The translations under genes were made by a program, and so were the position numbers. The notes under the pieces were generated by a model. That model was not told where the DNA came from and did not search any database. It was given only the letters and a program-made list of their open reading frames with translations. This document shows, piece after piece, positions 1-64,000 of a stretch of DNA of 64,000 bases. The DNA is from Thermodesulfobacteriota bacterium (GTDB taxonomy: Bacteria; Desulfobacterota; Thermodesulfobacteria; Thermodesulfobacteriales; Thermodesulfobacteriaceae), in assembly GCA_030550555.1 (NCBI GenBank), contig JAUQPD010000037.1, positions 100,628-164,627 on the forward strand. Reading direction: 5' to 3'. The first letter of the stretch is position 1. Each line of letters opens with the position of its first letter.

Positions 1-591
1 GAATCAATAAAACGTCAACTTGAAGATGCTAAGATTAGACTAAGTTATGCCTTTGTTTATTCTCCAATTGATGGATTTGTCTCAGAAGTTACTACACAGC
101 AAGGAGAAACAGTTGTTGCAGGTTTAAATGCACCTACCTTTATCACTGTTATAGATTTAAAAAGGCTTGAAGTACACTGCTATATTGATGAAACTGATAT
201 AGGAAAGATAAAACCTGGTATGGAAGCCCATTTCAAAGTTGATAGCTATCCTGACAAAACCTTTAAGGCAAGAGTGAGAACTATTTATCCAGGTGCAATT
301 ATAAAAAACAATGTAGTTTTTTATGATGCAGTCCTAGATATTTTAACTCCTTATGAAGATTATCTTAGACCAGAGATGACTGCTCAGGTTACAATTATTG
401 CTGGTAAAAAAGAAAATGTTATTATTGTGCCATCAAATTCTGTAAAAATTGATCCACAAGGAAGACACTTTGTTATGGTTAAAAAAGATGACAAATGGGA
501 GAAAAGAATTGTAAAAGTTGGATGGGAAAGTAGAGGAAAAATAGAGATTATTGAAGGATTAGAAGTTGGAGAAGTGGTGGGAGTGTGGTAA
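1..591 (+). CDS. HlyD/MacA-type periplasmic adaptor subunit (5' truncated by window edge)
   Basis: Open frame continues from base 1 (ESIKRQLEDAKIRLSYAFVYSPIDGFVSEVTTQQGETVVAG...) into the listed ORF; lipoyl/barrel-sandwich style motif; followed by an MacB-type ABC ATPase and permeases. Confidence 0.85.
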   Translation, partial: ESIKRQLEDAKIRLSYAFVYSPIDGFVSEVTTQQGETVVAGLNAPTFITVIDLKRLEVHCYIDETDIGKIKPGMEAHFKVDSYPDKTFKARVRTIYPGAIIKNNVVFYDAVLDILTPYEDYLRPEMTAQVTIIAGKKENVIIVPSNSVKIDPQGRHFVMVKKDDKWEKRIVKVGWESRGKIEIIEGLEVGEVVGVW

Positions 592-594
592 GAT

Positions 595-1272
595 TTGGAA
601 AAAAATTTTATAGTTAATTTAATAGATGTTACAAAAGTATATTTTATTGGTAAAGTTAAGTATGAGGTTCTCAAGGGGATTAATCTTGATATTGAAAAAG
701 GCGATTTTGTTGCCATTATGGGCCCTTCTGGAGGAGGAAAATCGACGCTTCTCAACATTCTTGGTCTCTTGGATAGACCTACATCTGGCAAATATTTTTT
801 TGAAGGAAAAGAGGTTTCTAAGTTATCTGCAGGTGAGCTTGCAAGGATAAGAAATTCAAGAATTGGTTTTGTTTTTCAGGCCTTTCATCTTGTTCCCTGG
901 GCATCCGCATTGGAAAATGTCCTCATGCCTCTTCTTTATGGAGGTGGAATAACAAAAGAAAAGATAGAATACGCAAAGAACTTACTTGAACGCCTTGGGC
1001 TTAGTGCTTATCTTCATTTCAGGCCACCTGAATTATCTGGAGGACAACAACAAAGGGTAGCCATTGCTCGGGCCCTAATAAATAATCCCATTCTGCTTTT
1101 AGCAGATGAACCGACAGGAAATCTTGACTCAAAGAGCAGTAATGAAGTTATGGACATTTTACAAGAACTAAACAATCAAGGATTAACTATTGTCATGGTC
1201 ACTCACGATCAAGAGATAGCTAAAAGAGCAAAAAAGATCAAAATTCTTAAAGATGGCCAATTTATTGAGTGA
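595..1272 (+). CDS. ABC transporter ATP-binding protein, MacB/LolD family
   Basis: Walker [10 protein letters not shown], signature [15 protein letters not shown], Walker [16 protein letters not shown] start at 595. Confidence 0.92.
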
Positions 1273-1281
1273 AAAAGTGCC

Positions 1282-2487
1282 ATGAATAAGTTTCATTTAA
1301 AGGAAATAATAAGAGAACTGATAGCAAATAAGATGAACATTTTTTTTATTACATTAGCCCTCGTTTTTAGTTTAACAGCTATTAATACAATTTATGCCCT
1401 TGGTAAGTCAGCAGAAAGACAAATTCTCAATACCCTTGCAAATCTAAACTTTGGAAAAGATGCACTTCTTATTCTTGCTGGCGGATCTCGTGTAATGGGA
1501 ATTACTACAACAAGATCAGATACTTTAAAATTAGACGACATTAAAGCTATTGCTAAATTAGAATTCGTGAAAATGACTTCACCTTTCACTGGAGGACTTG
1601 TTGAGGTTGCTTACAAAGATAGAGCAGAAAAACTCAGAGTTGATGGAGTTCTTCCCATTTATTTAGAAGCAAACAACTGGCAAGTCATTTTGGGCAGATT
1701 TATCTCCGATGAGGATATAGCGAATTTAAACAGAGTAGTAGTTTTAGGATATGATATTGCTAAGAGATTTGGCTCCTTTAACATATTGGGTGAGAAAATA
1801 AAGATTCAAGGACACTATTATGAAATAATTGGAATTCTTGAAAAAAAAGGGTCCATTGGACATTTTCCTCTAGATGAACGACTCTTTATACCACTAACAA
1901 CTTCTCAGAGGAGACTTTTCAATCAGGACTATCTTAGAGGGGCTAAAGTAATACTCCACGAAGGAACCGACTTGTCAATTGCTGTAAGGGAAATTAGAAA
2001 AATACTCAGGGAAAGGCATGGTCTCTATGGGATTGCCCCTGATGACTTTAGAATTGTTACACCTGATATGGTAGTTGCTCGCCACACAGAGACTTCGCGC
2101 ACGTTAAGTAGCTTTCTCCTTGCAATCGGTTTCATAAGCCTTATAATCAGCGGTGTTATTATAATGAATCTTATGACTGCAAGTGTTGAAGAAAAGGCAG
2201 GAATTATAGCATTAAGAATTGCCTTAGGTGCAACTTCTTGGAGTATAATTAAACATTATATGATATATGCATTATTTATAGCAATTTTTAGTGGTTTTGT
2301 TGGTTGGATCCTAAGTTTAGGAGTCATGCTCGTACTATCAAAATCAACCCCTCTTAAACCGCTGTTTTCTTGGGGGACCTTTCTACTCAGTCTCCTTTTT
2401 TCAACTATTACCTGTATTGCTTTTAGCATTTTTCCTGCTATAAAAGCATCTAGAATAGATCCGGCAATCCTTTTAAAAAGTATGTAA
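1282..2487 (+). CDS. ABC transporter permease, MacB/FtsX-like
   Basis: N-terminal TM, periplasmic core, three C-terminal TMs with EEKAGIIALRIALGATSWSI and terminal ASRIDPAILLKSM. Confidence 0.85.
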   Translation: MNKFHLKEIIRELIANKMNIFFITLALVFSLTAINTIYALGKSAERQILNTLANLNFGKDALLILAGGSRVMGITTTRSDTLKLDDIKAIAKLEFVKMTSPFTGGLVEVAYKDRAEKLRVDGVLPIYLEANNWQVILGRFISDEDIANLNRVVVLGYDIAKRFGSFNILGEKIKIQGHYYEIIGILEKKGSIGHFPLDERLFIPLTTSQRRLFNQDYLRGAKVILHEGTDLSIAVREIRKILRERHGLYGIAPDDFRIVTPDMVVARHTETSRTLSSFLLAIGFISLIISGVIIMNLMTASVEEKAGIIALRIALGATSWSIIKHYMIYALFIAIFSGFVGWILSLGVMLVLSKSTPLKPLFSWGTFLLSLLFSTITCIAFSIFPAIKASRIDPAILLKSM

Positions 2488-2493
2488 AAGTGT

Positions 2494-3705
2494 ATGAAAT
2501 TAATTAAATTTAAACTTCTTTTTGGTGGTATCTTTTACAAAAAATTGCGTCTTTTTCTCTCTATACTTGGAATTACAATTGGAGTTGCTTCACTTTTTAC
2601 AATGCATACATTTGGTGAATCTGCAAGAGTGCGCACTTTACAACAAATTGAGACATTTGGACCAAATCTATTGATGATAGTTTCTGGACAAGCACGAGTA
2701 AGAGCTGGAAGAGCTCTACAAGCTGAACAGACAACTACTCTCAAACTTGAAGATGCTCAAGCTCTTAGACGTATCTCTGAAATTACTAATATCTCGCCTT
2801 TTTATACAGGAAGTGCTATTGTTAGACAAGGAGGTAGAAATATTTCAACAGTAATTAATGGAGTTAATGAAGAATATTTAAAAATTAGAAAATTTGAAAT
2901 ATCTGAAGGTAGAAACTTTCTAAAAGATGAAATAGTAGGTTTCAAAAAAGTAGCTATCCTTGGACATAAGGTAAAAAAGGAACTTTTCGGTAATGGAAAA
3001 GCAGAAGGCGAAACAATTCTCATAAATAGATTACCTTTTATTGTAATTGGAGTCTTATCTCCTATTGGTGTTGATGCAAGTAATCAAGATCAAGATGATC
3101 AAATACTTATACCTATTACAACTGCTATGTCAGCCCTTTTTAATGTAGACTATATTACAGGTATCTATGTTGCAGTCTCCTCACCTGATGTAGTTCCAAT
3201 AGTAGAAAAACAAATTGATGAAATTCTTCTAAAAAGACATAAAGTAAGTCCAAAAGATAGAGATTTCAATATAATTAAAGCAGAAGATATTTTTAAATTC
3301 AGACAAGAAGCCTCTCAACTCTTTACAACTCTTGTACAAAGTGTTTCTATTCTATGTCTTATTGTTGGAAGTTTAGGAGTTACAGCAGTTATGCTTCTTT
3401 CAGTAAACGAAAGAAGAAAAGAAATCGGTTTACGATTAGCTATAGGTGCAGATAGACTTAAAATTTTACTTCAATTTCTTTTGGAAAGTATATTTATAAG
3501 TTTTCTCGGAGGTCTAATAGGCCTTTTTCTCGGAATCTTTGCCTCAATTATCTTCTTACCTCTTCTTAAATATCCTTTAGTTATTGCTTGGAGACCAATC
3601 ATTGTATCTTCCCTCTTAACAATCATTTTTGGCCTTATTTCTGGTATTTATCCAGCCTACAGGGCTTCGAAGATTGATCCTGCCATTTTACTCAAGGGGA
3701 TGTAG
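2494..3705 (+). CDS. ABC transporter permease, MacB/FtsX-like (second copy)
   Basis: Same architecture; ERRKEIGLRLAIGADR and terminal ASKIDPAILLKGM. Confidence 0.87.
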   Translation: MKLIKFKLLFGGIFYKKLRLFLSILGITIGVASLFTMHTFGESARVRTLQQIETFGPNLLMIVSGQARVRAGRALQAEQTTTLKLEDAQALRRISEITNISPFYTGSAIVRQGGRNISTVINGVNEEYLKIRKFEISEGRNFLKDEIVGFKKVAILGHKVKKELFGNGKAEGETILINRLPFIVIGVLSPIGVDASNQDQDDQILIPITTAMSALFNVDYITGIYVAVSSPDVVPIVEKQIDEILLKRHKVSPKDRDFNIIKAEDIFKFRQEASQLFTTLVQSVSILCLIVGSLGVTAVMLLSVNERRKEIGLRLAIGADRLKILLQFLLESIFISFLGGLIGLFLGIFASIIFLPLLKYPLVIAWRPIIVSSLLTIIFGLISGIYPAYRASKIDPAILLKGM

Positions 3706-3745
3706 TCCTTGAAATAGGCTATGAAGATACTATCTTACTTCTGAT

Positions 3746-4669
3746 ATGGCAGGACAACTTTATAATAGTCTCAATCAATTCTTAAGAAATCTCTTTGGGG
3801 AAAAGGTTAAAAAAATTCCCCTTGATGCTGGTTTGACTTGTCCTAATAGGGATGGGTCAAAAGGCTATGGGGGTTGCATCTATTGCGATTCAAGGGGTTC
3901 AGGAACAGGCCTTGCAAAATCCCTGAGTATTAGAGAGCAAATAGAATTTTTTCTTAAAAAGTTTCAGGTAAAAGGCTACAAAAAATTTATTGCCTATTTT
4001 CAGTCTTATACGAATACTTACGGAAATCTACACTATCTTAAGAGCCTTTATGAAACAATTTTTGACTACCGAGAGATTGTTGGACTTGCCATTGGCACTC
4101 GTCCAGACTGTATTTCAGAAGAAGTGCTTAAAGTTTTAGAAAACATTAGAGAAAAGGGATACTATATTTGGATTGAACTAGGGCTTCAAAGTATTCGTAA
4201 TGAAACACTAAGGAAGATTAATAGGGGACATACCTTTGAAGATTTTCTCTCAGCTTTTGAGCTTCTTCAAAAGAAGGGTTTTCCTGTGTGTGTTCATGTA
4301 ATATTTGGACTCCCTGGTGAAGATGAGGAGATGATGTTAGAGACCATAAAAACCCTTTCAAAACTAAAGCCCCAAGGTATAAAATTTCATGCCCTCTACA
4401 TACTTGAGAATACAGCACTTGCAGAGCTATATAGAAGAGGAGATCTTAAGCCACTTGAACTTGACACCTACTGTGCCCTGGTTGGTAAGTCTTTAAGTAT
4501 TTTACCTCCTAACGTAGTAATCCATCGCCTCACTTCAGATCCACCAAAAGAAGGACTTCTTGCACCAACCTGGCTACTTGATAAAAACAAAGTCTTAAAG
4601 GGTATTGAAACCTTTCTGAGATCTCATGGATTACATCAGGGCTCAAATTTTATGCCTGACAACTCTTAA
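3746..4669 (+). CDS. Radical SAM protein, YhcC/TIGR01212-like
   Basis: LDAGLTCPNRDGSKGYGGCIYCDSRGSGTG and IELGLQSIRNETLRKINRGHTFEDF motifs. Confidence 0.88.
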   Translation: MAGQLYNSLNQFLRNLFGEKVKKIPLDAGLTCPNRDGSKGYGGCIYCDSRGSGTGLAKSLSIREQIEFFLKKFQVKGYKKFIAYFQSYTNTYGNLHYLKSLYETIFDYREIVGLAIGTRPDCISEEVLKVLENIREKGYYIWIELGLQSIRNETLRKINRGHTFEDFLSAFELLQKKGFPVCVHVIFGLPGEDEEMMLETIKTLSKLKPQGIKFHALYILENTALAELYRRGDLKPLELDTYCALVGKSLSILPPNVVIHRLTSDPPKEGLLAPTWLLDKNKVLKGIETFLRSHGLHQGSNFMPDNS

Positions 4670-4759
4670 TTAGAGCCACAAAATGACTTGCAATTTGCTA
4701 AACCTAATGCTAACTTTTCCGATTAAATTGTTGTAATTCATCATTAGGGGGGCAGACCT

Positions 4760-5152
4760 ATGAAAATAGAAAAAAACCTGCCACTAAATGTGCAATTCTG
4801 GACTACTGAGGTAGCTTCCAAACAGGCAAATATCATCTTTGAGGAGTATCTAAGAAATGCTATTCTTGAGCTTGAACACTCAGAATTATTAAAAGAGAAA
4901 ACCCATGAAACTCTAAAATTTTTATCTGATCAAGTTAGGTTTTCCCTTGAATTATTGGAGAAAATTTCTAAGATGTCTATCACAACTTCCATATCTTCAA
5001 CGGTTGGAGATTTTCTCCTAAGCCAGGCATTTGAGCTAGATAAAATTTCCGATTCCCTGCCAGATGGTGCTTTGAAAAACCTTTTTAAGGAATCTGCTTT
5101 GTATATTGGTATAGAAGCTGAAAAAATTCGTAAGGGTTACTACAATAGTTAG
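4760..5152 (+). CDS. Hypothetical protein, predicted mainly helical
   Basis: Intact ORF with strong SD (aggggggcagacctATG); no family recognised. Confidence 0.6.
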   Translation: MKIEKNLPLNVQFWTTEVASKQANIIFEEYLRNAILELEHSELLKEKTHETLKFLSDQVRFSLELLEKISKMSITTSISSTVGDFLLSQAFELDKISDSLPDGALKNLFKESALYIGIEAEKIRKGYYNS

Positions 5153-6084
5153 TGTCTTTCTGCTAAGGCAAGCTCTATTAATTTTTCAATAAGTTTTTCA
5201 AAGGTATAGCCAGCAACCTTAGCGGAAAGTGGTAAAAGACTAGTCTCGGTCATACCGGGTATTGTATTTGTCTCAAGAACATATATATCTTCACCTTTGA
5301 GCATCATATCAGTTCTACTGTAGTGTCTAAGGTATAGAGCTTTGTGTGCAAGTAGAGCATAGGTCTGAGCTTTTGTGGTAAGGTCTTCAGGGAGTTCAGC
5401 AGGACATATTTCTCTTGCTTTACCTGGAGTATATTTGTTCTCGTAATCAAAAACCTCTGAAGTTGAGATAATTTCTACAACAGGCAAGGCTTGTTGTCCA
5501 AGAACTCCCACAGTTAGTTCTCTACCCCGAATATATTCCTCAACAAGGATCTCATCATCAACCTCATAGGCTCTCTCAACTGCTTCCTTGAGGTCACTTC
5601 TATCTTTTACTAAGCTCAGTCCCACGCTTGAGCCCTGTTTGGCAGGTTTGATAATTAGGGGATACCCTATGCAAGCACCAGCATCAAATACATCATCTAT
5701 TTTAGATCTTTCTTTATGAAAGAGAAAACCCTTTGGGACAGGAAGTCCTGCCTGCTGATAGAGGAGTTTTGACAATCCCTTGTGCATAGCAAGGGCACTA
5801 CCTAAAACCCCAGCTCCTTGATAGGGAATATTGAGCATATCAAGGAAACCCTGAAGTGTTCCATCTTCTCCTCCAGGGCCATGAATTACAAGAAAAGCAA
5901 AATCTATCTCATTTGCCTTGTTGACTAAAACTTTGAGATCTGTTGCTGGATCAATGAAAATTACCTGGTGGCCAAGATTTATTAGGGCCTTTTTGACAGC
6001 TTGAGCACCCCTTAATGAGACCTCTCTCTCAGAGGAGGTCCCTCCAGCTATTAGAGCAATTCTCAAGGGCCTCTTCAAGGACAC
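5149..6084 (-). CDS. ddl: D-alanine--D-alanine ligase
   Basis: ALIAGGTSSEREVSLRGA, GPGGEDGTLQGFLDMLNIPYQG, KQGSSVGLSLV, ETNTIPGMTETSLLP. Confidence 0.93.
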   Translation of the reverse strand: MSLKRPLRIALIAGGTSSEREVSLRGAQAVKKALINLGHQVIFIDPATDLKVLVNKANEIDFAFLVIHGPGGEDGTLQGFLDMLNIPYQGAGVLGSALAMHKGLSKLLYQQAGLPVPKGFLFHKERSKIDDVFDAGACIGYPLIIKPAKQGSSVGLSLVKDRSDLKEAVERAYEVDDEILVEEYIRGRELTVGVLGQQALPVVEIISTSEVFDYENKYTPGKAREICPAELPEDLTTKAQTYALLAHKALYLRHYSRTDMMLKGEDIYVLETNTIPGMTETSLLPLSAKVAGYTFEKLIEKLIELALAERH

Positions 6085-6637
6085 TCTTTACCTCCATAAC
6101 TTGGTTAAGTTTTATTAAATCCTGGGGATTAATAGGCAGTTTTTTAAAAATTCGTTTCTCTAACAGCTGAGTCATTTCCTCAAGTAAAGCCATTCTGATA
6201 AGGGCCTTTAATGTCCTCCCATATCGCACTCTTAGATCTTTGAATCTCTCCTTGAGAGAAACTATTTCATCATGTTTTACCCTTTTGTCTGCATAAAAAA
6301 CTATTTCTTCTTCAGTTATCGGAGAGCCTGGTCTTGGAGCTTTCAGAAATATGTGAGAGTAGATAATTTCGCCAATTCTTGGATACCCCAGTTCTTGAAG
6401 AAGTTTATACCCTGCAAGGGCATGATTCTCGCCAGTCCTCAAAGAAGAAAACTTTTTTACATCATGAAGTAGAGCTCCAAGAGTAAGTACTTTTAGATCA
6501 AGATTCTCTCCAGATGCATTTAAGTGACAGCCAAGACAAAGGGCAATTAAAGCCACCTTTTCAGAGTGTCTGATGATATGAGCGGGAACCTCTTCACTCT
6601 CAAGTAGCTTATAAGCCCAGTTAAGATCTAATTCCAT
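6029..6637 (-). CDS. HD-domain (HDIG-like) phosphohydrolase
   Basis: VPAHIIRHSEKVALIALCLG ... LGALLHDVKK ... NHALAGYKLLQELGYPRIGEIIYSH. Confidence 0.78.
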   Translation of the reverse strand: MELDLNWAYKLLESEEVPAHIIRHSEKVALIALCLGCHLNASGENLDLKVLTLGALLHDVKKFSSLRTGENHALAGYKLLQELGYPRIGEIIYSHIFLKAPRPGSPITEEEIVFYADKRVKHDEIVSLKERFKDLRVRYGRTLKALIRMALLEEMTQLLEKRIFKKLPINPQDLIKLNQVMEVKSVLEEALENCSNSWRDLL

Positions 6638-7419
6638 CTCTCAATGACTTTGAGTATAATTAGGAAAGTTGAAGATGCAAAGAGGACTCCATCAATCCTA
6701 TCAAGCATGCCTCCATGGCCTGGAATTATAGCCCCAGAATCTTTCTTACCAACAGCTCTTTTAACAGCTGACTCAAAAAGATCTCCAAGAGCCTCAATCA
6801 AGGCAAGGATTACAGAAATTATAAAGGATATACCAAGTGACCACAATTTCAAAAAATAAGAAAGCGTCATTCCCACTAAGACCGCAAAAACTATACCTCC
6901 AATAAATCCCTCTAAAGTTTTCTTAGGAGAAATTTTACTAAAAAAAGGGGTTCTACCTAATTTTTTTCCTGTAAGATAGGCCCCAGTATCAGCAGAAAAA
7001 ACTACAGAAAAGAAATAAATCAAATATTCTCTTGGGTATTCTTTTGCAATAAATAAAAGAGGAATAAAGCCTATGGTTAGATATAGAGTCCCCACAAGTA
7101 AAGGAAAAAAAGTAACTAAAAAGTATTCTCGGTTAAAGTTAAATAGGAAAGGAATAAACAGGAAAAAAAAAGATAGATAGATTAGATAAAAAAAAGGAAT
7201 TTTATTGAAAAATAAAAAAATAAAAAGGAGAATTGAATATCCAAAGAAAAAATAAAATCTATTATATTCAAAAAGTTGACACCACTCATACCAGCAAATC
7301 AGAAGACAAAATAAGGTTAAAATAAAAATAAGTAGATATGGAGCTTTTATGATTAAAATAATTAGTAGAGGAAAAAGAATAATTGCAGAAAGAAGTCTTT
7401 TAAAGAAATTAGAATTCAT
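6628..7419 (-). CDS. cdsA: Phosphatidate cytidylyltransferase
   Basis: SADTGAYLTGKKLGRTPFFSKISPKKTLEGFIGG and GHGGMLDRIDGVLFA; ATG at 7419 preferred over the longer listed start. Confidence 0.9.
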   Translation of the reverse strand: MNSNFFKRLLSAIILFPLLIILIIKAPYLLIFILTLFCLLICWYEWCQLFEYNRFYFFFGYSILLFIFLFFNKIPFFYLIYLSFFFLFIPFLFNFNREYFLVTFFPLLVGTLYLTIGFIPLLFIAKEYPREYLIYFFSVVFSADTGAYLTGKKLGRTPFFSKISPKKTLEGFIGGIVFAVLVGMTLSYFLKLWSLGISFIISVILALIEALGDLFESAVKRAVGKKDSGAIIPGHGGMLDRIDGVLFASSTFLIILKVIERWN

Positions 7420-8161
7420 AGATTTTTCCGAAACGTCTTTCTCTATTTTGATAGTCAATTAGTGCTTTTAGAAATTCATCTTCAGTAAAGTCAGGCCAAA
7501 GTGTAGAGGTAAAATATAGTTCAGTATAGGCAAGTTGATATAAAAAAAAATTTGAAATTCTATGTTCTCCACTTGTCCTTATAAGAAGATCTGGATCAGG
7601 TAATTCAGGAAAGTAAAAGTACTTACGTATCGTTTCATCCGTTAGATCCTGCGGGGCTAAGAGTCCCTTCTGGACTAACTCTGCGATAGCCCTAAGGGAT
7701 TTAAAGATCTCTGCTCTACCGCTATAACTGAGAGCAAGCACAAGGGTCATTTTAGTAAAGGCAGATGTTTCTCTTTCAACTCTCAGTATTAACTCTCTAA
7801 GCGACTCTGGAAAGTCTTCAAGATCCCCAATCATCTTAAAACGAATCTCTTTATCAATTAAAGTTGGAAGCTCACTCTTAAGGTATTCCTCAAGGAGTTT
7901 GAGGAGGTTGAGGACTTCTGTTTGAGGTCTTTGCCAGTTCTCTTTTGAGAAAGCAAAGAGAGTTAAATAGGCAATACCTATCTCTCTTGCCTTTATGACA
8001 ATCTTTCTTGCAACTTCAACTCCTCTTCTATGTCCAACGACTCTCGGAAGTCCCCTCCTTTTTGCCCATCTGCCATTTCCATCCATGATAATGGCAACAT
8101 GACGTGGCAGACGGTAAGGATCTAAGGAGGGAGAAGAGCCAAAGGACAGAGAAAGGGACAT
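7409..8161 (-). CDS. uppS: Undecaprenyl/polyprenyl diphosphate synthase
   Basis: LPRHVAIIMDGNGRWAKRRGLPRVVGHRRGVE, LTLFAFSKENWQRP, PDPDLLIRTSGEHRISNFF. Confidence 0.95.
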   Translation of the reverse strand: MSLSLSFGSSPSLDPYRLPRHVAIIMDGNGRWAKRRGLPRVVGHRRGVEVARKIVIKAREIGIAYLTLFAFSKENWQRPQTEVLNLLKLLEEYLKSELPTLIDKEIRFKMIGDLEDFPESLRELILRVERETSAFTKMTLVLALSYSGRAEIFKSLRAIAELVQKGLLAPQDLTDETIRKYFYFPELPDPDLLIRTSGEHRISNFFLYQLAYTELYFTSTLWPDFTEDEFLKALIDYQNRERRFGKIYEF

Positions 8162-8163
8162 TC

Positions 8164-8718
8164 CTAAACTGTCAGAATTTCCTTTTCCTTCTCTGCAAGG
8201 AGCTTATCAACCGTCTTAATGAATTCATCGTGGAGCTTTTGGACTTCCTTTTCTAGTTTCGTATAATCATCTTCAGAAATTTCCTTGTTCTTCTTTGCAG
8301 TTTTAAATTTTTCGAGGGCTTCTCTTCTCAAGTTCCTTATGGCAATTCTTGCCTCTTCAGCAAATTTATGGGCAACCTTTACTAGCTCCTTTCTCCGTTC
8401 CTCAGTGAGCGGAGGAACAACAAGCTTTATCGTTTTTCCGTCACTTGTAGGATTTATTCCGAGATCCGATTTCTGGATAGCCTTCTCTATTTCCTTCAAA
8501 AGATTGGGATCCCAGGGCTGTATAACTAAGATTTTCCCCTCAATTACGTTTACACTTGCAATCTGTGGAATAGACATTTTTTGTCCATAGCAGTCAACCT
8601 TTATTCCCTCAAGTAGACTTACTGAGGCTCTAGAAGAACGTATGTGGGTAAATTCCTCTTTCAAAGTATTGATGGTCTTTTGCATTCTCTTTTTTATGTC
8701 TTCCAAAACCTCCTTCAT
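8164..8718 (-). CDS. frr: Ribosome recycling factor
   Basis: Full-length RRF: IRSSRASVSLLEGIKVDCYG, PPLTEERRKELVKVAHKFAEEARIAIRN. Confidence 0.95.
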   Translation of the reverse strand: MKEVLEDIKKRMQKTINTLKEEFTHIRSSRASVSLLEGIKVDCYGQKMSIPQIASVNVIEGKILVIQPWDPNLLKEIEKAIQKSDLGINPTSDGKTIKLVVPPLTEERRKELVKVAHKFAEEARIAIRNLRREALEKFKTAKKNKEISEDDYTKLEKEVQKLHDEFIKTVDKLLAEKEKEILTV

Positions 8719-8730
8719 GGGACACCCCCA

Positions 8731-9453
8731 TTAGTTCCTTATAATTGTGCCAACCTTTTCACCCATTACCGCTCGTTTGATATTTCCCTCTTGAAAAAGA
8801 TTAAAAACCATTATGGGCAAATTATGATCTCGAGCAAGAGAGAAAGCAGTGGCATCCATTACTTTCAAATTTCGCAATAAAACCTCATTAAAACTAATTT
8901 CGTCAAATTTCTTTGCGGAAGAATCCTTAAGAGGGTCTCTATCGTAAACTCCATCTACCTTAGTTGCCTTCATTAGAATCTCTGCTTGTAGTTCTAGGGC
9001 TCTTAAAACTGAGGCAGTGTCTGTTGTGAAGAAGGGATTCCCAGTACCACAAGCAAGAAGTAAGACCCTCCCTTTTTCGAGATGCTTTAAGGCCTTTTCT
9101 CTGATATATGGCTCTGCCACCTCAATTATCTCAAGAGCTGACATAGTGCGCACAGGAACTCCCTTTCTTTCTAAAACATCCTGTAGAGCAAGGGCATTAA
9201 TCAGTGTTGCAAGCATTCCCATATAGTCGGCTCGTGCCCTATTAAGCCCCTCCTTTTCACCAGTGACTCCTCTAAAGATATTGCCACCACCAATAACAAC
9301 CGCTATCTCCACCCCAAGGGAGTGAATCTCCTTCAATTCCTCTGCAATCCGATTGAGAACTGCTTGATCTATACCAAATTCTTTGCTTCCAAGTAGTGCC
9401 TCTCCAGATAATTTTAGAAGTATGCGCTTGTATTTAAAGGCACCCTCTGACAA
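8731..9453 (-). CDS. pyrH: UMP kinase
   Basis: YKRILLKLSGEALLG, VVIGGGNIFRG, DYMGMLATLINALALQD. Confidence 0.95.
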   Translation of the reverse strand: MSEGAFKYKRILLKLSGEALLGSKEFGIDQAVLNRIAEELKEIHSLGVEIAVVIGGGNIFRGVTGEKEGLNRARADYMGMLATLINALALQDVLERKGVPVRTMSALEIIEVAEPYIREKALKHLEKGRVLLLACGTGNPFFTTDTASVLRALELQAEILMKATKVDGVYDRDPLKDSSAKKFDEISFNEVLLRNLKVMDATAFSLARDHNLPIMVFNLFQEGNIKRAVMGEKVGTIIRN

Positions 9454-9455
9454 AA

Positions 9456-10052
9456 TTACTCTCCTATCTGAAATCTTGCAAATCTCCTGATTACAATCTT
9501 TTCACCAGTCTTAGTTATAAGCTCATTCAAAAGATCCTGAATAGTTATCTCGGGATTCTTTATGAAGGGTTGTTCGAGCAAGACTGCTTCTTTGTAGAAT
9601 TTCTCAAGCTTCCCCTCCACAATTTTGGGAATTACATTCTCGGGTTTTCCTTGCTCCCTCAATTGTTCTTCATAAAGTTTTCGCTCTCTCTCTAATATTT
9701 CTTGAGGCATCTCCTCTCTTCTGATACAGATTGGAGCAGTGGCTGCGATCTGCATAGCCACATCGTGAGCAAACTGTTGAAACTCAGGAGTCCTTGCAAC
9801 AAAATCGGTCTCGCAGTTTATCTCAACAAGAACTCCAATTTTCTTATTGGCATGAATATAGGCAGAGACAACACCCTCCTTAGCCTCCTTTGTCGCCCTC
9901 TTAGCTGCAATCGCAAGTCCCTTCTTCCTAAGGATATCTATTGCCTTTTCAATGTCTCCACCTGCCTCTTCAAGAGCCTTTTTACAGTCCGAAAAACCTG
10001 CAGCAGTTCTTTCCCTCAATTGTTTGATTAATTCAAGAGAAATCTGAGCCAT
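9456..10052 (-). CDS. tsf: Elongation factor Ts
   Basis: LIKQLRERTAAGFSDCKKALEEAGGDIEKAIDILRKKG; VLVEINCETDFVART. Confidence 0.95.
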   Translation of the reverse strand: MAQISLELIKQLRERTAAGFSDCKKALEEAGGDIEKAIDILRKKGLAIAAKRATKEAKEGVVSAYIHANKKIGVLVEINCETDFVARTPEFQQFAHDVAMQIAATAPICIRREEMPQEILERERKLYEEQLREQGKPENVIPKIVEGKLEKFYKEAVLLEQPFIKNPEITIQDLLNELITKTGEKIVIRRFARFQIGE

Positions 10053-10084
10053 CTCTTACCCCCCAGAGAGAAATTTGGATTGCC

Positions 10085-10930
10085 TTAGTGCTCAAGAAGT
10101 CTCTGAGCCTCTTCCTCAAGCTCTACCTCTCTCTCTTCCTCAGCTAGAATCTCTTCAAGGATCTCCTCAGCCCTCTTCTCCTCACTCTTTAGCATCTCCT
10201 CTTCAAAGGAAACTTCCTTATCAGTCATAGCAGAGAGTTTTTCCTTATAAATCTCAAGACCCTCAAGACAGGCATCAGCAATCTTTGAAGTGATTAGCTT
10301 GACTGCTCTTATGGCATCGTCATTTCCTGGAATTATGTAGTCTATCAAGTCGGGATCACAATTGGTATCTACAATGGCAATTATAGGAATACCAAGCTTT
10401 CTTGCTTCTCTAACTGCTATTTCCTCATACACTGGATCAACAATATAAAGTGCCTGAGGTAAAGTATCCATGTCCTTAATCCCTTCTAGGTTTCTCTGAA
10501 GTTTAGCTTTCTTTCGCTCAAGAATTAGTCGCTCCTTCTTGACAAAACGCTCTATTGTGCCATCTGCAAACCATTGTTCAAGTTTCTTCAACTTCTCCAC
10601 ACTTTGCCTGATTGTCCTAAAATTTGTCAGCGTACCACCAAGCCAGCGATGATTAACATAGGGCATTCCACAACGCTGTGCTTCCTCCTTTATGGCATCC
10701 TGAGCTTGCTTCTTAGTCCCTACGAAAAGAATCTTTCCACCATCTGAAACTACATTTTTCGCAAATTCATAGGCAATCTCAAAGTATTTTAGCGTCTGCT
10801 GAAGATCAATTATATGGATGCCGTTTCTCTCTCCAAAGATGAAAGGCTTCATCTTTGGATTCCATCTACGAGTCTGATGACCAAAATGGACACCTGCTTC
10901 AAGAAGCTGTTTCATAGTAATGTGACTCAT
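10085..10930 (-). CDS. rpsB: 30S ribosomal protein S2
   Basis: [41 protein letters not shown]. Confidence 0.96.
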
Positions 10931-10961
10931 AAATTCACCTCCTAAGGGTTTTTTAAACTTC

Positions 10962-11015
10962 CGTTCAGGGCGGAATAAAACCTCACCCTTATTAAGGGCA
11001 CCCTATCCCTGAACG
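10962..11015 (-). promoter_or_regulatory. Candidate structured 5' leader of rpsB
   Basis: 9-bp perfect inverted repeat CGTTCAGGG (10962-10970)/CCCTGAACG (11007-11015) enclosing a CCCTT-AAT-AAGGG hairpin, directly upstream of the rpsB SD. Confidence 0.5.
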
Positions 11016-11031
11016 TGCTTTTTGTAAAATT

Positions 11032-11286
11032 TTAAACTTGAGGATAAACGCTTACAACCTTCTTTCCGTTTCTTGTCTCAAATTTGACAAAGCCATCAAT
11101 CTTGGCAAAGAGTGTATAGTCCTTTCCTAAACCTACGTTAAAACCAGGATGAAATTTAGTCCCTCTCTGACGAACGATGACCTCACCTGCCTTAACGAAC
11201 TGACCTCCAAAACGTTTCACTCCCAGTCGTTTAGCCTCTGAATCTCTACCATTTCGAGATGCACCACCTGACTTTTTATGAGCCAT
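11032..11286 (-). CDS. rpmA: 50S ribosomal protein L27
   Basis: [42 protein letters not shown]. Confidence 0.97.
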
Positions 11287-11301
11287 GACTCATCACCCTC
11301 C

Positions 11302-11613
11302 CTATGCCCTAATTTGCTGAATCTCTATTGTTGTATAAAATTGCCTATGTCCCTTTTTTCTCTTATATCCCTTTTTGGGTTTCTTTTTGAAAACAATGAT
11401 TTTGGGGCCTCTTCCCTGCTCTACAATCTTTGCCTCAATCACTGCACTCTCGACAAGAGGTGTCCCAATTTTAAGCTCATCTCCTTTGTTAACCAAAAGA
11501 ACCTCCCTAATCTCAATGACATCTCCAGGATTTCCTGGCAGTTTCTCCACAGTAATTCTGTCACCAGGTCTCACCACATATTGTTTTCCACCAGTTTTAA
11601 TTACCGCAAACAC
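11302..11613 (-). CDS. rplU: 50S ribosomal protein L21
   Basis: MFAVIKTGGKQYVVRPGDRITVEKL ... KRKKGHRQFYTTIEI; GTG start. Confidence 0.96.
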   Translation of the reverse strand: MFAVIKTGGKQYVVRPGDRITVEKLPGNPGDVIEIREVLLVNKGDELKIGTPLVESAVIEAKIVEQGRGPKIIVFKKKPKKGYKRKKGHRQFYTTIEIQQIRA

Positions 11614-11642
11614 TTCTGCCCTCCTGTTAAGAATTTGCCCTT

Positions 11643-11670
11643 AAGATATTACATTTTTTCTCCTTGTCAA
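11643..11670 (-). promoter_or_regulatory. Sigma70-type promoter for rplU-rpmA
   Basis: Minus strand TTGACA - 16 nt - TATCTT, immediately downstream of the flippase-like gene stop. Confidence 0.55.
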
Positions 11671-11679
11671 GTAGAGGAT

Positions 11680-12579
11680 TCATTGCCTGTAATCCCTAAA
11701 ACGTGGAAACACATAAAGTACAATCCCAGGAAGTGAAGAAATCAATATGAGAGTATAAGATAGCAGTCCCAAAGATAAACCATACTCTATAGGATAGTTT
11801 AAAAGAAATAAAAAGTAGCTCAATGTTCCCTCTCTAATACCTAAACCAGATATACTGATAGGCAAGGCATTCAAAAAACTAACTATCGGTATAACTACAA
11901 AAAAATAACCATAATCAATATTAATTTTTAAAGCAAAAGATAAAAATATAAAATGAACAACATAAAGAGTTTGAATAACTAAACCTAAAAAAAGTGGCAC
12001 AAAAATCCAAGGAGGCATTAGCGGTCTAAAAAAATAAAAATTTAAAGCCTTTTTTGATAGAAATATTAATAAAATAAAGACAAAAATAAAACTATATGTT
12101 ATATAGATGAGAAATTTTTTTAGAGATATAGGTAAAAAATCGGACATGATTGGTAAAGAGAATGAGAGGATTAATAATATTCCAAAAAGTCCTAATATCC
12201 TATCTAAAAAGACACTAAATATAGCCTGTTTTATATTAAGCCCTACTTTAATTAAATGATAGGCCCTTAAAGTATCACCTGCAACTATTCCAGGAAAAAC
12301 TGCATTTAGTGAAAATCCCATTAAATAACTTTTAAGAAAATAAAAATAACTACTCTTAAAATTCCAACTCTCACAAATTTTTTGCCAACGAAAAGCCACA
12401 AGAGCCTGAAAAACTCCAACACATATTAAAGCAAGTAAATAATAATATGGAACAATTTGTAAAATTATTTGTCTCAATTTTTGATAATCAGTTTTTCTAA
12501 ATAGATAAAACAATATACCAAAAGATAGTGACAAACGGATAAAAAGGAAAATTATCTTCTTGAATTTCTTAAATTTCAC
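11680..12579 (-). CDS. Lysylphosphatidylglycerol synthase/UPF0104-family multi-TM protein (flippase-like)
   Basis: Multiple TM segments; FSLNAVFPGIVAGDTLRAYHLIK and LPISISGLGIREGTLSYFL motifs. Confidence 0.8.
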   Translation of the reverse strand: MKFKKFKKIIFLFIRLSLSFGILFYLFRKTDYQKLRQIILQIVPYYYLLALICVGVFQALVAFRWQKICESWNFKSSYFYFLKSYLMGFSLNAVFPGIVAGDTLRAYHLIKVGLNIKQAIFSVFLDRILGLFGILLILSFSLPIMSDFLPISLKKFLIYITYSFIFVFILLIFLSKKALNFYFFRPLMPPWIFVPLFLGLVIQTLYVVHFIFLSFALKINIDYGYFFVVIPIVSFLNALPISISGLGIREGTLSYFLFLLNYPIEYGLSLGLLSYTLILISSLPGIVLYVFPRFRDYRQ

Positions 12580-13522
12580 CCTTAAAAACTCTTAAAAAGA
12601 CGACATTCTGTTTACTACTATCAAGTAAAGGATTTTCAATTATAGCAACAAGTTTTCCATAGGGATCAAGTAATCTGATCCACTTATCAGATGGAAGGAC
12701 TGTAAGCTTTTGAAATTTCAAAAGCGAGAGAAAGACATGTCGTGGAATCTGTCTTCCTTCTCTTATTTTCTTTGATAATTCTTCACTAAGAACAATCTTT
12801 GGAAGAAACTCGAGAGCCTTTTCAAGACCAATGATGTGTTTGAGGATTCCCTCAGGATTTTCCTTCGCAATTTTAAGTATTTCTTCCAAAGTTATGGCCA
12901 TATTGATAGTAAAGATACTTTTTTGCGTCCTCCTCAGTCTCACTAAGGTTGCCCCACACTCCAAAATTTCCCCTAAGCGATGAATGAGGCTTCTCACATA
13001 GGTTCCTTTACTACACCGTAGATAAAAACCCACTCTGTCCTCAACGAAAGAGGTGATTTTGAATTCATATATTTTGACTTTTTTTGGCTCCTTGGGGATG
13101 AAAAGTCCGTCCCGAGCGTATTTATAAAGCGGTCTACCTCTATATTTTGCTGCTGAGTAAGGTGGAGGCATTTGCTCAAGGTCTCCTTCAAAGCTCTTAG
13201 CAAGTTCTGTTAGTCTCTGGATAGAAAGAGAAGGCACAGGTCTTCTTGCTAATAATTCTCCTGTAATATCATATGTATCGGTCGTAATTCCCAATTGGAA
13301 CTCACCCTCATAGGCCTTATCACCTTCAAGAAAGATCTGAGCAACCTTGGTTGCCTGATTTAGGAAAATAGGCAAGACTCCTGTCGCAATTGGATCTAAG
13401 GTCCCTCCATGTCCTGCCTTCTTGACTCTTAGAGCGCTTTTAACCTTTTCTACCACCTCCGTAGAACTCAATCCCTCAGGCTTGTCAATTACAAGTACTC
13501 CACTGAGCTCCTGAGGATTCAT
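12569..13522 (-). CDS. truB: tRNA pseudouridine(55) synthase
   Basis: GVLVIDKPEGLSSTEVVEKVK ... KAGHGGTLDPIATGVLPIFL; CSKGTYVRSLIHRLGE. Confidence 0.95.
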   Translation of the reverse strand: MNPQELSGVLVIDKPEGLSSTEVVEKVKSALRVKKAGHGGTLDPIATGVLPIFLNQATKVAQIFLEGDKAYEGEFQLGITTDTYDITGELLARRPVPSLSIQRLTELAKSFEGDLEQMPPPYSAAKYRGRPLYKYARDGLFIPKEPKKVKIYEFKITSFVEDRVGFYLRCSKGTYVRSLIHRLGEILECGATLVRLRRTQKSIFTINMAITLEEILKIAKENPEGILKHIIGLEKALEFLPKIVLSEELSKKIREGRQIPRHVFLSLLKFQKLTVLPSDKWIRLLDPYGKLVAIIENPLLDSSKQNVVFLRVFKGEI

Positions 13523-14487
13523 AGTAAATCTTCAAGCCTCCTTTCAAAGAGGTTAAGAAAGTCCTGAAGGGATACACCATTTATCTTAAAACCACAGGCA
13601 TATTTATGGCCTCCTCCGCCAAATTCCCTTGCAAGGCTCAAGATCTCCCAGGGTGCTTTACTTCTTAAGCTCACTTTGATTTTTCCCTTCTCTACTTCTT
13701 TGACTATAATTCCGTATTTTACCCCCTCAATACTCCTCAAAAACCCTGCAAGGTCATTTAGCCACCTTTCTCCACCAAGTCTTTCAAAGTCTTCCCATGT
13801 GAGGTAAGAAATTGCAACCTCACCATTTTTCAAAAATTTTAGCCTTTCAAGGGTAAGTCTCAGATATTCTAATTGTACCCGTGGAGTATTCTCATAAAGC
13901 CAGCTCGTAATATAGGAAGGCCTTGCACCCAGATCTAAGAGCTCTTGAGCTATTCCAAAGATCTTCCCCTTAACATTATCATGACGGAAACTTCCTGTAT
14001 CATAGTATATGCCAGCAAGAAGATTTTCAGCAACTTCTTTAGTCAGAGGTATGCCACAGGCTTTTAAAAAACGATAAAAAAGAGAAGAACAAGAGGCTTC
14101 TTCAGGGTCAAGATAAAACTCTGTGGAGACACCAAAGAGATTGGCTGTCTCTTCAAGTCGGTGGTGATCAAATACAATAACTCCTGAAGGATTAATAATT
14201 TTAGAGCGTATCTTAGAAGAGATTCTATCTTCAGATCCTGCATCAAAGAGGATAATCAGGGCTCCCTCTGGAAGGTCAATCTCTCCATCACATATTCTCA
14301 AAGACTCTGCACCATGAAGATATTGGGCCTTGGAGGGGATTTCTTCAACAATCGGAATTGGCCTTTTTTCTTCAAAAAGAAGATAAAAAGAGAGCATACA
14401 TGACAATCCATCAATATCAGGGTTCTCGTGGGTTAGAAGAAATAGCCCTCTTGCACTGAGGATCTTCTCAAGAATTTTCTTCTCCAC
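13519..14487 (-). CDS. nrnA: DHH/DHHA1 bifunctional oligoribonuclease/PAP phosphatase (NrnA-like)
   Basis: THENPDIDGLSCMLSFY, VIVFDHHRLEE, GGGGHKYACGFKI; GTG at 14487 preceded by GAGGAG preferred over the listed longer start. Confidence 0.85.
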   Translation of the reverse strand: MEKKILEKILSARGLFLLTHENPDIDGLSCMLSFYLLFEEKRPIPIVEEIPSKAQYLHGAESLRICDGEIDLPEGALIILFDAGSEDRISSKIRSKIINPSGVIVFDHHRLEETANLFGVSTEFYLDPEEASCSSLFYRFLKACGIPLTKEVAENLLAGIYYDTGSFRHDNVKGKIFGIAQELLDLGARPSYITSWLYENTPRVQLEYLRLTLERLKFLKNGEVAISYLTWEDFERLGGERWLNDLAGFLRSIEGVKYGIIVKEVEKGKIKVSLRSKAPWEILSLAREFGGGGHKYACGFKINGVSLQDFLNLFERRLEDLL

Positions 14488-14830
14488 CTTCTTTTTCTCC
14501 TCTGATCTTGTCAAAAAGTTCAAGTAAACGGCGTTCCTCTTCTTCAGTTCGGTCAATTCTAAATTCAATGTCAGGCATAAATTTAAGGGTTATTTTCTGT
14601 GAAAGAAGCCGTTTGATGAAGCCCTTTGATTGATTCAGAGCGGTCTCTACTTCCTTAGGATCAGCAGAAAAGACCCGAAAGTAAATAACTGCCTTTCTGA
14701 GATCACCTCCAATCTTTACATCTGTAATGGATATAATATTCTTGAAGACAGGGTTTCTGAGTTCATGGAGAAGAATTTCTGAAATAGCTTCACGAAGAAG
14801 GCTTGCAACTTTTTCACTACGTCGAGTCAT
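14468..14830 (-). CDS. rbfA: Ribosome-binding factor A
   Basis: RRSEKVASLLREAISEILLHELRNPVFKNIISITDVKIGGDLRKAVIYFRVF. Confidence 0.92.
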   Translation of the reverse strand: MTRRSEKVASLLREAISEILLHELRNPVFKNIISITDVKIGGDLRKAVIYFRVFSADPKEVETALNQSKGFIKRLLSQKITLKFMPDIEFRIDRTEEEERRLLELFDKIRGEKEGGEENS

Positions 14831-14843
14831 TTAGGGAGAGTCC

Positions 14844-15134
14844 TTAGTAGTTGAGATAGTCTATTTCTACTTTTATGATTTCCAGATCACTATTTTTTTG
14901 AATAAATTCTACCAGTGAAGTAAGTCTACTATCCACATAGGGCTTATCCTTTCCAACAATACTTATACCTAAGACCGCATTTTGCCAGAGATCATGTCCA
15001 TCAACCTCGGCAATAGAGACTCTCTTGTAATTGGCTTCGAGCCTTTGAATTAGAGCACGAAGGATCTGTCTTTTTGCCTTAAGCGAATTAGGCTCGGGAA
15101 AGAAGAGCTCTATTCTAGCAACACCAACGACCAT
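14844..15134 (-). CDS. DUF503 family protein
   Basis: VGVARIELFFPEPNSLKAKRQILRALIQRLEANYKRVSIAEVDGHDLWQNAVLGI; located between infB and rbfA as usual. Confidence 0.88.
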   Translation of the reverse strand: MVVGVARIELFFPEPNSLKAKRQILRALIQRLEANYKRVSIAEVDGHDLWQNAVLGISIVGKDKPYVDSRLTSLVEFIQKNSDLEIIKVEIDYLNY

Positions 15135-15136
15135 GC

Positions 15137-17686
15137 TCAGAGTTCCTGAGTAACCTCTCTAATTTCAAAGGCCTCAATAAGGTCACCCTCTTTCACATCG
15201 TTAAAATTTTCTATCTTGAGTCCGCATTCATAACCGGCTGGCACTTCTTTGACGTCCTCCTTGAACCTCTTGAGGCTTGCAATTTTACCTGCGTAGATGA
15301 CCACACCATCTCTTATCACTCGTACCTTGTGATTTCTATTTATTACACCTTCTTTCACATAACAACCTGCCACAATTCCAACCTTGGGCACCTTAAAGGT
15401 AGCCCTAACCTCAGCAATACCTCCGATCACTTCTTCAATCTTTGGTTCAAGAAGGCCTGCCATTGCCTTCTTAATGTCTTCAAGGAGATGATATATTACA
15501 TCGTAGAAACGGATATCTACTCCCTCTTGTTTGGCAACTTCCTTTGCCTGTGAAGTTGGCTTGACATTAAAACCAATTACAATGGCTTCAGAGGCGGATG
15601 CAAGCATTACATCACTCTCTGTTATAGCTCCAATACCCGCTCTTATCACAGAAACTTTTACCTTTTCTGTAGACAATTTGGCAAGGGAACTCTGAAGAGC
15701 TTCCAGTGTTCCCTGTGTATCCGCTTTAAGGACAATTTTTAACTCTTTAAGCTCGCCCTCTTTGAGTTTGTCAAAGAGCTTTTCAAGAGAGATCTTGACT
15801 GTTTTTGCGGTTTCAGCTTCTCTTGCCTTCCTCTGTCTGTATTCTGCTACCTTTCTTGCCTTTTCCTCATCTTCCATGACAATAAAGTCATCTCCTGCAT
15901 GAGGCAAACTCTCAAAACCAAGAATTTCAACTGGCATTGAAGGGGTAGCAGATTTTACTCTATTTCCGTAGCTATCAAACATGGCTCTGACTCTGCCATA
16001 GGTGGTCCCACTCACAAAGGCATCTCCCTCTTTCAGGGTTCCCTCTTGAATAAGGACTGTCGCAACAGGTCCTTTTCCCTTATCAATCTTGCTTTCAATT
16101 ATCCTTCCCCTTGCAGGACGGTTGTAGGCAGCTTTGAGCTCAAGCATCTCTGCCTGAAGCAAGACGAGTTCAAGGAGGTCCTCAATACCGATCTTGTTTC
16201 TTGCAGAAATATTGGCAACCAGTGTATCTCCACCCCAATCCTCAGGGACAAGACCGAGTTCTGCAAGTTGTGCTTTGACTCTTTCAGGATTGGCGTTAGG
16301 CTTGTCAATCTTGTTTATGGCAACTACAATTGGGACACCCGCTGCTCTTGCGTGTTCTATTGCTTCTTTTGTTTGATCCATTACTCCGTCATCAGCAGCC
16401 ACAACAAGTATTACGATATCCGTAACCTGAGCACCTCTTGCTCTCATTGAGGTGAAGGCTTCATGTCCAGGCGTATCTATGAAAGTTATTTTTCTTCCAT
16501 CATCTAAGGTGACCATATAGGCACCAATGTGTTGGGTAATTCCTCCTGCTTCTTTACTTGCAACATCGGTCTTTCTGATAGCATCAAGGAGTGTAGTTTT
16601 TCCGTGGTCCACATGTCCCATAACTGTAACTACAGGTGGTCTAGGAGAAAGCTCTTCAGGGGATGGCGGAGTATATTGAAGAAGAAGTTCTTCTTCAATG
16701 GTTGCCTTCTCTACCTGATAACCGAACTCGTCAGCAAGAATTCCTGCGGTATCTGCATCTATAGATTGTGTAATCGTGAGTGGCATCCCTAACTGAAGTG
16801 CCTTCTTGATGAGATCTCCCACCTTAACTCCCATTAATTTTGCGAGTTCCCCAACCTGGATAGACTCATAGATCTTTATCTTCTTCTCCTTTGGAGGAAG
16901 AGTTGGAGGTCGTGTGGAGACAGATTCTTTCTTGTGAGTTCCCTTTGGAACCTTTCTCTCTTCTAACTCCTCCTCTGCAAAGTCCTCAAAAAGAGGTGGA
17001 ATCTCATCTTCAAAATATTCTTCTAACTCCTCTCTTCTCTCTCTCTTTAGTGAGACAGCCTTCTTTTTTGGTTTCTTTTTCTCTTCCGTAATTTCAAAAT
17101 CTTTTTTCTTTCTCTTTACCTCCTCCTTTTCTTCTTTCACTCCAGGAAATTGTGATTCAGGAGTGAGGGGTTTTCTGTCTTCTGGATGTGGTCTTGGCTT
17201 AAAGATCCGCTCTTTGCGGGGTTTAAATTCAGTAACAATCCGCCTTTCAGTAGGGGTTTCTACAGGTGGTGCCTCTTGGAGAGGACTCTCTTCAGAAAGG
17301 GTCCTTACCTCTTCCTGGAGAGGACGGATCTCTTTCTCTTCTTGAGGCTTTTTCTCCTCTACAGCCTCTGTAGTATCTTCAGAAGGCTGTGGTTTGACAG
17401 TTTGTTCTGCCTTGCGACGAACAACAAGTTTTCGTCTCTTTGGAGGCTCAATTGAAGGTGCAGTCTCTTGAGCTTTTGAAACCTCCTCTTCCTTTCTGAG
17501 CTCCTCTTTCTTAATAACGATGACCTCTTTTTTAGTAAAAAGTTTTTTTATTTCCTCTGCCTCAGCCTCTGAAATGGTAGAAGATGGGCCCTTCACAGTT
17601 ATTCCACGGTCTTTGAGTTTCTGTAAGACCTCTCTAACATCGACATGCAACTCTTGAGCTAATTCAGATACCTTAATTTTAGCCAT
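15137..17686 (-). CDS. infB: Translation initiation factor IF-2
   Basis: IF2_N domain; PPVVTVMGHVDHGKTTLLDAIRKTDVASKEAGGITQHIGAY GTPase core. Confidence 0.97.
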   Translation of the reverse strand: MAKIKVSELAQELHVDVREVLQKLKDRGITVKGPSSTISEAEAEEIKKLFTKKEVIVIKKEELRKEEEVSKAQETAPSIEPPKRRKLVVRRKAEQTVKPQPSEDTTEAVEEKKPQEEKEIRPLQEEVRTLSEESPLQEAPPVETPTERRIVTEFKPRKERIFKPRPHPEDRKPLTPESQFPGVKEEKEEVKRKKKDFEITEEKKKPKKKAVSLKRERREELEEYFEDEIPPLFEDFAEEELEERKVPKGTHKKESVSTRPPTLPPKEKKIKIYESIQVGELAKLMGVKVGDLIKKALQLGMPLTITQSIDADTAGILADEFGYQVEKATIEEELLLQYTPPSPEELSPRPPVVTVMGHVDHGKTTLLDAIRKTDVASKEAGGITQHIGAYMVTLDDGRKITFIDTPGHEAFTSMRARGAQVTDIVILVVAADDGVMDQTKEAIEHARAAGVPIVVAINKIDKPNANPERVKAQLAELGLVPEDWGGDTLVANISARNKIGIEDLLELVLLQAEMLELKAAYNRPARGRIIESKIDKGKGPVATVLIQEGTLKEGDAFVSGTTYGRVRAMFDSYGNRVKSATPSMPVEILGFESLPHAGDDFIVMEDEEKARKVAEYRQRKAREAETAKTVKISLEKLFDKLKEGELKELKIVLKADTQGTLEALQSSLAKLSTEKVKVSVIRAGIGAITESDVMLASASEAIVIGFNVKPTSQAKEVAKQEGVDIRFYDVIYHLLEDIKKAMAGLLEPKIEEVIGGIAEVRATFKVPKVGIVAGCYVKEGVINRNHKVRVIRDGVVIYAGKIASLKRFKEDVKEVPAGYECGLKIENFNDVKEGDLIEAFEIREVTQEL

Positions 17687-17813
17687 TAAACAACATCTCC
17701 TTGTATATCTTAGTAAAAGTGCTAAATAATCTTAATCGCAAAGTTTCAAAATTCAAGGGAGACAGTCTGGTGTTACCTTCCTTTTCTGAAGTTTAGATTT
17801 ATATTTAGTATTT

Positions 17814-18545
17814 ATGAGAAAGGTAATTATTATTCCTGCCCGTTATGGATCTACTAGATTTCCTGGCAAGCCTTTAGTTAATTTATGGGGCAAACCTCTG
17901 ATTCAATGGGTTTATGAAAGAGCCTGTGAAAGTGGCTTAAGTGAAATCTATGTAGCTACCGATGACAAAAGAATTTTTGATGTAGTTGTGGGATTTGGTG
18001 GAAAGGCGGTCTTTACTGGTGAACACCCCTCAGGAACTGACAGAGTTGCAGAAGCTGTAAACATTCTTGGGTTCTCCAAAGAAGACATCATTATTAACCT
18101 TCAGGGAGATCAACCTCTCTTTCCCTCAGAATATTTTCACCATTTAGTGCAACCTCTACTCCTTGATTCCCAAATTCCTATGGCAACCCTTGCGGTTCCC
18201 ATCAGAAATAGAGCAGATCTTGACAACCCAAATAAAGTCAAAGTAGTTCTTGACAAAAAAGGAAGAGCCCTCTATTTTTCAAGAAGCCCTATCCCCTTCT
18301 TTAGACCCCCTGGAAAAGAACCTCTATACTTCAAACACATAGGTGTTTACGCCTACAGAAAAGGGTTTCTTGATGAATTTGTAAAACTTCCTCAAGGTGA
18401 TCTTGAGAGGGCTGAGAAACTCGAACAACTGCGGGCCCTCGAACACGGATACCAAATTGCTGTAAGTCTGGTTCAAGACGATATACCTGAGGTGGATACT
18501 CCTGAAGACTTTGAGTATGTTAAATTTTTGACCAAAGAGCTATGA
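17814..18545 (+). CDS. kdsB: 3-deoxy-manno-octulosonate cytidylyltransferase
   Basis: VIIPARYGSTRFPGKPLVNLWGKPLIQWVYERA; NLQGDQPLFP; EQLRALEHGYQI. Confidence 0.95.
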   Translation: MRKVIIIPARYGSTRFPGKPLVNLWGKPLIQWVYERACESGLSEIYVATDDKRIFDVVVGFGGKAVFTGEHPSGTDRVAEAVNILGFSKEDIIINLQGDQPLFPSEYFHHLVQPLLLDSQIPMATLAVPIRNRADLDNPNKVKVVLDKKGRALYFSRSPIPFFRPPGKEPLYFKHIGVYAYRKGFLDEFVKLPQGDLERAEKLEQLRALEHGYQIAVSLVQDDIPEVDTPEDFEYVKFLTKEL

Positions 18546-19357
18546 TTAGACAACCAGCAGTCGCAGGATATTTCTATCCTGGAAGAGTTGAAGCCCTTAT
18601 TGAAACCCTTGAAGAGCTAATTGAATTTAGTGAGGACAAGATCTCAGCAATAGGAATTGTTGTTCCTCATGCGGGATACATATATTCCGGAAGGACTGCA
18701 GGTAAGGTTTACGGAGCCATTGAACCTCCAGATGTTGCAATCATTCTTGGACCAAACCATACAGGGCTTGGGCCTGAAGTTTCACTCTTCTCTGGTGAGG
18801 CCTTTCTTACGCCTCTTGGAGAGGCCAAAATTAACAAGGAACTCTCGGAACTCCTGCTTAACACTTCACCACTCTTTTCCCCTGACACCCTTGCCCACAA
18901 GAGAGAACACTCCCTTGAAGTTCAGATTCCCTTTCTACAGTATCTAAACCCAGAAATTGAGATTGTTCCCATTTGTGTGGGGCATCTCTCTCTTGAGGAA
19001 ATCCGAAATATTGGAGAAGCTCTTGCCCATTCAATTGAACAATTTGAGACCTCAACTGGCAAAGAGGTTTTGATTGTTGCAAGTTCTGACTTCTCTCATT
19101 ATGAACCTCAGCTTGTTGCAAAAACAAAAGACTCCCTTGCTATTCAGGAAATACTAAACCTCTCTGAAGAGGGACTACTCAGAGTTGTATACAGAGAGAG
19201 AATTAGTATGTGTGGGGTCTATCCAGTCGCTATTACCATCTTGGCATCAAAACTTCTTGGAGCAGAAGAGGCAATCCTTGTTGAATACAGAACTTCAGGA
19301 GACATAACTGGAAACTTTTCGGCAGTTGTTGGTTATGGAGGAATTATAATCTATTGA
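18542..19357 (+). CDS. amrB: AmmeMemoRadiSam system protein B (Memo family)
   Basis: RQPAVAGYFYPGRVEAL, VVPHAGYIYSGRTAGKVYG, EHSLEVQIPFLQYL, SSDFSHYEP. Confidence 0.92.
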   Translation: MIRQPAVAGYFYPGRVEALIETLEELIEFSEDKISAIGIVVPHAGYIYSGRTAGKVYGAIEPPDVAIILGPNHTGLGPEVSLFSGEAFLTPLGEAKINKELSELLLNTSPLFSPDTLAHKREHSLEVQIPFLQYLNPEIEIVPICVGHLSLEEIRNIGEALAHSIEQFETSTGKEVLIVASSDFSHYEPQLVAKTKDSLAIQEILNLSEEGLLRVVYRERISMCGVYPVAITILASKLLGAEEAILVEYRTSGDITGNFSAVVGYGGIIIY

Positions 19358-19371
19358 GGAGAGAGAGCTAT

Positions 19372-20757
19372 ATGGTAGTCACAAGGTTTCCGCCAAGCCC
19401 AACAGGACATCTTCATCTGGGTGGAGCAAGAACTGCCCTTTTTAATTACCTCTTTGCTAAAAAAAACGGTGGAAGGTTTATTCTTCGCTTTGAAGATACC
19501 GATAGAGAGAGGTCCAAAGAAGAATATGTCACCTCCATCATTTCTGCTCTTGAATGGTTAGGATTACATTGGGACGAGGGACCCTATTTTCAGAGCAAAC
19601 GATTTGAGCTCTATCAAGAATATGCACGGAGACTCTACGAGGAAGGGAAGGCCTATTACTGCGAATGTTCAAAGGACTTTCTTGAGGAGAGAAAGAAGAT
19701 CCTTCAAGGTCACGGGCTTAAACCTCGTTATGAGGGTTTTTGTCGGGAAAAAAACCTGCCACCAGGACCTGGAAGAGCTCTGAGAATAAAAGTATCGGTA
19801 GATAGTGAAATAGTTTTTGAAGACCTTCTTAGAGGAAAAATTGTCTTTCCTCCAGACGAGGTTGATGATTTTATTATTTTACGCTCAGATGGAACTCCAA
19901 CTTATCACTTTGCAGTAGTAGTTGACGACATTACCATGGGAGTAACTCATGTTATTAGGGGAGATGATCACATATCAAACACTCCTAAGCAGTTAATAAT
20001 TTATGAAGCCCTTGGGGTTGAGCCTCCTAAGTTTGCTCACATCCCCATGGTCCTTGGGCCTGATGGTGCAAGATTATCTAAAAGACATGGAGCACGATCT
20101 ATTCTTGAATACAAAGAGGAGGGCTATCTTCCTCAAGCGGTTATTAACTATTTAGCTCGTCTTGGATGGGGCTATGGAGATCAGGAGTATTTCACAATGG
20201 AAGAGCTTATCGAAAAATTTGATCTTTCAAGGGTAAACCTATCTCCTGCTCGTTTTGATCCAGACAAATTCTTAGCCATCAATGCTTACTGGTTAAGGGC
20301 CTTCTCCGCAGAGGATATCTATCCTCATCTGCTACCATTTATTTCTCACTACAATCTTTCAAAGTATCCAAAGGAAAAACAAATTGAAATGGTTAACAGT
20401 GTCAGAGTGCGAGTTAAGACCCTAAAAGAACTTGCAGAGATGATCGACTTTTATTTCTTTGATGAGGTCTCATTTGATGAGTCAGCAAAAACTAAGGCCC
20501 TAAGGCCTGAGCTTCTTCCCTATCTCAAAGCCTACATGTCTGAAATTGAGGGTTTAGACTTTGAAGATGAAAAACATCTTGAAGCTCATTTCAGAGAGTT
20601 TGCTGAAAGGCACAGTCTTAAGGTTAAGGACCTTGCCCAGGCCATACGAGTTGCTCTCACTGGAAAACTCATTAGCCCACCACTCTTTGAAGTCATGAGG
20701 ATTCTCGGAAAAGTTGAGGTAAAGAGAAGACTCGAAAAAGCCTTACAGTCAATTTAA
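19372..20757 (+). CDS. gltX: Glutamyl-tRNA synthetase
   Basis: TRFPPSPTGHLHLGGARTALFNYLFAKKNGGRFILRFEDTDRERS; LSKRHGA; ATG at 19372 chosen over TTG 19354. Confidence 0.95.
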   Translation: MVVTRFPPSPTGHLHLGGARTALFNYLFAKKNGGRFILRFEDTDRERSKEEYVTSIISALEWLGLHWDEGPYFQSKRFELYQEYARRLYEEGKAYYCECSKDFLEERKKILQGHGLKPRYEGFCREKNLPPGPGRALRIKVSVDSEIVFEDLLRGKIVFPPDEVDDFIILRSDGTPTYHFAVVVDDITMGVTHVIRGDDHISNTPKQLIIYEALGVEPPKFAHIPMVLGPDGARLSKRHGARSILEYKEEGYLPQAVINYLARLGWGYGDQEYFTMEELIEKFDLSRVNLSPARFDPDKFLAINAYWLRAFSAEDIYPHLLPFISHYNLSKYPKEKQIEMVNSVRVRVKTLKELAEMIDFYFFDEVSFDESAKTKALRPELLPYLKAYMSEIEGLDFEDEKHLEAHFREFAERHSLKVKDLAQAIRVALTGKLISPPLFEVMRILGKVEVKRRLEKALQSI

Positions 20758-20774
20758 AAGAGGGGGGAGGATCT

Positions 20775-20945
20775 ATGTGGGAAGTCCTGATTATTGTTGC
20801 GGTATTAGTTATTTGGTTTTTTGTTTCACGTTATATTTTCCCTAAAATGGGTATCCCTGTCTGAGGAATGCCATATAACCCTCCTGGAGAGGGGAAAGAG
20901 AGACAAGGCTACGGTAAAGAGGAGGAAAAGAAAACCTGTAAGTAG
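20775..20945 (+). CDS. Candidate small membrane selenoprotein; in-frame UGA at codon 30 (20862-20864) read as Sec
   Basis: SD aggggggagg 4 nt before ATG; translation MWEVLIIVAVLVIWFFVSRYIFPKMGIPV-U-GMPYNPPGEGKERQGYGKEEEKKTCK-stop(TAG); stem-loop CCCUC-CUGGA-GAGGG at 20879-20893 after the UGA; SelB encoded at 42265..44205. Confidence 0.6.
20879..20893 (+). promoter_or_regulatory. Candidate bacterial SECIS stem-loop
   Basis: 5-bp perfect stem with 5-nt apical loop CUGGA; the loop Gs lie 22-23 nt after the last base of the UGA. Confidence 0.45.
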
Positions 20946-20986
20946 ATAAGATCAGTTGAGAAAAAACCTGCATCAAGAGGGTTACA

Positions 20987-24062
<3,076 letters not shown>

Positions 24063-24093
24063 TCAACCTATTAGAGCACCTTTAGTTTTTATT

Positions 24094-25749
24094 TTATGAC
24101 TTTTTAAATTCCGTCAACATCAAGCTCCTTAAGTCCCCTTTCCTCTGTAGGAGTATCCAAACGATAACCATTCCTGTCAAAATTAGGCATAGAATGGGAA
24201 ACACGTATCCTATTTTCACAAAAAAGGTCTTCTCGGTAAATAAAACTATGTCTCCATAGACAATCTCTTCCCTCTCTAAAAGACTTTCTGCCCTAACCCT
24301 TCCCAAGGGATCTATGATACCTGAAATTCCTGTATTTGCAGATTGAAGAACATATCTCCTTCCCTCAACCGCTCTTACCACTGCCTTTTGGAAATGCTGA
24401 TAAGGAGCTGAGGTTCTTCCAAACCAGGCATCATTTGTGGCAATAAAAACAAATTCTCCTTCTTGAGAAAGCCTTTTTACGAGGATCTGAGGAAAGGCAG
24501 ACTCAAAACATATGAGTGGCACAAAACTAACCCTCTTTCCTTCAAGCTCCACTCTCAAATTCTTGGAAGTCCCTGGCCTTATAATATCAGTGACAACAGA
24601 AATTCTTCTGAGAAAAGGCAAATACTCTCCCAAAGGAACGTACTCTCCAAAGGGAACAAGTTTCTCCTTATCATATAGGTCTACAAGTTCACCTCCTTTC
24701 CATACAAGAAGGCTATTGTGAATCTTAGGATAGGGAGGCAATGAGGCAACTCTAAAAGTACCGAATACAATCACTGGCATCCACTCTGCCTCATCTTCAA
24801 CTCTCTCAAGCACCGAAAGAAATCTGAGGGTCTCCTTTTTGTCATAGGCAAAATAAAAAGGAAGAGCAGTCTCTGGGAAAAAAACAAATTGAGGTCTTTC
24901 AGAAAGCGAGAGAAATAGAAGCTTTTCATAGGCCTTTTGAGATACCTCTATTTCCTTTGCCTCCTTTAACTCCTGAGGAATATTTCCCTGAAGAAGCGCT
25001 ACCCTGTAAAGTAAATCCTTTGCTTCAAGTCTTTGCTCTAAAGTCTTTTTCCAAAAATCAAAACTATACAAATTATAGCCTATTAAGAATGAGTATAGAG
25101 TGAGAAAAAATACTTGGTCTAACAGAAATGATCTTTGTCGATAATTTTGATAAAAAAAGAGTAAATAAAAGAGGTGATAATTAATTAAAATTATCAGAAA
25201 AGAGAGGCCCCATATACCAAAAAGGTCGGCAAATTGTAATATATATATAAAAGAAGCAAGTGGATATCCAATCAACCCCCAAGGGAAACCAGTAAGTAGT
25301 GTTGATCTCAAATATTCAGTAGCAACAAAAAAAGTAGCAACTAAAACTGCTTTAATAAAGGTAGGTTCTGTAAAGGCATTAATCTTAGAAGAAATAAATA
25401 AGAAAATCACAATATATATAGAGAGATAGAGAGATAAGAGCAATAAAATAAAAATACCCAAAAACCAATGAATATTTCCATATTTATGAAGTGTATAAAC
25501 AATCCAATAAAGAAGAGTGGCAAAGTGTAACACTCCAAAAATGAGGCCAATTTTGGTAATTTTTAATGTGTTATATTCATAATGTCTTACAATGTAAAAC
25601 AGGGGGATAAGGGCGATGAAGATAAAGACAGAGATATTAAATTTGGGAAAGCTAAGAGTGAGAAGAATGGCAGATAAGGCTGAAAAGAGATAGGTGCTAA
25701 GAGAGGAACTTAATACGAACTTTGTCAATTTTTCTCTCATCAGCTTCAA
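24094..25749 (-). CDS. lnt: Apolipoprotein N-acyltransferase
   Basis: Multi-TM N-terminus plus nitrilase domain: FFPETALPF, VPFGEYVPLGEYLPFL, LICFESAFPQ, TNDAWFGRTSAPYQHFQ. Confidence 0.93.
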   Translation of the reverse strand: MKLMREKLTKFVLSSSLSTYLFSALSAILLTLSFPKFNISVFIFIALIPLFYIVRHYEYNTLKITKIGLIFGVLHFATLLYWIVYTLHKYGNIHWFLGIFILLLLSLYLSIYIVIFLFISSKINAFTEPTFIKAVLVATFFVATEYLRSTLLTGFPWGLIGYPLASFIYILQFADLFGIWGLSFLIILINYHLFYLLFFYQNYRQRSFLLDQVFFLTLYSFLIGYNLYSFDFWKKTLEQRLEAKDLLYRVALLQGNIPQELKEAKEIEVSQKAYEKLLFLSLSERPQFVFFPETALPFYFAYDKKETLRFLSVLERVEDEAEWMPVIVFGTFRVASLPPYPKIHNSLLVWKGGELVDLYDKEKLVPFGEYVPLGEYLPFLRRISVVTDIIRPGTSKNLRVELEGKRVSFVPLICFESAFPQILVKRLSQEGEFVFIATNDAWFGRTSAPYQHFQKAVVRAVEGRRYVLQSANTGISGIIDPLGRVRAESLLEREEIVYGDIVLFTEKTFFVKIGYVFPILCLILTGMVIVWILLQRKGDLRSLMLTEFKKS

Positions 25750-26443
25750 GGATCTCCACTTCTATGGGTGGAAGCGTGAATTTTTCTCCCTTTTGGGGGA
25801 TTCTTTTAAGGTTTTCCAGGATAAAACCTGCAAGAGTTTCGTAATCCCCTCTTGGAAATTCAATTTGATAACACTTTTCAAGGACTCTCAATTTGGTGAT
25901 AGCGGGAAGAGTAATCCATCCTTCTTGATCTGCTGGGTAACATTTCTGAGTTCCCAGGAAAAGGTCCTCAACAATGTCTTTAAAGCGAACGATTCCAACG
26001 AATTCAGAGTGTTCATCAACTACAAAGGCAATCTTGAGATTTTGCTGACGAAATTTCTCAAGGGCTGAGACTATGGGAAGGCCCTCAGGTAAAGTTAGAG
26101 CAGGCTGAATAAAGTCTTTCCAGTTGTAGAGACTCTGAAGAAACCCTGGCAGAAGATCTCTTAGACTTACATATCCAAGATAGTTATCAAGGCTAGTTCT
26201 ATATACTGGATAATAGTGATGGGGATAGCGAACAATATACTCTTTTGTCTCTTCCCAGGTGTAGTCTATATCAAGGGCCTTCAAGTAGAGGCGTGGAATT
26301 AAGAAATCACGGACACTCAGACTCTCAAGCCTTTCAAAGATTTGGAGCCATTCTTCCCTTTGAGGAGACTCCTCTGACTCCTCTATAGATTCCTTACCGA
26401 AAATTAGGGATTTTAAAAACCGAACCAGTGAGGATTCTTCCAT
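25697..26443 (-). CDS. CBS-domain protein, CorC/HlyC-like with CorC_HlyC C-terminal domain
   Basis: SVRDFLIPRLYLKALDIDYTWEET, IAFVVDEHSEFVGIVRFKDIVEDLFLG, DYETLAGFILENLKRIPQKGEKF. Confidence 0.82.
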   Translation of the reverse strand: MEESSLVRFLKSLIFGKESIEESEESPQREEWLQIFERLESLSVRDFLIPRLYLKALDIDYTWEETKEYIVRYPHHYYPVYRTSLDNYLGYVSLRDLLPGFLQSLYNWKDFIQPALTLPEGLPIVSALEKFRQQNLKIAFVVDEHSEFVGIVRFKDIVEDLFLGTQKCYPADQEGWITLPAITKLRVLEKCYQIEFPRGDYETLAGFILENLKRIPQKGEKFTLPPIEVEILEADERKIDKVRIKFLS

Positions 26444-26472
26444 GGGCTCTAAGTCTACATATTAACCTACTT

Positions 26473-27459
26473 TTAACTTACAAAAAAGGAATAATTCTCC
26501 TCAAGAAAGCGGACGTATTCACGAACTCCTTCCTCAAGACTTCTCAATGGTCCACTGTAGCCTCCTCTTTGCAATTTATTTATATCCGCCTCAGTGAAGT
26601 ATTGATATTGTTTCCTGAGATTTTCAGGCATATCAATATACTCAATAGCTGGTGATAGACCAAGAGATGAGAATACTGCCTTTACAAGGTCATTAAAGGA
26701 CCGTGCCTTCCCTGTGCCCACATTGTAAATTCCTTTTAAATGGGGGTTGTCATAAAAAAAGAGAGTAATCGCAACAGCATCCTTAACATAAATAAAGTCT
26801 CTCAACTGACCTCCATCCTCATAACGGGGATTATAGGACTTAAAAAGTCTCACTTTACCTTCTTTCTTTATCTGTTCATAAGCCTTAAGCACAACACTCC
26901 TCATCTCTCCCTTATGAAACTCCTTATCACCATAGACATTGAAGTATTTCAAACCAACAACCCTATTTAAAAGCCCCCTTCTCTTAACCCAAAGGTCAAA
27001 AAGGTGCTTAAAAAAACCATAAGCATTGAGGGGTCTCAAACTCTCTAAGAGCTCCTCATCATCTCTAAAACCAAGAGAACCATCTCCATAGGTAGCTGCA
27101 GATGAGGCGTAGATAAAAGTTATGTCCCTCTCAATGGCGTATTCGCAGAGTTTAACAGAATAGACAAAGTTATTACGATAAAGGTATTGGAGATCCTTAA
27201 CTGTGGTATCACTACAGGCTCCAAGATGAAATATTGCCTTTATTTTCCCGAAACGTTCTTCTTCAAGGGCCTGCAAAAAATCATCTTTTTCAATATAGTC
27301 CCAAAACTTGAGGCCAAGCAGATTTTTCCACTTAATTCCTGAACTTAGATGATCAACAATCAGAATTTTATCTTCTCCCCTCTCATTTAGAGCTTGAACG
27401 AGATTTGCCCCAATAAACCCGGCACCCCCTGTTACCACAATATATCCTCGGTCACTCAC
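26473..27459 (-). CDS. hldD: ADP-L-glycero-D-manno-heptose-6-epimerase
   Basis: IVVTGGAGFIGANLVQALNERG; GACSDTTVKDLQYLYRNNF; LKYFNVYGDKEFHKGEMRSVVLKAY. Confidence 0.93.
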   Translation of the reverse strand: MSDRGYIVVTGGAGFIGANLVQALNERGEDKILIVDHLSSGIKWKNLLGLKFWDYIEKDDFLQALEEERFGKIKAIFHLGACSDTTVKDLQYLYRNNFVYSVKLCEYAIERDITFIYASSAATYGDGSLGFRDDEELLESLRPLNAYGFFKHLFDLWVKRRGLLNRVVGLKYFNVYGDKEFHKGEMRSVVLKAYEQIKKEGKVRLFKSYNPRYEDGGQLRDFIYVKDAVAITLFFYDNPHLKGIYNVGTGKARSFNDLVKAVFSSLGLSPAIEYIDMPENLRKQYQYFTEADINKLQRGGYSGPLRSLEEGVREYVRFLEENYSFFVS

Positions 27460-27532
27460 AAAAGACCTCCTCCTTTTTCTCTGCCTCCTATTTTAACATC
27501 CAAGAGAATCTCTGCAATTAATGTAACTTTAC

Positions 27533-27560
27533 TTGAAGTTGACAGAAATCTGTATATAAT
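27533..27560 (+). promoter_or_regulatory. Promoter of the PhnD-like gene; -10 only 8 nt from ATG
   Basis: TTGAAG (27533-27538) - 16 nt - TATAAT (27555-27560); ATG at 27569; no SD. Confidence 0.5.
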
Positions 27561-27568
27561 ATTGGAAT

Positions 27569-28414
27569 ATGATTTTACAAAGTTTCTTAAAAATCGTAAT
27601 CTTCCTAATATTCCTAAAATTAACTACGACTTTAGCACTATCAACTGAACCATGTAGATACACCTTTGGTATAGTGCCTACCTTTCATCCAGAGAAAACC
27701 CTAGAGGTGTGGGATCCTATTTTAAAGGAACTTGGAAGGCGCTTAAATTGTCAGTTTAAAATCAAAACTTTCGACACCTTTGGTGAGTTCATGAAAGCCC
27801 TAAATCTTGAAAAAATTGACTTTGCTCTCTCTGGCCCCTATCATGTTGTTTTGGCAAAGCGGACTAAAGGATATATGCCTATTATCAGAAATAGAGATCC
27901 TATTAGAATAATCCTTGTTGTAAGGAAAGACTCTAAATATTACAGTATCTTTGCCTTAGATGGACGAATAATTGGTTTTACAGATCCCAATGCTTATATT
28001 ACAACTATCTATATGCAAAAGAAACTTCGTGAAGAGTTTAAGATAAATTTTACACCAAAGTATTTGAAGACCCATGACAATGTATATAGACATGTTTTAC
28101 TTAAACTTGTAGATGCAGGTTGTGCTGTTGATCTGACATTTAAAAGACAGCCTTTAGAAGTAAGAGAACAACTTCATATTCTTTTCCAATCTGAGCCCTT
28201 TCCATCTCCTGCAATTATTGTCCACCCCAGGGTTCCAAAGCAAATAAAAAAAGCTTTTGTTATCAATTTTCTACAAATTGCAAAAGAAGATACATACGCG
28301 CAAATACTTCAAAAAACACAGGTTCCCAATCCCATATCTGCTAACTATGAAAGAGATTATAAAATACTTGAAACCTTTGCTTTAGAAAATTCTACAAGCC
28401 CTCTTAAACGTTGA
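27569..28414 (+). CDS. PhnD-like phosphate/phosphite/phosphonate-type periplasmic binding protein
   Basis: Signal peptide; YTFGIVPTFHPEKTLEVWDPILKELGRRLNCQFKIKTFDTFGEFMKALNLEKIDFALSGPYHVVLAKR. Confidence 0.85.
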   Translation: MILQSFLKIVIFLIFLKLTTTLALSTEPCRYTFGIVPTFHPEKTLEVWDPILKELGRRLNCQFKIKTFDTFGEFMKALNLEKIDFALSGPYHVVLAKRTKGYMPIIRNRDPIRIILVVRKDSKYYSIFALDGRIIGFTDPNAYITTIYMQKKLREEFKINFTPKYLKTHDNVYRHVLLKLVDAGCAVDLTFKRQPLEVREQLHILFQSEPFPSPAIIVHPRVPKQIKKAFVINFLQIAKEDTYAQILQKTQVPNPISANYERDYKILETFALENSTSPLKR

Positions 28415-30672
28415 GAGAAAAATTCAATAAGCTAAAAGCAAAACTAAAAACATTATCTTTCTACTACTATTTTCTCTTTATAAACTTTATTGTTCTCATT
28501 GTCATTGTCTTTACATTAATGATTTCATTTAACTTTTATTTTAAGAACCAATACACTAAACTATTTTACAATGAATTAGAACTGATAAAGCAAACTGTTA
28601 GTGTTTCTCTTAAGCCTCTCATACTTACAGAAGATTACGATCGTATTGAAAAGTTATTATTAGGCTGGATAAAAGGGACACAGATTGAAACAATAAAACT
28701 TGCTAATCCATCTGGAGAAATTATTCTATCAGTTAAGAGCACTAATAACCAAACAGTTATTCAGTATGTCCCAAATGAAATGATAACAAGCCAAGCAGAA
28801 CTTCTAATTGATAATGATGAAAATGTCACAATAATCTTTCCAATAATTGGAATAATGGAAAATGATATTCTTTCATGGGTGGAAATAAGATACTCTAAAA
28901 AAATTCTAAGTGAAATAATTAGCAATACGATAAGACTTTTCCTCTTAATGTCAATTTTGGGAACAATTTTAATAGCAGTTTTTCTTAGAGTTTTATTTAA
29001 ATATTTTGAAAAAGAATTAAAGATATTTACCACTTATCTTAAGGATATTCCCCTATCAAAAGGTAAAATATTAGATCATACTTTTACCTCAAAAGAATTT
29101 CAGGAATTAAAAAATGTTTCTGAAAAGATTTCTCAAATATTGTATACACAAGAAAAGGAGCTTATTAGAGAAAAGTCAAAAATAGAAAAAATACTCTCCT
29201 CCTTAACAGAAGTAGTAATTTTTACCGATTTTAATTTAAACATAATTTATGCTAACAATGCCTTTGAAAGACATTTTAATATGAACGTTGAATCAATCAT
29301 AAATAAACAACTCAATCAGATCTTAAATCTCCTTGACTCTGACAATAAGACTAATTTTTGGACAAAATTTGAATTATATAAAGACCTTATTAATAATGAT
29401 ATTGTTCATTCTGACATATTTTTTGATGAAGTTTACTACCAAACAACAGATAATTTTCTCAAAATCTTTGAAATTACAGTAATCCCTATAAAAGAAACCG
29501 ACCTTAGTGGACTTCTCTTTTTAATTAGAGATGTGACCCACAGAAAACTAATTGAGAAAGAGCTTAGCAAAATTCAGAAATTTGAGGCCATAGATCGGCT
29601 TGCTGGAGGAGTTGCCCATGACTTAAGAAATCTTCTTGCAGGACTATATAATTATTTCCAAATTCTCAAACTAAAAACAAGAGACAGTACGGAGCTTAAT
29701 TTGATTGAGCGCATTGAGAAGATTTTAGAGAGGGCAAGTGCCCTCTCTTTTCAGTTACTTTCACTCTCCAAAGGTGGTGCACCAATAAAAAAGGCTGTAA
29801 ACCTGGAAGAACTGATTCAAGAGGTTGCAGAGTTCTGCTTCTCAGGCGCTCCTATAAAATTTGAACTGAAGGTTAAGACAAAAATAGATAAGATCTTTTT
29901 TGATCCTCAGCAGATTGCCCTTGTCTTTCAGAACCTCTTTATCAATGCAAGAGAGGCCATGCCTGAGGGTGGTAAAGTAATAGTTGAGACTGATCTTAGG
30001 GATCTTATGGATGAAGAAATTCCCCCACTTCCTCGGGGCACCTATGTTGTCATCTCGGTCTCAGATACAGGACCTGGAATTCCGCAGGACATTCTTCCAC
30101 ACATCTTTGATCCCTTCTTCACGACCAAAGAAAAAGGAACAGGTCTTGGGCTTACGCTTGTCTATCAGATAATGAAAAACCATGGAGGATATGTAACAGT
30201 TGACACTGAAGTTGGCAGGGGAACCACCTTCTATCTCTATCTACCTTATGAGGTAGGAACTGTTGAGGAGGACCATCCTAAACTTGGTGGTGAAGAAAGG
30301 TCCTATTCTGCCAAGAAAGTTCTCATTGTTGATGATGAAGAAGATATAAGGGAATCTCTTGTTTATATCCTGAGAGAATTTGGACATGAAGCTTATTCTG
30401 CAGGAAATGCAGATGAGGCAATAAAGATCTTTAGTGAAGAACTCCATGCAGGTCGACCTTTTGGTATAGTAATTATTGACTATACCATGCCTGACATGAG
30501 TGGAGATAAATTACTTAACAAGCTGAGAGAGATTCATCCAGACTTTCTTGCGGTCCTCTCTACTGGTTATGCAGATATTCCTGCAGTAACGGATTACTCC
30601 GAGTTTGGTTTTGATAGGATTCTCCTAAAGCCCTATACTATTGATCAACTTTTGAAAGTAATCTCAAGTTAG
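28411..30672 (+). CDS. Membrane hybrid histidine kinase (2 TM, PAS, HisKA/HATPase, C-terminal receiver)
   Basis: [54 protein letters not shown], then [14 protein letters not shown]...[11 protein letters not shown] receiver. Confidence 0.93.
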
Positions 30673-30793
30673 AAAAATCTTCTTAGAAGAGGTGCATCGT
30701 AAAAAGCACATTGTAAAATAGGACTCTTGTGGTATTTTTGCTTAAATCAAATTTTATTCTATCAAAATCCTATAAAGAAGGAGGTGTATGCTT

Positions 30794-31132
30794 ATGGAGG
30801 AAAAGGTGGAACTTCCTAAACTTGAGAAAAAACTTGAAAAAATGACTATCAAAGAGCTTAGAGAGATTGCCCTACAGATTCCAGGGATTAGTGGAGTCCA
30901 TGGGATGAACAAGGAAGAATTGATCTCAGCTCTCAAAAAGGTTTATGGAATTGCAGAAGAGCCAAAAAGAGTAGGTGCTTCAATAAGGGAGCTAAAAGCC
31001 AAGGTGAGAAAATTTAAGAAACTTGCAGAGGAAGCAAAAGCAAAAAGAGATTGGCAGGCCTATGAGAGATTTAGGAGACTTGCAAGTGCCTTCAAGAAAA
31101 GGACAAGAAAACTTGCGAGACTCTCTGCATAA
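30794..31132 (+). CDS. Small Rho N-terminal/SAP-like domain protein
   Basis: MTIKELREIALQIPGISGVHGMNKEELISALKKVYGI followed by a K/R-rich tail; start at 30794 gives a better SD spacing to aaggaggtg than 30788. Confidence 0.7.
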   Translation: MEEKVELPKLEKKLEKMTIKELREIALQIPGISGVHGMNKEELISALKKVYGIAEEPKRVGASIRELKAKVRKFKKLAEEAKAKRDWQAYERFRRLASAFKKRTRKLARLSA

Positions 31133-31163
31133 AGGGCTTTAACCTAAGAGGTGTATCAGTTAG

Positions 31164-32060
31164 ATGACAAGTTCACCCTTGACTGAAACAAATCTCACCA
31201 CAGTTCCCCTTTTTCACCGAGGAAAAGTCAGAGACCTTTATGATCTTGGGGATTCACTTCTCATTGTGGCAACAGACCGCATTTCTGCCTATGATCTCAT
31301 CCTACCTACTCCCATACCAGACAAGGGAAAGATTCTTACCCAGATGACCCTTTTTTGGTTTAATTTTCTCAAAGATGTAGTTGCTAACCATTTGATTACT
31401 GCCAAAGTGGAGGAATATCCTGAGATATTGAGCCCCTATCTTGAGCTTTTAAGAGATAGAAGCATGATTGTTAGGAAGGCTAAGGTACTTCCTGTTGAAT
31501 GCATTGTGCGAGGCTATCTTGCAGGATCTGCTTGGAGGGATTATAGGGAAAAAGGAGAGATTTGCGGAATCAAACTTCCTCCAGGCCTAAGGGAAGCTGA
31601 AAAATTAGAGGAACCCATATTTACACCTTCAACAAAGGCAGAATTAGGTAAACATGATTTGAACATTACTTTTGAAGAGATGGTGGAACTAATTGGAAGG
31701 GACCTTGCAGAAAAAATAAGGTCCCTTTCTCTTGAGCTCTATATGAGAGCAAGTGTCTACGCAGAGGACAGAGGTATTATCATTGCAGACACCAAATTCG
31801 AGTTTGGCCTCTATGAGGGGGAACTCCTTCTCGTAGATGAGGTATTAACTCCAGATTCCTCGCGCTTCTGGCCAAAGGAAGAATACGAGCCAGGAAAACC
31901 TCAAAAGAGCTTTGACAAACAGTTTATTAGAGACTGGTTGAAAAGCACGTCCTGGAAAGAAGGTCTACCCCCACCTCAAATACCTGAAGAAATTGTAAAG
32001 CGGACTCGCGAGAAATATTTGGAAGCCTTAAGGAGGTTGACAGGCAGGGATCTTACCTAA
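31164..32060 (+). CDS. purC: Phosphoribosylaminoimidazole-succinocarboxamide synthase
   Basis: HRGKVRDLYDLGDSLLIVATDRISAYD; VECIVRGYLAGSAWRDYRE; LGKHDLNITFEEM. Confidence 0.95.
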   Translation: MTSSPLTETNLTTVPLFHRGKVRDLYDLGDSLLIVATDRISAYDLILPTPIPDKGKILTQMTLFWFNFLKDVVANHLITAKVEEYPEILSPYLELLRDRSMIVRKAKVLPVECIVRGYLAGSAWRDYREKGEICGIKLPPGLREAEKLEEPIFTPSTKAELGKHDLNITFEEMVELIGRDLAEKIRSLSLELYMRASVYAEDRGIIIADTKFEFGLYEGELLLVDEVLTPDSSRFWPKEEYEPGKPQKSFDKQFIRDWLKSTSWKEGLPPPQIPEEIVKRTREKYLEALRRLTGRDLT

Positions 32061-33067
32061 TGTCTTTCCTCTCCTATTCCTTTTCATCAATTACTTTGAA
32101 AGACATAGATCTTACTGAGAGAAGGTTTCTCTTTTCTTTCCCTGAGAGAAAGAATTACCTCATAGAGAGTATAGCTCGCTTTGGTCTGATTGAACCTCCC
32201 CTTCTCTTGTCTGAAGAGGGGAAATTGGTGGTTGTCTGTGGTGAAGGTCGGGTTAAGGCCTGTAGAGAGCTTTCGTTTAAGACTATACCTGCTCTCATAC
32301 TGAAAAATGACTTTGATGAGCGAAAGCTACTTTTGGTGTCATTAGAGAGCAATCTTTTGCGGGGATTAAATCTCGTTGAAAAGGCCCTTTTTATTGAGCG
32401 CGCAAGTAAACTCTTCTCAACAGAAGAACTCCAAAAGTTACTTCCTAAATTAGGACTCAGTGAAAGTAAACACTGGCTTTTTTTCTTGAGAAAAATTCTC
32501 ACCCTTGAAGAGTCCTTTCTTCAGCTCATTGCAGAGGAGAGGCTAAATCCAAAACTTATTGAGTCCCTTGCAGAACTTACTTCAAAGGAGAGAGAGGAAT
32601 TTCTTGAGATCTTAAGAGAGGTTTATCTTACTCATAATGAGCAGAGAGATGTTTTAGAAGTTCTCCTAAGTTATAAAAAAAGGACCGACTCTTCTCAACT
32701 CCTACCTTCAGAATTAAAAGAGGTTCTTCGAATTGAGGACAAAAACGAAAGGAGAAAAGAGTTCTTTCAAGTCTTGAGAAAATACAAATATCCCTACTCG
32801 CTTTCTTATTTGATTAGACTTGAAGCGGTAAGGAAGCATTTTAAGAAGAAAGGAATTGATTTAGCCTTTACTCCCTTTCTTGAAAAAAGAGATATTTCCG
32901 TGAGTTTCAGCATTCAGACAAGAGCGGAGCTTGAAGAGAAGATGAGATTTCTCAAGGAGGAGAGCCAATTACTTTTCTCTGTGTTTGAGGATAGCTCTGT
33001 GTCTGTTGCGTCCCCTTTTGGATTTCCCTCCAGAGGTGAAATATCAGATCCTGAAGAACTCGCTTAG
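32060..33067 (+). CDS. ParB N-terminal-domain-like protein (orphan, no adjacent parA)
   Basis: LIESIARFGLIEPPLLLSEEGKLVVVCGEGRVKACRELSFKTIPALIL ... LLVSLESNLLRGLNLVEKALFIERASKLFS. Confidence 0.65.
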   Translation: MSFLSYSFSSITLKDIDLTERRFLFSFPERKNYLIESIARFGLIEPPLLLSEEGKLVVVCGEGRVKACRELSFKTIPALILKNDFDERKLLLVSLESNLLRGLNLVEKALFIERASKLFSTEELQKLLPKLGLSESKHWLFFLRKILTLEESFLQLIAEERLNPKLIESLAELTSKEREEFLEILREVYLTHNEQRDVLEVLLSYKKRTDSSQLLPSELKEVLRIEDKNERRKEFFQVLRKYKYPYSLSYLIRLEAVRKHFKKKGIDLAFTPFLEKRDISVSFSIQTRAELEEKMRFLKEESQLLFSVFEDSSVSVASPFGFPSRGEISDPEELA

Positions 33068-34088
33068 GTTCCCTAAAGGTTACCTTGAGCTCTATTTCTG
33101 CCTGGAGAAACAATTCAAAGATGCGATCTATGTTTTTAATTCTCTTAAGGTATCGCTTAGCAGTAAAGATTGCATAAGGATGGCTTTCTGTGAGGAGCTT
33201 TGGCAGTTCTCTAAGTGTATCCTCCTTTAGTTCCTGCCAGAGTTTCATGAATTGTGCATAATTTTCCTCTCTTTCAAGCTCTGGATGGTCTTTTAAGAGG
33301 TCCTCAAGGAGAGCAAGCTTTTTGAAAAAGCGATAGAGATAACCTAAAATTTCAGTAGGTTCTTTTTTGAGATCAAGAAGATGTTGAACAAAGGAACCTG
33401 TCCGTTCAGGACCTCTCGTAAAGAGTAGTTCCCCAATAAGATACAGAGCCTGCTCCTCAAGAGGAACGACAATCTCCATCAATTTTTCTTGAGTAATTAC
33501 ACCATCTTCAAGACAATAAAGTATAAGTTTATCTAATTCCTGCAGAAAATGATAAAAGTCTTTTCCAACAAGATCTATAAACAAGTCAGCTGTCCGTTTA
33601 TCCAATGTTAAGTTAAATTGTTTTAATCGTGTAATGAGTTCTCCTTCCAAAAGATCCTCTTTCTTTTTCAGGCCTAAGGGAATGATAGCTCCTTTTTCTG
33701 AAGCAAATTTATATAGGGGATGATTTTCGTCAAATCTCTCAGCAAGGATAAACCAGGAAAAGACTGAAGCCCCTTTCTTGAGAGACTTAAGGATCTCTTC
33801 ACTTTTTGCAGGAGAAAGGTCTTCAGCTCCAATTAGTAGATAAAGTTTTCTTGAGCCAAAGAGGCCTTCCTGATAACCCTTTGTCTGCTGAAAATCCCTT
33901 TTCTGTTCCTTTTCCCGAAGGTCATAGATCTCAAGGGAAGCTCCCTTCTCTAAGAGTATTTTGTAGATAAGTTTTGCCTTTTCAAGGGAGATCTCAAGAG
34001 GCCCAATGAAAAGATAAATAGGAGCTATGCGATTCTGTTTTGCAAGATCAACAAGTTTCCCAATCTGAAGAGGAGTAAAAATTGGCAT
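32952..34088 (-). CDS. holA: DNA polymerase III subunit delta
   Basis: IAPIYLFIGPLEISLEKAKLI; FVQHLLDLKKEPTEILGYLYRFFKKLALLEDLL; AEIELKVTFREPKRVLQDLIFHL. Confidence 0.85.
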   Translation of the reverse strand: MPIFTPLQIGKLVDLAKQNRIAPIYLFIGPLEISLEKAKLIYKILLEKGASLEIYDLREKEQKRDFQQTKGYQEGLFGSRKLYLLIGAEDLSPAKSEEILKSLKKGASVFSWFILAERFDENHPLYKFASEKGAIIPLGLKKKEDLLEGELITRLKQFNLTLDKRTADLFIDLVGKDFYHFLQELDKLILYCLEDGVITQEKLMEIVVPLEEQALYLIGELLFTRGPERTGSFVQHLLDLKKEPTEILGYLYRFFKKLALLEDLLKDHPELEREENYAQFMKLWQELKEDTLRELPKLLTESHPYAIFTAKRYLKRIKNIDRIFELFLQAEIELKVTFREPKRVLQDLIFHLWREIQKGTQQTQSYPQTQRKVIGSPP

Positions 34089-35294
34089 CTACTTTGCAAT
34101 GATCCTAAAAAATCTTTTTTTTCCGATGCGGAAGATATATTCTCCTGGTGTTAAGTCAAGTTCTTCGGTTTGGACTGTCTGTTTGTTGATGTCAATTGCC
34201 CTCTGGGTAAGCAACCTCTTGGCTTCAGATGCAGATTTGACTATCCCCAATTCTTTAAGGAATTTAGGAAGAAACACTTTTCCAGCTTGCACTTCGATGG
34301 TTTCAACTTCTGTGGGAAGTTCTCTTCTGCTAAAAACTCTTTCGAATTCTTCTTTTGCCTTTTGGGCATTCTCAGGAGAGTGATACTGGCTCACCATGAG
34401 GAAAGCAAGTTGCATCTTGGCATCTCTTGGATTCAATTTTCCTGCTTCAGCTTCTTCCTTCATCTTTTCGATCTCTTCAAGGGGAACATCAGTAAGTAGT
34501 TCATAGTATTTCCAGAGGAGGCGATCGGGTATACTCATAATTTTTCCAAACATTTCTCCAGGTGGTTCCATAATTCCTATGTAATTACCTAAGCTTTTAC
34601 TCATCTTTTGAACCCCATCAAGGCCTTCAAGAAGAGGGGTGGTGATGATTACCTGTGGTTCCTGCCCATATTCTCTTTGTATATCCCTTCCAATTAATAG
34701 ATTGAATAGCTGATCAGTCCCTCCAAGCTCCACATCAGCTCCCAAGGCAACAGAGTCATATGCTTGGAATAGTGGATAAATGAGCTCATGAATCGCTATG
34801 GGTATTCCAGATTCAAACCTTTTCTTAAAGTCATCTCTCTCCAGTATACGAGCAACTGTGTATTTAGCACAGAGTCTAACTACATCTTCAGCAGACATCT
34901 TGGAGAACCATTCACTATTAAAAACAACTTTGGTTTTTGAAGGATCGAGAATTTTAAAGACCTGTTCCCGATAGGTCTTTGCATTCTCCAGAACCTGTTC
35001 CTTTGTTAGAGCAGGTCTTGTCTCAGATCTCCCAGTGGGATCTCCTATCATGGCAGTAAAGTCACCAATAAGGAAATACACATCATGTCCAAGTTCTTGA
35101 AAGTGCCTCAATTTTCTAAGAAGCACAGTGTGTCCAAGGTGTAAGTCAGGTGCTGTTGGATCAAATCCAGCCTTAATTTTGAGAGGAACACCTGTTTTTA
35201 AGGATCTCTCAAGTTTTGCTATAAGCTCCTGCTCCTCAATAAGATCTACAATTCCTCTTTTAATAAGAGATAAAGCCCTTTTGAGCTCCTCCAT
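34089..35294 (-). CDS. tyrS: Tyrosyl-tRNA synthetase
   Basis: [67 protein letters not shown]4 domain. Confidence 0.97.
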
Positions 35295-35314
35295 AGGAAA
35301 CCTCCCTCAAATCG

Positions 35315-36859
35315 CTAAGTGCTTGTAGAACTCTTCTCAAAATATTTAACTATTGCAGATACAAGGCCAGGTATGGTATATTCTTCCGCTTCAATTTGGG
35401 GGATGTAGCCAAAGTCCTTGAGAGTCCTTGTTGTGATAGGACCTATCGAGGCAATAAGGGTCCCCTCAGGAATCTTCATTTTGTTCTCTTTGAGTATCTG
35501 GAAAAAGTTTTCCACTGTTGAAGAACTTGTGAAGGTGAGGAGGTCAATACCCTTTTCAAAGGCCTGGGAAAGGTCTTTTTCAACACCTTGAGGTTTAATT
35601 GTTTCATAAATTGGAAGTATTTCTACTTGTGCCCCCAGCCTTCTTAAGCTCTCCGGTAAGACATCCCTTGCTACTTTTGCTCTTACAATTAAAACCTTCT
35701 TTCCGGAGAGGTCAACTTTCTGGAAGGCTTCTGCAAGCCCCTCTTGAGTATAGTCCTTTTCTGGCATAAGATCTGGCTTAATTCCTCGCAAAATAAGGGC
35801 TTCCTTGGTTGCAGGACCAATAACTGCTAGCCTCGTATTCCCAAGTGCCCGTAGATCTAAGTCCTTTTCCAAAAGAGCCTTAAAGAAAAACTTAATTCCA
35901 TTTTCTGAAGTAAAGACTAACCAGTCGTATTGAGGTAGCTTCTCGAGAACCTCCTTTGTCTGAGCATTCTCAATGGGTTTAACTTCAATGGTTGGAATTT
36001 CAATGACCTCAGCACCAAACTCCTCTAAAGCTCTCCTTAGTTTACTTGCCTGTTCTCTTGTGCGCGTAATGAGGACTCTCTTCCCAAATAGAGGTTTTCT
36101 TTCATACCAGTTGAAAAGCTCTCTTAGCTTTACAACCTCTCCAACAATTACAATTGCTGGAGCGGTGATTCCTGCTTCTTTGGCCCTAAACGCGATGTCA
36201 CTTAATGTCCCTGTTACAGTTTTCTGTTTAGGAGTTGTCCCCCACTGAATAATCGCACAGGGGGTCTCAGGTGCTTTGCCTGAATCTACTAAATTCTTAA
36301 CAATGTAAGGTAAATTCTTGACTCCCATTAGAAAAACGAGAGTTCCCATCTTTGCTAGGGCCTTAAAATCAATCTTAGATTCCTCTTTACCTTCTGCCTC
36401 ATGGCCAGTGACGATGGCAAGAGTCGAGGTGTAATCTCTGTGAGTCACAGGGATACCTGCATAGGCAGGAACCGCGATAGCTGACGTAATCCCAGGAACT
36501 ATCTCAAAAGGGATACCTTCCCGCACAAGCTCCTCAATCTCCTCACCACCTCTACCAAAGAGAAAGGGATCTCCGCCCTTAAGGCGTATGACAACTTTTC
36601 CCTCCTTAGCCTTTTCTACGAGGAGTCTATTGATCTCCTCCTGCGAGAGGGTGTGTTCCCCGCCCTTTTTCCCCACATAGATAAATTCAGCTTCTTGGGG
36701 GCAAAATTTCAATAGAACGGGATTTGCCAAGTAGTCATAGACAACTACTTCCGCCTTCTCAAGAAGTTCTCTCCCCTTGACAGTGATCAAACCTGGATCA
36801 CCAGGTCCTGCTCCAACAAGATAGACCTTTCCCTTCTTGTTTTCCATCCTCCACCTCAA
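35315..36859 (-). CDS. Fused uroporphyrinogen-III C-methyltransferase / uroporphyrinogen-III synthase
   Basis: VYLVGAGPGDPGLITVKGRELLEKAEVVVYDYL (SUMT) plus C-terminal RVLITRTREQASKLRRALEEFGAEVIEIPTIEV (HemD). Confidence 0.94.
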   Translation of the reverse strand: MRWRMENKKGKVYLVGAGPGDPGLITVKGRELLEKAEVVVYDYLANPVLLKFCPQEAEFIYVGKKGGEHTLSQEEINRLLVEKAKEGKVVIRLKGGDPFLFGRGGEEIEELVREGIPFEIVPGITSAIAVPAYAGIPVTHRDYTSTLAIVTGHEAEGKEESKIDFKALAKMGTLVFLMGVKNLPYIVKNLVDSGKAPETPCAIIQWGTTPKQKTVTGTLSDIAFRAKEAGITAPAIVIVGEVVKLRELFNWYERKPLFGKRVLITRTREQASKLRRALEEFGAEVIEIPTIEVKPIENAQTKEVLEKLPQYDWLVFTSENGIKFFFKALLEKDLDLRALGNTRLAVIGPATKEALILRGIKPDLMPEKDYTQEGLAEAFQKVDLSGKKVLIVRAKVARDVLPESLRRLGAQVEILPIYETIKPQGVEKDLSQAFEKGIDLLTFTSSSTVENFFQILKENKMKIPEGTLIASIGPITTRTLKDFGYIPQIEAEEYTIPGLVSAIVKYFEKSSTST

Positions 36860-37770
36860 GTTTTGTAGAGCTCTTCGAGAATCTCTTTTCCTCCCCTTTT
36901 TAGGAGGATCTTCGCTAGGGTCTCTCCAAGTTTTGAGGCTTCCTCCTTTGGTCCTTCAAGAGTTTCCCTATAAAACCGTTCTCCAGAGAGGTCTCCTATA
37001 AAACCAGTTATTACAAGTCGTCCATTTTTCAGCTGGGCAAGAGCACCAAGAGGTACCTGACACCCTCCTTCTAAGATCCGTAAAAAGGCTCTCTCAGCTG
37101 TGACCTCACAGGCGGTCTCAGCTGAATGGAGAACCTTCAGTATCTCAAAAATTTTCCTATCTTCCCGCCTGGTTTCAATACCCAGTGCTCCCTGCCCAAC
37201 CGCAGGGATCATCTCCTCGACGGAAAATCTGCGAAAGCTAACTTCTAAACCAAGTCTCTTCAGCCCTGCCTCTGCAAGAATAATTCCATCAAAATTGCCC
37301 TCGCTATACTTACGTAGTCTTGTATCCACATTACCTCTAAGAGTTTCAATTTGTAAGTCCTTTCTAAGTCTTTTCAGTTGGCAGGCCCTTCTGAGACTAC
37401 TTGTTCCTACTTTTGCCCAAGGAGGAAGATAAGCTAAGTGTGGGAAAGCTGAAATCCAGACATCAAAAGGAGACTCCCTTTGAGGAATAACCGCAATTTC
37501 AAGTTCTGGTGGAATCTGAGAGGGCACATCTTTCATACTGTGGACCGCAAAATCAATCTCACCCCTTAAAAGGGCCTCCTCAATCTCTTTTACAAAAAGA
37601 CCCTTTCCTCCAATTTTGCTAAGAGGAGAATCCAAAATTTTATCGCCTGTTGTTTTTATGACTACTTTCTCAATCTGCAAGTGTGGAAAATATTTTTTGA
37701 GTTGGTTGATAACCCAGTCTGTTTGAGCAAGAGCAAGTTTACTACCTCTTGTGCCGACACGTATCTGCAA
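36856..37770 (-). CDS. hemC: Porphobilinogen deaminase
   Basis: IRVGTRGSKLALAQTDWVINQL; GKGLFVKEIEEALLRGEIDFAVHSMKDVP; ILEGGCQVPLGA. Confidence 0.96.
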   Translation of the reverse strand: MQIRVGTRGSKLALAQTDWVINQLKKYFPHLQIEKVVIKTTGDKILDSPLSKIGGKGLFVKEIEEALLRGEIDFAVHSMKDVPSQIPPELEIAVIPQRESPFDVWISAFPHLAYLPPWAKVGTSSLRRACQLKRLRKDLQIETLRGNVDTRLRKYSEGNFDGIILAEAGLKRLGLEVSFRRFSVEEMIPAVGQGALGIETRREDRKIFEILKVLHSAETACEVTAERAFLRILEGGCQVPLGALAQLKNGRLVITGFIGDLSGERFYRETLEGPKEEASKLGETLAKILLKRGGKEILEELYKT

Positions 37771-37801
37771 ATTAGTCTCCTTTGGTCAAATTACTGTAAA
37801 A

Positions 37802-38020
37802 CTATTTACAGGAACTACAAGACTTTCCACTGCAGGACCTGCAGGACGAACCTGTGCTACCAACGAAAATCTCCCCAGACTTAAAGGCAACCCGAGATAT
37901 TAATTTATGGACCCTCGTTCCTTTACATTTTTTACACTTAACCTCTGAATCATTCCCCCTAAAAAGGAGCTCTTCAAAAATTTCACCACAGTCCTCACAC
38001 TGAAATTCGAAAATAGGCAT
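37802..38020 (-). CDS. FmdB-family zinc ribbon protein
   Basis: MPIFEFQCEDCGEIFEELLFRG...KCKKCKGTRVHKLISRVAF with Cys-rich C-terminus SSCRSCSGKSCSSCK. Confidence 0.88.
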   Translation of the reverse strand: MPIFEFQCEDCGEIFEELLFRGNDSEVKCKKCKGTRVHKLISRVAFKSGEIFVGSTGSSCRSCSGKSCSSCK

Positions 38021-38152
38021 TGAAATCTCACCTCCTATGGTTCTGAATGGAAATTATTCTTAAATTAATCCTAAAAGATTTTCAGTCAAGCCACATATCA
38101 GAAGAAATGCTCCTTTGACTTTTTGAGATAACAACCTAAGTTTGTAACGTGA

Positions 38153-38187
38153 AGTAATGTTATTACTAATAATGATAACGAGTATAC
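38153..38187. promoter_or_regulatory. Dense palindromic operator-like cluster incl. a Fur-box-like 19-mer
   Basis: AGTAAT-GTTT-ATTACT (38153-38168), TTATTA-C-TAATAA (38161-38173), AATAATGATAACGAGTATA (38169-38187; 14/19 vs GATAATGATAATCATTATC). Confidence 0.45.
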
Positions 38188-38189
38188 CT

Positions 38190-38220
38190 TGAAAATTTCC
38201 GAGAAATCTTGTTTATAATT
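38190..38220 (+). promoter_or_regulatory. Candidate purM promoter
   Basis: TTGAAA (38190-38195) and TATAAT (38215-38220), spacer 19 nt (17 nt if TTTATA is used). Confidence 0.45.
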
Positions 38221-38276
38221 AATTTTGGTTTAAAATTGAGCTCTGACTATTGGAGCTAGCAGTAGGGAGCGCTTAC

Positions 38277-39323
38277 ATGGATAAAGCTGAGCGTTATAAA
38301 GAGGCAGGAGTTGATCTTGAAAAGGCAACTCTTCTTGTAGAGATTGTTAGGCAGAGGACGAAAAGACTAAATCAAAAAAATGTCATTTCCTCAATAGGAA
38401 GCTATTCAGGGCTATATTCTCTCGACACTTCCTTGGTTAAAAATCCTGTTTTAGTTGCCTCGACTGATGGAGTTGGGACCAAGATTAAACTTGCCATTCT
38501 TGCAGACATTCATCGTGGAATTGGTGTTGACCTTGTAGCCATGTGCGTAAATGACATAATTACCTGTGGGGCTCGGCCACTCTTTTTTTTAGACTACATT
38601 GCTATGGGAAAATTCAACGAGAAAATCTTTACTGAACTCATTGAGGGAATAGTTGATGCCTGTGAGCAGGCAGGATGTGCCCTCCTTGGTGGCGAGACCG
38701 CAGAGATGCCAGGAATGTACGGAGAAAATGAATATGATCTTGCTGGCTTCGTGGTAGGCCTTGTTGAAAGAGATAGGATAATTGATGGTTCTGAAATCTC
38801 TTTTGGCGATGTGTTGATAGGAATTGCCTCAAGTGGACTCCACAGTAATGGCTTCTCTCTTGTGCGAAGAGTACTTCTTGAAGAACATAAGCTAAGTCTT
38901 GACTATGTTCCCTCCGAATTGGGGAGACCTCTTGGTGAGATCCTTCTAACTCCTACAAAAATCTACGTTCAAACTATAATGACCCTTATCAACAGAGGAT
39001 TACGCATAAAAGGGATTGCCCACATCACAGGTGGGGGATTTTTCGACAACATCCCAAGAATACTTCCAAAAAACTGTAAGGTCATCATTGATAAAAGTGC
39101 TTGGGAATGGCCTCCAATATTCAAGTATCTTCAGGTGCTCGGAAAGATCTCAGAAACAGAGATGTATCATGTCTTTAATTGTGGTATAGGAATGATACTT
39201 ATTGTAGAGAAATCTCTCGTAGATGAGGTAAAGACCTTTTTGAATGCCCTTGGAGAGCAGGCCTATGTTTTAGGATATGTTGATAGAAGGATTGAAGGAG
39301 AAAATCAGGTTGTTCTCGTGTAG
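38277..39323 (+). CDS. purM: Phosphoribosylformylglycinamidine cyclo-ligase
   Basis: YKEAGVDLEKATLLVEIV; VASTDGVGTKIKLAI; ALLGGETAEMPGMY; ATG 38277 with AGGGAG preferred over TTG 38250. Confidence 0.95.
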   Translation: MDKAERYKEAGVDLEKATLLVEIVRQRTKRLNQKNVISSIGSYSGLYSLDTSLVKNPVLVASTDGVGTKIKLAILADIHRGIGVDLVAMCVNDIITCGARPLFFLDYIAMGKFNEKIFTELIEGIVDACEQAGCALLGGETAEMPGMYGENEYDLAGFVVGLVERDRIIDGSEISFGDVLIGIASSGLHSNGFSLVRRVLLEEHKLSLDYVPSELGRPLGEILLTPTKIYVQTIMTLINRGLRIKGIAHITGGGFFDNIPRILPKNCKVIIDKSAWEWPPIFKYLQVLGKISETEMYHVFNCGIGMILIVEKSLVDEVKTFLNALGEQAYVLGYVDRRIEGENQVVLV

Positions 39324-39337
39324 AGGTATTTTGAGAG

Positions 39338-40180
39338 ATGTTTTTTCAACAGGTTATTGCTAAGCTCAATGAATTTTGGAGTGAGAGGAGCTGTGTTATT
39401 TTGCAACCCTATGATGTGGAATCAGGTGCTGGAACCTTTCATCCAGCAACTTTTCTCAGGGCTCTTGGGCCTGATCCCTGGGCCTGTGCCTATGTGGCTC
39501 CCTCAAGAAGGCCAACTGACGGAAGATATGGGGAAAACCCAAATAGGCTCCAACACTACTATCAATATCAAGTCATTATTAAACCATCCCCTCTAAACAT
39601 CCAGGATCTCTATCTTGAAAGTCTAAAGTATCTTGGAATAGACCCTGAGGAACACGATATTCGTTTTGTTGAAGACGACTGGGAGTCCCCGACGCTTGGT
39701 GCTTGGGGCCTTGGATGGGAGGTCTGGTTAGATGGAATGGAGATAACTCAGTTTACCTACTTCCAACAGGTAGGAGGTATAGAATGTAGACCGGTAACAG
39801 TGGAAATTACCTATGGCTTAGAGAGGCTTGCTATGTATCTCCAGGGTGTCGACAATGTCTTCGAATTAAAATGGAATGAGAGTGTTTCTTATGGAGATGT
39901 CCATCTTCGTGGAGAGATAGAGTTTTCCATCTACAATTTTGAGTGTGCGGATATAGGATTACTTAGGGAGCTTTTTGACCGCTATGAGGCAGAGGCTTTG
40001 AGGCTTTTTAGTCTTGGCCTTGCTCTTCCGGGATATGACTATGTCCTTAAGTGTTCACACACCTTTAACCTTCTTGATGCAAGAGGAGCCCTTTCACCTA
40101 TTGAGCGAGCAAACTACATAGCACGAGTTAGAGCTCTTGCCAAAAAGGCAGGGGAAACTTGGCTTGAGAAGAGGAGATGA
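39338..40180 (+). CDS. glyQ: Glycyl-tRNA synthetase alpha subunit
   Basis: [57 protein letters not shown]. Confidence 0.97.
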
Positions 40181-42249
40181 AGAAAAACCTACTCTTTGAA
40201 ATAGGCACAGAAGAACTTCCTGCAAGATTCATCGAACCTGCATTAGAAAGTATTAGAAATTTCTTAGAAAAGACCCTAAAAGAGTTAGAACTTGCCTATG
40301 AAGATATTAAAACAGGGGGGACTGCAAGACGCCTTGCTGTTTCAGTCTTAAATTTAGAAGAAAAACAAAAGGATCGAGAAGAGGAGATTTTAGGTCCTTC
40401 CGTCTCAGTTGCTCTTGATAAAGCAGGAAACTTTACTCCAGCTCTCCTTGGCTTTGCAAGAAAACACGGGGTTAACACAGATGCCCTTTACATAAAAGAT
40501 ACTCCTAAGGGAAGATATTTCTGTTTCAAAAAGACCATTGAGGGAAAGAGAACTGAAGAACTACTCCCTGCCCTTCTAATTGATCTTCTCAAGAATGTCT
40601 ATTTCCCTAAGAAGATGCGTTGGGCAGATTTCGAGTTTCCCTTTGCAAGACCTATTAGATGGCTACTTGCACTATATGGACAAGAGGTTATCTCACTCGA
40701 AATAAACGGCATAAAAAGTGATAGATTCTCCTATGGACATCGTTTTCTCTCTGCAAGGCCTATAGAATTTAAAGAAGCCTGTTGGGAGACCTACAAAAGG
40801 GTCCTTGAAGAAAATTTTGTCCTTGTGGATATTGAAGATAGGCTTAGGAGAACTAAGGAGGAAATTGAAAAGGTTGCTCACCCCATTGGAAAGGTTGACC
40901 TAAGAAGTGAACTTTTAACTGAAAATGCCCATCTTGTTGAATATCCCTTCCCTACCCTTGGAACCTTTCCTGAAAAATTTCTCAAAATGCCTTCAAAACT
41001 TGTCGTCACAGCCCTTCAGGAGCATCAACGATATTTCGTAATTTATAATGAAACTCAACAACTACTTCCTTACTTTATAGCGGTAAACAACAATCGTCCA
41101 AAGGATGTAAGTATTCTTGTAAGAGGGCATGAAAGAGTTGCTAAGGCGAGACTTGAAGATGCCCTTTTCTATTATGAAAGAGATCTAAAAACTCCTCTCT
41201 CAGCAAAGATAGAAAAACTAAAGGGCATAGTTTATCATATAAAATGTGGCACCCTTTATGATAAGACTTTGCGATTAATAGAGCTTGGGAAATTTCTTTC
41301 AAAAAAACTTTTTCCCACGCTGTCTCTGGAGCTTGTAGAAGAGGCCTGTAGATACTCTAAGGCTGATCTTGCCTCTGAGGTAGTAAAAGAATTTCCATCT
41401 CTTCAAGGATTTATGGGAGCTCACTATCTCCAAATCGAAGGAAAGAGGGAGATCTCCCCTGCTCTTTATGAACAGTATCTGCCCAATCCTCAGGATGAGA
41501 GATTTCCTGAGACAGAGATAGGAACTATTCTCTCTCTTGCAGACAAACTGGATCATCTCTGTGCTATGTTTGGTGTTGGTGAGAGGGCAACTGGGGAAGG
41601 TGATCCCTTTGGTCTAAGAAGGGCTGGGCTAGGAATCTTAAAAATTCTCATAGAAAAGAAGCTCCTCCTCAACCTGGAAGAAGTTCTACCCTATGCGGTA
41701 ACTCTCTTAGAAGAGCAGGGATTCCTTCGAGAGAGCTCTCCTGAAGAGGAAATTATAGACTTTTTAAGAAAACGCCTTGAATGGGAGTTCTTAAATCTCG
41801 GCTTCTCCAAAAACTTCATCTATGCGGTCATAGAAAAACCACTTAATCCCTATGACTTATATCTGCGAATCTCTGCAATTAGGGCTCTTTCTGTTTCTGA
41901 AGACTTTAAAGACCTTTTAATTGTCTTCAAAAGGGTAACTCAAATTCTCAAAAATGTAGATACCTCTCAACTTGGCGATATCAAACCAGAGCTCTTCCAG
42001 TCTGAAGAAGAACACCTTCTTTGGAGGACCCTTCTTGAACAAGAAAAAGAACTCCTGGCCTTATTTGAAGAGAGAAGCTATGTTTCATACCTTGAACGGC
42101 TTCTCTTTTTCAAAGAACCTATACATCGTTTCTTTGAGAAAGTCTTTGTTATGGTGGAAGATGTTAATCTCAAAAACAACCGTTTGGCCCTTTTAAATAA
42201 ACTTGCCAATAATTTTCTTAAATTTGGTGATCTCGCTTATGTTTTTTAG
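40177..42249 (+). CDS. glyS: Glycyl-tRNA synthetase beta subunit
   Basis: [57 protein letters not shown]. Confidence 0.96.
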
Positions 42250-42264
42250 CCATTAGTCGCGGGA

Positions 42265-44205
42265 ATGAAGCTCCAGTCCTCTCAAGTCACTAAAAAAGCC
42301 ATTGTAGTAGGCACAGCAGGGCACATAGATCATGGGAAGACAAGCCTTGTCAAGGCCCTAACTGGTATTGATACAGACAGGCTTAAAGAGGAGAAAGAGA
42401 GAGGAATAACTATTGATATCGGTTTTGCAAGCCTTGTCCTTCCCTCAGGACATCTCATTAGTATTGTCGATGTTCCTGGGCATGAAAGATTTATCAGAAA
42501 TATGGTTGCTGGTGCCTCTGGAATAGATCTTGTAATGCTTGTTATCTCTGCAGATGAAGGTGTGATGCCTCAGACAAGGGAACATCTTGAAATTTGTGAA
42601 TTTTTAGGAATCAAAAGTGGCTTTGTAGTTTTGACGAAAGTAGATCTTGTTGATGAAGAATGGCTTGAATTTGTTAGAGAAGATGTAAAGGAGTTTTTAA
42701 AGGGCACTTTCTTAGAGGGAGCTCCCATAGTGCCTTTTTCCTCTGTAACTTTTCAGGGAAAAAATGAAATCTTAAGAATTCTCGAAGAGATGGCTGAAAG
42801 AGTAACTTCTAAAGACCTGGATCAACCCTTCAGGATGCCAATTGATGGGGTTTTTACGGTTAAAGGCTTTGGGCTCATTGTCAGAGGAACAGCCTTAAAC
42901 GGCATTGTCCATTTAAATCAGGAATTAATTATCTATCCACAGAAAAGACCAGTAAAGGTCCGTAATATCCAGGTTCATGGAGTAAACAGAGAGAGTGCCC
43001 ATGCGGGAATGAGAACCGCACTCAATATCACGGGAATTGAAAAGGATGAAGTTAGTCGTGGAGATGTGATAGCAGAGCCTGGAATTTTAGAGCCCTCACA
43101 ATGGCTTGATGTAAAAATTAGAACCATAAAAGACCTGGATCCTCCACTTAAGAACTTTGAAAATCTTCTCCTCTATTTAGGTACTGCTGAGATTACCGCA
43201 AAATTGATCCTCTTTATGAGAGACAACTTGGGAGCTAAAGAGGAAGATGTTGCCCAGCTTTTTCTGGAGAAGCCTGTTGTTTGTTGGAGAGGAGATAGAT
43301 TCATTCTCAGAAGACCTGGCACGAACCAGACAGTTGCTGGTGGCTGGATACTAAATCCTCTTAGCTCAAGAAGGAAAAGAACAAAACCTTGGGAAAAAAA
43401 GGAGTTGGAACTACTTACAACTACTAATACATCAGATCTTATACTTTATCTGCTTAACAAAAAGGGCCCTCTTGGGTTAAACAAAAGAATTTTAGCCTTA
43501 ACTCTCTCAATTTTTGGGAAGAAATTGGAGGAAGAGTTAAATAAAGTTAGAGCCAATCTCCTTGAATTGCGTCAAGGAGATGAGAATTATCTCTTCACAA
43601 GAACTTCACTTGAGGAATTGAAAGATGATATTCTTGAGAAGCTTAAAAAGTATCATGAAAACAACCCCTTCAGTCCTGGCATATCAAAAGAAGCACTTAG
43701 GACAAGACTTGGACTAGAGGTTAGAGATATTCTCTATGAGCAAGCTTTAGAGGAACTGGTCAAAGAAAATAAAATTGTTAGAGAGAAAGAGCTTTATTTC
43801 CTTGCAGAGTTTAAAGCTCTGTCATCAGGGGAGGTTGAAGAGCTTAAATGGCAAATAGAACAAAAGTTTTTAAAGGAGGGGCTTACACCTCGCGACTTTG
43901 AGGAGATTTTACTTGACTTTAAGGAGAACTATCAGGCAATATCGGAGCTCTCCAAAACCCTTCTTCGCGAAGGAAAACTCGTAAAATTAACGGAAAAACT
44001 GGTCTTTCATAGACAAATTCTGGAAGAGGTTAAACAAAAGGTTTTGGAATATTTTAGGAAAAAAAATGAATTGACTATCAGTGATTTTAGAGTGCTTGTA
44101 GGTGAAGGAGTTAGTAGAAAATATTTGATACCTTTACTTGAATATCTGGACAAAGAAAAGATAACCTTAAGAATTGGGGATAAAAGAGTTCTTAGGAAAA
44201 GGTGA
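42265..44205 (+). CDS. selB: Selenocysteine-specific translation elongation factor
   Basis: [44 protein letters not shown]...[43 protein letters not shown]; domains II/III plus C-terminal winged-helix repeats. Confidence 0.95.
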
Positions 44206-46581
44206 TTACTTTTTCTTTTTCTTCTTTTTTTTCTTTTTAGAAGGACTTTCTTTGCTTATTTCGTAGAATTTTCTAAGATTTTCAAGAACTTTTTTGTGGA
44301 ATTTATCAGCCTTCATTCCTGTTAAAATTTCTATTGCATCATCAACATTTTCAATTGTATAAATTGTAAACTTATTATCCTTAATGTCATTTAAGACTTC
44401 TTCATCTAGTAGAAGATTATCTAAATTTTGTATTGGAATAATTACACCTTGTTTTCCTGTAAAATTGATAATTTTACAAACTTTATAAAATCCTTCTACT
44501 TTTTCTTTTATACCTCCTACTGGTTGAATATTTCCAAACTGATCAATGGAGCCTGTTATAGCAATGTCTTGTCTTATTGGAACTTTAGCAATAGCTGATA
44601 ATATTGCTATCAATTCTGCACAAGATGCACTATCTCCTTCCACTGGTTCATAAGCCTGTTCAAAAGTAATAGAGCATGATAGCTGTATAGGAAAATCTGT
44701 TGTATATTTATGATATATATACGAAGAAAGAGTTAGAACACCTTTACTATGTATCGGTCCACTCATATCTATTTCTCTTTCTATGTTAATTACACCTTTA
44801 GATCCTGGATAAACAGAGGCCGTAATTCTTGATGGTTTTCCAAAAGAATAATCTCCTAAACTTATAACACTTAATGCATTAATCTGTCCTATTTTTTCAC
44901 CATCAATATTTAAAATTATCTTGCCTTCTTTTATGTACTCTCTTATTTTCTCTTCAATGAGATTTAATCTAAAAATCTTCTCTTTGATTGCCTTTTTGAT
45001 ATCCTCTCCGGTTATTTCAGAGTTTTTTGAATTAATATTAGCCTCTTTAAGAATGCTTTTTATATCTTCTAAAATAAGTTTAACTTTTTTTCTATTTCCA
45101 GATTCGTATACAATATATCTATATAGCTCGTTTAATCCTGTAGAGTCTAAATCTTTTAGCTTTTCATCTTCAACTATTTTTTTAACTATTTTAGGAAAGG
45201 AATTAAGAAAAACTTCATCTGCAGGTAAAATGTAATCAAATTCTGCTTTAATTTTGAAAAGTTCGCTAAATTCTTCGTCATAATTTGTCAAAAGATAGTA
45301 TAGAAAAGGGTCACCGATAAGAAAGACTTTTGTCTGAAAGGGCATTGGTTCAGGAAGAAGACCGACATGGGGAACTGGAATCTCTTCCATCATTCCACCC
45401 ATTAGATGGAGTTTCCCATGAAGAAGGGTTCTCTTCAGGATGATCCAAATGTAGGGATTTTTGAGCACTTCCCAAAGGTCAAGAATCAAGAATCCACCAT
45501 TTGCTCTATGTAGACTTCCAGCAGTAAGACTCAAGTGGTCTGCGTAGAGAATTCCCATCTCTGCCCTGTAATTGATCTGCCCAAAGAGCCCTTTCAAAGT
45601 AGGTATTCGTTCATAAACAACTGGAGCACCTTGAGTTTCAGAATTGTCAATTAGCAGATTTATTCTGAACATATTGAGGGCCTTGTTTATACCACTTTGG
45701 ACCATAATGTTTCCTTTAGCCTTTTCCCACTCTATGAAAAGATGTATGTTCTTTATAAGTTCTTTTTTAAGTCTTTGGATATAGGCAATGACCTCATTAA
45801 GGTCCCTAAAGGTCTCTTCAATCTGTTCCAGGGCTCTATTAACCAAATTCTCTGCGATCTTATCTCTCAACCTGAAGAGGGACTCTCCAAATGAGTTGTC
45901 AAGTTCTCTCAATTGTCGCATGTAATCTCTGAAGATAGGTTCAAAGTCTTTAAGATTTTTTTGGTATTCCTCCCTGATTCGGGGATCTTTGAAGAGCTCT
46001 TCTTCAGATATGGGGGCTTCGATTCTAAAGAGAGGAAGAAGCTTCACACCTTGAGGGCTAAAGAGGACCATCAGGTTATATTCTTTTGCTTTTTCTGAGA
46101 GTTCGTTGAAAATTTTCTCCCTCTTTGCGTCAATCTCTTTAGATAGGGCAGAGAGTTCCTCTTCGTATTCTTTTCCCTCAAAGGCTTTAAAGGTCTCCCT
46201 TTTGAGAAAATTGAGAGCTTCCTCAATGCCCTCTTCTAATTTTCGTCCAAATCCTGCAGGAAGAAGAAGACATTTGGGTTTTGCAGGGTCATCAAAGTTG
46301 TTGACGTAACAGACATCTGGAGGTTTAGGTGAAGTGCGCGCAACTTCCTGTATCCTTTTTAGAGTATAACGAGTTCTTCCAATCCCTCTTGGCCCACAGA
46401 CATAGACATTATAGCCCCTATCATTTAAGCTTAAAGCAAGATCAAAGGCTTGCTCGAGTCTCCTCTGATGGGGAAACAACTCTTCTGAAATGATCTCCCT
46501 TGTTCCAAATTTAAACACCGCCTCAACATGTATTTCTTGATAATTCAGTTTTCTCACACCCATCTCTAACCTCTTTTTCAC
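44206..46581 (-). CDS. Lon-related AAA-family protease with poly-lysine C-terminus
   Basis: Degenerate P-loop YVCGPRGIGRTRYT; proteolytic domain EPVEGDSASCAELIAILSAIAKVPIRQDIAITGSIDQFGNIQPVGGIKEKVEGF; ends SKKKKKKKKKK. Confidence 0.88.
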   Translation of the reverse strand: MKKRLEMGVRKLNYQEIHVEAVFKFGTREIISEELFPHQRRLEQAFDLALSLNDRGYNVYVCGPRGIGRTRYTLKRIQEVARTSPKPPDVCYVNNFDDPAKPKCLLLPAGFGRKLEEGIEEALNFLKRETFKAFEGKEYEEELSALSKEIDAKREKIFNELSEKAKEYNLMVLFSPQGVKLLPLFRIEAPISEEELFKDPRIREEYQKNLKDFEPIFRDYMRQLRELDNSFGESLFRLRDKIAENLVNRALEQIEETFRDLNEVIAYIQRLKKELIKNIHLFIEWEKAKGNIMVQSGINKALNMFRINLLIDNSETQGAPVVYERIPTLKGLFGQINYRAEMGILYADHLSLTAGSLHRANGGFLILDLWEVLKNPYIWIILKRTLLHGKLHLMGGMMEEIPVPHVGLLPEPMPFQTKVFLIGDPFLYYLLTNYDEEFSELFKIKAEFDYILPADEVFLNSFPKIVKKIVEDEKLKDLDSTGLNELYRYIVYESGNRKKVKLILEDIKSILKEANINSKNSEITGEDIKKAIKEKIFRLNLIEEKIREYIKEGKIILNIDGEKIGQINALSVISLGDYSFGKPSRITASVYPGSKGVINIEREIDMSGPIHSKGVLTLSSYIYHKYTTDFPIQLSCSITFEQAYEPVEGDSASCAELIAILSAIAKVPIRQDIAITGSIDQFGNIQPVGGIKEKVEGFYKVCKIINFTGKQGVIIPIQNLDNLLLDEEVLNDIKDNKFTIYTIENVDDAIEILTGMKADKFHKKVLENLRKFYEISKESPSKKKKKKKKKK

Positions 46582-46623
46582 ACCTTCTTTATACTCAGCT
46601 TATTTTAGAGAACTATCAACAAA

Positions 46624-46648
46624 AAACAAGACATTTCATGCCTTGTTT
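46624..46648 (-). other. Hairpin with T-run on the minus strand, upstream of the Lon-like gene (terminator/attenuator-like)
   Basis: AAACAAG (46624-46630)/CTTGTTT (46642-46648) with inner CAT/ATG pairs; minus strand reads ...CTTGTTTTTTGTTG. Confidence 0.4.
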
Positions 46649-46677
46649 ATTTAAAAAGAGTGCTTAAATTATGCACT

Positions 46678-47112
46678 ATGGAAAAAAAGGCCATATTTCT
46701 CTGGTTAGCTACAATTTTTTTCTGGGGAATAAGTCCTATACTTGAAAAAATTGGTCTTCAGAAGGTGGAGCCCCAAATTGGTCTTTTCATAAGGACTATT
46801 TTTGCCCTAAGTGGGGTAACTGTGTTTCTCCTAATTACCTCAGACATTGAAAAAATCAAGTTGCTCTCTCTACGAGATGTCCTTATCTTAGGCATGAGTG
46901 GGTTAACTGCAGGTTTCTTGGGTATGTATACTTACTTTTCTCTTCTAAAGAGCCATCAGGCCTCTCTTGTTGTTCCCCTAACCGCGACATATCCTCTTGT
47001 GGTTTCTGTTCTTGCAATCTTTCTCCTAAGAGAATCTGTTACACCAAGCAAAATACTAGGAACTGCCCTTATCGTATTGGGCGTCTATTTTCTTTTTCGA
47101 GACTCCTCTTAG
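46678..47112 (+). CDS. EamA-family small (half-size) transporter
   Basis: MEKKAIFLWLATIFFWGISPILEKIGLQKVEPQIGLFIRT...VVPLTATYPLVVSVLAIFLLRESVTPSKILGTALIVLGVYFL. Confidence 0.85.
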   Translation: MEKKAIFLWLATIFFWGISPILEKIGLQKVEPQIGLFIRTIFALSGVTVFLLITSDIEKIKLLSLRDVLILGMSGLTAGFLGMYTYFSLLKSHQASLVVPLTATYPLVVSVLAIFLLRESVTPSKILGTALIVLGVYFLFRDSS

Positions 47113-47133
47113 AGGAGAGTTTCTGCCTTTTTG

Positions 47134-47162
47134 TTGACATTGAGAATGCTGTAAGATATAAT
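47134..47162 (+). promoter_or_regulatory. Perfect consensus sigma70 promoter
   Basis: TTGACA (47134-47139) - 17 nt - TATAAT (47157-47162), 27 nt before the next ATG. Confidence 0.85.
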
Positions 47163-47189
47163 GCTCAATAAATCAAAATTGGAGGATCT

Positions 47190-47699
47190 ATGGCGAAGAA
47201 AGGGGAAAAATGGATTCAACACACATGGGAGTTTGAATCAAACAAAGATCCCTATGCAATGACCTACGCACCTGCTGGTGAAGCTGTTTGCCCCAAGTGC
47301 AAATCTGTCTTCAAGGATAAGAGATGGTTCATCGATGAAGAGCTTGCAGAGGAACTGCTTGAAGCAGAAAATGTGCCCAAACTTCTCTGCCCTGGATGCA
47401 GAAAGGCCATAGAAAAATTTGCCATGGGCTATCTCTATCTTTCTGGAGATTTCTGGAAAACCCACAGAGAAGAAATTATGAGACTTATTCAGAACGAATA
47501 TGAAAAGGCAAGAGGGCTTAATCCCTTGCATCAAATTATAAACATATATGACGAAGATGACTATACAGTAATTGAGACAACAACAGACCATTTGGCAGAA
47601 AGATTTGGTAGAGCTATTTATCGTGCTTATAAGGGAGATTTGGAGTTCAAATGGTCAAAGGGGGAAAAGTTAGTTAGGGTTTACTGGAAAAGAGATTAA
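47190..47699 (+). CDS. BCAM0308-like conserved protein with zinc-ribbon N-terminus
   Basis: VCPKCKSVFKDKRWF...PKLLCPGCRKAIEKF; YTVIETTTDHLAERFGRAIYRAYKGDLEFKWS. Confidence 0.7.
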   Translation: MAKKGEKWIQHTWEFESNKDPYAMTYAPAGEAVCPKCKSVFKDKRWFIDEELAEELLEAENVPKLLCPGCRKAIEKFAMGYLYLSGDFWKTHREEIMRLIQNEYEKARGLNPLHQIINIYDEDDYTVIETTTDHLAERFGRAIYRAYKGDLEFKWSKGEKLVRVYWKRD

Positions 47700-47702
47700 G
47701 AG

Positions 47703-48527
47703 ATGTCAGGATCCATCGCCCTTGCCATAGATTTCAAAAAATTTACTCCCTCGATTCTAAAAACAGGTGAGTTTCTAAATTTACACATTTATAAAGATTT
47801 CAAGCTTGTTCTCTTTCACATTATTGAGTATTTCTTCACACCTCCTGCTTATTTACTGCCCTACCTTAATGTTGAAAAAGAACGTCTTGAAAGGGAATTA
47901 GAGTCTCTCTCTCACCCCTTAAAGAAAGTTGGTCTTAGGGTAGAAAAGGCAGTTATCTTGGGAGAATTTTGGGAGGCTCTGAAGCACTTTGTAGAAGTTT
48001 TAAAGCCTGAGCTAATAGTCCTTGGCTATGAACCTCATCTTCTCAAAATTCCTACTGCAGAAAAAATTCTTGAGAGAATTGAAATTTCTTTCCTAGTTGT
48101 AAAGGAAAACCCTCTTTATAAGTTAGAAAATATCCTCTGCCCCTTTGACTTCTCTCCGACAGGAACCCTTGCCTTGGTAAAGGCCATGGGGTATGCGGAG
48201 GTCACAGGCTCTAAATTAACTGTCCTCTATGTAATTAATCCTCTTCAATCTCCTGACAAAACTTGCAGTGTCCAGTTTGTAGAAGAAAGACAAAAAGAAA
48301 TGAGGACAGAGTGGGAAAAGCTCATAGAGAAATATCCTTCGCTTGCTGAGGTCCCTTTTATTACAGTGTGTGGAGATAGGGTTGAATCAATTATAAAATT
48401 TTCAAAGGAAATTTCTGCAGATCTTATCATCATGGGAAGGAGAGGCAGAATACTAAACATTGGTCTCGGTTCTCTTAGTAGAGCAATTATCAAAAACTCT
48501 GAAATCCCTGTCTTACTGGTTGTCTGA
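47703..48527 (+). CDS. Universal stress protein family
   Basis: NILCPFDFSPTGTLALVKAMGYAEVTGSKLTVLYV ... SADLIIMGRRGRILNIGLGSLSRAIIKNSEIPVLLVV. Confidence 0.88.
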   Translation: MSGSIALAIDFKKFTPSILKTGEFLNLHIYKDFKLVLFHIIEYFFTPPAYLLPYLNVEKERLERELESLSHPLKKVGLRVEKAVILGEFWEALKHFVEVLKPELIVLGYEPHLLKIPTAEKILERIEISFLVVKENPLYKLENILCPFDFSPTGTLALVKAMGYAEVTGSKLTVLYVINPLQSPDKTCSVQFVEERQKEMRTEWEKLIEKYPSLAEVPFITVCGDRVESIIKFSKEISADLIIMGRRGRILNIGLGSLSRAIIKNSEIPVLLVV

Positions 48528-48535
48528 CAGTTAGG

Positions 48536-49555
48536 ATGGTCTTCTTAGAAGCTCTACTGTCTCTAATCCTTATCCTAATCTGTGCTGAGCTGTTTACTAA
48601 TGGAGTTGAAGTATTTGGAGAAAAACTCTCATTATCTCAAGCTGTTGTAGGAAGCATTCTTGCAGCCATTGGCACTGCCCTTCCAGAAACCATTGTGCCT
48701 TTAGTTGCAATTCTTTTCTATAAAGGTGAGGCTGGAGACCAAATCGGAATTGGTGCTATACTTGGTGCTCCCTTTATGTTAGTAACTGCTGGTCTCTTTC
48801 TCGTAGCGACAGGTGTTTTGATCTCCTACTTAAGAGGTAACAGAACTTTAGAAATAAAAATAGAACCTCATACATTTCAGCGAGATTTTATCTTCTTCAT
48901 TATCAGCTATTCAATTGCCATATTTATACCATTATTATTTACAAATAATAAATTTCTACACTTTTTATTAGCGTTTATTTTAGTTATAAATTATCTTATT
49001 TATCTATTTCTAACTTTTAGGTCTGATAGTATAGCAGTTGAAGCCTATAAAGATTTATATTTAGAGAAATTTTTAAAGAAATTGAGGATTACTATTAGTA
49101 ATACTGGAGTTATTTTTATTGCCTTAATTCAATGTATATGTGCTGTAATTGTTATGATAAAGAGTGCTCATATTTTTGTGGAATCTCTTGAAGCTTTATC
49201 AAAATTCTTTGGAATCAGTCCTATTCTTTTTTCTCTAATTGTTGCACCAATTGCGACAGAACTTCCTGAAAAATTTAATAGCCTTATTTGGACCCTTAGA
49301 GGTAGAGATGTCCTTGCTCTTGGAAATATGACAGGTGCTATGGTTTTTCAATCAACTTTTCCTGTCAGCATTGGCCTTATCTTTACTCCTTGGAATCTTG
49401 AAGGTCTTGCTCTAGTTTCTGCCTTTATAGCTATAGGGCTTTCCCTATTCTATTTATTGTGTATCTTTCTCTTAAGAAAATTATCACCCTTTATACTACT
49501 TCTTTCTGGTCTTGCCTATTTTGTCTACATTTATTTTGTAATTACTTTGAAATAA
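48536..49555 (+). CDS. Sodium/calcium exchanger-like membrane protein (CaCA family)
   Basis: AELFTNGVEVFGEKLSLSQAVVGSILAAIGTALPETIVPLVAI and SLIVAPIATELPEKFNSLIWTLRGRDVLALGNMTGAMVFQS (two alpha-repeats). Confidence 0.85.
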   Translation: MVFLEALLSLILILICAELFTNGVEVFGEKLSLSQAVVGSILAAIGTALPETIVPLVAILFYKGEAGDQIGIGAILGAPFMLVTAGLFLVATGVLISYLRGNRTLEIKIEPHTFQRDFIFFIISYSIAIFIPLLFTNNKFLHFLLAFILVINYLIYLFLTFRSDSIAVEAYKDLYLEKFLKKLRITISNTGVIFIALIQCICAVIVMIKSAHIFVESLEALSKFFGISPILFSLIVAPIATELPEKFNSLIWTLRGRDVLALGNMTGAMVFQSTFPVSIGLIFTPWNLEGLALVSAFIAIGLSLFYLLCIFLLRKLSPFILLLSGLAYFVYIYFVITLK

Positions 49556-49561
49556 TGGTTT

Positions 49562-50845
49562 ATGTTGAATGAGCATATTGGATGGCTTTGCGAACATAAG
49601 TTTCACACCATTAGGCCAGGCCTTGTTAGAATTGTTCGTCTTCTCCAGAGATTAGGAAATCCTCACAAGACTTATCCTACTGTCCACATCGCAGGAACTA
49701 ATGGAAAGGGCTCAACCTGTGCTATACTAAGCACTCTTTTATCAGCCCATGGTTTAAAAACAGGTCTATATACTTCACCTCATCTAATACGGTTGAATGA
49801 GCGTTTTAGAATAAATGGTAATGAAATTTCTGATGCGCAATTAGCTGACCTTTTAGGTTTCTTAAGGTCTCTAATTGGTGATATTTCTATTACCTATTTT
49901 GAAATAACAACTGCCCTTGCCTTTTTATATTTTGCCAAAGAGGAGGTTGACATTGCTGTGATAGAGACTGGGATGGGGGGAAGGCTTGATGCAACAAATG
50001 TAATTCAACCAGAAGTAGCAGTTATCACAACAATAGGATATGACCATATGAAATATCTTGGAGATACCCTTGAAAAAATAGCCTTTGAGAAAGCGGGGAT
50101 CATCAAAAGAGGACGCCCAGTAGTGATTGGAAATATTGATCCTGGTCCTCTTAAGGTCATAATAGATCGAGCAAGAGCTCTTCAAGCTCCAGAATATGTT
50201 TATCAGCGGGACTTTTCTGTTGAGAGGGAAGGTCCTTTTTGGACTTATAGAGGAACCTATTTTTTTTCAGCTCTTGATCTTGCCCTTCAAGGGGAGTATC
50301 AGGGCCATAACTTGGCTTTAGCCCTTAGGTCTTTAGAAATACTTGAAGAAAAGGGCCTCCTTAAGATTGATGAAAATATACTTCGCAGTGCCCTTAAAGA
50401 GGTTGAGTGGGAAGGAAGATACAAGAAAATCCAGATTGGAGAGAAGCTCCTTCTACTTGATTCTGCCCACAATCTTCAAGGGGTCTCTGCTCTACTTCAC
50501 TCCCTAGAAAAGGAAAAATTCCTACCCTATCTTCTCCTTCTTGGGCTTACAGATGAGGAGGGAACTAAACCAAAACTTACCATCTTAGAGTCTCTCTCAA
50601 AATTTGCAGAGAAGATTATCATTTCAGACTTCCTTTCACCTAGAAAGCCCGTAACAAAAGCTGAATGGTCAGAACTCCTTAAAAATCATCCTCTCAGAGA
50701 CAAAGTAACCATAACTTCCAATCCTGATGAAGCCCTTCGACTTGCCCTTTCTCAACCTATTGATAAGATCCTCATAACTGGCTCTATCTATTTCCTCGGA
50801 GAGGTCCTAAAGAGCCTAAAAGCTCGGAAATATTCGGATGTATGA
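49562..50845 (+). CDS. folC: Folylpolyglutamate/dihydrofolate synthase
   Basis: VHIAGTNGKGSTCAILSTLL; TGLYTSPHLIRLNERFRING; ETGMGGRLDATNVI. Confidence 0.94.
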   Translation: MLNEHIGWLCEHKFHTIRPGLVRIVRLLQRLGNPHKTYPTVHIAGTNGKGSTCAILSTLLSAHGLKTGLYTSPHLIRLNERFRINGNEISDAQLADLLGFLRSLIGDISITYFEITTALAFLYFAKEEVDIAVIETGMGGRLDATNVIQPEVAVITTIGYDHMKYLGDTLEKIAFEKAGIIKRGRPVVIGNIDPGPLKVIIDRARALQAPEYVYQRDFSVEREGPFWTYRGTYFFSALDLALQGEYQGHNLALALRSLEILEEKGLLKIDENILRSALKEVEWEGRYKKIQIGEKLLLLDSAHNLQGVSALLHSLEKEKFLPYLLLLGLTDEEGTKPKLTILESLSKFAEKIIISDFLSPRKPVTKAEWSELLKNHPLRDKVTITSNPDEALRLALSQPIDKILITGSIYFLGEVLKSLKARKYSDV

Positions 50846-52362
50846 TGATAAAAATGATTACAACTGAGTCTAAGGACCTGGAACTAACTGAAGAACAAAG
50901 GCTCATTGTTGAAGAAGAGGGAGACCTTCTTGTCCTTGCAGGACCTGGTTGTGGAAAGACTTCAACAATGATACTTAAAATAAAGAACATCCTTACAAAG
51001 GGTATTTCTCCTCAGAAATTGCTGGTTCTAACCTTTTCTCTCCGCAATAGTCAGGAATTGAGAGAAAAATTAAACAGAGAGGGTCTTACTGAAGTAAAAG
51101 TAGACACCTTTCATGGGCTTGCCTATGATCTCTGGAGAGATACCTATGGTAAGCAACCAAAGTTAATCACTGAAGAGGAAAAACACCAAATCCTTCGCAA
51201 ACTCTTTCCCAAAGATAGGGAACCACTTAGAAACCCTTTAGCAAGAGAGACCTATTTGAATTATCTCAAGAGTAACAACCTTTGTGATTTTGATCTACTA
51301 TTCCTTCTTGAAAAGGATTATAGGTCACTCTTTGAGGGCTATCATGTATTTGTAGATGAGTTTCAGGATATGACACCTGAAATAATTCACTTTCTCGCCA
51401 ATTTTGAGAAAGCAAGACTTTATCTCTTTGGTGACCCCAATCAGTCAATTTATGGATTTAAAGGTGTTGATTTAGCTCTAATAAAGAGTTTTTTGGACCG
51501 CAAGAGGGCAGGTCTTCGTCTTTTTAGTTTAACAAATAGTTTCCGCTGTCCAAGAGAGATACTGGACTTTGCAAGAACACTTCAGTGTTCACCATGGCAA
51601 CCTCAACCCTTTAATAGTTCAAAAGGCGGTGGAATTGTTCAAGGCTTTCTCTTTCCAGACTCACAAGAAGAAAAGGATTTTCTTGTTAATTTGTGCTATA
51701 GTTGTATTGGTGGACTTGGGCTTGAACAGGCAAATCTGAAGGGCGTCTCGCCGTCACAGATCTTTGTGCTTGCAAGAGTGAAAAAGATCCTTGAATCTCT
51801 GATGGAAAACTTCTTAAAAAGGGGGCTTCCAATCTCATATCCTGAAGCAAGAGGAGAAGAGTTACTCAATAGGCTTATTTCTATTGCAGACAGATTGCAC
51901 AGTGGATTTCCATCTTTTGAAAACCACTTAGGAGATCTAGATCCCCTTCTAAGGAACTTCGTCTTAAATTTGTATGAACTCTTTGGTGGAGACAGAGAAA
52001 AGCTGGGAGCCCTTCTTCTTGGGATTAAGCCTGAGGATCTTATTTTTCCTTCACTTGAGGGTATCAATTTTCTGACCATTCACTCTGCTAAGGGCCTTGA
52101 AGCAGAGGTAGTAATTCTTGCTGGCGCTGAAGATGGCCTCATTCCCTTAACCCTTTTTAAAAACTACGACCTTGATGAAGAGAAGCGAGTTCTCTATGTT
52201 GCCGTAACGAGGGCTAAAAGTTGTTTCTATTTTTCTGCAGTAAAAGAGAGAAGAATCTTTGGTTCTCTTCTTAATCGAGGCCTAAGTCGGTGGTTGAAGG
52301 AGATTCCCTTTAAAGAATTCAAGAAAAGGCCTCCCACTCCAAAACAAGGAGGCCTTTTTTAA
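50842..52362 (+). CDS. Compact UvrD/Rep-like superfamily 1 helicase
   Basis: AGPGCGKTSTMILKI; FVDEFQDMTPEIIHFL; GDPNQSIYGFKG; TIHSAKGLEAEVVILAGAEDGLIPL; EEKRVLYVAVTRAK. Confidence 0.88.
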   Translation: MMIKMITTESKDLELTEEQRLIVEEEGDLLVLAGPGCGKTSTMILKIKNILTKGISPQKLLVLTFSLRNSQELREKLNREGLTEVKVDTFHGLAYDLWRDTYGKQPKLITEEEKHQILRKLFPKDREPLRNPLARETYLNYLKSNNLCDFDLLFLLEKDYRSLFEGYHVFVDEFQDMTPEIIHFLANFEKARLYLFGDPNQSIYGFKGVDLALIKSFLDRKRAGLRLFSLTNSFRCPREILDFARTLQCSPWQPQPFNSSKGGGIVQGFLFPDSQEEKDFLVNLCYSCIGGLGLEQANLKGVSPSQIFVLARVKKILESLMENFLKRGLPISYPEARGEELLNRLISIADRLHSGFPSFENHLGDLDPLLRNFVLNLYELFGGDREKLGALLLGIKPEDLIFPSLEGINFLTIHSAKGLEAEVVILAGAEDGLIPLTLFKNYDLDEEKRVLYVAVTRAKSCFYFSAVKERRIFGSLLNRGLSRWLKEIPFKEFKKRPPTPKQGGLF

Positions 52363-52377
52363 AGGACGTTGAGGTGA

Positions 52378-53703
52378 CTATTCGTTGAATTCAAAGCCCT
52401 CTTTTTGGGCAAGTTGTCTCATCTTTGCAAGGGCCTTTTTCTCAATCTGTCTTATTCTCTCTCGTGAGACCTTGAAAATATAACCTATTTCCTCTAAGGT
52501 ATAACCTTCATATTCTCCGAGACCAAATCTCATTCTGATAATTTTTTCCTCTCTTGGAGAGAGGGTAGAGAGAAATTTTTTTATTTTTTCAGAGATATCC
52601 CTTTTTCTTGTCTTTTCATACGGGGATGGGCTCTTTTTGTTTTCAATAAAATTACCGAGGGTACTCTCTTCATCGCCAACAGGTGTTTCCAAAGAGACAG
52701 GATCTTTGGCGGTTTCAAAGATAACCAAAATCTTCTCATAAGGGACATTCGTATACCTTGCCAATTCCTCCGGAGTTGGCTCTCTTCCTAATTCTTTAGA
52801 AAGTTCATAGAAGGTTTTAAATACATGATTTCTCAGTTCCAGAAAATGAACAGGAAGCCTGATAGTTCTTGTTTTGTCGAGAATTGCCCGAGTTATTGAT
52901 TGTCTAATCCACCACGAAGCATAGGTACTAAATTTATTACCTTTTCTGTAGTCGAAACGATAGACCGCTCTCATAAGTCCGAGATTTCCTTCCTGAATTA
53001 GATCAGCAAGACTGAGACCCTGTCTCATATATTTCTTCGCGATGGAGACAACAAGTCTCAGATTTGCCTTGACCATTTCGTCTTTTGCCTTTTCAATTTG
53101 GAAGATGTAACCCTTTAATTTATTACAGAACTCAACAACTCTCTTATTATTTCCGTATTTTTCCGTGCATATCTTTATTAGATTTTCAAAGTAATTGACA
53201 TAGCTCTTCTTTGGCTTAAAATTTGGATCCTTTTTCTGCCAAGCCTTAATGGTTGCCTTAGCCTCTTTTATCTCAGGAATATTTAGTTTACATTCAGTGA
53301 CCAGTTTTATAATGCTTTCAAAGCCCTCTCTAATCTGCCGTGAGAGCTCCTCCTCTCTATCCGGAGTAAGTAGCTCATATTTTCCCATCTCTTTGAGGTA
53401 GATGGATAATAATTCCACTGTTGAAGGCTCACTTATGCCCTCTTCATCCTCTTCGAGCTCACTCTCCCCTAAAATGGTTAACTCCTTCATTTTGTCCTGG
53501 ACTCTCTTTTCAATAAACTCCTCTCGTTCATAGGGATCCATTTCCTTCAATTCAATCCTATAGGTCTCCAGTAGATCAAAAATCTCCTCCATCTTGTCGG
53601 GATCGTGATACTCCTCAGGTAAAAGACTATTCAGAAGGTCGTAAGTGAGTTGGCCTGATTTACCAAGCTCAAGTATTTTGTCCTGCAACTTCTTGTTTAC
53701 CAT
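52378..53703 (-). CDS. rpoD: RNA polymerase primary sigma factor
   Basis: ANLRLVVSIAKKYMRQGLSLADLIQEGNLGLMRAVYRFDYRKGNKFSTYASWWIRQSITRAI; region 4 helix-turn-helix SRERIRQIEKKALAKMR. Confidence 0.96.
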   Translation of the reverse strand: MVNKKLQDKILELGKSGQLTYDLLNSLLPEEYHDPDKMEEIFDLLETYRIELKEMDPYEREEFIEKRVQDKMKELTILGESELEEDEEGISEPSTVELLSIYLKEMGKYELLTPDREEELSRQIREGFESIIKLVTECKLNIPEIKEAKATIKAWQKKDPNFKPKKSYVNYFENLIKICTEKYGNNKRVVEFCNKLKGYIFQIEKAKDEMVKANLRLVVSIAKKYMRQGLSLADLIQEGNLGLMRAVYRFDYRKGNKFSTYASWWIRQSITRAILDKTRTIRLPVHFLELRNHVFKTFYELSKELGREPTPEELARYTNVPYEKILVIFETAKDPVSLETPVGDEESTLGNFIENKKSPSPYEKTRKRDISEKIKKFLSTLSPREEKIIRMRFGLGEYEGYTLEEIGYIFKVSRERIRQIEKKALAKMRQLAQKEGFEFNE

Positions 53704-53763
53704 CTCTCAATCACACCCTCCTTTTCAAATTCTCCTAATAAGGTTCTCCCAATAAAATAATAC

Positions 53764-53785
53764 AGGTGTCCCTGAAAGGACACCT
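53764..53785 (-). promoter_or_regulatory. 8-bp perfect hairpin in the rpoD 5' leader
   Basis: AGGTGTCC-CTGAAA-GGACACCT. Confidence 0.5.
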
Positions 53786-53970
53786 TAATGAACGATGTTT
53801 AATTTTACGATTATGTAAAAATTATCAAGTTTGAATAACAGAGACAATAGCCTAAAAAGAGATTATTTTGGGATTTAACTGGAACTAACTTATATTTCTT
53901 AAGAATTTTTTGAAATTTTTGAATTTTAGAGACCTTGCCTTCACCTCCATTAAGGATATTTAGATATTCA

Positions 53971-53998
53971 AATTTATTCTAATACCCGCTTTTGTCAA
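53971..53998 (-). promoter_or_regulatory. Candidate rpoD promoter
   Basis: Minus strand TTGACA (53993-53998) - 16 nt - TAAATT (53971-53976). Confidence 0.45.
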
Positions 53999-54046
53999 GT
54001 TTATGAACTTCTAGATGCCTATTATTAGTGAAAAAAAAGATGACCC

Positions 54047-54589
54047 CTAAGAGATCTTTTCAATGTCGTCTTTAATTGCCTTTAGCCAGATCTGTGCTTT
54101 TCTCTCAAGGTCCTCGAGAAGTCTGAGTTTACGCCTTTGAATTTCATGTTGACAAAATCCTCCTGTTTTGAAAAAAAATTCAAGTATTCTTGTAAAGATG
54201 TTGGCAGATCTTTCTTCTTCTTCTTCTTCTTTTATGAGGATGTCCATTGGAAGCTCAAATTCCTCAATATAGCTTAGCTCTGTTCCTTCCTTTGTAGGCC
54301 TTAAAAGATAAGTCACCCTGAGTTTACCCTCAGAGTCTTCCGTAACCATTTTTTGATTTTCTACAAATTCTCTCACGACACCGATATATGAGAATCGCAT
54401 ATCTTTGGTCTGAACAGTAACTTTATATTTAGTTCCAACTTTTACTGGTTCCGGAGTTAAAAATTCAAAACTTATGAGCTTATAAGAGGGATTTAGCCTG
54501 AGTCTTCGCTCAATGTTTTTGAGATATGAAAAGACTTCTTCTGGAGATTTTCTAATTTCAATTTTGAGCCTGATTGATTCCTTGCTCAT
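54047..54589 (-). CDS. SRPBCC/START-like (polyketide cyclase-like) protein
   Basis: IRLKIEIRKSPEEVFSYLKNIERRLRLNPSYKLISFEFL...VGTKYKVTVQTKDMRFSYIGVVREFVENQKMV...GTELSYIEEFELP. Confidence 0.72.
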   Translation of the reverse strand: MSKESIRLKIEIRKSPEEVFSYLKNIERRLRLNPSYKLISFEFLTPEPVKVGTKYKVTVQTKDMRFSYIGVVREFVENQKMVTEDSEGKLRVTYLLRPTKEGTELSYIEEFELPMDILIKEEEEEERSANIFTRILEFFFKTGGFCQHEIQRRKLRLLEDLERKAQIWLKAIKDDIEKIS

Positions 54590-54662
54590 CTAAAATTATA
54601 GTAATACAAATTAAGAATTTAAAAAGCCAATGTTTTAAAAGCTTAGGCCAGGTGCTTAGACT

Positions 54663-54691
54663 TGAAATTTGTCAATTCGGGCTTAACATTT
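54663..54691 (+). promoter_or_regulatory. Candidate promoter for the bifunctional nuclease family gene
   Basis: TTGAAA - 17 nt - TAACAT, ~30 nt upstream of ATG 54720. Confidence 0.4.
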
Positions 54692-54719
54692 TAAGAAAAA
54701 GACCATTGGGAGTAGAGTT

Positions 54720-55238
54720 ATGGGAAAGGTAAAAGTGGTAGTTCACGGGCTTGCGGTTGATCCTGTATCGAATAGTCCCGTGATGCTACTGAAAGAGACC
54801 CATGGGGATAGAATTCTCCCAATATGGATAGGAGTGTTAGAGGCGACTTCCATAGCTTCTCGGTTGGAAAACATACAGTTTCCTCGTCCACTCACCCATG
54901 ACCTCATGAAAAATATCCTAGACTTTCTTGGTATCAAGATCCCCAAAATAGAGATTGTAGACCTAAGAGACAATACCTATTATGCGATAATAACTCTTGA
55001 GATTCAAGGAGAACTTGTAGACATTGATGCACGTCCAAGTGATGCGGTAGCTATGGCTCTACGCATGGGCTCTGAGATCTTTGTCCACGAAGAGGTCTTG
55101 AGAAAGAGTCAGACCTTTACGGATTCTCCCATTAAGGAGGGGCAAGAAGAAATAGTAGGAGCGACTGAAGAGGAGAAAGAAAAACTCAAAGAACTCCTTG
55201 AGACCTTAGACCCCAAACACTTCAAATATAAAATGTAG
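54720..55238 (+). CDS. Bifunctional nuclease (BFN/DUF151) family protein
   Basis: VKVVVHGLAVDPVSNSPVMLLKETHGDRILPIWIGVLEATSIASRLE ... DARPSDAVAMALRMGSEIFVHEEVL. Confidence 0.93.
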   Translation: MGKVKVVVHGLAVDPVSNSPVMLLKETHGDRILPIWIGVLEATSIASRLENIQFPRPLTHDLMKNILDFLGIKIPKIEIVDLRDNTYYAIITLEIQGELVDIDARPSDAVAMALRMGSEIFVHEEVLRKSQTFTDSPIKEGQEEIVGATEEEKEKLKELLETLDPKHFKYKM

Positions 55239-55249
55239 AGGGTTCTTTC

Positions 55250-55891
55250 TTGTTTGATTTTCATTGTCACTCTGTCTTCAGTGATGGTGAACTTATTCCT
55301 GCAGAAATTTGGCGAAGAGTTCAGGCCTTAGGATACAGGGCTATTGCTATAACAGATCATGCAGACCATTCAAATTTTGAATTTATTCTCAATAATCTTC
55401 TTAAGATCAAAGAGGCCTTTAGAGGGCTTGAGCCTAAGCTACTTGTTGGTGTTGAACTTACCCATGTACCTCCCTCTCTAATTTCAGACCTTATAAAGAG
55501 GGCAAGAGAGAGAGGAGCTGACATAGTTGTTGTTCACGGAGAAACCATTGTTGAGCCTGTTGCAGAGGGAACAAACAGGGCAGCTATTCTGGGCAAGGCA
55601 GATATCCTTGCTCATCCTGGTTTAATCAGTGAAGAGGATGTAAAACTTGCCTCAGAATACGGAGTCTTCTTAGAACTCTCTGGTCGCAAAGGGCACTCTT
55701 TCACAAATGGTCATGTTGCCAGACTTGCAAAAAAGTATGGTGCACCCCTTATTGTCAACTCTGATGCCCATAGTCCCTCAGATATTCTCACCAAAGAACT
55801 CTCTGTGAAAATAGCTCTTGGAGCAGGTTTAACCGTTGATGAAGTTGAAGCTCTATGGAATTATGTAGAGGCTCGCTTTCTGAGGAAATAA
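55250..55891 (+). CDS. PHP-domain (histidinol-phosphatase-like) protein
   Basis: FDFHCHSVFSDGELIPAEIWRRVQALGYRAIAITDHADHSNF; ADILAHPGLI; PLIVNSDAHSPSD. Confidence 0.9.
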   Translation: MFDFHCHSVFSDGELIPAEIWRRVQALGYRAIAITDHADHSNFEFILNNLLKIKEAFRGLEPKLLVGVELTHVPPSLISDLIKRARERGADIVVVHGETIVEPVAEGTNRAAILGKADILAHPGLISEEDVKLASEYGVFLELSGRKGHSFTNGHVARLAKKYGAPLIVNSDAHSPSDILTKELSVKIALGAGLTVDEVEALWNYVEARFLRK

Positions 55892-56319
55892 TCTCTGAAA
55901 GTCTCTATCAGACTTTTATAAACAAAGGCTATCCTTCTCACAGTCTCAATAAAAATTATTGCGTAAAATTTTCTTATAATTCTGCCTTTACATATGACAT
56001 TAAATTTCCCTTGATTGTAAAAACCGACATTCCGCTTTTAATCACATATTATGATGCGAGTTGTGGAGGTATAGGCTCTACTGTGAGACCTCTTCTTGCT
56101 ATGGCAAGAATTGTCTTCGAACCTCGACCAATCTATGCCCTTCTGACAAATCTTTTAGACTTCATACTTATAGACGTTGCCTCAGGAAAAGCAACAAAGG
56201 GTGATGAAACTATTATTCCTGATTTTTCACGCCTTCTTCAAGAGAAACAAAGTCATTCTCAAAATTTTAACGAGGAGATTGAGAAGAAAATTATTGCTCT
56301 CCATTTTAGCTTTGGTTGA
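55855..56319 (+). CDS. Conserved protein, possibly HsdR N-terminal/PD-(D/E)XK-like
   Basis: Segment TVRPLLAMARIVFEPRPIYALLTNLLDFILIDVASGK resembles the HSDR_N_2 pattern; start codon uncertain. Confidence 0.4.
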   Translation: MELCRGSLSEEIISESLYQTFINKGYPSHSLNKNYCVKFSYNSAFTYDIKFPLIVKTDIPLLITYYDASCGGIGSTVRPLLAMARIVFEPRPIYALLTNLLDFILIDVASGKATKGDETIIPDFSRLLQEKQSHSQNFNEEIEKKIIALHFSFG

Positions 56320-56338
56320 AAAACTTCTTAGAAGGGGG

Positions 56339-57100
56339 CTAGTTTGCCCTCTCCCTTCGGTAATATCTCTGCCTGGTTATTTCGTAAAGGGCAATACCTA
56401 CTGCTTGAGCTACATTTAGGCTCTCAACAAGCCCTCTCATAGGAATTCTCACAAGAAAATTACATCTCTCAAGAATAGTGGGTCTTATCCCTCGCTCTTC
56501 ATTGCCTGCAATAAGAAGAAGAGGTAGATCCCCAGGGAGATCATAGATTGTCATCTCTGCATGGTGAGTAAGCCCTACTATCCAAACATCTCTTTTACTA
56601 AAAAAGTTAATTGCTTCCTTTAAATTTTTGACCTTTGCTATGGGAATATTAAAAGCTGAGCCTGCTGAGACCTTGACGACTGTCCCAGTGATCTCACATC
56701 CTCTATGCTTTGGAATTATTATGCCGTGAGCTCCTACCGCATCACTAACTCGGAGAATTGCTCCCACATTTTGTGGATCCTCAATCTCATCTAACATTAC
56801 AATTAGGGCCTTTTCCTTAGCCTTAGTGAACCGTTCCTCAATCTCCTCTAAACTAGCGTAGGGAAACTCAGAAAGATAGGCAACTACACCCTGAGTCTTT
56901 ACATTTGGTGGTATTTTAGGAGGCGAGAAAGTCTCTTTTGTTGAAATTTTCACAGGTATGTTAAATTTCTTAGCCCGCTCTAAAATTTGATAGACCTTAC
57001 CTGAAAGGTGTTTTCTATCAATATATATTTCCTCTATTTTTTCTGCCTTTCTCTTTAAGGCCTCAAGAACCGCATTGACTCCCCAGATAGGTTCAACCAT
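56339..57100 (-). CDS. rlmB: 23S rRNA (guanosine-2'-O)-methyltransferase (SpoU/TrmH family)
   Basis: IWGVNAVLEALKRKAEKIEEIYIDR; LDEIEDPQNVGAILRVSDAVGAHGIIIPK; GNEERGIRPTILERCNFLVRIPMRGLVESLNVAQAVGIALYE. Confidence 0.92.
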   Translation of the reverse strand: MVEPIWGVNAVLEALKRKAEKIEEIYIDRKHLSGKVYQILERAKKFNIPVKISTKETFSPPKIPPNVKTQGVVAYLSEFPYASLEEIEERFTKAKEKALIVMLDEIEDPQNVGAILRVSDAVGAHGIIIPKHRGCEITGTVVKVSAGSAFNIPIAKVKNLKEAINFFSKRDVWIVGLTHHAEMTIYDLPGDLPLLLIAGNEERGIRPTILERCNFLVRIPMRGLVESLNVAQAVGIALYEITRQRYYRRERAN

Positions 57101-57113
57101 AGAAGGAGAAGTT

Positions 57114-57701
57114 CTAATAAATTTTTGATAAGTCTTGTCTCCAGGGCCTACAGAGTTCAGCTTGAACGATCGAAAGAAAGTCTCTAACTGCCTTTTCTAA
57201 ATACTCATTTACAATCACATAGTCGAAGAGGGGAGCATAGGTAAGCTCTGTTTTTGCTCTATGAAGGCGTTCCTTAACTTTGTCTTCATCTTCAGTTCCT
57301 CGTTTTCTCAATCTCTCTTCCAGAACTTTTAGACTTGGGGGAGCTACGAAAACAGCTACCGCATCAGGTCCAAACTTTGCTTTTAGGTTGGCTGCACCGA
57401 CAACTTCAAGATCAAGCAAGAGGTGCTTATTTTGAGAAAAAGCCTTTGTGATCTCACTTTTAGCAGTCCCATAAAAATTCGAATGGACTTCAATCCACTC
57501 TAAAAATTCGTCCCTTTCGATCATCTGCAAAAATTCCTCTTTAGAGACAAAATAGTAGTCTCTTCCATGTACTTCGTTAGGCCTTGGTTTGCGAGTTGTG
57601 TGAGAAACGGAGAAGTAGAATTGACCCTCAGGAAGTGACCTTAGAAGCGTGCTTTTTCCTGCACCGGATGGCCCAGTGACAATGAGAATAAGATTTTTCA
57701 A
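57114..57701 (-). CDS. gmk: Guanylate kinase
   Basis: LIVTGPSGAGKSTLLRSL; FSVSHTTRKPRPNEVHGRDYYFVSKEEF. Confidence 0.96.
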   Translation of the reverse strand: MKNLILIVTGPSGAGKSTLLRSLPEGQFYFSVSHTTRKPRPNEVHGRDYYFVSKEEFLQMIERDEFLEWIEVHSNFYGTAKSEITKAFSQNKHLLLDLEVVGAANLKAKFGPDAVAVFVAPPSLKVLEERLRKRGTEDEDKVKERLHRAKTELTYAPLFDYVIVNEYLEKAVRDFLSIVQAELCRPWRQDLSKIY

Positions 57702-57706
57702 GGTCT

Positions 57707-57982
57707 TTATTCTTCCTCTTCTTTTAGTTTGAGAGGCTCTGAACTAAAACGCTGGGCTACAGTTTCAGCCTGAATTGCAGATAGAATTACATGATTACTA
57801 TCGGTTATTATGATTGATCGGGTCTTTCTGCCCTGTGTTGCGTCAATTAGTCTTTTACTCTCCTTTGCCTCCTCCTTTAACCGTTTCATAGGTGCAGAGT
57901 TGGGATTAACTATGGCAACTACACGGTCAGCAACTACAAAATTTCCAAACCCTATATTTAGCAACCTTCCAGGTGCACTCAT
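57707..57982 (-). CDS. DUF370/RemA-like putative regulator
   Basis: [73 protein letters not shown]. Confidence 0.93.
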
Positions 57983-58028
57983 TGAGACCCTCCTGATTTT
58001 TCATAAATTTAAGAAATTTCTTGGAAGA

Positions 58029-58057
58029 ATTATAATCATTGGTGACAAATTTGTCAA
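58029..58057 (-). promoter_or_regulatory. Perfect consensus sigma70 promoter with a 14-bp palindrome overlapping the -35
   Basis: Minus strand TTGACA (58052-58057) - 17 nt - TATAAT (58029-58034); TGACAAATTTGTCA at 58043-58056. Confidence 0.8.
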
Positions 58058-58779
58058 ATTTTTAAACTTTTTTCTTTTTTTATGTATCTTTTAAAGAGGC
58101 CTCTACTCCATTTCCTAAAAAGCACAAGAGGGCCAAGGGCAATATAAAGACAAGTCAGTATAAAGAGGAAAAGTGGTGGATTAGAAGCAGTTATGGCAAC
58201 AACAAGAATAAAAAGCAGTAGAAAGTAAAAGGACTGAAGTTTTTCAATCTTTACCTCTTTAAAGGAGGGATATTTTATGGGAGAGACCATTAGATAGGAA
58301 ACAAGATAGACCATAAGGAGTGTAAGCCAGCTTCGATAAATGGGTTCAATTCCGAGGTGAATGAGAAGTAAGACTGTGCTTGCAATGATTGCACCCCCTG
58401 CAGGAGAAGGAAGGCCTTCAAAGTGTAAAGCTGAAGAGGATTTTACATTAAAACGGGCTAATCTAATAGCTACACAGGCGGTATAGACAAAGGAAGCAAT
58501 CCAACCCATTTTGACAAAACTCTTAAGGGAATAGTTGTAAATCAATAGGGCAGGTGCAATTCCAAAGGATACCATATCTGCAAGGGAGTCATACTCTTTA
58601 CCGAACTTACTTGTATTCCCTGTTAGGCGAGCGAAACGCCCATCAAAAATATCAAAAACAATAGCCAAGAGAATGGCAATTGCGGAGTGCTGGTATTTTC
58701 CTTCAAAGGTGGCAACAATTGCATAAAATCCAGCAAAGAGATTAAGGGTTGTAAAGAGATGAGGAAGATGGGCAAGCAT
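58054..58779 (-). CDS. pssA: CDP-diacylglycerol--serine O-phosphatidyltransferase
   Basis: LPHLFTTLNLFAGFYAIVATFEGKYQHSAIAILLAIVFDIFDGRFARLTGNTSKFGKEYDSLADMVSFGIAPALL. Confidence 0.95.
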   Translation of the reverse strand: MLAHLPHLFTTLNLFAGFYAIVATFEGKYQHSAIAILLAIVFDIFDGRFARLTGNTSKFGKEYDSLADMVSFGIAPALLIYNYSLKSFVKMGWIASFVYTACVAIRLARFNVKSSSALHFEGLPSPAGGAIIASTVLLLIHLGIEPIYRSWLTLLMVYLVSYLMVSPIKYPSFKEVKIEKLQSFYFLLLFILVVAITASNPPLFLFILTCLYIALGPLVLFRKWSRGLFKRYIKKEKSLKI

Positions 58780-58786
58780 GAAGGCG

Positions 58787-59425
58787 TCAAGACTTTAAGG
58801 GAAGACGACCTATTACAGTCTCACCTGCAAAGACTTTGTGCCCTACTTTAGTAAAGAGCTGAGCTCCTTCTGCTGGAAAAAAAAGTTCAACTCTTGAGCC
58901 TAATTTAATTAGGCCTATAGGGTCTCCTGTCACCAAGTCATCTCCAGGAAGGACAAAGCTCTTGATTCTTCTTGCAACCAATCCTGCTATCTGCACTACC
59001 CAGAAGGGAGTTCCATCCTCTCTCTCAATAAGATAGACCATCCTTTCATTTTTATCCAAAACGTCATCTCCAAATACTGGCCCTTTGTCACCAGCAAGAT
59101 GTATCCTTCTCAGAAGTTTACCAGTAACTGGGGATCTATTAATGTGGACATCCCAAAGCCTCATAAATATACCAATTCTAAATAGTGGTTTGTCGTAGAG
59201 CTCACCTCTCCTTTCAATTTGGCAACAAACTATTTTGCCATCTGCTGGGGCTACAATTAGGTCGGTATCAAGGACTGCTTCCCTTGTAGGATTTCGAAAG
59301 AAATAGGCACCTGCAAGTGAAAGCCCAAGAAGTCCTAAACCGAGTTTCTTCTTTCGAAAAATCAGAGAGAGCCCTGATAGTATAAGGGGTGTGAGGATAA
59401 AAGGTTTACCTTCTGGATGTATCAT
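58787..59425 (-). CDS. psd: Phosphatidylserine decarboxylase
   Basis: DTDLIVAPADGKIV; FMRLWDVHINRSPVTG; IGLIKLGSRVELFFP. Confidence 0.93.
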   Translation of the reverse strand: MIHPEGKPFILTPLILSGLSLIFRKKKLGLGLLGLSLAGAYFFRNPTREAVLDTDLIVAPADGKIVCCQIERRGELYDKPLFRIGIFMRLWDVHINRSPVTGKLLRRIHLAGDKGPVFGDDVLDKNERMVYLIEREDGTPFWVVQIAGLVARRIKSFVLPGDDLVTGDPIGLIKLGSRVELFFPAEGAQLFTKVGHKVFAGETVIGRLPLKS

Positions 59426-59428
59426 TTC

Positions 59429-61294
59429 TCACTTGCCTCCTTTTAGTGATGGGAAAAGTTCCTCTTGAGTGTGGGGAAGAAAGAGGGTTGCCATGTAGTA
59501 ATCCATATACTTTGGATGAGTTGAGAGTTCAACATGGGTCATCATCTGGGCAACTCGATAGAGTTCTTCTACCTTTTCCCTGTATAATAGCATCTTTTTT
59601 GCACCCTGTAAACTAGTATTACCTAAAAAGAAGAATTTCTCTCTGGGAAGATCGGGAAGCAATCCTATGGTGACAGCATCCTCTAAGTCTATGTAGCTTC
59701 CAAAGGTTCCTGCAAGATAGACCCTATCAAGATCAGAAAGGGTAAGCCCCACAGACTCAAGAAGGATCTGATAACCTGCAAACATTGCACCTTTTGCTCT
59801 TATAAGGTTCTCTATATCATTTTCCGTAAACACTATATCTTGGCCAGTTGCAGAATCCTCTTTAAATACGAGAACATACTCAAATCCGTCTTCTCCTTGT
59901 CTCAGACGAGGAATGTTTAAGTCTCGACGAAATTTTCCAGCCCTATCAATGAGACCAACTCTGAAAAGGCTTGCAAGGAGAGAAATTATTCCCGAACCAC
60001 AGATCCCTTTTGCCCTTTTTTTGCCTATGGTTAATATCATAGGTTCAAAAGTTACCGGATCAATACTTACACTCTCTATAGCACCACTTGTTGCTCTCAT
60101 TCCACATCTGATTCCTCCTCCTTCAAAAGCTGGCCCTGCTGAACAGGCAGCGCACATAAGAAAATCACTATTTCCGACAACGATTTCACCATTGGTTCCT
60201 AAATCAATGAAGAGGGTTAGTTGAGGCTCCTTAGCAATATTTGATGCCATCACTCCAGCAGTTATGTCACCTCCAACATAACTTGCAACTGAGGGAGCAA
60301 AATAAATGGGTGTGTTCTCTCGCAGAGGCAATCCTAACTCCTGAGAAAAATAGGTAGGGTAAAACTTGGCAACAGGCACATAGGGATATTCTCTTAGAAA
60401 ACGGGGCTCAAGCCCAAGAAAAAGGTGAGTCATTACAGTGTTTCCAGCAATGGCAACAGCACCAATTGCCTCAGGGCTTTTTCCTGCCTCTTTCAAGAGC
60501 TCCTCAACCAATACCGCAAATCTCTCTCTTATTCTCTCAGCAAGTAACTTCAGTCCATCCTTCTTTCTTGCAAATTCTATCCTGCTTATGACATCCTCTC
60601 CATAACTGATCTGAGGGTTATAGTCCGATGTCACTGCAAGAGTCTCGCCTGTATTGAGATCAATCAGTTCAAGTTGAAGGGTTGTCGTCCCTAAGTCCAT
60701 AGCAACACCAAGATTAGTGGCCCTTCTGTCTCCTGCTTCAACCCTTGTAATGATCTCAACCCTATGAAAGGGATCCCAAGCAGAACTAACTGTCACTTTG
60801 AAATCTGCTTCTCTTAAGGTATAAGGAAGAGTTGAAAGCACCCCAGATGGTATATGGAAATCCTTCAGACCTGCAGAGTGAAGAGTAGACATGAGTCTTT
60901 CAAGATCAGGTGTATTGTCCTCAATAGTTGGTGGGATCAGTTCCAGATAATGTTTTTTGAGGACTGGTTCAGGGAGCTTATCCCATTTCAAGTCAAGGGA
61001 TTTAGCTCTTGAACGCCTTAGGAGTGCTCTTCTATCATAGAGACTTTCAGCAGGCACCCTCACAATGAGATCTGTCTTTGGATAGGCTGTGCAGGCCTTA
61101 TAGAAAATATCCTCAATCTTTTCTCCAAGAACCTCTCCATTTTCAATTAATATTTTACATTTATTACAACTTCCAACTCCTCCACAACTTGCATTTATAT
61201 GAATGCCAACTCTCATAGCAACATCAATGACCGTCTCCCCTTCGTAGACCTCTGCCTCAACTTGGTAAGGTAAGAAAACTATCTTTAATCCCAT
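59429..61294 (-). CDS. [2Fe-2S] ASKHA-domain protein (RACo-like reductive activator of corrinoid proteins)
   Basis: N-terminal CGGVGSCNKCKILIENG ferredoxin motif; C-terminal ASKHA domain VAMDLGTTTLQLELIDLNTGE, FIDLGTNGEIVVGN, GICGSGIISLLASLF. Confidence 0.88.
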   Translation of the reverse strand: MGLKIVFLPYQVEAEVYEGETVIDVAMRVGIHINASCGGVGSCNKCKILIENGEVLGEKIEDIFYKACTAYPKTDLIVRVPAESLYDRRALLRRSRAKSLDLKWDKLPEPVLKKHYLELIPPTIEDNTPDLERLMSTLHSAGLKDFHIPSGVLSTLPYTLREADFKVTVSSAWDPFHRVEIITRVEAGDRRATNLGVAMDLGTTTLQLELIDLNTGETLAVTSDYNPQISYGEDVISRIEFARKKDGLKLLAERIRERFAVLVEELLKEAGKSPEAIGAVAIAGNTVMTHLFLGLEPRFLREYPYVPVAKFYPTYFSQELGLPLRENTPIYFAPSVASYVGGDITAGVMASNIAKEPQLTLFIDLGTNGEIVVGNSDFLMCAACSAGPAFEGGGIRCGMRATSGAIESVSIDPVTFEPMILTIGKKRAKGICGSGIISLLASLFRVGLIDRAGKFRRDLNIPRLRQGEDGFEYVLVFKEDSATGQDIVFTENDIENLIRAKGAMFAGYQILLESVGLTLSDLDRVYLAGTFGSYIDLEDAVTIGLLPDLPREKFFFLGNTSLQGAKKMLLYREKVEELYRVAQMMTHVELSTHPKYMDYYMATLFLPHTQEELFPSLKGGK

Positions 61295-61404
61295 AATCCC
61301 CCTCCCCGTAATTACTTTCCGCCTACATCTGAGATAGTAGGCCTATCCCCAAAATAGCCATCAAAATGCTCTAATTTTCACAAAAAAGGTCCTTTAACCT
61401 CCGA

Positions 61405-61432
61405 TTGACATCTTTACCACTTAGAGTATCTT
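61405..61432 (+). promoter_or_regulatory. Candidate purK-purE promoter
   Basis: TTGACA - 16 nt - TATCTT. Confidence 0.55.
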
Positions 61433-61480
61433 TGAGGTGAAATTTATCTAAGACTGACAAACCTTGCATTGGGGTCAACT

Positions 61481-62611
61481 ATGAATCCGGGGGATGTGGT
61501 TATTGGTATTCTTGGAGGTGGTCAACTTGCCAAGATGTCTGCACAAGCAGGACGAAAACTTAGCTTCAAAATCCGTGTTTTGGACCCGACTCCAGAGTGT
61601 CCTGCAAGTCAGGTTGCTGAACAAGTGGTTGGTTCTTTTAGAGACCCAGAGACAGTTAAATCCTTTGCCAAGACTTGTCATATTCTCACCTTTGATTTAG
61701 AACACGTAGATTTGACCCCTCTTTTTGAGCTTAAGAGAAATATCAGAATTGTGCCTGCACCTGAGACCCTTACCCTCATACAAAACAAATTTGAACAACG
61801 ACAGGCCTTTTATAAAGCTGGCCTTCCGGTCCCAAAGTTCTCTGTAGTGTCAAACAAAGAGGATCTGGAGAAGAAACTCCCTATTGTGCAAAAATCCCTT
61901 GTTGGAGGCTATGATGGGCGTGGCACCGTAATACTTAAGAGTAGAGAGGACTTAGAGAAGGCCCTTCCACTGCCCTCTCTCGTTGAGGAGTATGTAGAAA
62001 TAGAAAAAGAAATAGCCCTAATAGTTGTGAGAAATAACAAAGGAGAATTTCGTATATACGATCCCGTTGAGATGGTTTTTCATCCTGAGGGAAATCTTCT
62101 TGACTATCTCTTTTGCCCAGCAGACCTAAGTGAGAGACTCACTAGGGATGTAAAAGAACTTGCCCTTGAAGCAGTAAAGGCAATTGGTGGAGTTGGACTT
62201 TTCGGTGTTGAACTTTTTCTTGATAAGAGAGAAAACCTTTATATAAATGAGATTGCCCCAAGACCACACAACTCAGGACATCACACAATTGAAGCCTGTG
62301 TTACAAGCCAATTCGAACAGCACATAAGAGTTATTACAGGTCTCCCCCTTGGGTCTGAAAAGCTCCTTTCCCCAGCAGTGATGTTGAATCTCCTTGGAGA
62401 ACCAGGTTTTTATGGAAAACCAGTCTATGAAGGCCTAGACAAAGTCCTTGCCATTCCTGGCGTCTCAGTCCACATCTATGGCAAGAAAGAAACTTTCCCC
62501 TTAAGAAAGATGGGACATGTAACAGTTTTAGGAGAGACCCTCCAAGAGGCCCTCAAGAAGGCCACGATTATTAAGGAAATTTTGAAAGTAAAGGGAGAGG
62601 TGAAAAAATGA
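61481..62611 (+). CDS. purK: 5-(carboxyamino)imidazole ribonucleotide synthase
   Basis: [68 protein letters not shown]; start 61481 (ATG) or 61469 (TTG). Confidence 0.95.
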
Positions 62612-63117
62612 AGGTAGGAATTATAATGGGAAGTGAGTCGGATCTTCCTGTCATGAAAGAATCCGCAGAGATCCTTGAGGAATTTGGTGTCCCCTATGAG
62701 ATCACTATCGTATCAGCCCATAGAACACCTGAGAGGATGTATGAATATGCCAAAAGTGCAGAGGAAAGAGGAATTGAAGTGATTATTGCAGGGGCAGGAG
62801 GAAGTGCTCACCTTCCTGGCATGACTGCATCTCTGACTACCCTTCCTGTAATTGGAGTGCCAATTCAAAGTAAAAGTCTTAAAGGACTTGACTCTCTTCT
62901 CTCAATCGTGCAGATGCCTGCAGGTATCCCTGTCGCAACTGTTGCCATAAATAATGCCAAAAATGCTGGCCTCCTTGCTGTTCAAATGCTTGCAATAAAA
63001 TACCCTGAATTAAGAGAAAAACTTAAGGCATATCGTGAAAAAATGAAAAAAGATGTAACAAAAAGGGGCGAGAAACTTAGAGAAATTGGTTATAGGGCTT
63101 TTCTCCAGGAAAGCTAA
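62608..63117 (+). CDS. purE: 5-(carboxyamino)imidazole ribonucleotide mutase
   Basis: [58 protein letters not shown]. Confidence 0.97.
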
Positions 63118-63124
63118 AATTAAC

Positions 63125-64000
63125 TTATAGATACTTTAGAGCCTTTTGTCCTATATCTTTTCTATAGAAAGCTCCATCAAAGTGAATTAATTTACATGCT
63201 GAGTATGCCTTTTCTATAGCAGAGGGGATGGTATCTCCAAGGGCAGTTACCCCTAAGACCCTTCCTCCGTTAGTGTAGACTCTATTTCCCTCTCGTCTTG
63301 TTCCTGCGTGAAACACAATAACATCATTGAGTTCTTTTACCTTTTCTAATCCGAAAATTTCCTTGTTTTTCTCGTAGGCTCCTGGATAGCCCTTACTTGC
63401 TACAACTATGCAGACACAAGCCTTGTCTTTCTCCCTGTAGGGGAAACGCTCAAGTTTCCCCTCAAGAGTTGCAAGGATTAGTTCCAGAAAGTCACAATCA
63501 AGCCGAGGCAAAATGGCTTGAGCCTCAGGATCCCCAAGCCTACAATTAAACTCAAGCACATAGGGTTCACCTTGAGAGATCATAAGCCCTGCATAGAGAA
63601 AACCAAGATAGGGATTCCCTCTCTCTCTCAGAATCCTAAGAACTGGTTCAATTATTTTCTTTTCAATCTTGACTCGCAATTCATCTGTAACAAGCGGGGC
63701 TGGGGAATAGGCACCCATTCCACCTGTGTTTGGACCTTCATCATTGTCAAGAAGGCGTTTATGGTCCTGTGAGGTCGGTAACGCCCTAAAATTATGACCG
63801 TCGGTGATGACAATATATGAGGCCTCTTCTCCAAGCAGTTTTTCTTCAATCACCACTCTGGAACCAGCATCTCCAAAAATTTTTTCAATAAAAATATTCT
63901 TTAGAGCTTCTCTCGCTTCATCCAAGGTTTCACAAACAAAGACCCCTTTTCCCGCACAAAGCCCATCAGCCTTGATGACTAAAGGGACACCTTTATTGAG
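63125..64000 (-). CDS. purD: Phosphoribosylamine--glycine ligase (5' end outside window)
   Basis: Frame is open from base 64000 (LNKGVPLVIKADGLCAGKGVFVCETLDEAREAL...) ; SQDHKRLLDNDEGPNTGGMGAYSPAP; EFNCRLGDPEAQAILP. Confidence 0.95.
   Translation of the reverse strand, partial: LNKGVPLVIKADGLCAGKGVFVCETLDEAREALKNIFIEKIFGDAGSRVVIEEKLLGEEASYIVITDGHNFRALPTSQDHKRLLDNDEGPNTGGMGAYSPAPLVTDELRVKIEKKIIEPVLRILRERGNPYLGFLYAGLMISQGEPYVLEFNCRLGDPEAQAILPRLDCDFLELILATLEGKLERFPYREKDKACVCIVVASKGYPGAYEKNKEIFGLEKVKELNDVIVFHAGTRREGNRVYTNGGRVLGVTALGDTIPSAIEKAYSACKLIHFDGAFYRKDIGQKALKYL

Follow-up and report, generated by a model that had tools for sequence, protein, structure and literature searches.

A widespread, previously uncatalogued family of membrane-anchored bacterial microproteins with a predicted selenocysteine

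A 56-codon gene at 20775..20945 on the forward strand of the 64,000-nucleotide stretch analysed here (the window), from a member of the Thermodesulfobacteriota, very probably encodes a small membrane selenoprotein. It belongs to a widespread, previously uncatalogued family of membrane-anchored selenoprotein microproteins; we put the probability of selenoprotein identity, judged in silico, at about 0.95. The gene occupies the 229-bp gap between gltX (19354..20757) and trpS (20987..21982), both on the same strand. A strong Shine-Dalgarno region (gaggggggaggatct, 20758..20774) stands just past the gltX stop and 5' of the ATG, and most homologues likewise have an SD-like sequence ahead of the start codon. 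The frame meets an in-frame UGA at codon 30 (20862..20864) and ends with TAG at 20943-20945. Translated with TGA as U, it reads MWEVLIIVAVLVIWFFVSRYIFPKMGIPVUGMPYNPPGEGKERQGYGKEEEKKTCK, which the family hidden Markov model recovers in its own genome at E=5e-18, with exactly one TGA. The original prediction had every one of these coordinates and letters right (gap, SD, ATG at 20775, TGA at codon 30, TAG). Its reading of codon 30 as selenocysteine (Sec) in a membrane-anchored protein is supported by the UGA column, constraint past the UGA, the SECIS element, the decoding machinery and Sec/Cys exchange.

A tblastn search of 60 related genomes returned many TGA-containing relatives of the readthrough protein, each with exactly one in-frame TGA in the same column; the same method found no match among plasmids and phages. 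One weak match of the first homologue search, L024, does not belong to the family and was set aside. A profile built from 29 sequences identifies the family in 113 of 252 Desulfobacterota genera and 173 of 396 genomes of that phylum, almost always as a single copy and with TGA present in every match listed. A larger profile of 103 sequences is positive in 49/198 Acidobacteriota and 19/200 Planctomycetota genomes. Its sole matches in Chloroflexota (1/151) and Verrucomicrobiota (1/196) are the seed genomes themselves, and the background of the profile is therefore near zero. When an exact DNA pattern ending in TGA was searched across GTDB species genomes, 80 of 80 among the matches listed proved on inspection to be members. 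Named carriers among the matches listed include Geobacter sp. OR-1, Geomobilimonas luticola, Pelotalea chapellei and Thermodesulfatator autotrophicus. Metagenome-assembled genomes, labelled here by their record titles, add Nitrospirota, Acidobacteria, Planctomycetes (one titled Candidatus Kuenenia stuttgartiensis), KSB1, Armatimonadota, Spirochaetes, Eisenbacteria, Gemmatimonadota, Verrucomicrobia, Chloroflexi, Marinimicrobia and Myxococcales. Judged by sequence matches, the family spans hundreds of bacterial genomes in about a dozen phyla, some of them identified by record title alone. The family is pan-bacterial and shows no restriction to Thermodesulfobacteriota. Members are mostly about 45-75 residues long.

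The codon at the Sec position is nearly uniform. Among 168 members inspected it is TGA in 165, TGT in two and TGC in one; in the 103-member alignment the only invariant positions are this column and a glycine at Sec-4. The consensus around the UGA is mostly PKLG[VI]xTU[MLA]SxxC, with conservation on both sides. Pooled over 55 close pairs, which are non-independent, pN/pS is about 0.28 past the UGA and 0.13 before it, with synonymous change past the UGA probably restrained by the SECIS element as well. Homologues that all stopped at codon 29, with nothing conserved beyond, had been named as grounds for rejection; the post-UGA part is instead conserved and under purifying selection.

The notion that no Cys homologue exists was overturned by searches of Planctomycetota and Acidobacteriota. 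The Sec/Cys alignment sought at the codon-30 column occurs in three members, with the sequences GIPTCMSGGC (L197), GMQTCLSGMC (L199) and GIGTCMSGAC (L229). All three are in genomes without SelB, whereas SelB is found in every genome tested that carries the Sec form in Planctomycetota (15/15) and Acidobacteriota (21/21). By our own arithmetic, which ignores relatedness, a split of 0/3 against 36/36 would arise by chance about once in 9000 trials. Three further loci upstream of dapB (L023, L028, L030) have a vicinal Cys-Sec pair (..CUQ..) in place of PTU, together with a different tail.

Three components of the machinery for decoding UGA as Sec are encoded in the window's genome; a lack of such genes had been named as a further point on which the prediction could fail. 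It has a tRNA-Sec (84.7 bits, anticodon TCA), selA (613 bits) and selB (TIGR00475, E=3.8e-111). The last of these lies in the window, as claimed, at 42265..44205 on the forward strand; this ORF is the only one in the window with a SelB-type GTPase N-terminus besides IF-2 at 15137-17686. Across Desulfobacterota the family is carried by 168 of 362 SelB-positive genomes compared with 5 of 34 SelB-negative ones (Fisher p=2.4e-4), and among Sec-form genomes of mixed phyla 28 of 31 score above the SelB cut-off. Carriers with no SelB match over the cut-off comprise the five Desulfobacterota genomes and those of L098, L107 and L137. The SelB-less Sec-form genomes in question are draft assemblies, and in the genome of L107 part of SelB is found where a contig ends, which does not prove that SelB is merely missing from the data.

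A candidate bSECIS hairpin lies past the UGA. The perfect stem-loop CCCUC-CUGGA-GAGGG at 20879-20893 is present as predicted; the attached caveat, that a loop beginning CU made the match approximate, falls because an alternative register, CUCCU-GGAG-AGGGG (20881..20894, forward strand), has a 5-bp stem and a loop that opens with GG at a spacing of 21 nt from the UGA. The published bSECIS rule asks for a G within the first two loop positions, a spacing of 16-37 nt and an MFE of -7.5 or below (PMC13188914). The window's element satisfies it, the 60-nt segment folding at -9.1 kcal/mol. Compared with synonymous shuffles, the window hairpin by itself is borderline (p about 0.07), so the selenoprotein case rests on the family-wide hairpin, the UGA column and its flanks, where conservation is far beyond chance.

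For 106 non-redundant members the mean hairpin score is 16.1, against 5.7 in codon shuffles that preserve the protein, and 71 of the 106 hairpins individually reach p<=0.05 by synonymous-codon shuffles. With the loop placed at nt 23, stem columns pair at a frequency of 0.692, compared with 0.486 (sd 0.016) when partner columns are shuffled and 0.30-0.53 when the stem is slid to other registers. Stem position 6 alone includes CG 17, GC 16 and TA 15 times. The covariation proposed as a check is thus present in the family stem, with strong compensatory changes. Taken with the machinery, this comparative evidence makes it nearly certain, in silico, that codon 30 is decoded as Sec by SelA, SelB and SelC with the aid of a bSECIS hairpin, which lies 14-28 nt downstream in the family. 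Two Nitrospirota loci that follow rpoA-rplQ, L068 and L071, show no hairpin meeting the standard bSECIS rule, while their frame and C-terminal Cys are conserved; their SECIS may be of another class.

Gene context varies by lineage. In Thermodesulfobacteria gltX customarily stands before the family gene, and in the window's genus trpS comes after it; the gene lies behind rpoA-rplQ in Nitrospirota and ahead of dapB in some Thermodesulfobacteriaceae (several of the neighbour names in this paragraph were assigned by eye from sequence). The gltX, rpoA-rplQ and dapB contexts look like housekeeping positions, and the gltX/trpS neighbours are uninformative on function. In six Desulfobacteraceae loci (L080, L086, L115, L128, L143, L145) 40 nt separate the Sec gene from a downstream gene for an ECF sigma factor. 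This is followed in L080, L086 and L115 by a likely zinc-finger anti-sigma gene, recognised by eye from an HxxxCxxC-type motif, and an anti-sigma-like gene of the zinc-finger type is also found near the Cys form of L197.

Close downstream genes, such as these sigma factors at 40 nt, would suit a selenium-sensing leader ORF, a recoding switch for the neighbouring gene whose own product has no role. We consider this very unlikely, since the protein sequence is conserved while its neighbours change (gltX/trpS, rpoA-rplQ, dapB, sigma factors, thioredoxin) and the Cys versions retain the protein without recoding. An ordinary membrane peptide of 29 residues ending at the UGA, with accidental or regulatory conservation downstream, would be a legitimate small protein but is scarcely credible given conserved in-frame codons past the UGA (pN/pS 0.28), UxxxxC in 124 of 166 members, TGA throughout rather than TAA or TAG, replacement of TGA by Cys codons in genomes without SelB, and covariation of the SECIS stem.

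The selenoprotein itself is predicted to be simple in form. An AlphaFold2 model of the window protein shows one helix at residues 2-24 (codons 20778..20846), with a block pLDDT of 90 or more over residues 1-20 and a low-confidence tail that is probably disordered; the helix segment is hydrophobic in all members and is taken as a single transmembrane (TM) helix. Net charge among family members is -0.62 over the first four residues and +1.60 over the 14 residues before Sec, and by the positive-inside rule this distribution predicts an N-out/C-in orientation. The Sec had been placed just outside the helix. That placement is borne out, at about six residues beyond it, and can be refined to a predicted position just inside the cytosol.

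Between 12 and 51 residues follow the Sec, and a Cys lies downstream of it in 161 of 166 members, most often at Sec+5 (124/166) and less often at +6 (12/166). It lies further along the tail in the window's genus, in several Nitrospirota and in several Acidobacteriota members. In the window protein the Cys is residue 55 (20937..20939), or Sec+25. The suggestion that a C-terminal Cys could serve as partner to the Sec therefore agrees with a near-universal feature of the family, although the window's example stands far from the usual place.

Operon-like neighbours were examined for clues to function. The first set (n=107) contains eight thioredoxins, seven FmdB zinc ribbons, six ECF sigma factors and four ArsR regulators, with DUF302 (3), rhodanese (3), YgaP-like TM proteins (2) and CcdA (2) less frequent. 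A second set, of 37 unbiased and three hand-added proteins, yields YgaP-like TM proteins (4), thioredoxin (3), TauE (2) and six rhodanese matches, three of which are attributed to the hand-added rhodanese-type proteins and hence discounted. The control of 140 randomly drawn non-operon neighbours gives about three thioredoxin-type folds, one YgaP-like TM protein and no rhodanese in its top lists, single matches below those lists being possible. It was scanned in two parts; the second, 37 of the 140 genes, includes Geobacter CcdA/TlpA, and its addition weakened the thioredoxin enrichment. The resulting enrichment toward thioredoxin- and rhodanese-type neighbours is modest and suggestive.

In the clearest instance, the Cys form of L199 lies between a metallo-beta-lactamase/rhodanese gene resembling persulfide dioxygenase and a gene resembling sulfide:quinone oxidoreductase (SQR), both scoring below NCBIfam naming cut-offs. 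Relatives of the upstream gene occur no more than 1.7 kb upstream in five more loci (L092, L107, L118, L231, L235). The SQR-like protein (L199:1695-2948) has as its nearest NCBIfam model 'type III SQR, selenoprotein subtype', at 259 bits against a cut-off of 525, in a genome without SelB. Adjoining the Acidobacteriota Cys form, L229:783-1517 resembles the bacillithiol deacetylase BshB1 at 150 bits (cut-off 182.5). At L081:1145-1660 the Sec frame reads on into a thioredoxin, without an intervening stop or a clear SD, a possible natural fusion; at L108:6477-6905 the Sec protein is similarly continuous with an FmdB-type zinc-ribbon protein. AlphaFold folds both parts of the L081 product but gives the Sec segment low confidence, and the model therefore shows no docking.

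Operon partners of the thioredoxin, rhodanese, YgaP-like TM, ArsR and DUF302 types, the L199 context and the in-frame thioredoxin of L081 lead us to propose, tentatively, that the protein is a membrane-tethered selenol/thiol relay between oxidants or sulfane-sulfur donors on the membrane side and thioredoxin or rhodanese. Its single helix would hold it in the membrane N-out/C-in, presenting the Sec in a short disordered cytosolic tail, where the tail Cys (most often Sec-x4-Cys) could pair with it as a selenenylsulfide. From a partner linked to the membrane or to quinones, such as one resembling SQR, the protein would accept either sulfane sulfur or disulfide oxidation, and would then hand it over to thioredoxin or to rhodanese/persulfide-dioxygenase proteins. 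A narrower and more doubtful candidate reading makes it a Sec persulfide carrier through which rhodanese, thioredoxin and persulfide dioxygenase would be tied to SQR-type chemistry at the membrane. If true, a persulfide relay of this kind would be an unrecognised component in many anaerobic and sediment bacteria, with Sec kept almost wherever the Sec system exists.

Two other roles appear unlikely, in similar degree. The selenoprotein might act at the membrane in binding or detoxifying metals or metalloids (Hg, As, Cu), as could be suggested by the four ArsR-family regulators and by the RND-type transporters that adjoin L075, L116 and L124 and occur twice in the second neighbour set. Yet classical mer and ars enzymes are absent from the most frequent neighbour families, and ArsR-family repressors can respond to persulfides too. 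It might otherwise serve a larger membrane enzyme, either as a small accessory subunit or as a factor in its assembly, the Sec acting as a ligand or redox site. Single TM microproteins commonly serve as subunits, and some neighbours are NrfD-like or, by eye, like bd-type oxidase subunits, but in the neighbour sets no one membrane enzyme recurs from lineage to lineage.

If the sampling holds, the family ranks with the more widespread selenoproteins of bacteria, present in about 44% of Desulfobacterota, 25% of Acidobacteriota and 10% of Planctomycetota genomes sampled. In searches of Pfam and NCBIfam none of 103 members matched beyond weak TM-helix noise (E >= 0.002), the window protein alone had no match in Pfam, NCBIfam or PHROGs, and an Rfam scan of the region returned only chance snoRNA matches. 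The 119 prokaryotic selenoprotein families listed in a table of 2026 (PMC13188914) include none that fits by description or motif. The family is thus uncatalogued in Pfam, NCBIfam, that table and the open literature, an earlier informal mention being possible. Its absence from gene catalogues follows from gene callers that stop at codon 29 and from current selenoprotein finders that depend on Cys homologues.

The catalogued prokaryotic selenoproteins (PMC13188914) share with this family UGA recoding by SelA, SelB and SelC, the bSECIS element and a redox-type U...C arrangement. They differ in that Cys homologues are said to be general among them, whereas in the new family Cys forms account for only 3 of 168 members. 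The 2025 deep-Sep study remarks that Cys homologues now seem to exist for every known selenoprotein, and that its filter may lose Sec-only families (PMC12013277); the family falls nearly within that blind spot, and its omission would be so explained. It offers a tractable route to asking why selenium beats sulfur at some sites. The cytochrome GSU2937+GSU2936 from a 2007 stop-codon screen (PMC1914089) was likewise a candidate bacterial selenoprotein whose TGA is conserved and for which no Cys homologue was then known, but it is an unrelated multihaem cytochrome for which no SECIS was found.

The nearest likeness in architecture is to eukaryotic SELENOK and SELENOS, which have one TM helix at the N-terminus, a type III topology and an unstructured cytosolic tail with Sec (PMC10650576), an arrangement that the predicted topology of the new family would resemble. 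SELENOS also forms a Cys-Sec selenylsulfide (PMC10650576). In those proteins the Sec is second or third from the C-terminus and the tail is glycine-rich, while in the new family the Sec is near the membrane with 12-51 residues after it, and the SECIS, unlike theirs, lies inside the coding region. The Pfam models for SELENOK and SELENOS gave no match, and the family is an analogue of these proteins rather than a member of their families; it brings to bacteria a short membrane architecture resembling theirs.
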